From Ulota crispa (Eukaryota > Streptophyta > Bryopsida > Orthotrichales > Orthotrichaceae): 64,000 nucleotides of DNA. The stretch is taken from positions 22,453,167-22,517,166 of the forward strand of contig OY987246.1 of assembly GCA_963920765.1 (NCBI GenBank), read 5' to 3'. Of the stretch, positions 1 through 64,000 are shown piece after piece. Position 1 is the stretch's first letter; the number at the start of each line of letters is the position of its first letter. Both the position numbers and the translations under genes were made by a program. Under the pieces are notes generated by a model that saw only the letters and a list, made by a program, of their open reading frames with translations, did not search any database and was not told the DNA's origin.

Positions 1-337
1 CTCGACATATTAAACTTTGACCAATGGTCATCTGCCGCTAAAGAAAGGGTTGCAGATTCATTTTGCTTGATTTGCTCAAAGACTTTGGAAAAGGTGGCGA
101 GAGGTTTCTAGGGGTAGCCAAATAGCTGAAACTTGCCGGTCCAACTCCTTCATTTGCCAAGACTGTGGAAATGCAACTGCTTGTAACGGTTGCATTGGGT
201 TGAACATTTATACAAAAACTCAATACGCTACCGATGCAATTGTTGATCCTAGGAGCATTGCAGATGCCCCAAAGGCAAACGTCCATGTTGAATTGGAATT
301 GTAAAATTTAGAAATGATAAACAAGTTTGGAATGTAA
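1..337. other. Unidentified sequence before first MITE
   Basis: No gene or repeat boundary is recognisable here. An open frame of 82 codons exists on the minus strand (38-286), but it has no recognisable domain and its composition does not distinguish it from chance. Confidence 0.3.
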
Positions 338-775
338 GGGGCGGTATACACTGCATCCCATGTCCCATTTTTGTAAGTCCTCCTATTAGTGAGATCCCAA
401 CTTAGTTGGGTTATTAAGGGTAAAAAGGAGTATTAAAGAAAGGCATGAATATATTATGAAAAATATATTGGTGGAACTTGGGCTGAAAGTTGGGTTTATC
501 AAAATAGTTGACCCAAATCTTTTTGTGAAGTCTCACCTTCTTTGATACCAAAACTTCCAAAAAGTGTTGTCATGTAAATAACTTGAATGTGGAACTTGAG
601 ACATAGTGTGAAGTGCCAAGTCCCAACTTTGGTTATACGCCATTTGAATCCTCATGTTTCAATTAGACATGGAAAGTGGGATATGAAATGTCGATTATGA
701 AACTTGGGACATAGGACATGGGACATGGGACATGGAACATGAGACATGGAACATAGGACGTAGTGTGAACCGCCC
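338..775. mobile_element. Tourist-like (PIF/Harbinger) MITE, family A copy 1
   Basis: The ends are inverted copies of one another: GGGGCGGTATACACTG on the left and the reverse complement of AGTGTGAACCGCCC on the right. TAA flanks both ends, which is the 3-bp target duplication expected of PIF/Harbinger elements. The interior carries short direct repeats of the type GGGACATGGGACATGG. Related copies lie at 9507-9882 and 23970-25072, which helps fix the boundaries. There is no coding capacity. Confidence 0.7.
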
Positions 776-2161
776 TAAAACAGACTGTTTGTGCTTGTTA
801 GTTTTTTGAATTTGGAACTAGCATGGAAGTTTACGTTAATTTGATTGTGATGGGGTGGATAGCAATAAGATATCCACAACCATCTCATTGATCTTCATTG
901 ATTTGTTTTATCTTTGAAATCTTGTTGTTGGACCACGGTGGACGTCGCCTCAATTGCCCACTTGCTACTTTTATAAATATATTTTAAATTAAGAAAGCAA
1001 TCATGTTATGAGACTAAAAAGACAAAGAATATCTTTGTGCGATACTTGTCAAAAACATATACTTTCACCCAAGTTTGACACATGACACCCAACCTATAGG
1101 CACTAAACACCCTTATTCATAGAACATATCCATTGCAGGTTCTCAAACAGTTAAATTCGTAGTCCATGCCATATAAAAATAATCAAAAATAGATTTGTTC
1201 TATTGTGATTGTTGACAGAAGGATGAGCTCTCATAATCACTTGAAACATACCATAAATGTCAAGTGGTAATTCTAAAAGCACATTCCTTATACAAATTTC
1301 ATAGTCTTTTAGAAGTGCATTATTGTTATACAATTTCAAACCAATCAAGTCAAAATTCACATCAATGGCAGAAAAATTGCATCGCAACAAGAATGAGCAA
1401 TCAACTAGGCTCCAAGTTTTTCTTGATTTTCTAAGTTTAGGGTTTTCAAACTTTTATGAAGAGACTACAACCTCGTCAATGTTTTGTCATGTTGCATTCG
1501 GATACAAGGGTAAATAGAGAAAAACATATTTGCAAAGCACTTATAAAGTCTTATAAATGCACTTTGGTAGTTTTTTGGCTCAAAAATGTTGACTTTGTCA
1601 CAACACAAGATGAACAACCATTTAGGGAACACACTTTCTATTGATGGAATCTTCCATTGTCACATCAACCCTTCAAAGGCCTAAACAATAAACTCTTCAT
1701 TTGCCTAGTTCCAGTCAAACATCTTGCCAAACAACAATATAAATTCAAGAGAAAATACTATGTTGTGCCATATGGAATGCTCTTATTTTGCAAAACATCT
1801 AACAGGAAAATTTATTTAGTGAAAAACATACTTACTTAACTTTGCAAAATCACAACCCACAACAATCGTCATTAATTCCTAAGTGATGGGCCTATGACAA
1901 CCCAATTACATGTCAAAATTCTTCACTTTGTATGCTCCCATTTAGCAACTATATATGAAAATTTTGATTTTTTGATTTTTGATTTAGAAGCAAACACCTT
2001 CTTTCTACAAGTTGTTAAATTTTCAAAATTCTTAGTAAGTTAAAAATTGGAAATTATCATGAGTATATGAAGAAAGATTGATAAAAATTCATATCATACA
2101 CAAATGAGCTAAAGATTTTGGAAACTTCATTGTATGTTTAGTCTCCATACCAACATATAAT
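776..2161. other. AT-rich intergenic sequence
   Basis: I see no gene, structural RNA or clear element boundary in this stretch. The short open frames at 1151-1839 are AT-driven and lack recognisable domains. Confidence 0.4.
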
Positions 2162-2468
2162 GGGAAAATTTGATGGATACCCTTGAAGTTTGCAGTATTT
2201 TGTATAGATGCCCTTGGTTTTTTAGAAATAGCAATAATACCCTTGGACTATGATATTTAGGCATTTGTTTTGTTGTGCACGTCACTTCTTTCATGACCAA
2301 AGTTGAAATATTTAGTACAACAAAATCGGAAAGAAGCAACGTGTACATAAAGGGAGAAGGATATGACGTGCAAAACATTAAAATGCCTGAAAATTATGGC
2401 CCAAGGATATTTGTGCAATTTCTCTATACAAATGTAGCAAACTTCAGGGGTATCCATCAATGTTTTCC
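2162..2468. mobile_element. Mutator-like MITE, family M1 copy 1
   Basis: About 307 bp with long inverted ends. The left end starts GGGAAAATTTGATGG and continues into TACCCTTGAAGTTTGC; the right end mirrors this. Flanking 9-mers acatataat and ttatataat agree at 7 of 9 positions, in line with the 9-bp duplications of Mutator elements. A second copy of almost identical length lies at 29220-29527. Open frames on both strands run through it, as expected for a fold-back sequence, and are not regarded as genes. Confidence 0.7.
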
Positions 2469-2911
2469 TTATATAATTAGACATATTGAAATTTATGGTT
2501 GTAGACCCAAACTTAAATTGGCAATAAAATATTGTGTTTTGAGAATTTTCCAAAATGTTCAAATTGAAGTAGAAAGTAGAATTCATGAGCTTCAATTTGT
2601 TAATTGACCTCAAATTCAAAAATTATGATTTTTATGGTTCAAGTTCAAATCAAGAGCAAAAAGCTACAAGCTACAAAAGTACACAAGAAAGGCAAATTTT
2701 AGTGACCTATTTTAGAAGAATTTTCTTGTGTAAAAAAATCATAAGTACCTCTATGAGGTAGTTTTCAACATTGTTCAAACGACTCGTCAAACAACTACAC
2801 TCAAGTAAATCTCAACGCAAATATTGGATGAAATTTGTTGTATTAACATGAGTGAGCACTATCCAAAAATCACCCAAACACCACAAAATGACGCCTTTGA
2901 CGTTTAGAAGT

Positions 2912-3001
2912 TGTACCCCTAAAGAACCACGAGGAAAAAACTCGTCCCCACTCATACATGGGGGGCATGTATCCATGGTGACCCCAGCGCTTCAGGGCTA
3001 A
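2912..3001. mobile_element. 90-bp TTAA-type mini-element, copy 1
   Basis: A 90-bp unit beginning TACCCCTAAAGAACCACGAGG and ending GCGCTTCAGGGCTAA. It aligns end to end with 5303-5393 (reversed) and 51058-51147, sharing internal blocks such as CATACATGG and ATCCATGGTGACC. The flanking TTAA is mutated on the left and reads CTAA on the right, so this looks like an old copy. The piggyBac affiliation is inferred from the TTAA/CCC ends. Confidence 0.6.
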
Positions 3002-3395
3002 GGTTTCTTGTTTTCTTTTTTCTCTTTTTTTTCCTCCCTCTTTCAGATTTTCCCTATTCCATTGCCACCCACTATAAACCATCCAGAGGTGAGTGCTTTT
3101 TTACTAAATGCAAGGGTTGCCTTCATCTTTTCTGAATCCCTTCTTCACTCCCTAGGAGTGAAAACTTTCAGAATTTTTTCTGGAGAGAAAATGCTCAAAT
3201 TTATAAATTTACCGCAAAAATCCAAATTTGAAAATATTAAATTTATATTTGGATTCAAAGGCCTTGTAATATTAGCCTTCTCAATTAGATAAATTGAACA
3301 ATCAAAAAGTAGGATAAATTGTACTACCTTTTATTGTTTATAAGAAAAATGGGATTTTTTCCGCCGCAAGGTCTACATGAAAAGCAAAATCAGAT

Positions 3396-3890
3396 TTGGA
3401 AAAAGATGGAGACAGGCCTTGCACAGTAGTTCAGGCCTCTCTAATATACGTTTCTAAAATAGATGCACAAATTAACAAATCAACTTCCAGCCACAAATTA
3501 AGCCGACTTTTCCTTTACAAACATATGATACACAAATGTGCTGTAAAATTTATGGCACATTTGGACAAGCAAACCATTGTTGATATTGAGCAAGAATTTT
3601 GTGCTCTCAAGACTGCCTATTTGAGTGAACCGGCTTTAATTGTATCATTGAATGGTTGCGACAACATTGCTACTTTGTTCTATGAAGCTTGGAAGATTGT
3701 TGAAGGCCATTTTGAGTCACTATGCTTTTGTGGAGGTATAGCCACCATGTTCCCTAACATGGCCACATTTGAATTCGACGTCTCTGTTCTTAAGCTTTTG
3801 AAGGATGAGTATTGTAAATTGTTAACTAACCTCTTACTTGATGGGGTGTTACAATGCAAGCAGTTCCATGCCTTGTCACAATCAATTTGA
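3396..3890 (+). CDS. hAT-like transposase C-terminal fragment, uninterrupted ORF
   Basis: This 164-codon frame has a C-terminal half resembling the dimerisation region of a family of hAT-like transposases. Visible blocks are HLDKQTIVDIEQEF (an acidic helix), then EAWKIVEGHFESLCFCGG, then MFPNMATFEFDVSVLK and LLKDEYCKLLTNLLLDGVLQ. In related proteins the middle block reads roughly FPGTATVESDFSVLKWEKDE. The first 40 or so codons do not look like transposase and may not be coding; the start ATG is arbitrary. The zinc finger and catalytic core are missing, so this is a fragment. It lies largely between a pair of inverted sequences (3431 and 4013), suggesting a small derivative element. The protein assignment is from memory of the family. 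Confidence 0.45.
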   Translation: MEKDGDRPCTVVQASLIYVSKIDAQINKSTSSHKLSRLFLYKHMIHKCAVKFMAHLDKQTIVDIEQEFCALKTAYLSEPALIVSLNGCDNIATLFYEAWKIVEGHFESLCFCGGIATMFPNMATFEFDVSVLKLLKDEYCKLLTNLLLDGVLQCKQFHALSQSI

Positions 3891-4015
3891 TATCAAATAT
3901 GTGCATAATAAAGATAAATTTGTTAATTTATGACAAAAACACAAATTAACTTTCACGATGTGCATAAATTAGCTTAATTTGTTAATTTATGACAATACGT
4001 GAATTAGAGAGGCCT
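3431..4015. mobile_element. Small inverted-repeat element carrying the hAT fragment
   Basis: The left side reads CAGGCCTCTCTAATATACG and the right side, reverse complemented, reads TAGGCCTCTCTAATTCACG. YAGG-type starts are typical of hAT ends. Sub-terminal sequence ATGCACAAATTAACAAAT also recurs inverted near 3950. I could not find a clean 8-bp target duplication, so the boundaries are tentative. Confidence 0.4.
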
Positions 4016-4347
4016 AAGTTGCACTTGCTAAAAAAAACTCACCTTCAGGTGGTTTCTAGTAAGCAACTTTTCTTATTTGTTAGAAGATTTTTTTCATGTA
4101 ATTTTCTTTCTTTCTTTTCTTTTTGGGCTTTTGTTTCCTTTTGATGCTTTGTTATTTTATTTTTAGGTTGACCGATTTTGAGCCTGCTGATTTAAAAATG
4201 AAATTTCAAAAGGTTACGTTTATTTTTAGCGAATATTGTTTGTGCCACTGGTCATGCGTACAGCAGCTGAAAAGCAAGGGCGTGATTGGTTTAATTTTGC
4301 CATTGGCCTCATGATGCACACACTTGCTTGCCCTTACTTTTGTTTTT

Positions 4348-4498
4348 AACACCATATTAAGTAAATTGGGGAAAATTATAATTTTGGGACTTTTTTATTT
4401 TGTATTTTTTTAAGTACATTTAGTGAATCTTCTACAGAAAACGCAAAATTCAAAAATCTTTAAATTGCATTTTTTCCTATTTTACTTAATATGGTGTT
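4348..4498. mobile_element. Short inverted-repeat MITE
   Basis: About 150 bp bounded by AACACCATATTAAGTAAA and its exact inverse TTTACTTAATATGGTGTT. The interior is AT-rich and non-coding. Superfamily is not assigned; runs of T flank both ends. Confidence 0.6.
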
Positions 4499-4763
4499 TT
4501 TACTTTACAATACACATGTTCTCCTAAACATGGAAAACTTGGGCTTCTGATAGAATGAAGAAAAAACAAAAAATTTCCCTATTTACACTGGAGGCAAGAA
4601 GTTGTGGAGAGCAAATTTCAGCCATTGAAAACTATTGAAATTGAGAATTGTAGTTTTCATTGGCTTAAATTTTGCTCTCCATTTCATCATTTAGTAAGCT
4701 TATAATATTCATTGTTCATATTTTGGATGTTGGCAATAAGCGAGGAGGTCCAAAAAAAAACAA

Positions 4764-4902
4764 CACTAGAAGAAAAATGTGTCCTAAATGAGTGGTTCAC
4801 AACAATTGCAAATGTTCTAAACAGTTGTACAATGACTCAATTGTAGTTGTTTAGAAAATTTGTAGTTGTTGTGAACCACTCATTTAGGACACATTTTTTC
4901 GT
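4764..4902. mobile_element. CACTA-like MITE, family C2 copy 1
   Basis: The element starts CACTAGAAGAAAAATG. The block GTCCTAAATGAGTGGTTCAC recurs inverted at the right side, giving a long hairpin. The CACTA-type start is clear at the left; the right terminus has drifted. A related copy lies at 28450-28592. Confidence 0.55.
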
Positions 4903-5302
4903 CAATTTTTTTGACAAAACCATCAGTTGAATCTATTGGATAAACACTAGCAATTTTTTTCAAAAATATATGTAATTACAATATAAATATGTAGACAATG
5001 TTTGGTGCATGCACTCAAAAAACCGATTGAAATGAGAAATGTTGGATTTTTACCAATGAAGCTCAAAATCTCCCAGAGCAGTGGATGTTGGCACTTTTGC
5101 AAATTAAATGAGACAAGTCAAAGTGATGTAATTTGACAGTTGAGACTTAGAAGCACTTGCAAGAGTTGTGACAGCAAAAATGTAGTAGAGCACATAAGGT
5201 TTGAAGAGCATGGGTTGAAAGATGTGCTATGAAGAATTGCCACCTTTAGAAATTTTGATTATTTGTGTTTTTAATTCCATGTTAATTGGTAGTTCACTTT
5301 GT

Positions 5303-5393
5303 TTTACCCTTAAGCGCTAGGTGGTCACCATGCCTCCACGGCCCCTTGTATGAGCAGGGACAAAAATTGTCCCTTTGGTCCTTTAGGGGTTAA
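5303..5393. mobile_element. 91-bp TTAA-type mini-element, copy 2
   Basis: In reverse orientation this begins TTAACCCCTAAAGGACCAAA, contains GGGACAATTTTTGTCCC (a perfect small hairpin), and ends GCGCTTAAGGGTAA. It is the copy with the best preserved CCCCTAAAGGACC end and links the mini-elements to the roughly 930-bp TTAA elements, which share that end. Confidence 0.65.
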
Positions 5394-6180
5394 CTCTATT
5401 TTTTGTAGATATTGACACAATTTAAATGTACTAGTATATAAGCACACGCTTTGCCTAGGTATGACATGTATGAGTAATGCTACATTCAACTTTATAAAAA
5501 TTTGATATCTCACAAACTAATTTGTTTACAATCTAATCTTGATGTATTATACAAACACAAAAGATCAATATATATATCTCACAATTTTGATGTAGAATCT
5601 AATCCACATGCATCATCATGTTGGTCCCCTTTTAGAACCAACAGTACCAATTGCTTTCATCACAATGCTACTCTTTTATATTTTGCTAAGAGGCACTTGG
5701 CATTTTATTGATTTCTAGCACATGTTTGGAGGGCGTTTGGTGTTCTATATTGGGAGCATCCTTTATTGTTTCAACTTCCACCAAAAAGTTCTATAAAATT
5801 TTGAAAATGGACATGGTTGTAGGGCACTTGGTGTTTTATATTTTAGGCGTCCTTTATTGCTTCATCTTACAACAAAATATTCTAGAAGGGTTTAGAAAAG
5901 GGCGCACTTAGAGAAATCCTCCCACTTAGTGGTATAGATTAGTAGATTTGATTTTATAAAGACAAGTATGTCTTATGCACGCTTTGCTTTGTCTCTCTTG
6001 ATTTTTGAAGGCTTTTCACATAGTTTCTCACCCTTGCTTTCTTTCCCTTTTCCTCTCCCTCCTTTTTTGTTGAATTTTCAAATTTTGGATGACAAAAACC
6101 CAATGCAAGATACTTGATGCTTTATGATAGAGAATTTTAAACTTATGGTGTTAATAAAGAATTTTAAATATGGAATTGAT
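5394..6180. other. AT-rich intergenic sequence
   Basis: No gene recognised. A sentence-like direct repetition of GGGCACTTGGTGTTTTATA variants occurs at about 5690-5870 (three loose copies of roughly 85-110 bp). Nothing else stands out. Confidence 0.35.
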
Positions 6181-6560
6181 AGTGCGACACCCTAAATTGC
6201 TAATGAGACACCCCCATGAGCATGAAATGTGATTTTTAATTTTGATTTTTTGATTTGGATCAAAATATTTGTTTTACCTTTATCATTCTAAGGCTAGTCT
6301 AAAAAAATAGGTGTGCTTAAATTTGAAACTAAAAACATAATACTTTTGAGTTACTTAAAGTAAAAATACATCAAAAAATAGTATTGGTGCAATAATATTT
6401 CAAAAAAAAATTGTATTTGTCCTTCTTTTTTTCTTTCAAGGAGGTGGTATTGCCATGATTGAATGAATGATGGACCACTTGAATAAATCAAGAATAGCAC
6501 TAAATTATCAAATTTCATGCTCACATGGGTGTCCCATTAACAATTTAGAGTGTCATGTTA
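6181..6560. mobile_element. Inverted-repeat MITE, family B copy 1
   Basis: The left arm contains CCTAAATTGCTAATGAGACA then CATGAGCATGAAAT; the right arm is its inverse, containing ATTTCATGCTCACATGGG and CCATTAACAATTTAGAG. The inverted arms are about 50 bp. A longer, more divergent copy spans about 14087-15190. Confidence 0.6.
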
Positions 6561-6904
6561 GCAATTCCCTTTTAAATATTGCATGATGGACATACACTTT
6601 AGACTTTATAATAATGGTTATAAAATTTTCTTTAAAAAAAAAGTTTTTTTTTTTTTGGTTTAAAATAAAGTTTGCATATTAAAACTTGAACAACTTATTA
6701 TGTTAGTTGTAAAGATATTTGATAAGTGTCATTTATGAATAGTCTTCAAATTCATCTTTGATTGTTTTAACTTTTGAGAACCTATTACTTAGATTTAAGA
6801 TTTACATAGTAGAATCAAATCATCTCGCTTGTAAAGGAGGTTGAAAATGATTTAGATGGGATTTTCAAGCAATAACACATTAGTCCCACTATAGTTTGAA
6901 CTTG

Positions 6905-6927
6905 AGGAAATTACATATAGGGGCATG

Positions 6928-6992
<65 letters not shown>

Positions 6993-7339
6993 GGGGCTTG
7001 GTTTCAAAATAATTATAAAAATGGGCACAATTTCAAAATATATTGTAAATTTTGTAAGTTTTATAAGTTATTTTTTGGTTTGATCATTGATTGATTAGAC
7101 ACATCACATTAAATTTTAGCTAATTTCCAAAAAATTTGGAAGCTTCTCTAAAAATTGTCATCCCCTTCAGTAGAATATCCAATGTCTTTATTTAGGCTTC
7201 ATTTGGAGAGGACTTTACATTTTTTGAAATTTGACTAACATTTGATATAATATATCTAAATCAACCAATGTCCAAACCAAACAAAATTACAAAAATTCAC
7301 AAATTGTTTTGAAATTGTGCCCCTATTTGTAATTTCCCT
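6905..7339. mobile_element. Mutator-like MITE, family M2 copy 1, with (TA)n
   Basis: The ends read GGAAATTACATATAGGGG and, inverted, GGGAAATTACAAATAGGGG. Flanking 9-mers tttgaactt and tttaaactt agree at 8 of 9, supporting a Mutator-type duplication. A pure TA run of about 57 bp (6930-6986) lies just inside the left end. The interior matches 21498-21920. Confidence 0.7.
6930..6986. repeat. (TA)n microsatellite
   Basis: An uninterrupted alternating TA tract inside the MITE at 6905-7339. A shorter interrupted TA tract follows at about 7354-7381. Confidence 0.95.
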
Positions 7340-8268
7340 TTTAAACTTTGTCATATATATATATATATGTATATATATATAAAATTGTGTGTGCTTTTCT
7401 TCTAAAAGCCATCCACAATTTATTTTGGATTACGTTGCTACTTTTGTTAACCTCTTAGCAATCCGGTATGTTTGAGTGGCTTGACAGTTTTAGAACTTAT
7501 CCTAATTACCATATTCCTGCATGTGGTTTTGTTTTAAAATGTGATGCATCTTATATAATATTTTTTTACCTATTTCAAATCTCAAAATCGGCATTTGAAG
7601 AATCCTTGGCAGATGATTCTATGTTTCCACACAAAAATTTAAGTCAACATGTATTTATTGATAACATGAGAACCAGAAGAAGGGTAGTATTACAAGCAAT
7701 GTACGTCTACTCTTTTTGCAAACACAAGTATCTAACAGGTTGTTTTTCAGCTAACTTTTAAATATTTAGACTCCTCAAATGATACAAATGTAGTTAAATT
7801 ATCTTTTAGAATGTTTTCAAAATTGGAATTGGCGTTTATCATTTTATGTCAAAAGCAATAGAATGTAGGTCTTTTACTATAAGTGATACATTCCTTTGCT
7901 AAATTGAAAAGTTTGTGACCCTTTTCTTGAAAGATTTTTAGATATTTCTCACAACGGTTTCAAGGTTTGTTTTGTGTTGTTTTCCTTATTTTCTCACACA
8001 AGAGAGCCCAATTTTGCATATTTGAGCACCTCACGAAGTGCACAACTTCTTTTTGTTTCTCACAGAAAAGTGCAAATTTTTGTGAGAATATCACCATTTT
8101 TCTCCTCAATAAGCCTTAAATATGCTTAATTATTTTTAGGCTTGAACCCCCGTACTATGTACCTTGTTGATTCCATAGAGTGCAAGCATTTGTTAAGTGA
8201 AAAGTGAATGATTTAAAACAACAGCTGTAGGAATTGTAAAAAATGGACTAAACACATCCAAATATGTT
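7340..8268. other. AT-rich sequence, no gene recognised
   Basis: A 97-codon open frame on the plus strand at 7468-7761 (starting MFEWLDSFRTYPNYH) is longer than most chance frames here, but I do not recognise a domain and it has no visible homologue in the window. It could be a remnant exon of a transposon or pseudogene. Confidence 0.3.
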
Positions 8269-8586
8269 TAAGGTAGGAGCACCCATAAACGTCAAACTAA
8301 GGGTTTTGAACATGATGACTATATTAATAAACAACTAAAAAATTATAGGATTCTATTAGGAACAAAAAATAATGAGTTTGTACAGTCAAATGTATTATTT
8401 GGATATTGTGGGAATAAGTTGTGAATTTTTAAAGAGCAAATTGCCATTGCATCCATAACCACTTTTAAGAATTTATTTTCACATGTTGTACATCCTTGTA
8501 ATTCCATCTATTCATTTTCACAGATTTTCTAAGATTTCACAAGTGACGATTATGGGGACACTGACGCTTATAGGTGTTCCTACCTT
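8269..8586. mobile_element. Inverted-repeat MITE
   Basis: The left end reads TAAGGTAGGAGCACCCATAA and the right end, inverted, reads TAAGGTAGGAACACCTATAA, continuing into CGTCA on both sides. About 318 bp, non-coding. The terminal trinucleotides TAA/TTA suggest PIF/Harbinger but are not identical direct repeats. Confidence 0.6.
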
Positions 8587-9506
8587 AGAAAGCAATTTTT
8601 GTATGTTCTTCAACTAAGTAATCACTTTGACCATTTTATACTTCATGAGTTTTTTGCAAGGCTACGAGTCATGCAATGTTGGAAGAAACAACCAACCAGC
8701 AAAAATAGTGAAACCAAATTTCTAGAATCTTCAGAGGTCATAGTTTAAAATGGCTCAAAATGCTCTAGATCTACACGCTTTGTCAAGCAATCTTAGGGTT
8801 AAATGATTAAATCAGCCAATGTCTAAATGAGGTAAGTTACTTCCTTTGTTTAAAAAATGAGTGACCCATTGAAAACTCGTTTTTTTTTTTTTACGGTTTT
8901 TAGTAGGTTGTATAAAGGCTTATTGGGCCCAATTTTTTGGATAGGTGCAATGAACACATAATGCTCATCCTTGTTTGTGGTGATATAAAATTTGGATGCT
9001 TATAAATTACGTTAGAATCAGATCTATGAAACTGGGATTAAAATTGAAAGACATGAGGTTTCCAATGTGACCAAGTGCAAAAATTTGCCCAATTTTTTAA
9101 TTTCCAAGAGGAGAATTATTAAGGGGGGGGGGGGGGGGGAGTGGTAAAAACTCCCATGACGGTCATCGTGCAGGGCCCGGGGACATGAAGCACTCGCGGT
9201 CTTTGGCGGCTCCAAGGGGCAGGTGCCTCCCCGGCCCGGCAAAAATCCCGCTACACTCTGGCGGAGGTGGATGCTGAGTGGTCAGCCACGGTGGCACTTT
9301 TGAGCCTCAAAGCAATTGGGCTGGAATTAGATGGCATGCCGTTTTGCGGGGCCAGGGTGGAAAATCTCAGCTTTTTCATCCTTTACGGAAATGTAAGATT
9401 TTAGATGTATGATTTTAGATATTTAACATCTGGAGATTGAATTTGGGAGATTGAATTTGGGAGTTTTGAATTCAAGTTTGAATTCAAAACATTAATTTTA
9501 TGTTGA
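8587..9506. other. Intergenic sequence with poly-G run and GC-rich island
   Basis: A run of 17 G lies at 9123-9139, followed by a GC-rich island to about 9360 that contrasts sharply with the surroundings. The island has no frame with recognisable domains. It may be a captured or inserted fragment. A short direct duplication GGAGATTGAATTTGG occurs near 9430-9470. Confidence 0.5.
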
Positions 9507-9882
9507 GGGGCAATTCACATCATGTCCCACCTCCCATATTTCACTAATTTTTGAGAATATGATTGGTGTATAGTCAAAAGTTGAGACTTGGTTTTTTGCA
9601 CTTTGTTCCAAGTTTCAAGTCCCATGTCCCATGTCCCAGTTGTTTACATGGTAGCACTTTTTGGAAGTTTTGGCATCAAAGAAGGTGGGACTTCACTCAA
9701 GGTTTGGGTTGACCATTTTGCTAGATCCAACCTTCAACCCAAGTTCTACCAATATTTTTGCATAAAATATTCATGACTTTCTAGAGTACTCCTTTTTGCC
9801 TTGAATAAGCCAATGAAGTTGGGATCTTGGGTTGGGATGGAAGTTACAAAGACAGAATGTGAGACATAGAGTGAACCACCTC
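9507..9882. mobile_element. Tourist-like MITE, family A copy 2
   Basis: The ends read GGGGCAATTCACATCATG and, inverted, GAGGTGGTTCACTCTATG. The right flank is TAA; the left flank TGA has drifted from the same trinucleotide. This copy is uninterrupted and serves as the reference for reading the nested copy at 23970-25072. Confidence 0.65.
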
Positions 9883-10229
9883 TAAAACCAAAGAAGAGGA
9901 CAAAACCAACCAACTCCAATATAGAGAGGAGATTGTTACTTTTAATTTTTTTTTGTAAAAAAGAGGTGAAATTTTCTACCTTGATTCCCCAAAACAACAT
10001 GTCATTCGACCCTAGCCTCACCTCAAAGCTGTTGACAAATATTTTTGTTTTTGTTTTTTTTGTTGGTCACACAACATGCACCCAAGAATGCACGCATGTA
10101 AGGAAATTTAAAATAAAGTTTTATTCATGTACGCACTTTTATCCATTAAATTTACCAATATTAGTGAAATAATCCAAGTTTTGACAAACTTAGTATTTGT
10201 TTGGGAAGCGTATGGCAATTTTGTCCATT

Positions 10230-10360
10230 CACTACAAGAAAAACACTATCAAATTCAGTCAATTTTTGTAGATTTGGACATGCCAATTCAGACGTTTTTT
10301 TTTTTTTTTTTTTTCAATTTGGACAGGTTAGTCACTTCGGACACTATTTTCTTGCGATGA
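10230..10360. mobile_element. CACTA-like MITE, family C1 copy 1
   Basis: Starts CACTACAAGAAAAACAC, a canonical plant CACTA terminus, and ends with the degraded inverse TTTTCTTGCGATG. Inside are CAATTTGGACA-type sub-terminal motifs shared with the copies at 24687 and 41543. A T-run of about 20 lies in the middle. Confidence 0.65.
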
Positions 10361-10392
10361 ATTTTTTCACCTTATACGAGCCCGTGTCAAAA

Positions 10393-10448
10393 TGAGGTAA
10401 ACTGAGGTAAAATGAGGTAAAATGAGGTAAAATGAGGTAATATGAGGT
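10393..10448. repeat. 10-bp tandem repeat (TGAGGTAAAA)
   Basis: Six adjacent copies of TGAGGTAAAA with minor changes. Confidence 0.9.
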
Positions 10449-10857
10449 AAGGTTGTGACTAAAATTCGATTGGATTCTTTTCTCCTGAAAAGTCGGAGCT
10501 TTTTCTGTGGTCAAGTGCCCCCATTGGCCCCAAACTAAGGCAAAGGACAGCTCCTCCGAGCATACCGCCATGTATGACCGCTCCTTAATTTCTGTGCTCA
10601 CCGAGATCCTGTCACAGCCGGACCTGGACCCCTTTTGTTCTCGTTACGAAATCCGACGTGGCGGAAAAACTCCCCTCCCATAATCTAGTCAGCAAGCCTT
10701 TTTCATTTTCGCTTTGGCCTGGGCCCGCGCGGGTTCATGTCCCTGCCGGGCAGCCGGGGAGGGTGCATGGATCCATCGCTTTAATGAGCTTGGTTTCAGT
10801 CATTTCATGATAACCTGTTCTGCTTTGTGCCCTACTAACAATAAATTAGCCCAATTA
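10449..10857. other. GC-rich island without recognised gene
   Basis: Roughly 10490-10780 is much richer in G and C than its surroundings, like the island at 9123-9360. No frame in it shows a domain that I recognise. Confidence 0.4.
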
Positions 10858-11789
10858 TTAACCCCTAAAGGACCAAGCCCTGTGAAAATCATTGAAAACT
10901 ACCATTTTTAGGAGGTTTAGTGAAAAGGGATTTTATGTTCTGATTTTGGTAAACTCAATTGTAGGATCTTGCCCTAGATTAGAAGAGGAATTTTTGGAAG
11001 AAAAATCAGCTCATTCTAAATGGAGAGGAGTGAGATATTACATCTAAAGTGAACAAAAATATTTTTTTCCATGCTGCCCAAAAATTTCAGAAGCCTTTGA
11101 CTACTCTTATAACAAAAGAATTGCTCTACCCAAAAGTTGCACTTTATTTTTTCCAAGTAGGAGATCAAATTAGGTATGTGTGGGAAAATTTTCAAATCAA
11201 TTGGAACTTTACAAGACATGGGAAAAAATAGTAGGTAAAAAGAAGTAGAGAATGAGTCAAAACACTAAATTGTTAAGAATTTAATTATTGAAATGAAAAA
11301 TGCAAATCCCAACGATTATAATGTTGTGATAAACAATCTACTTCTTTTGGTTTAATTTTTTTTTCCAAAATATTAAAAATTGAGTAAAATAAAGGACTTC
11401 AAATTTTATTTTAGAGTAGAGAGTCCATAAGTGCCCGCAAACAGAAACTCCACATAACTTTCATCTCATTGATTGAAATTGAATGATTCAAAGCTCCTCA
11501 TGTATAAAAAAATCTAAAGAACCAAATTTGAATTTGAAATTTTTTTTAAAGTACTTTTAAAGAAGTTTTTGGGCTGCCCGGACAGGCAATCCTCCCCAAA
11601 TTTTCATAAACTCATGCATAACTTCTTCATCAAATGTTGGAATGAAGAAAAAACTAGATGCCCACTGAGATTTTTGAATTCCCCACCTTCAATAAAAGTT
11701 TCAAAATATCACACAAAGTAGTTTAGCCATAGGTACATGCCCAAAGTCCAACTTGTCCCTTGAAGGGACAATGGTCCTTTAGGGGTTAA
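10858..11789. mobile_element. piggyBac-type non-autonomous element, 930-bp class, copy 1
   Basis: Bounded by TTAA on both sides with inverted ends TTAACCCCTAAAGGACCA. Length 932 bp, almost identical to the copies at 11968, 17263 and 18189. Internal landmarks shared by the class are GGGCTGCCCGGACAGGC and CATGCATAACTTCTTCA. No transposase is encoded. TTAA target duplication plus CCC-starting ends is the signature of piggyBac elements. Confidence 0.85.
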
Positions 11790-11856
11790 ATTTATCAAAG
11801 CTAAGGGCCAACTTCCATGCCACCCTTGGAATTGGCCACAATTACCAACCTTTTTA

Positions 11857-13180
11857 GAGCATTCTCAATCTGGCAAGTATATCGACTTTGTAACGGCACT
11901 ATCACAATGGGTCCTAGTTTGACAACTGCAAACATGATCCAATGCATCCTGCATGTGGGACGTGATCTTAACCCCTAAAGGACCATGGCCTTTATTTTGT
12001 CAAAAGACACTCAAAACTGCCACCTCTATGGCAAAGAGTAAAAAAGTTTGAAAATCAGGCATTTTGCATATCTGACCATAGGATCTTGTGCTAGACTATT
12101 ATTAGAATGTGTCATACAAAACTCAAGAACTTTGACGCACATATTGGAATATATTTGCATTAAAAAGGTAAAAACAACCTTTTTTGCACCTTGCTTGACT
12201 AGTTCTTTAACTTTGAACATTTTTAACTTAAAATTTTTGCACCTCAAAGTTTGGAATTCTATTTTTGCATGGTGGGAAGTTGAGTTGGGAATCTTGGGAA
12301 TTTTTTTCAAAAAATAATACTTAATTTTCATTCTTTAAAAAAACATTAGGTAGAAGAAGGTATGAGATTGAAGAAAAACTTAAATTGCTAATAACCCTTC
12401 AATGGAATTGAAATGCAATAATCCCAATGGTGAGATTGTTCTAGAAAGCAAACTTCACCCTCTCCAACAACATTTTTTGAGAAAATGTTAAATTTGCATT
12501 CAAAAATGAAGTTCATAAGTTATTTTTTCAAGAAGTTGCTTGAGTTGCCCGAAAAACAAGATTGTCCATAACTTTCTCATAACTAGTCCAAATGGAATGA
12601 ATCAAAGCTTTAGAAGTAGATAAGGATATAATCTATGAGAAAGAAAAATTAAATTTTTTTTTCAAGTTTTTATAAGAATTATTTTTGCTGCCCCTAGTCC
12701 CCAAATTTGTGCTTATTTGGGCATAATTTTTGCTCTCTGGCATCAATTGGAATAAAAAAATTATTCCCCAAAAGCTAATGTGTTTTTCTATCTTCAAAAA
12801 AAGTTTCAAAAAATTAGGACAAAAATTGAGGCCGTAGATACCTGCCCAAAATCCCATTTGTCCCCCGTAGGGACAATGGTCCTTTAGGGGTTAATGGGGA
12901 TAGCAAAACCTAGTCCACACTCCACACCTTGTAGTTTTAGCAACCCTCAAGAGTCTTTCAAATTTCTTTGTATACTACTGTTAGAGAAATGATGACTACT
13001 TTGCAATTCAAAATAGAGATCATGTCAAAAAAGTTTGACAAAAACAAAGTTTACATTCCTCTCTACCAGTGTGCATTGGGTAAGATGAGCTAGTGTGTCG
13101 CCCACTTAGCTCACGGCCAAACAATGAAGCTTTGAAATTGCCATTGCCAGCTCAATGCAAGGTGTGGATTGAGGATGCCC
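11857..13180. mobile_element. Tourist-like MITE split by a piggyBac-type element
   Basis: The left end reads GAGCATTCTCAATCTGG and the right end, inverted, reads GGGCATCCTCAATCCAC. TTA flanks both ends (11854-11856 and 13181-13183), the PIF/Harbinger duplication. The element at 11968-12894 sits inside it, so the Tourist copy (about 400 bp without the insert) is the older of the two. Confidence 0.65.
11968..12894. mobile_element. piggyBac-type non-autonomous element, 930-bp class, copy 2
   Basis: TTAA at both ends; inverted ends TTAACCCCTAAAGGACCAT on both sides. Length 927 bp. The right sub-terminal hairpin TCCCCCGTAGGGACA parallels that of copy 1 (TCCCTTGAAGGGACA). It lies 178 bp from copy 1 and is nested in a Tourist-like MITE. 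Confidence 0.85.
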
Positions 13181-13183
13181 TTA

Positions 13184-14086
13184 GAGTATCTCTTGCCACC
13201 CTCCAAATGTATCCGCTTGTAATTTTTGGATGATAAGTAGTCAATTCTAGTGTGTGTTAGCCTCTACCTTTACTTTCCCTTCTCAAATAAGCCATATTTG
13301 AAGGGGCCACTGAACCCTCTACAAGTTATATTTTCTCTTGGGATTAGCAAGTTGTCATAACAAATGATATTTTGCTTATTTCTTTTGGAAGTTCTGTGAC
13401 TTGTGATTGGTTGGAGGTATATTTAGTGAGTTGTAATGTTGGAGATACAAGTGGCCATCCCCTCCTCTTAATAGACAAATTTCAATTGAAGGGTGCCTAA
13501 TAATTAGAGTGTGACAAGAGATGCTCTTTCCTACTTCAAAAATGCATAAATATCAAAGCCTTGTTATTGTTGCATTTCTAAAATAGTAATAAACAAGTAA
13601 AACCTTGTCCAAACACTTTTTCCTATTCTTTTGTTGTTTTTTGTTACATTTCCAAACTTAGTTTTGAAACTTGTTTGTCATTCTTGTTAGAAAATAACTA
13701 AGAAAATTTCACAGATAAATAATAAAAATTGCTGCCTTTTTTACCTCCAAAAAAACAAGAAAAATGCTTGAATGGTACGATCCCTCCATCACCCTAAAAT
13801 AAAATAAAAACATGATCTTGTAGTTCTTGATTTGTGAAGATGAGTTATTGAGGTGCTTCATTCTTCATTTATAGGTTGAGTTTCAACCTATGCCCAAAAG
13901 ATAATAATCCCTATACTATTAAGGAATATATTGAATTTTGAGAAGTGTGGGATTTCAAATAATTAAAACCCCTCTTGCCTTTCCAATTCTAGACCACTAT
14001 ACAAATTAGTGATTGTCATTGCAGAGAATCTTATTAAAGTGCAATAGAGAAGGTTCTTTATCTATTGATCTAGATAGGGAATTATT
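13184..14086. other. AT-rich intergenic sequence
   Basis: No gene, RNA or element boundary recognised. Confidence 0.4.
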
Positions 14087-14180
14087 AAAGCAACACCTCA
14101 AATTGTTAGTGACACCCCCCAAGGTTCATTGTGAGCATGCAAATTGAGGATTTAATGTTAGAATTTTTGGCTTGGAACAA

Positions 14181-14328
14181 GTTATTCATTAGATTGGGAA
14201 AAAGTGACAAAAGTGACATTTGGGATTGTATTTTATGTTTTTAAAAAGTATTCAATGAATAATATTTAAAAAACATAAATTTCAAAAGTCCCAAAGTGTC
14301 ACTTTTTCCCAATTTAATGAATAATGCA
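14181..14328. mobile_element. Nested inverted-repeat MITE
   Basis: Left arm ATTCATTAGATTGGGAAAAA followed by GTGACA, right arm its inverse GTCACTTTTTCCCAATTTAA. About 148 bp; it lies inside the family B element. Confidence 0.55.
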
Positions 14329-14710
14329 TTTTGGACTTAAAGATTTGTTTCATCTATTTCATTCTAGGGCTATATTCTAGTAATTCAATTTGCAATTTAA
14401 AATATAAGACTTTTGATTTACATATAGTAAGATTTTATCAAAAGAAAGAGTAGTGATATAGGAAGGATTCAATAGAGATTTACTCCCTCTGACTCTCTAA
14501 AACCATCCAAATCACACATATTTCTTGTATCACTAAAAAGCTCCCTTTTGTTGATTTCAAATATTGAGAAAGCGTTTGTTATGTTCAATATTCTCATGGG
14601 GGTAAGTCAAGCCATTAGGGGGCATTCCTCTCCTAGCAAGCTTGGCCTTGCCCATACGAGGTATCATTGTTGCTACTAATCTTTAAATCATCAATAATGA
14701 AGAGTTGGCA

Positions 14711-15010
14711 ACATGCACAAATACGGTACTTTTTGCATGGACTTTGGGTGCCTAAACATCAACATCAAAGCTGGAGATTTTGTGTACATTTGGTAGATGA
14801 TAAATTGATTCTAGAATGCATGAGTCACTAGCACAAAGACTAAAATAAAGAGGAGCTTGGAGCATTCACAAACTATGCACAAGTATGGTACTTTTTGCAT
14901 GAAATTTACGTGCCTACACGGCAGCATAAAAACTATAAATTTTGTTTATATTTGGTAGATGGTGTATTGATTCTAGAATGATGTGTCATTAGCACAAAGA
15001 CCAAAAAAAA
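14711..15010. repeat. Direct tandem duplication, about 165 bp unit
   Basis: Two diverged copies starting near 14711 and 14879 share GGTACTTTTTGCATG, TACATTTGGTAGATG-like and TTGATTCTAGAATG blocks, and AGCACAAAGAC at their ends. Confidence 0.65.
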
Positions 15011-15190
15011 GTTAATCCTTTACAAGGAATCTTTTTAGACACTTTTAGAGGGACAGAGGAAATATGTATCCTTCTTTCTTTTAAAGAGGTGATAGTGCCA
15101 TGATTAATTAATGATGAACCACTTCAATCTAGAATTTTAACATTAAATTCTTAATTTGCATGCTCATGGTAAACCTTAGGATGTGCTTTG

Positions 15191-16698
15191 GTTATATATA
15201 TATGGTTATTTGTGTTTTCTCTTTTAAAACTTTGATTTTTTAATGTAAGTGATAATACTCTAAATTAACTAATTTTAAAATCCAATAAAAAAAGCATCAA
15301 TAAACTTTCAACTTTGGCTTCCTGTTAGACCACTTCAATAGTCAGATCCGTAATCATACGTTAAAATTAGAAGTTGATTGTGATTTTATTGGACTACGTT
15401 TTGGATTTTTTAAATTTATAACTTGAATGGAAATGCTTGATCCCATATTGAGTACATTATCATTTAAAGAATAAAGTTGAAATTCTTGTAAACAGGTTTG
15501 TACACTTTATGAAAAACCCATTACTTGACAAACTTTTGTATTTTTTCTTTAATTATTGAGGTTGAAGTTATCTACTAAGGTAAAACTTGTTCTTGTTTTC
15601 ATGTCCTTTTTATTTATGTATTTATAGCTAAATGATTTTGAACATAAGAGTGATGATATTGAGATACAAGATATGACACCCTATATAGTCATTTTCATTT
15701 AAGAAATATAGAGTTCAAAAAATATAGGGAAATTTTTGAATTTTTGCTAAAATAATTGAGATATATTGTTTCCATTTAAAACTTAAAATATGTTTTATAA
15801 AATTTGAATTATAGCATCGTTACAGCTACAAAAAGACACGTCAGTACACTATGGTTTATAAAATATATTACTACGAAAGAATCCTTTAAAATAAACTTAG
15901 AGTTCTTTAATTTGACAGATACTAGCTTTGAAAAGCTCCACACCGTGATTTGGAACAAAACATGAAAAGCCTGCAATTATTTTAAAAATTTACTATAATC
16001 TACTCAACTATATATATATAGTGATTCTAACAGTTGATCTTGTCCTATACACTAACTTCAAAAAGGACTAAGTTTCATCTTTTTTATCAATTTAAATTAT
16101 TGAAGGACAACTTATTCTTCCTTATTGCAAATTCTAGCAACATTCTTGCAAAAGATTAGCTCATTTCTTTTCAAATTTTATATCTAATTGTATAATTAAG
16201 TTTATAAATTTATTCATTGCAAGGAATATTTTTATTTTCCCATATTCAAAACTTGTAGCATTGATTTAAGCTTGTACTTGTTGCCTTTTATAAAGGCTTT
16301 CTTTTAAATTGTACATTCAAATTTCAAGAAAATTGTGTGATCATCAACATGATTAGTACACAAAAAAAGCAAGATATCTTTCACTTGAGTATATAACTTT
16401 CATGTTTCACATTCAATAATCTCAAACATATTTCATGTTAAAAGTGCACGTGCACTCCAAAACAATTGCAACCATTGTAGCAAACTTGGGGCAAAATAGC
16501 TTACAAAGCTATTATCATCTCCAAGCGTTTAAGTATTTTGACTTCTATATTGAAGTAATTTAGAGTCTACATCAAGAGTACAGTCTAGTAAAAAGACCCA
16601 AGGTTTTTCTTGACAATTTGTATACAATGCCACAAAAATCTATAAGCAAGCTAGCGGTTGCTAACCTCTTTTTGTAAGGTTTGTATATAATAGGTGCT
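15191..16698. other. Very AT-rich intergenic sequence
   Basis: No gene or element boundaries recognised across about 1.5 kb; base composition is among the most AT-rich in the window. Confidence 0.4.
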
Positions 16699-16947
16699 TT
16701 AACCCCTGAATGCCCAAAAGACATTATAATGTCTCTCAAAAAGTTGGGTCAACTCAATTTTGACCAATATAATCTCATTGCATGTTCAATGAAATCACTT
16801 TCAATTGAGTTTAGCATGATGGAGACGCTCTTCACTAACAATTCATATGGTTCAATCTTGTGCATCATATTTTTCAATCCACAAGGGCACTTTGATTGCA
16901 CACAAGTCAAGTTTTTTTTGTTTCAACTCTGGGCGCTCAGGGGTTAA
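16699..16947. mobile_element. piggyBac-type non-autonomous element, 250-bp form
   Basis: TTAA at both ends. The inverted ends read TTAACCCCTGAATGCCCA and TTAACCCCTGAGCGCCCA. The same right end (CTCTGGGCGCTCAGGGGTTAA-like) recurs at 30943, so this and the 762-bp element at 30182 are one family. The open frame running through it is not considered a gene. Confidence 0.8.
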
Positions 16948-17262
16948 ACAAATGACATGCACTTTTAATGAGAACGATATTTCTCCTACAATTCCACCCA
17001 AAGCAGTTGCCATGTATTGCATTAAGTGTGATTCATTCCATGTTCTAAGTCCCAACCCTACAAGTCCTAGTTCAACAAAAAAAATCCTAATGTTGATGGA
17101 TTGTAAAGGGCAAAAATAAACACAAAAATCGACATGGTACAGCAAAAACACTGAAATGTTTATTTTTATTTTCATTTCATACTAGGGCGTGCATTCCAAG
17201 TCAAATCTTTCTTTTTGGTGGAACCGTTTTTTGGCAAAATTCCACTCTCTCCACTCAAGATT

Positions 17263-18192
17263 TTAAACTCTGAAGGACCAACCCTTTTTTAGCAACATAG
17301 CAATTTGGGTAGGTATACAATGTGATTGGAGATTTTCATGTTTTAGGCTGAAATTTTAATAGAATGTGGGAACAAGGTTTATCTTTCATATGTATTAAAT
17401 TTCATGACATTTGGAATTATGAATAAGAAGATACGGCCTAATATGTTGTTTTTTTCACTTAGCGGGCAGCCTAGGCAAATTTTAAAAAACGACTTTTTTC
17501 AAAAACAAGAATCCAAAATTGGTTCAAGAGATTTATGAGAATGTGAAAAGCTTTGAATCATTCCACTTTCATCAATGAGATGAAAGTTAAAAGGAGTTTT
17601 TCTTTGCTTGTCGTTATGGATACTCTACTCTAAAATAAACTTGGATGTCCTTTATTCTACTTAATTTTTATTATTTCGGAAAAAAAACAAAACCAAAGGA
17701 TGTAAATTAAATATTACAACATTACAACTGTGGGGATTGGCATTTTTCATTTCCATAATTAAATTCTTAACAATTTAGTGCTTTGGGTCATTGTCTACTT
17801 CTTTTTACTTACTATTTTTTTCCCATATATTAAACAATTTGAAATAATTTGAAATAATTTAAAACTTTTTTGACATGTACTTTACTTAGGTGGAATAAGG
17901 AATTTAGAGAAGCACCATCCACATGGCCTTTTTTCCTTAGGAATTTCACTTTCTAAAAGGTAGCTAGCCGATTTTCACAAGACATTTCTAAATATTCAAA
18001 CTGTTCTATCATCCAATCCACAAGGTGAAATTTTTTGAAATTTTGTCCAAGTCTACTAAAACTATCCTACTACAAGATCTTGGGGTTGCATATGCATAAA
18101 AATGTTTTTATTCTCAAATTTGGTTGATGCTCTAAAAATAGCAATTTTGAAGAGTATTTGGTGAAAACTTTGCTTGGTTCATTAGGGGTTAA
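17263..18192. mobile_element. piggyBac-type element, 930-bp class, left half of an inverted pair
   Basis: Left end TTAAACTCTGAAGGACCAA is a drifted form of TTAACCCCTAAAGGACCAA; the right end reads ATTAGGGGTTAA. Length 930 bp. The whole element is an inverted copy of 18189-19117; they share the TTAA at 18189-18192. Internal landmark TAGCGGGCAGCCTAGGC corresponds to the class-wide GGGCTGCCCG motif read in reverse. Confidence 0.85.
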
Positions 18193-19117
18193 TCCCTAAA
18201 GGACCTTGTAGAGTTTACACCAAAAACTTTATGAGGCTGTCATTTTTAGAGCATCAACCAAATTTGAGAATAAAAACATTTTTATGCATATGCAACCCCA
18301 AGATCTTGTAGTAGGATAGTTTTAGTAGACTTGGACAAAATTTCAAAAAATTTCACCTTGTGGATTGGATGATAGAACAGTTTGAATATTTAGAAATGGT
18401 CTTGTGAAAATCGCCAGCTACCTTTCAGAAAGTGAAATTCCTAAGGAAAAAAGGCCATGTGGATGGTGCTTCTCCAAATTCCTTATTCCACCTAAGTAAA
18501 GTACATGTCAAAAAAGTTTCAAATAATTTGGAGTTGTATAACACATGGGAAAAAAATAGTAAGTAAAAAGAAGTAGACAATGATCCAAAACACTAAATTG
18601 CTAAGAATTTAATTATGAAAATGAAAAATGCAAATTCCAATGATCATAATGTTGTCATAAACAATCCTCATCCTCATCCTTTGTTTTTTTATTTTATTTT
18701 CCAAAATGTTGAAAATTGAGTAAAATAAAGGACTTCAAAGTTTATTTTGGAGTAGAGAATCCATAACTGCCTGCAAACAAAAAATCCTTGTAACTTTCAT
18801 CTCGTTGATCCAAACGGAATGATTTAAAGCTTCCTACATTCACATAAATCTCCTAAACCAACTTTAAAAATTTGTTTTTGAAAAAAGCAATTTTTTGAAA
18901 TTTTGCGTGGGCTGCCCGACAAACGTAAAAACAAAATATTAGGCCATAACTTTTTACTCATAATTCTAAATGTCATGAAATTTGGTGCATATGAAAAATA
19001 AACCTTGTCCCCAGATTCTGTTAAAAATTCAGCCTAAAATATAAAAAACTCCAATCACAGGTACCTGCCCAAAATTGCTATGTTTCTAAAAAAGGGGTCC
19101 GGTCCTTTAGGGGTTAA
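18189..19117. mobile_element. piggyBac-type element, 930-bp class, right half of an inverted pair
   Basis: Starts TTAATCCCTAAAGGACC and ends GGTCCTTTAGGGGTTAA, 929 bp. It mirrors the element to its left: for example GAGCATCAACCAAATTTG here and CAAATTTGGTTGATGCTC at about 18117. Similarity near the joint is high and continues to the outer ends. Confidence 0.85.
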
Positions 19118-20520
19118 GAAGCATTGTCACATGCGCACTCGCATACGCATTTATAAGTGAATTGGCAGTTTTGTGCAAAGTGAGAAGTTGTAAGCTTCAA
19201 TTTTCAACCTGTTATCCTATCAATTTTTTAAAATACATTAAAACTTGGGACTTATAGCATCATTACATAAGGGTCAAGGTTGATATTTAGACCCCAATAA
19301 TTGTTTTTTATTGAGTAAATTTATGGCATCAACCCAACCAGGAGTTAACACCAAACTTTGGAGAAAAAGTTAATGCTAAAAAAGACAGGCTCTACGCAGC
19401 TTTTGATGGGCTTCACTCAATGGGTCTCCCTTAAGGCAAGCGTGTAAACCCTATTCCTAGAGTTGGGAAGATTTCAATTAAACTGTCCAAGTCATTAACT
19501 AGAAACATTCATGTGAGCCGACCTCCAGGCTGGCTTTCGAACTTGTGATTTTAACATTAAAGGAGCCTCACTTTTCGCCAGGAACGATGTTCTTTTTGGT
19601 ATTCTTCCATTGAGACAGTGACACGTACCCCCGAATACATGCAATTTTGGAAAAGACTTGAATATTACCATCCACGTGTACATGTTGATCCATATGATTA
19701 GCTACACTGAATATTGCATTGAGGTTGCCCCACTCTAATTTCTCAACATTTTACATTACCGTATCTCAATATTTACTGCTGCTACAGTGATTTTCATCAC
19801 TAACTCCAATAAACAAAATGGTCCTAACAACAAAAATGATGCTACAAAAAAACAAATCAGCAATGCTCACATGTAAACCAAGTGAAATCCTAGAATCCAG
19901 AGAGTTGCATGCGCCTCCAAGTGGTCAAACCATGACTCTATTAGTCATGGGGTAACTTTTTAGAGTAAGGCAACCTAATTATCAAAGCAAACTGAATACA
20001 ATATTTAATGTAGTGTTATTACCTTTTATCCAAACATTGGAAAATTGATAGTTTCAATGAGATGGATATGGTTGTTTCATCCATTTGAGGGCACTTGTGT
20101 TGAGGAAACTATTTAGGCAATTTTTGTCTCAATTGTATTTCATTTTGAAATTGGCTACAATAACACAAGAAAATTGAGTGAAAAATGGATGAAATTGCCA
20201 AATTCTTCCTCATCAAATACCAAGTTTGCCAAATTTCTAATGAAAGTATTAATATAAATAGTTTCATTTAATAAAATGAACGGCCTTTACACACAAGAGA
20301 ATTGACCCTTATTGTATTCGTATTATAATGGGCGCTAAGGGCTGTTCTTAAGGCTATTTGGGCTAAAACTTTGGTCATAATGATCACAAGTTTTCATGGC
20401 CTTGACTCCTAACGTGAAGGAGCCCTTAAATTGTTGAACCATTCCCAACATCCTTAGTCTTTCAAATGAAAATTCAGATTTTTTTTCCCTCCATTTATCT
20501 ATTCAAACTGTTTCCTTAGC
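19118..20520. other. Intergenic sequence
   Basis: No gene recognised. The block around 20380 (CAAGTTTTCATGGCC, GACTCCTAACGTGAAGG) recurs in diverged form near 28130, so it belongs to a dispersed repeat of unknown type. Confidence 0.4.
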
Positions 20521-20523
20521 TAA

Positions 20524-20855
20524 GGCTGGTTTAGACTAGCTACCAAACAAAACATGAAAAGTGACACCCCATCTATCTTTTGTCCTTTAAGAGCACTTCC
20601 ACATCATCCAATCATTGGGTGAGTTGTCCAATTCACAAAACCAAACCAAAGCATGAGTGTCCATCTATTGCACAAGTTTGGAGTCACCCTAATTGCAAGC
20701 CCCAAAACTTCACTATATTGTGACTATATTGGTTAGTGACATGGTAACTTGAAGTGTCGGACAAACCTTAAGTGTGAATACTTTAGTGGACAAAATCGAT
20801 ATTTCAACCAATGAGGTTGAGGTAATTTTGTCCGGTAGCTACTCTGAACCGAGCC
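20524..20855. mobile_element. PIF/Harbinger-like MITE
   Basis: The left end reads GGCTGGTTTAGACTAGCTAC and the right end, inverted, reads GGCTCGGTTCAGAGTAGCTAC without its last base in common. TAA flanks both sides (20521-20523 and 20856-20858). 332 bp, non-coding. Confidence 0.7.
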
Positions 20856-21497
20856 TAAGATAATACGTGTCAAAATGAGATAAGACTTTAGTAAAAAGTA
20901 ACACAATTATAAAATTAGCTGGCCCCCAACTACCATGACTCCCTATTAATTTCGTCTTGCCAAGAATTGTTCTAAAGAAGCGAATTAACCTTTCCTTCTT
21001 GTGAGGCTTTAGCTCTTTAGCTCACCATGGATAAGCTCAAGTTGCCAGAAAGGATGGGGGGCTCATAATCAGGTAATACTGCAAAAAGAACAGGACATTG
21101 CCACGTGGCTGACCAGGGACCGTTCAATGAAAGGATCCAAGGGCTAGAGTAGTAGATCTTCATCAAAGTATCTCCTGATCAATGCGTGAAGGCCCATTGG
21201 AGGAGATCTAAATCGGTTTGAAAAGGATGCAAATGTGCCGGAATGATAACTTTTGCAAAAAAATAGATTTGGGTCCACTTGGATAAATCTTGGCCGGCCT
21301 CTGTACTTTATCTAGCGGATGGGGTTAGAGATAGGATTTCCAAGGCTTACATTCAATGGGCCCGGTTATTTCTGACACTGGACGAAAGGGAAGGAAGCTA
21401 AATTGGAGGGCTTATGTAAAATTTAGAAATCTGAATTACTTTTAATCAAATGGTGAAAATTAAGGAATCTTAATCTACTACAACTAGGAAAAAAAAA
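20856..21497. other. Intergenic sequence, moderate GC
   Basis: About 20990-21400 is less AT-rich than its surroundings and might derive from an exon or an inserted fragment, but no frame shows a recognisable domain. Confidence 0.35.
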
Positions 21498-21920
21498 GGG
21501 AAAATTACAAATAAGGGTATGAAAATGAAAAATATTACAAATAGAGGCACAGTTTCAAAATAATTACAAGTAGGGGCGCAATTTCAAAATAATTTGTAAG
21601 TTTTTGTGATTTTTTTTGGTTTGAACATTGGTTGATTTAAATATATCACATCAAATGTTAGCTAACTTCCAAAAACTCAAAGGCCTCTCCAAATCAAGTC
21701 TAAATAAAGAAAATATGGCAATTTCTAGAAAGACCTCTAAGTTTTTTGGAAGTTACCTATCATTTGATGTGATATATCTAAATCAACCAATGTCCAAACC
21801 AAAAAAAATTACAAAAACTTACAAATTAGTTTGAAATTGCGCCCCTATTTGTAATAATTTTGAAATTGTGCACCTATTTGTAATATTTTTCATTATCATG
21901 CCCCTATTTGTAATTTCCCC
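21498..21920. mobile_element. Mutator-like MITE, family M2 copy 2
   Basis: Long inverted arms of well over 100 bp: the left begins GGGAAAATTACAAATAAGGG and the right ends CCCCTATTTGTAATTTCCC. Repeated ATTACAAATAGGGGC-like modules occur two to three times in each arm. A-rich flanks make the target duplication unreadable. The family member at 6905 confirms the boundaries. Confidence 0.7.
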
Positions 21921-22026
21921 AAAAGAAAAGTAAAAAAATAAATCAAATCACCAAATTTTACAAGGAGCAAAAAGAATGGAGGTTTGGGAGTCCCATATCA
22001 ACGCGCAAACTAAAATTTCTCACTCG

Positions 22027-22899
22027 TTAACCCCTAAAATTCTTTTGTGTTTACATGGTCAAATGGCTCAAAATTGACCTCTCTCAACAAAATGATTATT
22101 AAATAAAAAATTTAACTTTTTTTCAATAATTTAACCTTAAGATGTATTTTATATATATATACATCTTCTCAAGAATTCAAACTTTTTGAGGGCATGCTTC
22201 ACTAGATTAAAACGCTCAAAGTAGGGGCAAAACTTTTTTTGAAGCTTCTCTAAGGTGTCAATTTTTTTTTCAGTCGTTCAAAATGATATCTTCCACTTTA
22301 TGATTTTCTTTTGCAATTTAAATTTCTTGTAGAGCATGAAGTTGGATATATGCCTCACAAATTTCATGATCACCCAATGCTTAAAACATAGTGGAAAAAT
22401 TTGGAAGTTGGAACTACTTTGTTGAAATTGTCATTACACTAAGAAAACTTCACGGAATAGATTCTTATAGAAATAAATCTCAATTACAAAATCCGTATAG
22501 TATAAACCTAGAACATCATATGGAGTACTTGCCAAATTATTTTTTTTCTAAAAATGAAAAGTAAGCATAAGTTATTACATAGTCAAGGAGAGTTGACTGC
22601 AAATTTTGCCCATTGACCAAGCCATTGTAAAGTGCTTTAGAACACTATTTGGGCAACACATAACTCAATCACTTTGTTTCTCAATTTTTTTGAGGATGTC
22701 TATGACATCTAAATCACATATGGTACCATATCTCACTCAAAAATGATTCAATTCCACTTTTTCTGGGAGGTGTGCAAGCTTTTTAATATGAGCACATACA
22801 CCCTTATTTTCACAATCTTATCTTATGTATTTACTCGGGAAATGCTTGCCCGAATATCCCAAAAGCCCAAAGTGGGCTCCTTGGTCTTTTAGGGGTTAA
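22027..22899. mobile_element. piggyBac-type non-autonomous element, 873 bp
   Basis: TTAA at both ends. Left end TTAACCCCTAAAATTC and right end, inverted, TTAACCCCTAAAAGACCAAG. The interior differs from the 930-bp class, so it is another family. Its right TTAA is shared with a truncated 930-class copy. Confidence 0.75.
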
Positions 22900-23218
22900 T
22901 CAATATTGAATGATTCAAAACTTCCCACAAATATAAAAATCTACAGAATCAATTTCAGATTTTTATTATTTTTAAATGTAATTTTTAAAGAACTTTTTTG
23001 GGCTGCCCGGATTGTCTACCCTCCCCATTTTTCAAAAATTCATGCATAACTTCTTCAATAAATGTTGGAATGAAGAGAAAATTAGATGTGTACATACATT
23101 TTTGAATTCCCCAACTTTCTCAAAAGTTTCAATTTTTTTATAAAAATTGGTTTAGTCATAGGTACATGCCGAAGGTCCATTTGTCCCCTGAGGGGACAGT
23201 TGGGCCTTCAGGGGTTAA
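22896..23218. mobile_element. Truncated 930-class piggyBac-type element
   Basis: Only the right third is present. It contains the class landmarks GGGCTGCCCGGATTGTC and CATGCATAACTTCTTCA, ends GGCCTTCAGGGGTTAA, and begins abruptly at the TTAA shared with the element to its left, where the full-length copy would continue for about 600 bp. Confidence 0.7.
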
Positions 23219-23486
23219 CACCAAGTGTGTACATACCATAAGAGATATGCAGTGCTTCCAGCTCAGCTTCCAGCATGCAGGTTGCATCGACATCGTAAGG
23301 TAGGAGGCTCATGAACGCAGCATTTAAGAGCTGAAACTGAATTTTGGGAAGGTGAAACTTCTTGAAATAATTTTCAGTAAATTTTCCTTCAAAGACAAGA
23401 TGAATTGGCATTTGATCCAAGTTGTTTCATATTTTTAAGAGTTTTGTGAAATTAGGTTTGAAATTTTGAAGTTGAAATGGCATAGG

Positions 23487-23594
23487 GCTCTAAAATGGTT
23501 CACCTCCTCAAATGTACATTGTTTATACATTGTTGAAGCATATGAAAAACATGTCCAAAAATAGTACATTGGAGGAGGTGAACAATTTTAGAGC
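23487..23594. mobile_element. Short hairpin MITE
   Basis: Left arm GCTCTAAAATGGTTCACCTC, right arm its near-perfect inverse GAGGTGAACAATTTTAGAGC. 108 bp, non-coding. Confidence 0.6.
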
Positions 23595-24021
23595 TTGAAC
23601 TAAACTAAAGGCTTTAGAGCCTCCTATCTTGCCGGCAAAAAAGTGATATAAGATTAAGTAAGCACTCCAATGGGACCATTACATAAGGTTGTATTTCCAC
23701 AGCCTCGGTACGTGAAAGGGTAGGACTGGCATTTTGTATCTATTTACCTGTCCCTCAACTCTTCATTGACCAAATCAAACCAAATCTGCTCGAAGCCTCC
23801 AACCTTTCCACAACCAACGCTCCCGCCTTATATAATCCTTGATCAAAATTTGGTGTGGAGAGTAGCAAACCAGTTGAGCATTTGGGTGCTTGCAACGGAA
23901 AAAAAAAATTGGCACTTCAAGGATCTTGTGGAATAGCCGGTTGTTTATCGTTGCAATGCTTGTTTACATGGGGCTTGGCGCTTCACACTACGTTTTAAGT
24001 CCCATTTCTTGATTCAGTTTG

Positions 24022-24671
24022 TTAACCCCTAAATGTCCAAGGTCTTTCTGAACTTCTTGGCATTTTCAGGAAAGTGAGCAATCAACCAACTTTTTCATAA
24101 ATCTCATCAAGTTTTTTTAAACCGTAATTGTACAAATTTAAACTTGACATGTTAGAGATTACATGGAAAAAGAAAACACAACAATATCACTTATAGTTTG
24201 AAAGATTATAACGTTTAACCATGAGGGTGTTAAAACTGCAAAAGTGACTTGAAGTTTTCTAATCCTCATTTCACATGTCAAATCTAAAAAGTTGGTCATC
24301 AAAAAAATATGAGGTTTAAGGTCATTACATGTTTAACCTCAACCAATTTACGACTTTCAAAATCTACTCCTATATTTTTTTCATGGATTTTTAATGCGGA
24401 TTTTTTCCAAGCTCTAGTGAATTTGAGGCTCATTTTCAAGATCTTCCAACACTAGAAAACTCAAGATTGCAGTGGACACCCTTGTACAAAATCTTGAATA
24501 GAAAAATCATGAACATTCATTTTCAAAATCAGATTTTTGATATTGATAATAGACTTCAAAACAAACTTGTGTTCAAAAGAAAATACCAAAAATAGTGATT
24601 TGATAAGATTTTATTTGTCTTCAAAGTTTTGCAAACACCCAAATTGGGTGCCTTGGGCATTTAGGGGTTAA
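24022..24671. mobile_element. piggyBac-type non-autonomous element, 650 bp
   Basis: TTAA at both ends; inverted ends TTAACCCCTAAATGTCCAAGG and TTAACCCCTAAATGCCCAAGG, one mismatch in 21. No coding capacity. Nested in a Tourist-like MITE. Confidence 0.85.
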
Positions 24672-24686
24672 GCTTACATAATAGCA

Positions 24687-24837
24687 CACTACAAGGGAAC
24701 ACTGTCAAAATGGTCATTTTTTTGTCAATCAAGACTTGTCAATTAGGATATTTTTGTCAATTGGGACATATTTCTATCAATTTGGACACATTTAGTCGAT
24801 TAGGACGTGTCAATTTGGACACCATTTCCTTGTAGTG
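24687..24837. mobile_element. CACTA-like MITE, family C1 copy 2
   Basis: Starts CACTACAAGGGAACACTG and ends CCATTTCCTTGTAGTG. Flanks gca and gcg approximate a 3-bp duplication. The interior repeats the motif TGTCAATTTGGACA and variants, as sub-terminal repeats of CACTA elements do. Confidence 0.8.
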
Positions 24838-25454
24838 GCGCACTTTTTGGAAGTTTTGATGCCAAAAAAGGTAAGATTTCATTTGAGGTTTGAGTTCACC
24901 ATTTTGCTAAACCCAACTTTCAACCTAGGTTGTACCAGTATTTTTGCATAAAATGTTAATATCTTTCTTTAGTACATACTCCTTTAAGACCTTAGTAACA
25001 TAATAAAGTTGAGATCTTGTATTGAGGTGGGACTTGCAAGGATGGCACGTGGGACATTGTATGAATTGCCCCTTAGTGTATTGTTAACCATGAATTGCAA
25101 AAGAACCGATTGAAACTTGACGTTACAAAATAAAAAATTGGTAAAAAACATCAAACAATACAAATCATAGTATAAAGTAGTATAAATATAAGAAATAATT
25201 GGTGCATGCTCCTAAAAAACCAATTGAAAATGAGAAATGCTAGATTCTAGTTTGTGAAGCTAAGATTTGTCCTTGAAAGTCGGCATGAAGGAAATGTATG
25301 TTCGGAATTGTTCAACAATCTAAGTCTCATAAACTCACAGAGGGTGAATTCCATTCTTGATGTTTTTGTTTTGAAGTACACCCTGTAAAGAACCACAATA
25401 TGTTCCTCCCCTCAAGAAATCCCTCAGTCCTTGTGTGACAACAAGGTTGTTTGA

Positions 25455-25570
25455 CTCCCCACCATAGTTGGATGTGCTATGGTGGTAAGCACCTTGTCCA
25501 TGCCTAGGTTTGAATTCTTGACCCCCTCATTAGTATGTTAAGGCCAAAGCCACTAAACTATGGCCGCACA
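25455..25570 (+). mobile_element. Possible tRNA-derived SINE fragment
   Basis: GCTATGGTGGTAAGCAC resembles a pol III A box and TAGGTTTGAATTCTTGA resembles a B box, at about tRNA spacing (25-35 bp). No A-tail or duplication was found, so this is tentative. Confidence 0.3.
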
Positions 25571-26107
25571 TGCCTAAATAAAAAAACAAAAAATTGACAA
25601 TATCTTTTGTGCTTTATTCTTTTTGCTATCTAGTAGATGTGATTCTTGGTGATGAATTGTTGAGTGATGAGGTTGATATGTATTGTTCATCTATGGCTAC
25701 ATGAAAATTATGGTAATCTAGTTGTTTAGTTATGACAAAAACAAATATTACTCTTCTACAACCCAAAAGAATGTTAACTCTTGCTTAAGCATGAAAGATC
25801 GTTGAACCATTCTCAATAGACAATTCAAAATCTCATAGCCTACATGGCAAATTCCGTACTTGATCTTTTTCAATCACAATTAAAGATAGAATATTTATTG
25901 GTCTTGAAACTTTGGAATGAAATATAGGATACATCTACATTGATCTTTTATCATACATACAATTATTTTTTGAAAACAATTGGAATAGTATAATGTGTTA
26001 TAAGAGATAAAATGTCTTGTATTGTAATTATGTATGAGATTTCTGTTGAGATTTCTATTTGATTTTGTGTCCTTTGTAATTTAATGGTTTTAGTCACAAG
26101 ATTACCA
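25571..26107. other. AT-rich intergenic sequence
   Basis: Nothing recognised. Confidence 0.35.
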
Positions 26108-27072
26108 TTAACCCCTAAAGGACCAAGTGGCTATTCAACAGCCACTTGAGAACTTGGGTAAGGTCATATGAAGTTATTTTTTATTGGATGTTCTCAAAAT
26201 TGTTACACAAGGTGTAAATATGTATCCCGTAAGTGAAGATGTAATTCTTTCCTCAATCGGATGCCCGGTTCAAAAGTTACGTTACCCAAAAGAATTTGGG
26301 CAGCTTGGGTAGCTTGGGCATCTTTGGAGAATCTTATGCTAAAACTCTCATCAACTTTTGAAGTTTGGCAAGTATGTAACTAAAAAAACATGGTGTACAA
26401 TTGTCAAAAAATAAAAACAAAAATTGAACTCTCACATCAAATTTAGAAGGGAGTCAAACTTTGTTAACTATGTTTGGGCAGTTTCAAGACAAAAAAATTC
26501 CTCTAACTTCATGCTCTATTATCTTTCAATCTATAAATCCAAAACTCTTGAATTTTTTTTCACATCTTTCAAATGATTGTCTCTAACTTTTTGCCCTTTA
26601 GATTTCAAATAAACAACTTCCTCATTGCACAAGAAATCATGAAAGAATGGCTAATGTACTGCCAATTCGATAAACCTCCTTACATTGCAGGGTGATTTAG
26701 AATAAGCTAGACTCTATATTTGCATCTGAAAATTTTCATGAGTGAACCTAACATCATACACTTGTGAATGGCCAAAAAGCTCAAATTTGTGTAGAGCAAA
26801 AATTTTACTCTAGGAAGACTCAAAGTCTACTGACCTTGTTTTGCAAAAATGAAAAAAAGCTATTTTTCTCACTTCAAACGTTATAATCTTACAATCCACG
26901 AGGTTAAATGGGCTGAATTTTTTTGCACATATTGACTTATCTATTTGACACACTTTTGTGCAGTTAGAATTGAGAAAGAAAGTTTTTATTTTCAATTTTG
27001 GGCAACACACTAAAAGCTGACAATTTTTGAGATTTTTTCTCAAAAAAACACCCTTGGTCCTTTAGAGGTTAA
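26108..27072. mobile_element. piggyBac-type non-autonomous element, 965 bp
   Basis: TTAA at both ends. Left end TTAACCCCTAAAGGACCAAG; right end, inverted, TTAACCTCTAAAGGACCAAG. Length and ends place it with the 930-bp class, although the interior is diverged. Confidence 0.8.
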
Positions 27073-28449
27073 TTGACAATCCTTACAAAAGTAGTTGTTG
27101 TTCATTGGCTCTAGTTGTAGACTTGTAATACAAAATAACCAAAAATTTGGCCACTCCATTAATTCTTGAACATTTTGGTTCCTGTATTAATTTTGGATAC
27201 TTGCAAAAATGGAATATAAATAACAAATTATAGAAATCAGTTGATGTTGATTCTTTTTAGCAAAAGTTGTAGACGTTAAATGCTGTATCGTATTTAAAAA
27301 TTGGTTTATTTATCGATCATCTTCACCAATATTTATCAATGAAAATGATTCTTTTCAAAAACTTATCATTATTATTTTAATATTGGTGATAATGAAATCA
27401 TTACGACCTCTATAATATCACATTGTGACGTTTGTAGTATCACATTTTGGTCTTTGTGATACCATCACATAGATACAATTTGAAGACTTACTAATTTTTT
27501 TCCTCTGCATCCTATTTAACAGTTGAAAATCCTACTAAAATTCTAATGGTGAGTGCGTAGCATAGCAAGTGCCAACCGCTAGTTGGTGATAATAAAACCA
27601 TAAACTCTAGGTCATTTACTTAAGCAGAAAAGATATGGAGTTAGATTTTGATATACTTCTACACTTCACACTTTCTAAATACCAATAGAAAGTAGTTTTT
27701 TAAATCCATACCCTTCAAATAGCACTCAACTATTAGTATATATATATGTTTTTAATGGATGAATGAAACTCACATGTTTGTGGAGAAAACAAGCCTTGAC
27801 GAGTGTTGAAGCATGTCCAAGATTACGCTATTTTGTGAAAGTAAAACAAGGAGCCATGAGCAGTGAGCCAAGATTCTATGAGTGGGAACTTACCGATTTT
27901 GAGCTCAAATCAATAAAAAAACTAAAATAAACAACAAGTTTTTCAAGAGGTGGAAGTTTAAAATGTATAATTGTAGGACTTTATGTAACTTATATGGGTG
28001 TAGATGAAATATAGTGGTTTGACAAAAAAAAAAAAAATCCAAGCTCACAGCTCATGGATTCCCACTGACAGTATAGCATTCCCCAGCTTATTCATAAGAC
28101 CTGATAGGATAATATTTGGTTTGTATGTCCCAAGTTTTCATGACCTCAACTCCTAATGTAAGCTTAAAGGGCTTGAAGGTGATTTCAAAATTTCAAGCAG
28201 TGAGAGGTCACCTTTAAATATTGAACTCTAGCTACTTATACTTGAACGTTACAATTATATGTATTTGTCTCCATGGAGATGGATAGTGTTGTGATTGCTT
28301 CAAAGAGTAGATAATTTACTATGAGGTTTGGATTCTATGTGCAATCATGTTAAAGCAACATTGGCCACAACCATTATTGGTCAGTGGAGAAACAAAAAAA
28401 TGTGTTTAACGTTTCCAAATAGCATTTGGTTAAGAGCGTTTTTTACATA
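27073..28449. other. AT-rich intergenic sequence
   Basis: No gene recognised. Contains a diverged copy (about 28120-28180) of the dispersed repeat noted near 20380. Confidence 0.35.
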
Positions 28450-28592
28450 CATAGAAGAAATCTTGTAATAAACGACTGGTTCACAACGACTATAAATGTC
28501 CTAAACAATTATAATTGAGTCTTTGTACAATTGTTTAGGACATGTCCAGTCGTCATGAACCAATCATTTAGGATAGTTTTTTCTTATAGTAT
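28450..28592. mobile_element. CACTA-like MITE, family C2 copy 2
   Basis: Left terminus CATAGAAGAAATCTTG and right terminus TTTTTTCTTATAG are decayed versions of CACTAGAAGAAAA. The inner block GACTGGTTCACAACGAC is mirrored on the right, as in copy 1 at 4764. Confidence 0.5.
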
Positions 28593-29219
28593 ATTACATG
28601 CTTGGAAAAACCGTGCTAAATAAGGTTTTGAGGGGATGATACCACAAAGTAGCGAGGCAAGGCATGAAGTTCCCCTGCAAACCATCATGAAACTCCCTTG
28701 CAACTCAGCGTGAAATCCCCTAGCTTACAAATTGGTGTGAAGTCCCCTGCAATAGCACAAGGGAGCTTGCAACCCTAATTTCCTTGTTTTTGCTTCCATG
28801 TGCGTGACATGACCGTGAAGGGGACCTGTACAAAGTTGAAATTTACCGTGAATGTGGTTAAGCTTGAAAGGCCTTGCAGTTGCACATTGACAAGTACAAT
28901 AATGTTGAAGACTTGAAACAAAGAAGCCCTTATGGGTTGAACCCATGGGGCTCATCTAGCAAATGACAAGAGATGCTCTAAGCACAACGCCATAACCTCT
29001 CCACTCTTTGATAAACCTAATTTAGAGATGCCTTTTTGGTAAGGCCAAAAAAAAAATAATGCTTGAAATGGAACAAAGTGAAATTGAAAAAAACAATTCT
29101 CAAAGAGCAAAAGCAATAATTGCCATTTGGTTTTTTGCAAGTTCTTTGTATCCGAACTTAGCTTTTTGAAAAACATTAAAAAGAGAGCTCTGAAGAGGTT
29201 GTCTTACCAATTAAAAAAT
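28593..29219. other. Intergenic sequence with loose repeats
   Basis: The motif GTGAAGTCCCCTGCAA and variants occur four times between about 28665 and 28755 (spacing roughly 25-35 bp). Otherwise nothing recognised. Confidence 0.4.
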
Positions 29220-29527
29220 GGGGAGATTTCATGGGTACCCCTGAAGTTTGCCATATTTTCGTAGATACCCATACTTTTTCAGAAATTTCACAAATGCACT
29301 TGGATCAAAATTTTCAGGTGTTCGTTTTGTTGTGCATGTCACTTCCTTTCTCTCTTTATGGGCACACATAACCAAAAAGTAGTGTTTGCACAAAGGGAGA
29401 AGGAAGTGACAAGCACAACAAAACAAACGTCTAAAGATTTTGGTCCAAGGGTATTTGTGAAATTTCTGAAAAAGCAAGGGTATCTATGAAAATATGGCAA
29501 ACTTCAAGGGTACCCATGAAATTTCCC
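29220..29527. mobile_element. Mutator-like MITE, family M1 copy 2
   Basis: Left end GGGGAGATTTCATGGGTACC; right end, inverted, GGGAAATTTCATGGGTACC. Flanking 9-mers ttaaaaaat and ataaaaaat match at 8 of 9. 308 bp against 307 bp for copy 1, with the conserved interior block TTTTGTTGTGCATGTCACTT. Confidence 0.8.
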
Positions 29528-30181
29528 ATAAAAAATCATGGGTTACTACATTTCAGATTTTCATGACCAGTGGTGCCCTTCAATTTATGGTATCATCAAC
29601 CCAAAGACAGGGTTTTGGACTAGGAACTTGCCGCTTTTGAGTTGCTCCCCAAAAAATTGCATTTTTTTTGGGCCCAATCTTCCCACTCCTATTGCAGATC
29701 TAGGCATTGGAGAAAGTCAATTGCGAGTTCTTGCAAGTTGTTGCAAAGAAGTTGCTAGTTGTTACTAGCAACATGTCATTCAAGCATGCAATATAATGAA
29801 AATTTCAGGCACTAGGAAACAAGGGAATTTGCAATGGGCGAACGTCATTTTGATGGGCCTTAACTTGGTTATGCTTTGTCATGGTTGCAATGAAGCCCTA
29901 AAAGTACCTCATTCTCCCACACAAGTGGCCCTCACCAATAGAAATGAAGTTACAATCCCATTTCTTGTCTTGGATTGATGGTGCTCCTAGGGCCATTTTC
30001 CACAGTACATGCTACATCTAGATTAGAGAACTATGCATGGCTATATAAGGTAGGAGGCTCTAAAAGGGACCTTGTTCAAAATGTATTTATTTATTTAGGA
30101 ATGAGTGACATGTTCCTTTAGTATCTAGTACTATCATTGATGAGTTAGGCAAGCTTAAATGGTTGGTTCATGGACCTACCT
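29528..30181. other. Intergenic sequence, no gene recognised
   Basis: Two modest open frames (29538-29768 and 29796-29978, plus strand) are separated by a short gap, without recognisable domains. The repeated GTTGCAAG/GTTGCTAG words near 29720-29770 suggest slippage rather than coding. Confidence 0.35.
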
Positions 30182-30943
30182 TTAACCCCTGAGCGTCCCA
30201 GCAACAATATACTGTCGCTGGGGATTTCACATGCTTATTTCAAGAACCAGATTTAAATTTTTGATCTTGCTATATACACTACAATTATGAAGGCATTCAA
30301 GTTGTCCATGCCAATGGAGTAATGGTGGGGAAAGTCAAATGTTGTACAAGTGCTCCAAGAGATTTGATTAAGTGAAATACCATATGGGGCAAGGTGGCAA
30401 GCAGTGTTTTACAGGCTGCCGCCAGTCAATATCCCTTCCAAGCTTCCTTGTGTGTGCTTTGTGGTAATGGGAAAGTTATTGGCAAGGTTTAAGCGTGTTC
30501 TAGACCCTTATTATAGCAACCGTCACTGATTGTGCTAGTCATTGTTTTCCCTGCAATAGCAATTTGAAGCCCTATAACTTGACATGTAAAGAAGTGCAAT
30601 CTTCAATAATTTACAAGTGTGTGTATTCACATCTAATCTTGCTACCCACAAAATTTGAGATGAATCAAGGGCTTATAGAATTTTGTGAAAATCAATAAAT
30701 AGCAATCACCTGCCAAAAAATGAGATTTTGCCATCACATGTTGTTTGATCAAATGTTATAATCTCCCATCTCCCATGGTCAATTGTTCCCAAAATTTACA
30801 AGCCCTTTTCCAAGTAGGTGTTCCATTGTTTTCAATGGTCACTGTTTGTGGATCATCCAATTGACTGAAATATACTATATCAAGGTTGTAGGTCTCTGTA
30901 AACCCTCATTTTGGTGAAAAAACTCTGGGCGCTCAGGGGTTAA
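30182..30943. mobile_element. piggyBac-type non-autonomous element, 762 bp
   Basis: TTAA at both ends; ends TTAACCCCTGAGCGTCCCAG and, inverted, TTAACCCCTGAGCGCCCAGAG. A local hairpin (CCCAGCAACAATATACTG / CGCTGGG) lies just inside the left end. Shares ends with the 249-bp element at 16699. Confidence 0.85.
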
Positions 30944-31853
30944 CACTAGAATTGGAAATTCTGTTCCGACATGGAATTTGGCAAGTTCTACATTTGAGAT
31001 TTTCCTTTTTTCATTGTATACTAGCCGCAATCTAATTTTTGTAAATCTTTGATAAAAAAAACGGATGAAGATTTGCGATTTTCTCCAGGAGTTTCCTATG
31101 AGCTTCTACCAAAACCAAAACATTAGCGATATCTTTGCGGGAAAAGAACTACTGTGAAAGACGGGGCACCGCAAACTGTTCTGTACCTCCAGGTAAAAAC
31201 ATCCGGTCTTTCAGGTCCCAGCCTTTTCGTCGCAATCTACTTGCCGATTCCAGCATGGGTCGAAGCAACTGAAAAGGCAACCAATCGCTTTAGGATCGGT
31301 GCTCTAGAACCGAAGGGCAGGCTTTAGAGAAGAATAGTATATGCAGAAACTGGGGGTTCAGGTCTACCGTATCTCTGGGCCACGTCGTAGGAGCATCCCT
31401 GTATAGGCCTGGAATCAGTTAAATTTGTTAAGTAACTATTCAAAGCTCAAACCTGCACCGATAATTACACTAATAAAAGTAAATTACCATCATAGCATTT
31501 CCTTATTAGTCACGTGACTCACGTCCTAGCACAGCACGTGGAAATAGATCAATGTTCCTACTTTACCATGTTCCCACTCACAAAAAGAGACTTACAATAA
31601 CGTAATGCGGTCTTCGAAACTCTAAGCATAAGATTCAACCAACATCAACTTGATGAACCGACAATAGATTGTCGAAAGAAACTGTGAGCTATTCCCAAGT
31701 ACGATTAAAAAATCGAAGCACTCCCTCAGACACTACCCGAGTGTACTGAATAATGCTGAACAGGAATAAGATTGGAAAAAAATTGCTCCTTGGGTGATCA
31801 CTACCAAACAGGTTCAAGTGCCTGTGGCGGTCATATTTCTTGCTACGCTATCC
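30944..31853. other. 3' flank of HSP90B
   Basis: This stretch contains the 3' UTR of the minus-strand HSP90B gene and then unidentified sequence of moderate GC (about 31080-31400). I see no certain polyadenylation signal and no further gene. Confidence 0.4.
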
Positions 31854-34800
31854 CTAAAGCTCATCCTTCTCTGAGTACGCCTCCTCGTCAGCTGCAGTGT
31901 AGTCAGCCGCACCGTCGGTTGCCTCCTCGGAAGTCATCAGATTGTCCTGCCATGTTTCAGGAACTCCATAAATTAAACGATGTGTGAAGAAAGTGAGCTA
32001 TGCACCGTGACGTATTCTACTAAATCCAAAATTTTGAAGAGCAGCATATCGGATAGCGTCACTAATATTGCAAACTGCGGTTGTAACTCACCTGATCTAT
32101 GTTCAGATTCTTATACTGTTCGAAGTTGTCAGGGGTCTCCTCAGCAGCGTTGTCAACTCTGTCCTTCTCGGTTTCCTCTTCAACTACATCGTCTTCTTCG
32201 ACGACAGCGTCAGGGCTGACATTCAGGTTTGACTTGATGACAGCGTAAAGGCGTGTGGCGAAGTCCTTGGGATCTTCCAAGACAAACCCACTCTCGAGCA
32301 AAGCAGTTTCAAACACGAGTTTTGCTGCCTGCTTCGCTGAATCGTCCTGCACAAATTGAAGACATAAAAATGTTAATCGTGCACAGGTGGATGTAAACAT
32401 AGGCAACGAAAATTCAGTTCTTTTCATTGTGCGCATCGTGCACAACTGGGTCCACATTTGACGAGTTCAAAACAGGGCGCGTGAGTGACCACCTACCTCA
32501 GAACTCAAAGCTACTTTCTCCTTCAAATCTTTGATAATTGGGTGCTTGGGGTTGATTTCTAGAATCCTTTTGCCGCGCATGTAAGATTGCTTGCTGGGAT
32601 CAGCCAGAGTTTGGGCTTGCATGATTCTTTCCATATTGGCTGACCACCCGTACTTTGAGGTAACAACAACAGCAGGGGTATCTGCCAATCGGTTGCTAAC
32701 CTGCATCAGGGATGCAACAAAATAAGTAAGAGTCATTCTTGTGGTTCTGTTATCCACTAGTACAATGAAACAAACAATAAACAAGTTTCACGATTATTAA
32801 GTAAGTGATTCTCCAGCACTGATTTAAAAATTCAAAGGCAGTAGCAAGCTCGGTTTATGCTAACACACGCAACCATCGAGCAGAACGCAAGAAAACAAAC
32901 TACGTCCGATGCTCTACGAGAATGAAAAAAGCAGCTGGTTACAGAAAGCGGCAACAAAATGTAAGAAGGAACCTACCTTCACGGCCTCCACCATTTCCCC
33001 ACTAAGCAAATCTTTCCACCACTTCGTAAGCTCCTTAAACGATTCCTTCGTCTCCTTGAACTTGACTTTCTCATCTTTGCTTCCAAGCTTAAGATCATCC
33101 TTCGAAGCATTTTGAAACTTCTTGTCTTCATATTCGGTCAAGTTTTGGGTCAAATACTCATCAACCGCATCTGTCAGATAGATGACCTGAAAATCCACAA
33201 CGTGGTCAGTAACCGCTGTAACATCGAGGAACCTATAGCTGCATCTGTATAAATAACAGAGTCACACACATTCCAATCAAATATGTAGTAAGCAATAAGT
33301 TTACAATTTGCTGTCAACTCTTACTTCATAGCCCTTCTTCAACAATTTCTCCACAAAAGGAGACTGCTCAAGCAGTTTCCTGTCTGAACCAGTGAGAAAG
33401 TAGATTTGCTTCTGGCCTGGTTTCATTCGTGAGATATACTGATCCAGTGAAGTCAATTTGTCACCAGACTTAGAACTGCACACCATAAAGAGAAACAATT
33501 CTGAAAAGTCAGATGCTTTAGGATGAAGAAGACGTATTTAGCGAATGAATGAATCAAAGGATCATTGCCCTACACCGCTCAAAACAATGGTACCTTCTGT
33601 CTGCAATGCAGATCAGACTTAAGAGAATGAACGTATTTGAAAAGAATAAGAAACCGCACTTGGAAAAAATGCAATCAAATAGATACAATACCTGTGGAAG
33701 CGCAGAAGCTTGGCAAGGCGAACTCGGTTAGAGGTGTCCTCGATAATACCCAACTTGATTGCCTTTCCAAATTCCTTCCAGAACTTGGCGTACTTGCCTT
33801 TCTTTTCAGACACTTCATCCTTCTTCTCTTCGTTCTCATCATCTGCAAAAGTCAAAGTTCAAATGTGTCAGTCATACCATCGATGAACAGGTTATTCAAG
33901 CATATATTGAATGCTTGTTCACATTGGAATCTCAAAAATGCCAATCATTCATGTCCACTAACCAGTCTTCTTATCACCAAACTTCTCATCTTCATCCTCT
34001 TCGACAATTCGTCGGATCATGTCCAAAGCCTTGCGGACAAGTTTCTTCTTGATAGTCTTCAAGCTGCTGTGCTGTTGCAACATCTCTCGAGATACATTCA
34101 AGGGGAGAGTATCCGAGTCCACAATGCCCTGAAACACATAACACCATTAGCAATAAGCACGGTAGTACTACTTAGAGCTTCAAAATCTAAAGACTGAATG
34201 TTCGAAGCAATGCATGCAACTTCCGGGATAATGGCTAAAGGCTCTCCGGCTCCAGGAAAGAAATGGGATCCAGTTGATTCTTTCAGACCACTAACCTTAA
34301 GGAAGCTCAGGTACTTAGGCAGAAGTTCATCAAACTCTTCTGAGATGAATACTCGTCGTACATATAGCTTGAGAAAAGCATTTTGTGAATAATAGTTTTC
34401 AAATAAGTCACTGGGAGCCTTAGGAGGAATGAAAAGGACTGCTTTGAACTCAACATCTCCTTCAGCGTTAAAATGGCTCCATGCCATTGGTTTGTCAGTG
34501 CTGAAATCCTGAAACGACAACACAAATGTACGTTATTAGAAAACTTCATTGACTCAATCGAAGGCAGGGTTCGGGGAGAAATTTTAGCTTCCCCGGTTGA
34601 AATCCGGCAGTGTCCAATTTCAATCGGATTTTCACTAACATGGACCGGTTATTTTCTGTAAAACTTCTAAATTTTTATTGTAAAAGTACTATATTTAAAT
34701 TTTTTTGGAAAAAATGGACCGGTTTTTTAGCCGATGGTTTCAAGTTTCAACTGGGTCTTTTGCAATTTCAATCGGCTGCCACTACACTAATCGCTGATTC

Positions 34801-37800
34801 TCCCCGAACCCTGATCGAAGGACAAAGATAAAAATTATTTTTATTACGTAATGCATCTATCTACCAATAACTTCTTGTAACATCTCTTCGACAATCACAA
34901 AGTAGTTGAAGATCTTCTAACTCCAGATCTTAAAGACTTGTCTCCAGAACTAGAATACATGCTTTGTCTGAGACTAAACTCCAGCTCTAGCAGACAACTA
35001 TGTTGGGAACACAAGTCTTACCTTTGAGAGGGAGTGGTAAAACTTCGAATATTCCTCTTCTGTAACATCCTTTGAATTCCGTAGCCACACAGCTTTTGCG
35101 TCATTAAGAAGCTCCCAATCCCATTTTGTTTCCTTGACCGTCTTTGTCTTCGATTCTGTTACCGCGTACCAAACCCAAATGTTACCAAAATAAATCACGA
35201 TTTTGGCAAAACGTGTCTAGAGCTCAAATAAATTCAGCCTTGCATATCAGTGCAATTATATATCACTTGATACAATCTAGAACTAGAACATACAATCCAT
35301 TTAAGTGAAGCCTAAAGGGTTCATTCTGTAAAGAGTGATCTGCGTCATCATATTTTCAAAAGACTTGAGTAAGGGCACTATAACCGACACAAAAGAGTAG
35401 GAAATATCTTGCACGGATGGAGATTTGGCTACCACTTATTCACAAGCGACTACTGTTTTAAGCTTAACAGATTCAAATGACAGAAGTACAGATACGGTTT
35501 CCTAAGACTCCAAACTAAGAATTAGTTTCTTAAGAATTGAAGTTCACTGCAAAGGCAACTGATTATACGCGAAATCAATTACAGGTTTCGAAGAACCTTA
35601 CCAGAAGAATCTTCATCCTCGTCATCCTTGTCTTCCGCCTCTGTATCTGCCTTGTCCTCAGACTCCTCAACGGGCACTTCGACATCAACCTCTTTGCTAG
35701 CCCACAAGGAGATGGGAAAGCTGATGAACTCTGAGTACTTTTTCACCAATTCCTGAAGCCAATCCATGTTAGATGTTAGCTTCTATCATGTGGAATACTG
35801 GGGAACTTGAAGCTAAATCGTCACTCGTTCAAGTGTTTGCCTTCATTCGCCAAAAGAAGACAGAAAGGAGCATAATAATAAGGCAAACAAAGAGGTCTCG
35901 CTTCAAAGATATTTTCCCAGTGAACATCTCTTACCTTCAGTTTATCTTCCTGGGCATACTCAGCCGCATCTGACTTCAAGTAAATTCTAATCTCTGTTCC
36001 GCGCCCCAAAGGCTCATTCTCAGTGTCTTCGGTAACAGCAAAGTTGCCATCAGCTTTGGACTCCCAGATATATCTGTAACCATCAATACAAAACCTCGTA
36101 AGATACGATGCAAAGACTGGCGGTAGAAATAATTGCAGTCAAAACATAGGGTATCCATAGATTTATGACTGACCCGAGGTACAGAGAGTACTGATGATCA
36201 TGTTAGAGCGAGGAAGAAGTGCTTTAAAGATCTCTCTGAGTATTCAGATGACAAACGGGCTTTTGAGACTTAAAATTTGGAACTTACTGGATGTCGTCAT
36301 TGTGCTTGCTAATGACTTCAACGTGATCAGCAACCAAGTACACAGAGTAGAAACCCACTCCGAATTGGCCAATGAGATTGAGGTCCCCGCCCTTCTGCAT
36401 CTGTTCCAGAAAAGCTGTGCCAAAACAAGGGGCACGATAACTTAAGTAAGCTTAGTACAAGCAGATCAAAAACGTTCATCTACAAAGCTTTTTACACAAC
36501 CCATGATCCAACCAATCACTGTTGTGACCAGCAATCCTTAACGCTTAGTGTCATACTCATCATTGATACACATCTCAATCTTACCATGATCTTATAGATC
36601 ATGAACAAAAATTAAAAAAACGCTCCATCGATATTATGTATACATCATCAACGACTAAAGCCGCGCAAGAAGGATATCTACAACGAACATCTTTAAAGGG
36701 TGCGCCAATAGACTTTTCATAACAGCTTGGTAAGTGGCATTTTAACATACCTGATGTGCCCGACTTGGCGATAGTACCAAGATTCTTGATGAGGTCTTCC
36801 TTAGTCATACCAACTCCACGATCTCGGATTGTCAGAATCTTTTTCTCCTTATCAAGCTTGATCTGTAGAGCACAAACCCAGGCAGAGTCTCCTTCTTCGA
36901 TAAGTAATGTAAATAGGTTGCTTCCAAGCAAGGCCTTTAAATCATATAGCTGATCCAAAGTAAGAACGTGTTATCCATATGGTAAAGCCAACTAACCTTG
37001 ATGTCCAATTTAGCTTCATCACCTTCACCAAGGACTGAGTTGTTGGTGAGAGCCAGGAATCGAATTTTATCCAAAGCCTGCGTCATCAGTAATTGTGACG
37101 GTGAACAATTGGGACTTGAAAATATTACACTTCCAAAAGGGTAACCATAGACACCAGCGTGGCAATCGCATCCAACACAACTTAGCAGATACTAAAATAT
37201 GCAGCAAGAAAACGGCCACAGTAATTCGAAGTCGATATTTTTGAACACACACTGAAGAACCTGCTTACATCTGAAGCGTTGGAGATCAATTCTCGGAGGA
37301 AGATGTCCTTGTTACTGTACAAAGAGTGGATGATGATGTCCATTAACCTTGAGACTTCAGCCTGGAACTCAAACTTCTCAGCATGAGTTCTGAGGTTCTT
37401 GGGAGTCATAGATTCACTTTCCCTGCATACTCAGAATAATAGCTCACAATCTCAGAATAGTTCGTTTGTTTCACCTTGTTGATCCAACTGCAACTATAGA
37501 TGATAATCCCATGGTCATACACGAGCCGTTTGCAGACATCATCTTCACAAGTCATAGAGATAAGGACGTCAACTTCGGATACACAAAGACCAATGCAGTA
37601 CCTTTTCACAACATCAGAATCGGTGGTCGATCCAGCGGGCACAGCCCCAAGATTCTCGTCCAACTTGGGAGGAGCTCCAGTGTCCATCTTTGTTTCTTCC
37701 TGGGCATGAGCTCTTCCGGAACGGCCTGCAAAAGCACAAAACTCCGTCAGAAATGGTGCAAAATTTTATACCGATTCCAGATCATTTACAGCGGGGCCAG

Positions 37801-38769
37801 TGGAAACAGCAAACCTGATCGTCTTGGTCGAAGTGTACCACTAGTTATGCGGCTCATTAACGATCCACACTTGAGCACTAAAACAATTGAAGAGCCTCTC
37901 AATCAAGGATCTCGAACAGCACAGAAAAACTACATACTGACGCTTCGCAATGCATAAAACTGATTAAAATGAACCGACTAAACCGAGATAGAGGTAAGGC
38001 TCCTGCAGAACCACAACTTCAACTCTCCCATCTTATCCTAAAACACCAATAGTAAAAATTTATATTCTTCAATGAACTTCCTGCGTAAATTTCCAAAGCG
38101 ATCATGCAAATTCCGGACATCCAGATCAACAACACAAATCGCAAACAATCCACCTAACAGCATCACGAAAAGACGTCTCTTTACAAAAACATCGAAGTTT
38201 ACTAGACTAAACGCAACAATAGAATACCACAACTATCAAAAGTCTCGCTAGAACACAATCAAAAAATTAAAACAAAGACAAACACATTGCTGATTCACTA
38301 TCCGTCGCATACTAATAGCTCAAAAATAACAAAATCCATCTATTAACTCAAAAACAATTTCATTTCCAAAATCTACAAAAAAAAAACTAAAAAATACAGA
38401 GAGAAACATTTCACTATCTCTCTAGATCTTATCAACATCAACAAAAAGGAACCTAAAAAGCCTTCACAACCACGTCATTCTCAATAGACGACCACTACAG
38501 ACCTACATTGGTCAAAACATCAGTCCAAACGCACCAATAAGACCTAAAGACTAACGCACGAAACCTATATTACAAGATCCAAGAAGCATAACTCACGTAA
38601 ACCTCCAAAACCTTCCGTAAACACAAAACATAGATCCACAAAAGAAAAAAGAGAGAAAGAGTTAGAGTCGCGTACCATTGGAGTTGAGTTGGAGGGAAGA
38701 GAAGGAGAGCAACAAGCAGAGCAGCAGCAGCGAAGCGTAACGCCGGTCCATGAGCAGCAGACGCGCCAT
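31854..38769 (-). CDS. HSP90B1: Endoplasmin, ER-resident Hsp90 (GRP94 / SHEPHERD type)
   Basis: ATP-dependent chaperone of the ER lumen. Seventeen GT-AG exons give 852 residues: 38769-38676, 37725-37602, 37422-37269, 37077-36997, 36862-36751, 36414-36288, 36073-35935, 35752-35602, 35155-35022, 34508-34296, 34128-33963, 33842-33692, 33475-33325, 33186-32977, 32700-32497, 32346-32092, 31946-31854. All phases agree. A hydrophobic signal peptide ([10 protein letters not shown]) opens the protein. The GHKL ATPase domain shows RELISNASD (116-124), RDRGVGM (164-170), GTIAKSGT (180-187) and GQFGVGFY (204-211). An acidic linker ends exon 8. The middle domain has VSREMLQQ with the catalytic-loop Arg457. 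The dimerisation domain runs through ANMERIMQ to the C-terminal KDEL retention signal. Plant GRP94 is about 820 residues, so this is full length. The start at 38769 gives the best signal peptide; Met7 is an in-frame alternative. Arabidopsis SHEPHERD serves CLAVATA and Toll-like-receptor-type clients; that role here is inferred. Confidence 0.97.
34565..34813. mobile_element. hAT MITE in an HSP90B intron
   Basis: Perfect 16-bp inverted ends CAGGGTTCGGGGAGAA and a perfect 8-bp target duplication ATCGAAGG (34557-34564 and 34814-34821). Both features are diagnostic of hAT elements. 249 bp, non-coding, in the intron between exons 9 and 10. The unmutated ends suggest a recent insertion. Confidence 0.92.
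37726..38675 (-). other. First intron of HSP90B
   Basis: A 950-bp intron directly after the signal-peptide exon, the longest in the gene, starting GTACGCG and ending TTTTGCAG on the minus strand. Long first introns often carry enhancing elements in plants; nothing specific is seen here. Confidence 0.8.
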
Positions 38770-39258
38770 AGCGAAGCCTCTCTCTCTCTTTCTCTCTCGA
38801 TCTCTCGATTTCTTGCAAGCAGCTCGATCTCAACTACGACAACGGCGGTGCCTCGAATGCAATATAAAGCGGCACTCTACATTACAGAGCTTCGAGAGCT
38901 TCGAGAGGTTTCCGTGACAACCCCCGCCGCGCTGCGAGTGTAAAAACACCGACGGGGTTCCAGAGTGCTCGTATTTGTGAGAATGGCGGTCAACTTGGGA
39001 CTGATCAGTGCGGCGAAGAGTGCTTGTTGTGACGGCGATGATGTGGAAGCGGATTCTCATTGGTTCTCCGGTGCGGGTTTCTGCTGACGTGGAGATGCGA
39101 CGCCATTGGTGCAGAGCGTTGCAGTGTTTGTAGTAGATTGGCGTAGAGGAAGTGTGGTGGGCCCGATACCTACAGGAGTACAGGTCCGGCCGTCCGAGGA
39201 TCGAAACCTTGCTCTGGTAATCCTAAATGCAAACTCAATTCTACACTTCCAAGGTGGA
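38770..39258 (-). promoter_or_regulatory. HSP90B promoter and 5' UTR
   Basis: The interval lies between the start codon and the TTAA that bounds the large piggyBac element. A TATA-like TTTATATT (minus strand, 38861-38868) lies about 95 bp upstream of the ATG. A CT-rich tract (38779-38813) fills the leader, as in many plant 5' UTRs. An ER-stress type site and two CCAAT boxes lie further upstream. Confidence 0.5.
39085..39092 (+). promoter_or_regulatory. UPR element TGACGTGG
   Basis: TGACGTGG is the core bound by ER-stress bZIP factors (XBP1/ATF6 in animals, bZIP60/bZIP28 in plants). It lies 316 bp upstream of the HSP90B ATG. CCAAT boxes on the minus strand occur at 39105-39109 and 39059-39063. 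The first is 13 bp from CACG rather than the 10 of a canonical ERSE. Function is inferred from the gene being an ER chaperone. Confidence 0.5.
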
Positions 39259-39262
39259 TTAA

Positions 39263-41542
39263 CCCTTGAACGACGACGTGTGCCTTTCTGGCCAATACCG
39301 GACTTTTTCTATGTATTTGAAGGTCTTCTTGGGCTTTTTTTTTGCTGGAATTTTGAGGAGATTGTACTGGAGTCATCCCGACATATTAGATTTTTCCCGA
39401 TGCTTCCCTGTGTTTTTTGAGCTTTCGGGAGGTTGTTGTACAGATTTTGCCATACGGATACGTATGTAGGGTGGGTTTCGTGCTGCTTGGAGGAGCGGGG
39501 GGTTTCTGGGCGAAGGCGTGGCATTCAACCTGTCGAGGTGGCGTTGAGTTTGGCGGGAGCGATTTCATATTGTCCTGCTGGCTTTTGACCGTAGTGGGAG
39601 TGTGGCTCCTCCTCAAATTTGCAATTTGATTTCTTGGTTGTTATGAGGAGTAGGGTCTGAGGGTCGTTTAGGTGGTACACGTAGTGGTCTTTCGGTTTTC
39701 GGTGGCTGCTTCTGCAACGGCGATTATGGTCTACAGCAGTGGTCTTCAATTTTGGTATGGATTTCTATGCTTTTGCTTTCATTGCTTGGTAGGGTGAGAT
39801 ATGCATTTGGATTCATAATGACTTCCACGAGATTGCCGCCGCCGCCGCCGATTGAGCTTCGCGGGCCTGTTGCAATTTTGTATTGCTGGGCAGTTGAGCA
39901 CGGTGCTATAGACACGCATGCCACTTTGATTACGAGGTTCACCTCCCTTGAGTGGATGTTGCAACAACGGTTTCCACCGCGCACTTTGCTTGCATCGAGA
40001 TCAACGGATGCTCAGTGGTTTTGGTACATTTTCCAAAGGAACGTATAGAGCATTTTAGGGTGGACAAATTGCCGCAAGGAAGGCAACTCGCGTGGGTTCA
40101 GCAAAGAAGTCAATTTGCTTATTCGTCACACCTTCTTTCCAGATTTGCCGAGTGCCAACCATGGGATGGATGCAAGAAGAGGCCCCAGAGGCCGCACGCT
40201 TTCGCCACGAGGTGCAATCTCCCTCAACCCAAGCACACATTTGAAGGAGGCTCCTTGCCAATGGAGAAGGGGGGGTGATTCAAAAAATGCCAGCTACAGC
40301 AATCGCAATAAGGAGTACTCACAATCCAATTCAGAGCTTGGAGGGTTTGACGACGGAGCTGGGTTTCACGACATCGACTCCTATTTTTGGCGTAGCTTTG
40401 ATTTTGTCGCAGGGAATTCCGAATCAATAGAATCCAATTGCGATCATGGGGCTGGCACCTTGGTTTCGCAGCCAGAAAGAAGTTTACCCTCACGGTTCAA
40501 TTGAAGGAATCCGCATTGTACCTCAAGTGGCAGCATTCCCTTCAGCAGTGCAAAAAGAAGGAGGGATTCTGACGGCAATACCTGAAGACGTAGTGCCACT
40601 CATCCGCGGAGGAAGGGGGGGAATTCGTGGGCGTGGGAGGGATTGTGGTCGCGGAATGGGTCGAGCGTCCGGTGGTGTGGGGCGTGGGTGAGGTGGTACT
40701 CGTGGCAAGGGACAAGGAATGGGATTTTACTCCAAGTTCACAATGCAGCTACATTGTTGGATGAAAACAAAGGTACTGAGGGACAATTTACGGAGAGTGG
40801 AGTTCAAGGACGGCCTGTGCAGAGTTCACGGCATGGCAACCAATGCGGGAGGACAGTTCCTTGGCACACGGATTCTTCTAGAAGAGGTCTCATTCAACAA
40901 AGGAGGGTCGCACCATTAGGGTGGATTCCGCCTGGCATCTCTGCGACACGTCGAAGCCCAATCCAACTTTGCTCAAATTTGCGTGGAAGATTTGATCCAA
41001 GGTAAGTTTCTTTTTATATGCCTTTGCCCATCAGTACAAATGCAAGTTTATTTTTGAAAACCAATTGCTCGAGAGACGAATTTTGTACATAATAGTTCCT
41101 TTTCTAGGGGGGAATTTGTCTAGTATAAGGGTCCGGACCCGCCCCACAATTAGCGCAAATGAAGCGGGAGAATTTCCATCGCATGTTATGCAATTTGTCC
41201 AAAACGATACTTGGAGGGATTGCCTTGGGGTATCCTTTGTCTTCTCTCACGCATCAGCTATGAGTCCATACACTGCCTAACGTGGTCTTCCTTTACTGAA
41301 CTGCTTGTAACATGAACTATCATCCCTACCTAAGATAAACTGAATACAATCTTATTAACGCTAAACCCCCTTCCCATTCAGAACATGCTTTGCAAACCAA
41401 ACATGGATTGTGTTGTTCGTACCCTTAGACGCCATATCTCAGCTCAATTCCACTGGAAGCGTCACTTTGTAGATCAGATATAATAACCTTCACTACTATG
41501 GGAGAAGAAGGGGTCGACGATGTCGCTACCTCACGATACATG
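39263..41542. other. Left arm of the piggyBac element, unidentified cargo
   Basis: Moderate-GC sequence with short plus-strand frames but no recognised domain. The most protein-like is near 40446-40740: a Gly/Arg-rich stretch (RGGRGGIRGRGRDCGRG) continues past a stop into GTRGKGQGMGFYSKF. It may be a second decayed gene of the element or captured host sequence. A GCC/CCG triplet run lies at 39834-39850. Confidence 0.4.
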
Positions 41543-41694
41543 CACTATAAGAGAACACTGTCAATTTGGTCATTTCTTGTCAATTATGACATGTCAATTA
41601 CAACATTCTTGAGTGAATTAGGACACTTCTATGTCAATTTGGACACATTCAGTCAATTACGACATGTTAATTTGAACACCGTTTCCTAGTAGTG
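41543..41694. mobile_element. CACTA-like MITE, family C1 copy 3
   Basis: Starts CACTATAAGAGAACACTG and ends CCGTTTCCTAGTAGTG, with a perfect 3-bp target duplication ATG on both sides. 152 bp, matching the 151-bp copy at 24687. It is inserted in the left arm of the large piggyBac element and so is younger than it. Confidence 0.85.
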
Positions 41695-41938
41695 ATGGAA
41701 TGCGTGCTACAACGCATGACAGATCCCTGGGACCTTCAAACAAACCTCCAAGCAAACTCAATGTCAAATCCTTGTTGCTAAACCAATGTACAACGGATTG
41801 ATGCACTCGCCCTTCATGTCCCTTGTTGCAATTCATGCTCTAAAATACTAGACTACAATAACGTATGGGGCTGCTTCTTTACTTCTGATTCTGGCATAGT
41901 GCTCTTCACCTTCACGGCTTTCTAGCAATGTTTGACAA

Positions 41939-42346
41939 TTGTTCGTGATGTACAAGCCGCTCAACGGAGAATCTCACCCAGACTTTGGAAATCCAATCGT
42001 CGACATTCACTATAGAAGAGCAGCTTCTAACGACACACATGCGGTTGAGGTTGGATTCATTACGCCGCCCATCTTACCGACGAACGACATTCGGGGACCC
42101 CTTGCTTCCCCGACTGCCGTGGGAGCGTCTGATCTAGGGGTGTGCTTGTTTGCAGTGGCGGATTTCACTCCGGGCCAGTCGACGCTAGAGACTTCTGCAC
42201 GACAAGATCGGAGTCACTGCCGTCCTTGGAATCACGATTGTGGTGAGCCGCAGTGCCCTTATATAAAGGATGTTGTTTTTGTTAATGCAAGGGCTCTCAC
42301 GAAGGGGCTGCTTGTAGAGACCATCATATTGGGCCAAGTAGGATAA
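41939..42346 (+). CDS. Unidentified 135-codon ORF in the piggyBac left arm
   Basis: An uninterrupted frame with balanced composition, unlike the AT-driven frames elsewhere. It includes the Cys-containing segment WNHDCGEPQCPYIKD. I do not recognise a family. It may be an exon of a second gene carried by the element, or a captured fragment. No clear promoter or splice context was found. Confidence 0.3.
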   Translation: MFVMYKPLNGESHPDFGNPIVDIHYRRAASNDTHAVEVGFITPPILPTNDIRGPLASPTAVGASDLGVCLFAVADFTPGQSTLETSARQDRSHCRPWNHDCGEPQCPYIKDVVFVNARALTKGLLVETIILGQVG

Positions 42347-42599
42347 GAGGTGGATTCACAAGCCTGGCCAAACAGGGTGCACGTCATAGTTTTTTTACTG
42401 GCACTACCTTCCGAGAATACGGTGTCCTGATAGAGATATCTCCATCATGTAGATACTCGTTATATATTTATGTTTGTGTTGATTTCAATAAATCAACAGT
42501 TGAGGCAAAAGAGGTGGTCGTGGTGAGGATTACGGTTTGGTGACAACTCAGCGGCCATAGATTCCAGTGCGCTGCGCCGTCTTGTCACATGCACAGCTC

Positions 42600-42765
42600 A
42601 GGGGGGTAGGTAGCGGGTTGGCTGGGCCAATTTTCTGCCTCACTAGCTGCCAAGCCGTGAGCTGCCATCACCGCTCGACGAGTCCGATGGAATTCGAACC
42701 CGGACCGGCGGGCGACTAGAGACGACCGCTTCTCCAGCCAACCAAGTTCACGACTTGGCGACTGA
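42600..42765 (-). mobile_element. tRNA-derived SINE
   Basis: On the minus strand GGTTGGCTGGAGAAGCGG resembles an A box, and about 30 bp downstream GGGTTCGAATTCC resembles a B box. The intervening GTCTCTAGTCGCCCGCCGG and the general layout resemble plant Au-like SINEs. It does not fold as a tRNA. Ends are uncertain, and no clear target duplication was found. Confidence 0.45.
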
Positions 42766-43079
42766 AGACAAGCGTTTGACGCTATTATATGCTCGCAAGG
42801 GCACGTGGCCATTTTACGATGGTGTTTATTTTGTAATTTAATTATTTTCATATGTTTATCTAGATGTTTTGGAGGCTCATATATTTTGCCTTTGTTTGAA
42901 TAAAAATACTAAAGGTTTAGAAGTCAATAGAAAAGGTGTGAAAGGAAAAAGGGTTTGGCATCTATGATGGGGTTAGGATAAGAAGGGCATGGGCTGATGT
43001 GGCCCACCTCCCTACCTTAAATAGGGTCGAAATTATGGAGAAAAGATTCCTTAGTTGTTGGAAGTTAGTGTATGAGTGT

Positions 43080-43960
43080 TGGTGGGAAGAAGGGGAAAAA
43101 TCCCAAAACTTTGATGTGAGATTTTTTTCTGTGTATACTTGACTTTGAATTGAAATTTGAGGAGATCGTTCATTGTGTGATTACCTTTCCAAAATGAATT
43201 TGCAAATTTAATTTGGAGTTGTGATGCAAAAGTTATGAGTGTTTGAATTTTGGAGTCAAAAAGCCAAACTATGAAGAAAGGCTGAGACTTTGACAAGCCA
43301 TAACTTATGATCTATATTTCATTTTGCAACAAGATTTGAAGGGAGTGTTTATCTTAGTATTGGCTTTCTAAAAAGTCTTTAAACTTGAGGTTTGAAGCTT
43401 GGACAAAAAAGTTATAGAAGTGTGAAGGTTTGGAAGTGGTTGCCCTTTTGTTAGGAGAAAGCCGAGACTTTGAAGAGCTACAACTTTTGAATTGTATGAG
43501 ATTTTCTTTTCAGATTTATAGAAGTAATAGTTTATTGTCATAGTTTTTTGAATTGTCTTTAATCATTTTATTTGGAATTTTATTGAAGAAGTTATAGTGG
43601 GTAGAAGTTGCATGTTTGGGTGCTCTCTAAAAAATTGAGACCCACACTTTGATTGACTAGAGCTTTCGGACAGAGTTTTGTTTTGAAGTAAAAATTTTAG
43701 GGATTGTAGCCAGTGATATCATCTTTCTAAATTGATATCACGTTTCTATGAGTGATGTATAGAACAAAAGTTACAGAGGTTTATAGAGGCAGTGTTTAGT
43801 TTGTAAGGAGGAGTAAGAGCCTCTACTTTGAACCCACATAACTTTTGGATAGTATCTTAGATTGAGTTGAAATTTAGAGGGATGTTAGAAGGTTAGAAGA
43901 GCTTTTCAAATTGCTATTATACTTAACATTTAAATCTTTGAGCCATCTGTGGCACTAGAT
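43080..43960. repeat. Degenerate tandem repeat, about 180 bp unit
   Basis: Five loose units recur with the core CTTTGA....ATAACTTTTGA at about 43107, 43287, 43459, 43653 and 43836, each followed by a similar pattern of AAGTTATAG and GAAGTTTGG words. Similarity is low, so the array is old. It lies within the left arm of the large piggyBac element. Confidence 0.5.
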
Positions 43961-45188
43961 AGAAGGTCGCTGCTTTTCTAGGACTTGTTGTTTGTGATTT
44001 TTCCCATTGTTTTTATTAAAACATGAAAACTTGAAGACATGAAGACTTGAAGATCTGAAGATATGAAGATTTCAAGAGGAATGCTTTGGGCTTATTTTTT
44101 ATGTATGTGTGGGATGTGGCTTTGTTATTCCTAGCCAATTTTGGAGGCTCATTTGTCAATTCATTTCCATTCTGTTTTGTAAACCTTGTTGCGGGCAGTT
44201 TGGGTTAAACCAAATTTAACCCCATTTATTGTCGTGGTGACAAAGTGAGATTGATCACCCACATGGTCGAGACTTGCTCTGTTCTCACGATCTGGAGTTT
44301 TGGCCAGCAGATCGTGAATTTGATTTTAGGATCCCGTCATACGGACGGCAACTCGTGTTTGCTGTCCCGATCTACCCGTCTCGTATCCAGTGGGCTTTTA
44401 TCCCTACCTTGACCCTTATACCCTTAGAGCCAGTCACAGGATAGGTCAACGGAAGACTGAAGACTGAAGATTTGAAAAGAAGATCAAGATTAAAGACAAT
44501 TTTAATCGGCAACGCACGATCGCAGCAAGACACCCTGCGTGTTCTCAAGGCGCGCTCCTCTCAACCCGACAACGGTGCCGGCCGATCTCATCCCATTCAG
44601 AGGGGAGGTTCTTTGACGCTACTACAACGCCGTCACCGCTTTGCCGATGTTCATCATTGAGTTTGGCGGCCCGATAGGATTACGAGAGATCCTTGTCAGC
44701 GACACGCAGTGGGACGAGGACGACCCTTGGGGACCCCGCTCGCAACGGACTTTGCTGTATGGGGATTGCTCAACCAACCTAGACCCGGTAGGGGCTCTTG
44801 GACAAGCGGAGGCACCGCCACGTGCTCTTAGCGACGGCTCCTTATCCGACTCCAGTGATGTGGAGTAGAGAGTTGAGTACCAAGACTTTGACGAGGATAA
44901 TAGCATGGGAATTCCTTTGTTGTCTGCTGATTCCTTTGCGGAGCATCTAGTGTACAAGTTGGGGTTATGTAGTGAAGTCAAAGACACCTCATCATGGACA
45001 TTTGACGAGACGTGGGGAAATGACCAGTGGCAAGAGCCAGTGCTAAACCTGGTCGGAGATCTACGATTTCATGGACCAGAACCCGGGGCAACGAGTAGGC
45101 TTTGGATGGTACCTGCATGACCTATTGACTATTTCATGAAGTTTTGGCCTGGGACTACGTTGGCCCCTATCACTCAAGAGACTAACAG

Positions 45189-45944
45189 GTAATAGTCACT
45201 GTTGTTCCTATCTAGTAATTTTCAATTTCCTTTTTCAATTTTCACGTGGTTGTCACAATCTTTGTTCATGAATTACCGACCTTGTTTGCTCTTTTTGTTC
45301 TTGGCGTCACTTAGTTTTGCAAATGTGGGATCCGGTGCTTAGGTTGTACCATATTACGTATTAGTAGATCTCTTGCATGGTCTTTGAACTTGGTATCCAG
45401 TCCTCCATTCCTAGCGGGTAATCACCGTGGAGGGGTAATTTCACTCAGTTGGTATTTGCCTTCACGACCACCGGCGTAGGTTTTGTATTGGGGTCCACAG
45501 CCCCTTTCAGCCGACCTAGGTGTATCGCTGTCTTCTGGCAACGTCTTCTTAGCCAACTCCTATTCACGTATGGATATTACTCTTCAATTATCTACCGCTG
45601 CTTATCCGTGTGCGAACTAGGCTGGTGTAGGTGCTAGAAGCTTAATACATGACGGGGCTCTATCATTGATAGTTTTGTTGACTAGCGACAGATTTGCTGT
45701 TTCCTGGCTGATCTATGATACTTGTCACGTTTATTTTAGTAGAAAACCTCCTGGGACCATTTTCGTTCAAATTCTTTGCGTAATTGCGTGAGTGCATGAG
45801 GATGGTAGGATGTGTCATGTTTGCCATTGTTGTCTTGGTAGGATGTGCTATGTTTGCCGTTCTTATTTTGCTGGGTTTTTATTGCCATTCCTCTTTGATT
45901 GTCCTTGGACAATGACGAATTGAACTTTGGTACCTTGGATGCAG
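45189..45944 (+). other. Intron 1 of the piggyBac transposase
   Basis: Starts GTAATAG after ACTAACAG and ends GGATGCAG. Joining restores the piggyBac motif TNRYANQ across the junction, which supports it as a true intron. No other gene is seen inside. Confidence 0.75.
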
Positions 45945-46424
45945 ATATGCAAATCAAGCGAGCCGCAAATTTTCTCATTTGACCAATGGCCATCGTGATT
46001 GGGTCAATCTAACAGAGGAGGAGTTGCTCTGCTGGTTTGGAGTCCTGGTACTAATGGGATTGAAGGTTCTGCCTCATCAATGACTCTACTGGGATACTCA
46101 ACCAATTTATAATTGCCCCATAATCTCTTCGGTTATGAGCCGCAATCGGTTCAAAGCCATTGTGCGTTGTATCCACTTAGTCAACAGCCATGACCTTGCA
46201 AGCAACGTCACTAATCCTAGGTTTGATAAGATAGGGAAGGTACGGGCTTTGGTGGAGAACTTTGCTCAAATTAGCCAATCCCTCTACAACAATGAAGCCA
46301 TCGTGACTGTTGACTAGATTATGATACCCTACAAAGAGCGATTTTGTGGAATTAGGCAGTACATGAAATCAAAACCTGTCCGTTTTGGTATAAAACTCTG
46401 GACCCTCGCATCTAACCAGTCTAG

Positions 46425-47643
46425 GTGTGTTTCCTCAAAATTTCACTACTTTCATGCATTTCAGTTTTGAATTTATACTTTGTTAGTTCTAGTGGAAGAG
46501 GGTTCAAGAATAATGTCCACATAAAAAGCAGCAACAGTTGTTCTTGTATTTCAATTTCTGTTTGATTACATGTATGGGCCGAGTGTTCTAGAGTTGTGAA
46601 AAAAGCGTAAGCACCTGGACACTTTATCCCCGTCAAAGGTCTACTCACGCATTTATAATGGGGGGGGATTTGAAGTGTAGTTACAAGCGTTAGCCGTTGG
46701 GTTCTATCTTTGTGCAAACAAATCTCCAAAAATTTTATCCCGCAATTTGTTGATTAGTGTGTTGAGTGGTTTCTATGTAATGGCCTTATAATGTGTGAAT
46801 TTTGTTATTTTTTGAGGTTCTGCAGCCACGGTAACAATGTGGCATGACAGTGTTCTCTAAGTCAAGGGTGTGCTTGTCCGCGAGGTGTGATGGCCAGACA
46901 CAACACGAGGTAGTCCGCGCTGCGCATAGTACTAGCGGGTCGCGCGTACTCTCATCCGTTGTGCCCTGCATGCGCGCCATGCGAAGCATCTGGCAACGCT
47001 CCTCCTGCCACACTTGTCTCGCGAGGCTCATCCGGCGATGCCCATCCTGCAAGGCTCCTCTCGCAACGCTCGTTGCGCGAGACTTGTCTCGCGATGCCCG
47101 TCCCGTGAGGCTCTTCCCGCAACGCTTGTGTTGCAACGTTCCTCTTGCAACGCATAGGCAAGCGACTAATAGGCACAACGCGCGTACTGTTTGGGGCCGC
47201 GAGTTCACTTTGCAACGCGTGGACCCTCAAGAGCCATGAGTCCTCTTTGCATTGTGTCGTGCACACTGCCAGGTGCCGTGACTTTGCGCCTCGCAAAATG
47301 TTGGGCTTTGCATGTGGCAAGGACACAGCAAGGATGAACTAGCGCTGCGGGGCAGCTTTGTCCCGCACGCATTCTTGGGCACGGCAGGTTTGCTTCGGGT
47401 TGCGCACCGCGCAGTGTCCAGCACCATTTCTTTGCGCCGTGCGTAATGTCGGGCTCCACGGGTCCGCTTGGGGCCGCGCACACTTCAGGCTCCGCATGCA
47501 ACAGCGATGCATCGCGGAGTAACTGCCCGCAACACTGGGTTCCGCAAATCAATTAGCGTTGCGTTTCTGATTGAGGCTTCCGTTAGGGTCAGTGTAGTTT
47601 TGAGTATTGTAATGTATAGATTTAGGGAATTCCCTGGACTAAG
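46425..47643 (+). other. Intron 2 of the piggyBac transposase
   Basis: Starts GTGTGTTTCC and ends before GTGGGTATTTGG; the junction falls within the conserved SRxxxGYxxxxxVYxG region. It contains a very GC-rich block (about 46850-47560) and the 14-bp minisatellite. Overlapping frames there are a compositional effect. Confidence 0.7.
46991..47158. repeat. 14-bp degenerate minisatellite, 12 units
   Basis: Twelve consecutive 14-mers follow the pattern TCGCAACGCTCNTC, for example TGGCAACGCTCCTC, TCGCGAGGCTCATC, CTGCAAGGCTCCTC and TTGCAACGTTCCTC. The array is GC-rich and CpG-dense in an otherwise AT-rich window. Confidence 0.85.
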
Positions 47644-48560
47644 GTGGGTATTTGGTTATGAAAACAGGTACATATCAAACGTGCAAGTGTACATGGGAGC
47701 CGAAAGAGAATGCGAGGTTGGATCCTTGGTGGGCGAGGACGCTGTGCTATAGGCTGTGCGTGGAATCAAGAATCGTGGCCACACTGTGGTCACGGACAAA
47801 TTTTTTTTCTGAAGTGAAGCTTTTTATGAGGCTACTTGATTGGGGATTCTACGCTACTGGCATCGTGAAGAAGGGTTCAAAGGGCTTTCCGACATCGTTG
47901 GCCGAGTTTCCGAGGATTCAGTTTCCACCGCGCAATACACTCATCACAAAGATGCACTAGTCTAGGGCCATCTCCGCCATTTGTCGGATAGACTCTAAGC
48001 CAGTATGACTTCTCAGCACTGCAACAAATCCGGTGGAGGAGGGTATTGTGGTGGGCAGGTGGATCAAGCGCGACAAAGTCAACTTCCCCACAAGCCCTAT
48101 TCTTCTCCAATACCAAAGTAACATGCACGAGATTGATGTTGTAGATCAGCAGAGAGGAAGTTACTCAGTCATGTTGCATTTGCATAAGTGGTGGCAGCGG
48201 ATACTCACGTTCATTTTGGATTCCTCATGTTTAAATGCGTATGTGCTTTATTGTGAGGATGCAATATGCGTTGGTTTGGAAATTTAGACTCGGCTTGAGT
48301 GGCATTATGAGCTGGCCATAGCGTTGGTGCATCCCCACTTGCAAGGAGGGACTGTGCGAGGTCCACACCGCACTCTTACACGTCCAGGTTTTCATATGAT
48401 CAAGGGTCACTCAACCCTAAGACCTAACTGTGTGGTGTGTAGACGATGTATCCATAGGTTTTGTGGTGGTTGCAGTTGTGATTTCATGTGTGATGGGATG
48501 TGTTATGTGAAAATCCACACGCAGCCTAGTTATAGGAGATAGGCTTGCCGATGATTGTTT

Positions 48561-48841
48561 GTGACAGGGTGGATATTTCCTCTTTGAGGTGTTACAGTGA
48601 TAAAGTTGTGACAGGGTGGATATTTCCTCTTCGAGGTGTGACAGTGATGAAGTTGTGACAGGGTGGATATTTCCTCTTTGAAGTGTTACAATGATGAAGT
48701 TGTGACAGGGTGGATATTTCCTCTTTGAGGTGTTACAGCAATGAAGTTGTGACAGGGTGGATATTTCCTCTTCAAGGTGATACAGTGATGAAGTTGTGAC
48801 AGGGTGGATATCTCCTCTTCAAGATGATACAGTGATGAAGT
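48561..48841. repeat. 47-bp tandem repeat, six units
   Basis: Units start GTGACAGGGTGGATATTTCC at 48561, 48608, 48655, 48702, 48749 and 48796, exactly 47 bp apart, with few substitutions between them. It starts 18 bp after the final stop codon of the transposase. Confidence 0.95.
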
Positions 48842-50626
48842 ACTGGCGTGTGAGCCGTTTACGATGGGGCATGAACAGGATGAAGTACTACCATCTCAAG
48901 CGATTACGGTGAGGCATGAACGGCATGAGACATGGAAGTTGTTAGGGCATCAGAGTTTGTTGGAGGAGTTACATTATGTGATAGATGAAGGGCTAGTCCT
49001 TTAGCCGACGTCATACAGGGCAAGAGGCCTAGACCTTGAGTTTAGCTGAAATTTAGTAGTTCAGATATGAAGCAATATGCATCTCTAGGATTGCAGGTTT
49101 TATTGGTCACTCTTTTGAGCTCCACAGAACCGCAGTTTTGTATTCCCGTTTTCTTAGGTGGTTGTGGGCTTTGACTTTGTGTTCAATTCAGATTTGTTAG
49201 TACAATTTGGAGGTAGTATGCATCCATAGGATTGCACTTTTTGTTGGTCACTAGTTTTGGCTTTCTAAGACAGTACTTTTGTATTCACGCTTTTTCACAG
49301 CTTCCTTACAAAAGAGCCAACGGATGTGGCTCATTCAGTTTTTTCATGAATAGTTGCATACTCTATGCTTCTTGTGAATGTTGTATCCTCTTTTGTTGCT
49401 TAGAATCTCACATTTGAAACAATAGTTATGTCAATGTCATGCTGGTTGGATGCATGCCATTTATCAATGCATCCGGAGTAATTTGAGCTACAGAAGGAAG
49501 GATCATCGATGCTGGACCCCGTCCAATGTGTCTTGCGAGCTAGACCACTGATCACGTGCTTGTGTTTGTTGTTATTAGTTGATGCGGATTGGAGGGCGGG
49601 GAAGTTGATTGCATTCCTTATCCTCAAAATGGCTGATTGCATCTTTCTATCCACGATAGTGAACTTGTTTACTAGATAGTGGAGTTAAGTGCACCAAAGA
49701 TCAGAAGTACTTGTCTATTGTGCTACTGTGGATTGTAATGGTGGGCTATAATGGTAGGAGGAAGCTAGACACTCTCATCTTATTGTAAACCAAACACTGC
49801 CCCCCTCCCACAAACACCCACCCCGAAATTGCTTCAAGGTGTTGCAATCCCAAAAATACCCTACTGCAAGTCATCGATACGTTGAGATCTCTACCTCATG
49901 CATCATAACAAAAACCCCACGAAACAGCCTTCTTACGCCTTTGACGAGCAGGAAGTCTAGGAATGGTCCGTCCAAGAAAATGACACCCAGCCACAAATAA
50001 CCGTGAAACCGCTTTCCCAAAGGAAGTGCCGCTCACATCCCAAACCGCCAGCCCCTACACTCATAAGTGCATGATGACGCGCCAGTAAGTCCTTCAGCAT
50101 GGACTAAGTGAAGTGTGAGTTGCTAATCCATGAACTCACTCCATACAAAACCCTTGAATTTCAAATACCTCTGCAGGTATCGATGCTTCCACGGGATTGA
50201 CGATGACGTTCATATTGGTACTTGAAGTGGGTCAGGGTGTTAGAAAACTGGTGTAATGCAGAACCTCCAAAAATAATGACAAAATAGATTGTGACAGTAC
50301 ATCTGATTTGCATCTTGTACCTAGCAAACTCAAGTCACACGCTTCCCGCGACCTAGTCATCCCGCAGGTGGCATCACACATCACGTGTGAACTACCCAAA
50401 ATTGTACGCTTCTCCGGGCCACCCGCCCTTTGCTATACGATATGGAGCATCCGGCAGTTTTCATATCACAACCCTGATCTTCTTGCAATCAACTACAACA
50501 ACACCGGGCCAAGAATCCAAACGCATTGAACGGAACAAATTTCTAAACGCGCCTCTGTCGAGAATGCTAAATCACAAGAAACAAATATATCCCGACTATA
50601 CGAAGGCAGCCCTACGGAGCCCTCTT
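48842..50626. other. Right arm of the piggyBac element
   Basis: Non-coding as far as I can see. Two related segments (about 49080-49165 and 49215-49300) share AGGATTGCA....TTGTTGGTCACT and TTTTGTATTC words, suggesting an old duplication. Confidence 0.4.
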
Positions 50627-51057
50627 GTCGTTCAAGGGTTAAGGTAGAAGCACCTTAATATGACAACAGTTGTTTACGGACTCCTACAAATAAGCCATAA
50701 TCTAATCCATCAAATACCCAAATTAGACATGCAAGTGAGCTAAAGTTGTCACTATAATTGAATATTGGAACACAAAATTGTGTAGGTGGCACCATGTGGT
50801 TGGCTCTTTTTTGATGTCACATTTGCATTTCAATACAAGCAATTCAATGAGGGTCTAGTGTCCACAATAGGTGTGTCTAGGGAGTTACCTTCAATAATTC
50901 GTAGTTTATTCATACGATCTTAGAAAATTCCAAAAACAATTTTGCAACACTCTCTGCTGGTTTCCTAACTCTTCTACAACCTTAGAATCTTGATGCACAC
51001 TCTTAGTGAATGGATGCAACAAAAGTGTCACATTAGATGCTTCTACCTTACTAAAGT

Positions 51058-51147
51058 TTAACCCTTGAACGTCAAAGGAGACAATTTCTGTCCCTAGGAA
51101 TACATGGCCGTGTATCCACGGTCACACCCCCGGCATGCAAGGGTTAA
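51058..51147. mobile_element. 90-bp TTAA-type mini-element, copy 3
   Basis: Intact TTAA on both sides. The left end TTAACCCTTGAACGTC matches the end of the 11.4-kb element (TTAACCCTTGAACGAC) at 15 of 16 positions; the right end, inverted, reads TTAACCCTTGCATGCC. The interior aligns with the mini-elements at 2912 and 5303 (ACATGG..GTGTATCCACGGT). It lies 415 bp past the right end of the large element. Confidence 0.8.
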
Positions 51148-51201
51148 AAAAAATGTAGCCAAGGTTGAAAGTATACATACACCCTGTATATTAGAGCAGC
51201 C

Positions 51202-51611
51202 TTAAACCTTAAACAACCACATGGAATCATAAAATCCTGGCTGTATCATAATTCTACGGTGACACAAATCTGATTTTTGTTCTTTTCTTAACACGGGTTC
51301 TGAATTGGAGCGGCTGGAGGAGAGCGCTTGCTCTTGGCGCTTCGGCAGCGTGTTCATTTTGGGGATCCACCGCACGGATCTGTAAGTCGCAGATATGCTC
51401 CAGTTACATATTTGTAGCCCACTTCCAATACAAATGCTTTGCAAAGTCAGAAAAACAATCGCAGAAACATGCCAAACATTGCAAAAGGTGGAGACAAATA
51501 GCAATACACAACCCTCAAAATCCAAGTGAAATCCAAAACAACAACACCTCTAAATATGGGAAAAATACCCTATTTTGGCCGCAGCGGCACGCTGGGTTAT
51601 TTAGGGGTTAA
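51202..51611. mobile_element. piggyBac-type non-autonomous element, 410 bp
   Basis: The right end, inverted, reads TTAACCCCTAAATAACCCAG; the left end TTAAACCTTAAACAACCACA agrees at 14 of the first 17 positions. TTAA at both ends. The left end is decayed, so the boundary is likely but not certain. Confidence 0.55.
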
Positions 51612-53706
51612 TGGTCGTATAATGTAAGACTTCTTTTAATAAAATGAAGGTATCAAGAAAATAAAGGGACGTAATAGATATAACAATCAATGCATGCATA
51701 TAGTTGGAGTATGTGTTAAAAGTAAGTCTTGTTATTACACACGTCAAGTGAAGCAAAATAGTGTGGCCAATAGCATCACAACAACAATCAAACTTATTTG
51801 AGTAAGAAAAAGGAAGAACTAGGAATCTCTCTTGAGAAACTCCTTGTAGTCTCACACCCTAACTCTAAACAACGTCATCTTTGTGTCAAGAAGCAAGACA
51901 TCTTTTCATGTTAGCCTCTCTTGGTGCCAGCTTCTTGTTTCAAATCTATGCCAACAAATTACTCATAGAGTAAATGGGTTGTTGGATCTTTCCACCCCAT
52001 TACAAGGGATTTGGACCCAAGAATGGGCCCCTTCCCCAAAACCATGGGAACTTTGGGGACATTCCCCCAAACCATGGGAACACTTCCACATGGGCAGGTT
52101 GACCTGGTCGAAGCTCGACCACGTGAGATGATACGATTAAAAAAGTAACAAAAATAAAAAAACTCTTTTCTGACAATCAGCAGGGGCTGGTTCTTAGCAT
52201 TGGGAACAACCAAACTTGCAGCCCCTTGGAGGGCTCAAATTCTTCCTAATGCCAAATACAACACTATATGCATAGGAGCCCATAAAATCAACCTTTATGC
52301 CCATTTCCAACTCTCACATGCAATCTTAGTGTTGAAGGTGCTCTTATGTCATTCAAAAAACTTTGCATAATACAAAATATAATTGACTTTTTTATTGTCT
52401 TGCATCATTGATATTAATTATATGCAACTCCAATCAAGCATACTAAATTTTAGCTCCTAAAAAATAAAACTCCATTTTTGGGGAATTCTTTTATACAATA
52501 TTCCTCAAGATATACTTCATAGACAACAAAATATTAACTATCTTCATACTATGCAAAGTTTTCAAATGGCACAATAAAGTGTATGTATACATTCTTTTGG
52601 ATGCTATACATTCATGTATCTTTTGAAGCTTTTCCACCCATACACCCATACACATTATGGAGGGTTGTGTTGGTTTCCTTCTAAGCTTCTATACCTGATC
52701 TTGAAACTAATCCCCACCCTTTACTCAAGCTAAGCTTGGAAGGCACAAGCCTTCCAAAAAACAAAGGTCCACCCATCTCTTTGTTGAGTCTTCAGAATTT
52801 CTCCCCATGTTTGGATTTGGGAAGTCTCAGTGGATTTGCTTGGTTTTCCTTGTCGGCTTTACATGTAACACTACATGTTCACTATGTTGCAAACCTTCAT
52901 ATAATAATGTGCATTTTGGATACGCATTAAATAGATCTGACTAAAGTGCATGGGTTTTGAGGTCGAGTGTCTCTCTGGAATTGCAAGGACCGAAACTGAA
53001 GCAGTCACCACTCACCAGAAACTGCAGTAAGTTCCTTGATTTTAATTTTTTTTTCCAGTTTTCATGGTACTAAAGGATAAAAGGAAATATCGTACATGCA
53101 AAAGCTAATCAGCTGTACAAAAGATTGCTTGAATTCGTCTTCAAAATGTGCAAGGAAGAACAGGCCGGTGAGAAGTTTGCCCCATGTATCCCCCACCAGC
53201 TCAATTTCTTCGATAATAGTATCTGAGGAGAATTATAAGGAACACGTTAGCTGTGGGACAATATGCAAAGTTTTTAGAAATAGAGCCATGTAAGTTGTAT
53301 TCAAGAGGTTCTAGTGCAAATAACATTCCACTCAAGATTCTTTCATATTATCATCCCTAAAACAAAATAATTTATCATTTTGCACATCTGGCAAAATTTC
53401 ATTACAGTTTTGCACACCAGTCACAAATTGTGTCAAAGTTAATATTTTGTGAACCCAGGCAATTAGAACACATAGTTAAGGGTGTGGTCTCACAATTTTT
53501 CAAACAACAACCGCATACGAACAGAATTGCACTTGACACCCTATACTTGCACACTCCTAGTACACCTTGAGAATTAGCCATTTTGTGTAGACATCTGAGA
53601 GGACAACTTCATATGCCAGGTTGTGAAAGCACCCACTTTTTCTCAGTGAGTGCAATTGAAGAGGATTAAGTGTATTTATGAAGCACAGAGCCAGGTATGA
53701 AGTGGC
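51612..53706. other. Unidentified sequence downstream of the CHR10-like gene
   Basis: Contains a local duplication CCCCAAAACCATGGGAAC / CCCCCAAACCATGGGAAC at about 52033-52082 and, near the gene, its probable 3' UTR. Open frames at 51883, 52736 and 53096 show no recognised domain. Confidence 0.4.
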
Positions 53707-59785
<6,079 letters not shown>

Positions 59786-60208
59786 CTCAAAATAAGCTTA
59801 AGCTTAATCTTCTGCGATCTCGTACTTCTCACAAACTCATCGTGCAAAATCGGGAAAAAGAAACTTTGGAATTATGAAGATGAATGCATTTTATAGCAGA
59901 ATGTTTCCGGCTTCCTCTGCAAGCTGCCTGGACTGTTGCATCGTCGGAGGAAAAGTCAAGAGAAACAATACTGATCGAGAATGCTTGCCATGGATCATTT
60001 GTGACCCTTGCTCTTCTCCGAGTATTCAATTGCACAGAATTGGATCAAGGTTTTCAGTAAAATCGGTGATATCTAAAAAGAGCGCGAAAGCAACAAGCTT
60101 CGAAGTTTGTACCCCGCCAAGAAAAGAACCCCTTTTTGAAATGTTTCATGTTTTTTCGCTTGTGTCTTTGTTCAAACAACTCCAATGTAACTTTGAAGCG
60201 TAGCTTTG
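59786..60208 (-). promoter_or_regulatory. Promoter region of the CHR10-like gene
   Basis: On the minus strand CTATAAAATG (59889-59895 for the TATAAAA core) lies about 105 bp upstream of the ATG and fits a TATA box. No other motif is convincing. Confidence 0.4.
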
Positions 60209-60435
60209 GATGAATGAAGAGTAGTTTGAATGGATGAAGAAGGGGTTATTTGATTGGATGAATAAGGGGTTAGTTGGATGGTTGAATAAGGGGTTAGTTG
60301 GATGGTTGAATAAGGGGTTAGTTGGATGGTTGGATAAGGGGTTAGTTGGATGGTTGAATAAGGGGTTAGTTGGATGGTTGAATAAGGGGTTAGTTGGATG
60401 GTTGAATAAGGGGTTAGTTGGATGGTTGAATAATT
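60209..60435. repeat. 24-bp minisatellite
   Basis: Seven near-identical units of GGTTGAATAAGGGGTTAGTT plus GGAT, spaced 24 bp (unit phases at 60267, 60291, 60315, 60339, 60363, 60387 and 60411), preceded by two or three diverged units. Because 24 is a multiple of three, every frame stays open and translates to 8-residue repeats; that is not evidence of a gene. Confidence 0.95.
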
Positions 60436-60807
60436 GTTTGTTTTGAAAATTGAGAGAAAGAGACAAAAGGTGTTGGTATGTGAGATAAGTTTAGCACAAT
60501 GGTAGAACAAACTCTACTAAATATTGCTCATTGGATACCAGAAGAAAAATAAGAATCAGAATTAAAGAATGATTTGAAGGATGTTTCTATTATATACATT
60601 TGTGAAAGATAATCATTTATTGATTTAGGACTTGATTGTTTTCATAACATGTTTGATGTATACTCCTTTGTAGTTCTGAATTAATGGTTAATGGTATTTG
60701 TTTACACCATAGAAGATATGGCAACTAATGTTCATTTTTACCGCTTTCATATTTAAAACAAGCTCAACTTGAAATTTTGTTCCTCTATTTTTTTCTTATG
60801 TTCTTTT
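60436..60807. other. AT-rich intergenic sequence
   Basis: Nothing recognised. Confidence 0.35.
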
Positions 60808-61867
60808 TTAACGCCTAAAGGACCATTGTCCCTTTGGGGGATAAATGGGATTTAGGGCATGTACCTCTGGCTAAACTACTTTTTGTGATTTTTTGAAACT
60901 TTTAATGAAGGCGAGGAATTCAAAAATCTACATGGGAATGTAGTTTTTTCTTCATTCCAACATTTATTGAAGAAGTTATGCATGAAAATCTGGGAAATGC
61001 TGCTCCCCAGGCAACCAAAAATTTCTTTAAAATTTTCATTTTTTTCAAATAAAAATACGAAATAGGTTCTTTAGACTTACATAGACATGGGGAGCTTTGA
61101 ATCATTCAATTATGATAGATGAGATGAAAGTTATGAGGAGTTTTTGTTTGCAAGCAATTCTAGATTCTCTACTCTAAAATCAACTTTAAAGTCCTTTACT
61201 TTACTCAATTTTCATTATTTTGGAAAAAAATCAAAACCAAAGGATGTAGATTATTTATCATAGCACTATAGTGCATGACACTTATAACCAACAACTATTG
61301 GCCAGATAAGAAATACCAAGGCACAACATGTATACTCATTAGCTCAAAAGTAATTCCACCACCAAGCAAGACAAACCCTAAGCTTCATCTTGGTGGACTC
61401 GTATAACCGTTGGGATTTGCATTTTTCATTTTAATAATAAAATTCTTAACAATTTAGTGTTTTGACTCATTCTCTACTTCTTAATACTTACTATTTTTTC
61501 CCATGTGTTGTATAGTTCCAATTGATTTGAAAATTCTCCCACACGTACCAAACTTGGTCTTCTACATGGGTAAAAAAAATCTCAACTTTGCTTAGAGCAA
61601 ATTTTTTGATGTAGGAGTGGTCAACGGCTTCTGAAATTTTTGGGCAATACGAAAAAAAACTTTTTTCTTCACTTCACATGTAAATATCTCACTCCTTTTC
61701 ATTTGATTTAAGCTCATTTTTCCCCCAAGTACCTCATACTATTTAGAGCAAGCTCTTACAATTACATTTCAGAAAAATTAAAAATAAATTACCACTCCTT
61801 TCATCCCCAGAAGTGGCAGTTTTCAATGTGTTTCACAAAGAAAAGGGCCTGGTCCTTTAGGGGTTAA
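60808..61867. mobile_element. piggyBac-type non-autonomous element, 930-bp class with an insert
   Basis: TTAA at both ends; left end TTAACGCCTAAAGGACCATT and right end, inverted, TTAACCCCTAAAGGACCAGG. It aligns with the 930-bp class in reverse orientation (AACCAAAGGATGTAGATTA, TGGGATTTGCATTTTTCAT). About 140 bp of extra sequence near 61264-61407 explains its length of 1060 bp. Confidence 0.85.
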
Positions 61868-62598
61868 GTGGATTTAGTAAACTCATTTTTTCCAAATGTT
61901 CAATTCTATTAGTGTTTAAGAATTTTAGTATAACATATTTAATTAAAATGGACTATGTGTGTCTCTTAACATTTGGAGATCTTCTAATGTTTTGCTTAGA
62001 CCTCCCAATATTTTGAATGTATCTCCCAAGTTTTTTCTTTTTAGATTGTTCTTTTTGAACGTTGGAAAATCCAATGTAGGATAAATACAACATTAGTAAT
62101 CATTGGAATGGAATAAATGTCATTGAAAACAATGGACATTTGAAATCTAGCAACCATTATAAACTACAAAAACATCATTATCGTTTGACTTCAACTCACA
62201 AAAAAATTACTATTAATAATAAATTCTGAATGTGATGAAATTAATAAATGTCAATTTTGTTACCTCTAAAATTTGGAATTATACTTATCATGGTTTAAAA
62301 TTAGAAGTGTTTATGATCATATGTATTAAAGGTTGGATGTTACAATTGTTGAAGAAAACTAAAAAAATTGCTTGTCAATTACCAAGAAGATACATACTAA
62401 GATTAAATAACATAAATCTCTATGTAAATATGTCATTGCTAATTTCAATTCATAAACTCATGAGGGTTAGAGCCATTGATAAAGGTTTTTTCTTGATTTG
62501 TAAAAGTGAAACTTCATTTTAATTGAATTTTCAAATGTTAATGTAGACACATCATAAATAGGAACATGAATTTGGTGGACTTTTGACTTGCTAAGTAT
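61868..62598. other. Very AT-rich intergenic sequence
   Basis: A 96-codon frame at 62232-62522 is Ile/Lys/Leu-rich as expected of random AT-rich DNA. No gene recognised. Confidence 0.4.
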
Positions 62599-63018
62599 TT
62601 ATTTCATTGCATTTAAAGATATTTCATCATCCTCAAACATTGTATTGAAATGAATATGAGATTGAAATTCTGACAATTCTAATGGCAACATTGTTCCATT
62701 TGTATTTTCAAGTGAAAATTCTACACCAAAGATAGGATTGAATTTGCCATCAAAATAATCAATATCGTCACTTGATGATGTTTCATCAGATAAGGTTGTT
62801 TCAAAGTTTGAATGTTCTAATGTGGCTCTTTCACCTAATACTATACATTTTATTTTTAACAAATCTTCCAAATTATTTGACAATGTAGGACTTACAATCT
62901 CTTCAGCATCAAAAGGGGTTGTTTTCATTTCATTTGATTCACAATCTATAGAGTAAAAACTACTTGTTGCAAAATCACTAACACCTTCTCCTCCAATTGG
63001 TGTCTCCACTAATGTCAA
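62599..63018 (-). CDS. Unidentified acidic 139-residue ORF
   Basis: The frame is open for 139 codons from ATG and continues upstream in frame for about 20 more codons. The product is acidic and rich in Ser, Thr, Glu and Asp (for example SDETSSSDDIDYFDG), with no hydrophobic segment and no domain that I recognise. Low-complexity acidic stretches of this type occur in linker regions of transposon-encoded or nuclear proteins. No splice partners or promoter were identified. It may be a remnant exon. Confidence 0.3.
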   Translation of the reverse strand: MTLVETPIGGEGVSDFATSSFYSIDCESNEMKTTPFDAEEIVSPTLSNNLEDLLKIKCIVLGERATLEHSNFETTLSDETSSSDDIDYFDGKFNPIFGVEFSLENTNGTMLPLELSEFQSHIHFNTMFEDDEISLNAMK

Positions 63019-63154
63019 ACTACATTCAGCACTTTGATCAAAGTTTGAGCTTTCATTATTGGTAATTTCAACCTATGGAGATTTGATTATAGGTTGAAAT
63101 TTCATAACATCTTGATAATTTAAAAAATACATCATGTTCTTTGTTATAGATTTT

Positions 63155-63725
63155 AGGGAAAATATCAAAAATACTCGTTAATTTTTTCAAAACTTCAAAG
63201 ATATCCCTATACTATTTAAAATATCAAAAATACCCTTGGCTTTATGTAGAGATATCAATTATATCCCTAATTTTTTGAGATCATCATTTATTATGATATA
63301 TCAAATACACCCTTATATTATTTGAATTAGAAACAAATATTTCTAACTCTCTTGTGCCTCTTTCTGCAATTTCTTGTAAATACTTGGATTATATTGGAAA
63401 GTACAAAATCTAGATGTAAGTTTAATACAAGCCAAATCTTGGAAGCAAGCTCTATAAGCTCCACATAAGGTGTTCGCATGTAAATCTATTGTGGTCAAAG
63501 CCACTATAGTGACTACATAGTAAATTTTGCTATCATTTTTATATTTTAAAAAAATGCAAGAAAGATGCAAAAAAAACTAGGGATATTAATGATATTACCA
63601 AAGATAACTAGGGGTATAATTGATATTTCTACACAAAGTCAAGGGTATTTTTGATATTTTAAATAAAATAGGGGTACATTTTTTGATATTTTGAAAGGAT
63701 TGAGGGCTATTTTTATATTTTCCCT
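63155..63725. mobile_element. Inverted-repeat MITE, possibly Mutator-like
   Basis: Starts AGGGAAAATATCAAAAATAC and ends with the inverse ATATTTTCCCT. Repeated modules such as ATATCAAAAATACCCTTG are mirrored on the right as CAAGGGTATTTTTGATATT. 571 bp. The flanking 9-mers do not clearly match. Confidence 0.6.
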
Positions 63726-63951
63726 AAATATTATTCATAATAATTTAAGAAAAAAATGTTGTATTTGTTGTAAATTTTATTCATAATAAATTTTAAAGTG
63801 AATAATGCACATAATGTCATTACTCTTAGATGACGTGGACATTGAATTTTTTTGCATCTACACTTTAGATTAGAGTGGAAATTTTATTCTAAAGATAAAA
63901 CAACAATTTTGTACAATTAGATACTTTAAAAAGTATTGAGTATTATATAAA

Positions 63952-64000
63952 GGGAAAATATCAAGTATACCCCTGAAGTTTGCAACATTAAGGTAGGAAC
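63952..64000. mobile_element. Left end of another GGGAAA-type MITE, cut by the window
   Basis: GGGAAAATATCAAGTATACC followed by CCTGAAGTTTGCAAC matches the left ends of family M1 (2162 and 29220). The element runs off the window. Confidence 0.5.

Follow-up and report, generated by a model that had tools for sequence, protein, structure and literature searches.

A decayed piggyBac transposon with a predicted multi-exon transposase gene in a plant genome

Results

The element and its coding blocks

The 64,000-nucleotide stretch of DNA analysed here (the window) contains a long piggyBac element flanked on both sides by a TTAA target site, at 39259-39262 and 50639-50642 (Table 1). Exact copies of TTAACCCTTGAACGAC lie at 39259-39274 (+) and 50627-50642 (-), and the short inverted ends, which begin CCC(T/C), read exactly CCCTTGAACGAC at both sides. 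A sequence-only reading of this DNA had reported matching TTAA ends with a recognisable transposase between them; the ends are indeed identical over 16 bp in inverse orientation and the interior matches Pfam DDE_Tnp_1_7 (PF13843). Its assumption of a plant host is supported by chlorophyll a/b-binding genes in the genome, one of which matches, along its entire length, LHCII chains that we take to be from land plants. Over a single stretch the best of these entries are 8htu and 7xqp, both of Physcomitrium patens; 9vfj leads only when two stretches are summed. The same reading called the element unusually long. At 11.4 kb it is large, but most of this length is native: without the LTR insert the element measures about 9.2 kb, two relatives reach 9.1 and 7.5 kb, and its native bulk lies in long inter-exon gaps, the 5' extension and a long 3' region. 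Rfam and tRNA searches gave no match within the window.

Table 1. Features of the piggyBac element
Feature	Position	Strand	Remarks
piggyBac element	39259..50642	+	11,384 bp including both TTAA; C5:22492425-22503808
Left end, TTAA + 12-bp terminal inverted repeat	39259..39274	+	exact 16-mer match
5' coding block	39677..40504	+	conserved with L056 by tblastx
5' coding block, ends at GT donor (41002)	40793..41001	+	47% conserved with L056
N-terminal extension of transposase and start of next block	41936..42422	+	one stop
Solo LTR, TG...CA, 2,149 bp, splits transposase gene	42423..44571	+	absent from C1 copy
Remainder of LTR-split exon: acidic region and apparent piggyBac-domain start	44572..45188	+	3 stops
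Transposase exon, DDE_Tnp_1_7 profile positions 29-166	45945..46424	+	Pfam E=1.7e-31; 2 stops
Predicted intron (GT...AG) within transposase domain	46425..47667	+	
Last transposase exon, then Cys-rich C-terminus	47668..48542	+	profile positions 168-215 (sub-threshold), 218-349
47-bp tandem repeats, 3' of transposase	48559..48840	+	
Right end, TTAA + 12-bp terminal inverted repeat	50627..50642	-	exact 16-mer match

The first coding block is conserved with L056 over 39779-40093 and 40079-40276 (48% and 42% of residues, respectively); the Pfam search gave no match to it, and it holds one stop within the conserved part and one at its end. Beyond the LTR, the apparent start of the piggyBac domain reads IDYFMKFWPGTTLAPITQETNR and is followed by a GT donor at 45189, as read from the sequence; the L056 counterpart of this exon has no Pfam match. 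With stops read as X, the Pfam match to the window blocks comes in pieces that span profile positions 29-349, of which the last runs from about 47810 to 48542 (E=1.2e-13) and the middle one, 47 residues between two PF13843 matches, scores 12.4 bits, under the 22.4 cut-off. The last exon of a relative (L072) aligns with piggyBat 9c0f (E=9.8e-09) and with the 6x67 transposase (E=0.001), which we take to be Trichoplusia ni piggyBac, and these alignments include the DN and D..DQ places of the second and third catalytic blocks. At the three aspartate places, which we presume to be catalytic, the window has VTVD (by position only), VVTDKFF and IDVVDQQR. The Cys-rich C-terminal stretch, NCVVCRRCIHRFCGGCSCDFMCDGMC, is matched by none of the Pfam family models.

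The window copy is dead, because it carries at least 11 in-frame stops plus one frame change. Seventeen stops were counted in seven blocks and six were excluded: three past splice sites, one at the frame change, one at the likely natural end and one that closes the first block past its conserved part. Of the six stops in the last exon, one coincides with the frame change near 47810 and the terminal one may be natural, which leaves four. Between two copies, decay is biased to CG and CHG, a pattern that resembles a legible record of plant DNA methylation. Now that the copy is dead, we can only infer that it was once autonomous, as the sequence-only reading proposed. The later insertions that it also proposed are borne out for one stretch, the LTR that splits the transposase gene. 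This has TG...CA ends, a target duplication (flanks TACGG and AACGG, alike at 4 of 5 bp) and other copies in pairs, as a solo LTR should: among the best 40 of 953 candidate genome matches that were scored, the 39 besides the window's own are 94-95% identical, and the matches include three pairs about 8.4 kb apart.

The N-terminal extension

The extension ahead of the transposase domain has majority residues VCxYSVxDFTPG and PWEHNCGxxxCPFxKEA. It has been retained in many copies with fewer nonsynonymous than synonymous differences (pN < pS in all 153 pairs of 18 copies; means 0.42 versus 0.72), and 16 of 22 extension matches sit upstream of a transposase of the window's own lineage. In the C1 copy a single open frame of 158 stop-free codons joins the extension to the N-terminal region of the transposase. 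That frame and the retention under pN < pS make it unlikely that the extension, rather than being a part of the transposase, is a protein of its own or a fragment captured from the host. Two other observations speak for such a separate nature. The extension lacks a credible relative in the databases: PDB gave no match with an E of 1 or less, and a Pfam search with 11 members returned two single-member matches (E=0.02 and 0.23), mutually unrelated. In L001-L008 and L073, which are matches outside the window lineage, its profile also scores no better than chance, although an extension lying farther off would escape in L001-L008 because those loci cover 1.5 kb per side. The extension is an uncharacterised domain and a candidate for DNA or chromatin binding. 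A role of this kind, helping to target or regulate the transposase, has in our estimate slightly less than an even chance of being correct, the main alternatives being structural or nuclear-localisation roles.

Predicted introns within the transposase domain

The uninterrupted transposase domain usual among piggyBacs, though not a defining trait of them, is not found in the window lineage. Between the penultimate and the last exon, at profile position 166-168, lies a gap with GT-AG borders in several loci: GT occupies the same place in all seven loci that show the donor site, and AG in 9 of the 11 that show the acceptor site. Of the remaining two, one has AG displaced by a single base and the other has none. 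In the window this gap holds imperfect GC-rich 14-bp repeats at 46989-47142, and another gap is seen by eye just before profile position 29. We considered whether the gaps between blocks could be independent insertions or decayed DNA, since the length of the same gap differs among four loci (279, 974, 1243 and 1436 bp) and two of the 11 acceptors lack an exact fit. This is very improbable: the gap position is the same in each locus, the borders are conserved, joining the exons restores the frame by eye in both the window and C1:1176510 copies, and the intron-bearing loci form a single branch in a tree built from 21 chosen sequences. In that tree the 12 loci of the window lineage make up one side of a branch with support 100/100, one branch among intronless matches. 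From sequence, the exons of the window copy are predicted to have been spliced together.

Ends, relatives and abundance

Within the window, TTAACCCTTGAACGAC has 21 matches at up to 3 mismatches, against 0.61 expected by chance; only the two element ends are exact, and no further match at this threshold lies between them. Genome-wide the exact 16-mer occurs 198 times (95 on the + strand, 103 on the -), and its reversed control not once. Such abundance invites the thought that the two ends, 11.4 kb apart, come from unrelated TTAA-ended elements such as MITEs and that the transposase belongs to neither. Two observations add to it: 16 of the 30 loci retrieved, which represent 15 distinct places, have a partner end (up to 4 mismatches) that gives an element of 228-244 bp, and the 16-mer matches listed, a part of the 198, include no further pair spaced by about 11 kb. 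We reject this chance pairing as highly improbable, because the left and right sequences recur together in three two-ended relatives and no other end motif at up to 3 mismatches intervenes. These relatives are C4:6104713 to about 6113791 (9.1 kb), whose right end is mutated to TCAA; C1:1176510-1184004 (7.5 kb), with TTAA and ends at both sides; and C4:19746913-19748595 (1.7 kb), with the interior mostly absent. The first two have the order of coding blocks of the window copy, and the proposal that the ends belong to one element thus withstood its own refuting test, a search for ends from two different elements.

Matches to the left 300 bp lie at C1:12473732 (87%), C4:19746913 (69%) and, limited to 109 bp, C2:30863296 (74%); the right 300 bp are matched at C4:19748320-19748595 (70%). 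The closest copy, C1:12473732, aligns only as far as window position 47536, and the right part is not confirmed there. The short 16-mer elements were also considered as derivatives of the window family. Scored against the left end, only L029 and L036 of the 30 loci rise above the highest background value, 31; against the right end, where that value is 27, only L029 does so; because similarity past the 16 bp rarely exceeds that of shuffled controls, we claim only the end motif as common to them and the window element.

At a paralogous empty site, both flanks would be joined; none of the 40 scored matches (of 177 candidates) to the joined flanks covers both. One candidate, C2:13095894, extends over 36 bp of the left flank with an overall identity of 80%, a short stretch that is unconvincing by eye. 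The same search shows the right flank, 50641-51055, to be a dispersed repeat.

piggyBac is no rarity in this genome, which has at least 120 scored matches to the domain; 116 of 528 candidates were scored, so that counts are lower bounds, and the window's own transposase is absent among the matches listed. That the locus is a domesticated plant transposase gene merely resembling a transposon, after the manner of the multi-exon piggyBac-domain gene PGBD5, which is known as domesticated (PMC3902484), is highly improbable, refuted for the window copy by its TTAA ends and at least 11 stops and opposed by the multi-copy nature of the lineage, whose last exon has 25 DNA matches, its own among them.

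Discussion

Altogether we favor, with a probability of roughly 0.93, a model in which the window holds a cut-and-paste piggyBac transposon that inserted at TTAA, encoded a multi-exon transposase with an N-terminal extension, and later decayed and received an LTR. We envision a scenario in which cut-and-paste insertion would have duplicated the TTAA, and the spliced transposase with its extension would have bound both ends, cleaved at TTAA and mobilised the element. Point mutation would then have decayed the copy, and an LTR retrotransposon would at some time have entered the transposase gene and been reduced to a solo LTR. The chemistry of these steps would be that of the piggyBac family, by analogy.

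piggyBac has been studied mainly in animals, and the plant genome described here holds many copies. Because these fall into several deep branches of the 21-sequence tree, they suggest that piggyBac has long been present in this plant line, or arrived repeatedly, rather than having invaded once and recently. In the P element, splicing-dependent expression ties activity to particular tissues. We tentatively suggest, as a possibility less likely than its opposite, that a mobile piggyBac clade of land plants gained spliceosomal introns within the domain and a new N-terminal domain that aids the transposase in targeting, or in evading, host chromatin, and that splicing-dependent expression could likewise tie its activity to particular tissues.

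The window element shares with the piggyBac superfamily (piggyBat 9c0f; 6x67) the TTAA on both sides, CCCTT ends, the DDE_Tnp_1_7 domain and, in its relative L072, alignment over the second and third catalytic blocks; it differs in the intra-domain introns of its lineage, an N-terminal extension without recognised fold, and its plant host. CCCTT is described as the most conserved end motif in animal piggyBacs (PMC10813416). Whereas the well-defined piggyBac measures 2,472 bp (PMC10813416), the window element is about 9 kb, a length within the known span because long animal piggyBacs, likewise TTAA-flanked, range over 1.23-9.51 kb; nor is a long protein new, because intact animal transposases have 503-1316 aa (PMC10813416). 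The long animal elements are described in that source as single ORFs, in contrast to the split gene of the window. Among land plants, the fern Ceratopteris richardii likewise has piggyBac-like repeats, annotated as 1,230 copies over 122,417 bp (PMC6890710); this table line averages ~100 bp per copy and carries no description of structure or transposase. Among the papers listed in searches of the open-access literature, none was seen to give the structure of a plant piggyBac family.

Two further systems bear on the features that set the window lineage apart. PiggyMac has a 220-residue N-terminal domain ahead of the core (PMC8086355), to which we liken the extension by description only. piggyBacs usually lack introns inside the transposase domain, and PGBD5 is set apart from the others by its introns (PMC3902484), which lie within the piggyBac domain as they do in the window lineage. 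However, PGBD5 and PiggyMac are regarded as domesticated (PMC3902484, PMC8086355), whereas the window lineage is multi-copy with TTAA ends. A mobile, intron-bearing piggyBac is a natural comparison for PGBD5.

Results

The interval at 39259-50642 had been described, in a sequence-only reading, as a piggyBac element with matching TTAA ends and a recognisable transposase, with later insertions. Both 16-bp ends are indeed exact and in inverse orientation, with TTAA on either side. The 16-mer is more than a chance word here: it has 198 exact copies in the genome, against none for a reversed control. At 16 of 30 fetched 16-mer places (15 different places) a partner end forms an element of 228-244 bp. 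Because the 16-mer is common and such short elements exist, the ends by themselves are not proof of a single unit. Three other places in the genome share the left 300 bp, and one shares the right 300 bp.

Evidence on whether the ends belong together comes from relatives elsewhere in the genome. The closest, at C1:12473732, matches in two pieces (88% and 86%) and ceases to match beyond window position 47536, which counts against a single unit. Searching the genome's DNA with the last exon retrieved 25 matches, the window's own among them; one of these, C4:6111055, has an exact 16-mer 6.3 kb upstream, at C4:6104713. This second relative (10 kb fetched) has the coding blocks in the order of the window copy and spans 9.1 kb, compared with about 9.2 kb for the window copy without its insert; its right end has mutated to TCAA, with the inner sequence GAGGGCTCCGTA shared. 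A third, at C1:1176510-1184004, is 7.5 kb long, has TTAACCCTTG ends on both sides and keeps the same block order. Both ends are also present 1.7 kb apart at C4:19746913-19748595. The recurrence of the two ends together, with interior blocks in order, at C4:6104713 and C1:1176510-1184004 shows them to be the ends of one element.

Features in the window
Feature	Position	Remarks
piggyBac element	39259-50642	11,384 bp
5' coding block	39779-40276	conserved in L056
5' coding block	40793-41001	conserved in L056
Extension block	41984-42313	N-terminal part of transposase
Insert	42423-44571	TG at start, CA at end; flanks TACGG and AACGG
Transposase exon	45945-46424	DDE_Tnp_1_7 profile 29-166
GC-rich imperfect 14-bp repeats	46989-47142	within intron; in stretch common to C1:12473732 copy
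Flank repeat	50641-51055	inverted ends AGGTAGAAGC, TA either side
90-bp element	51058-51147	TTAACCCTTGAACGTC at one end, TTAACCCTTGCATGCC inverted at other; directly right of TA repeat
TTAA element	10858-11789	ends TTAACCCCTAAAGGAC; ~930-1,060 bp; ~80% like 60808-61867
TTAA element	11968-12894	ends TTAACCCCTAAAGGAC; ~930-1,060 bp; mainly ends in common with the other two
TTAA element	60808-61867	ends TTAACCCCTAAAGGAC; ~930-1,060 bp

Several TTAA end types are present in the window.

The anticipated later insertion is also borne out: the copy at C1:12473732 is continuous from window 42424 to 44572 and lacks the insert. Among 953 candidate places for the first 600 bp of the insert, 40 were scored, and the 39 besides this one are 94-95% identical; they include three same-strand pairs about 8.4 kb apart (for example C3:22382885 and 22391294). 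Given its terminal dinucleotides, its flanks and these copies and pairs, the most fitting reading of the insert is a solo LTR lodged in the transposase gene.

The transposase is recognisable by Pfam DDE_Tnp_1_7, matched by the tabulated exon and by the last exon (profile 218-349), the intervening piece falling below threshold. In the PDB, a relative's last exon matches both the 6x67 transposase (E=0.001) and piggyBat 9c0f (E=9.8e-09). At the gap separating the final two exons, the donor GT lies at the identical place in all seven loci with the donor in view, and the acceptor AG in nine of 11 with the acceptor in view, the exceptions being L052 (AG one base off) and L056 (no AG; L047 is the same place and was counted once). 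Joining the exons restores the reading frame, by eye, in the window copy and in C1:1176510. A 21-protein tree places the 12 loci of the lineage with introns inside the domain on one side of a branch with support 100/100; both splice sites are in view in six of them, only the acceptor in five (L050, L051, L053, L054, L055) and only the donor in L039. Eight intronless loci, L001-L008, which are the best-scoring of the listed piggyBac-domain matches and not a random sample, spread over several deep branches, and one further locus, L073, is left ungrouped.

Upstream of the domain, the extension block shares 39% protein identity with its counterpart in L056, a relative in the same lineage. A genome search with the L056 block yields 22 protein matches: 15 lie 2.4-7.6 kb upstream, on the same strand, of a last-exon match, one further match (C1:12476460) falls within the C1:12473732 copy, and six have no partner among the matches listed, which are lower bounds. 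Conversely, 15 of the 25 last-exon places have an upstream extension match, with a partial one upstream of C1:1181603. We compared 18 of the 22 (15 fetched, plus the window, L056 and C1:12473732 copies): nonsynonymous differences (pN) were below synonymous ones (pS) in 153 of 153 pairs (means 0.42 vs 0.72; 0.13 and 0.19 for the close window-C1 pair), and third codon positions differed most (0.61 vs 0.44 and 0.42). Since picking copies on protein similarity biases towards low pN, and since the pairs have ancestry in common, this comparison supports coding but does not gauge its strength. In the C1:12473732 copy, extension and transposase N-terminal region form a single open frame of 158 codons. 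An alignment of 11 of the 18 sequences, omitting the seven with stops, matched nothing in the PDB and no Pfam family consistently.

The coding blocks of the window copy contain 11 or more in-frame stops, and the frame changes near 47810. Over 6,108 bases aligned with the C1:12473732 copy there are 617 transitions and 116 transversions. Transitions number 225 in CG, 135 in CHG and 257 in CHH contexts, against approximate denominators of 874, 711 and 3,601 sites in the whole 11.4-kb element, LTR included; plant DNA methylation would be expected to produce such a CG and CHG excess.

The right flank is a dispersed repeat resembling a Tc1/mariner-type MITE. In a search with the element's joined flanks, scoring 40 rows of 177 candidate places, 35 of 38 scored matches elsewhere start at query 156-161, at or just before the junction. 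The base following the repeat's right TA is C at this locus, so the TTAA target was probably created by the repeat's own insertion.

At least 120 piggyBac-domain matches, each above the family cut-off, occur in the genome. Of 528 candidates, 116 were scored; four of the genes are counted as two pieces, and the window's own copy is outside the count. Stops are found in most of those listed. Opposite-strand match pairs with identical scores at C7:18203169/18223004 (about 20 kb apart) and C2:36765124/36779670 (14.5 kb) suggest inverted duplications. L073 (C8:19569500-19573500) has a stop-free piggyBac-domain frame of 460 codons and a Gly/Arg-rich frame upstream, and could be young or domesticated. 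Separately, C4:21391382-21771811 holds a cluster of eight chlorophyll a/b-binding matches, all strong and several scoring identically.

Discussion

Altogether, the window element is a real, dead piggyBac in a land plant. We envision an order of events in which the flank repeat inserted, creating a TTAA that piggyBac would then have used, with the LTR arriving last, into piggyBac. The more surprising part of the finding is the abundance and depth of piggyBac lineages in one plant genome.

Plant piggyBacs are mentioned in general terms in passages of PMC3902484, PMC8086355 and PMC10813416, and a fern genome table in PMC6890710 has a PiggyBac line. Animal piggyBacs reach 9.51 kb and their transposases 1316 aa (PMC10813416), so the length of the window element alone is not new. 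What appears new within the known piggyBac superfamily is the introns together with the N-terminal extension. A 2013 statement in PMC3902484 has the domain uninterrupted in piggyBacs save PGBD5 and the ciliate piggyMacs; the window lineage, in contrast, carries introns inside it.
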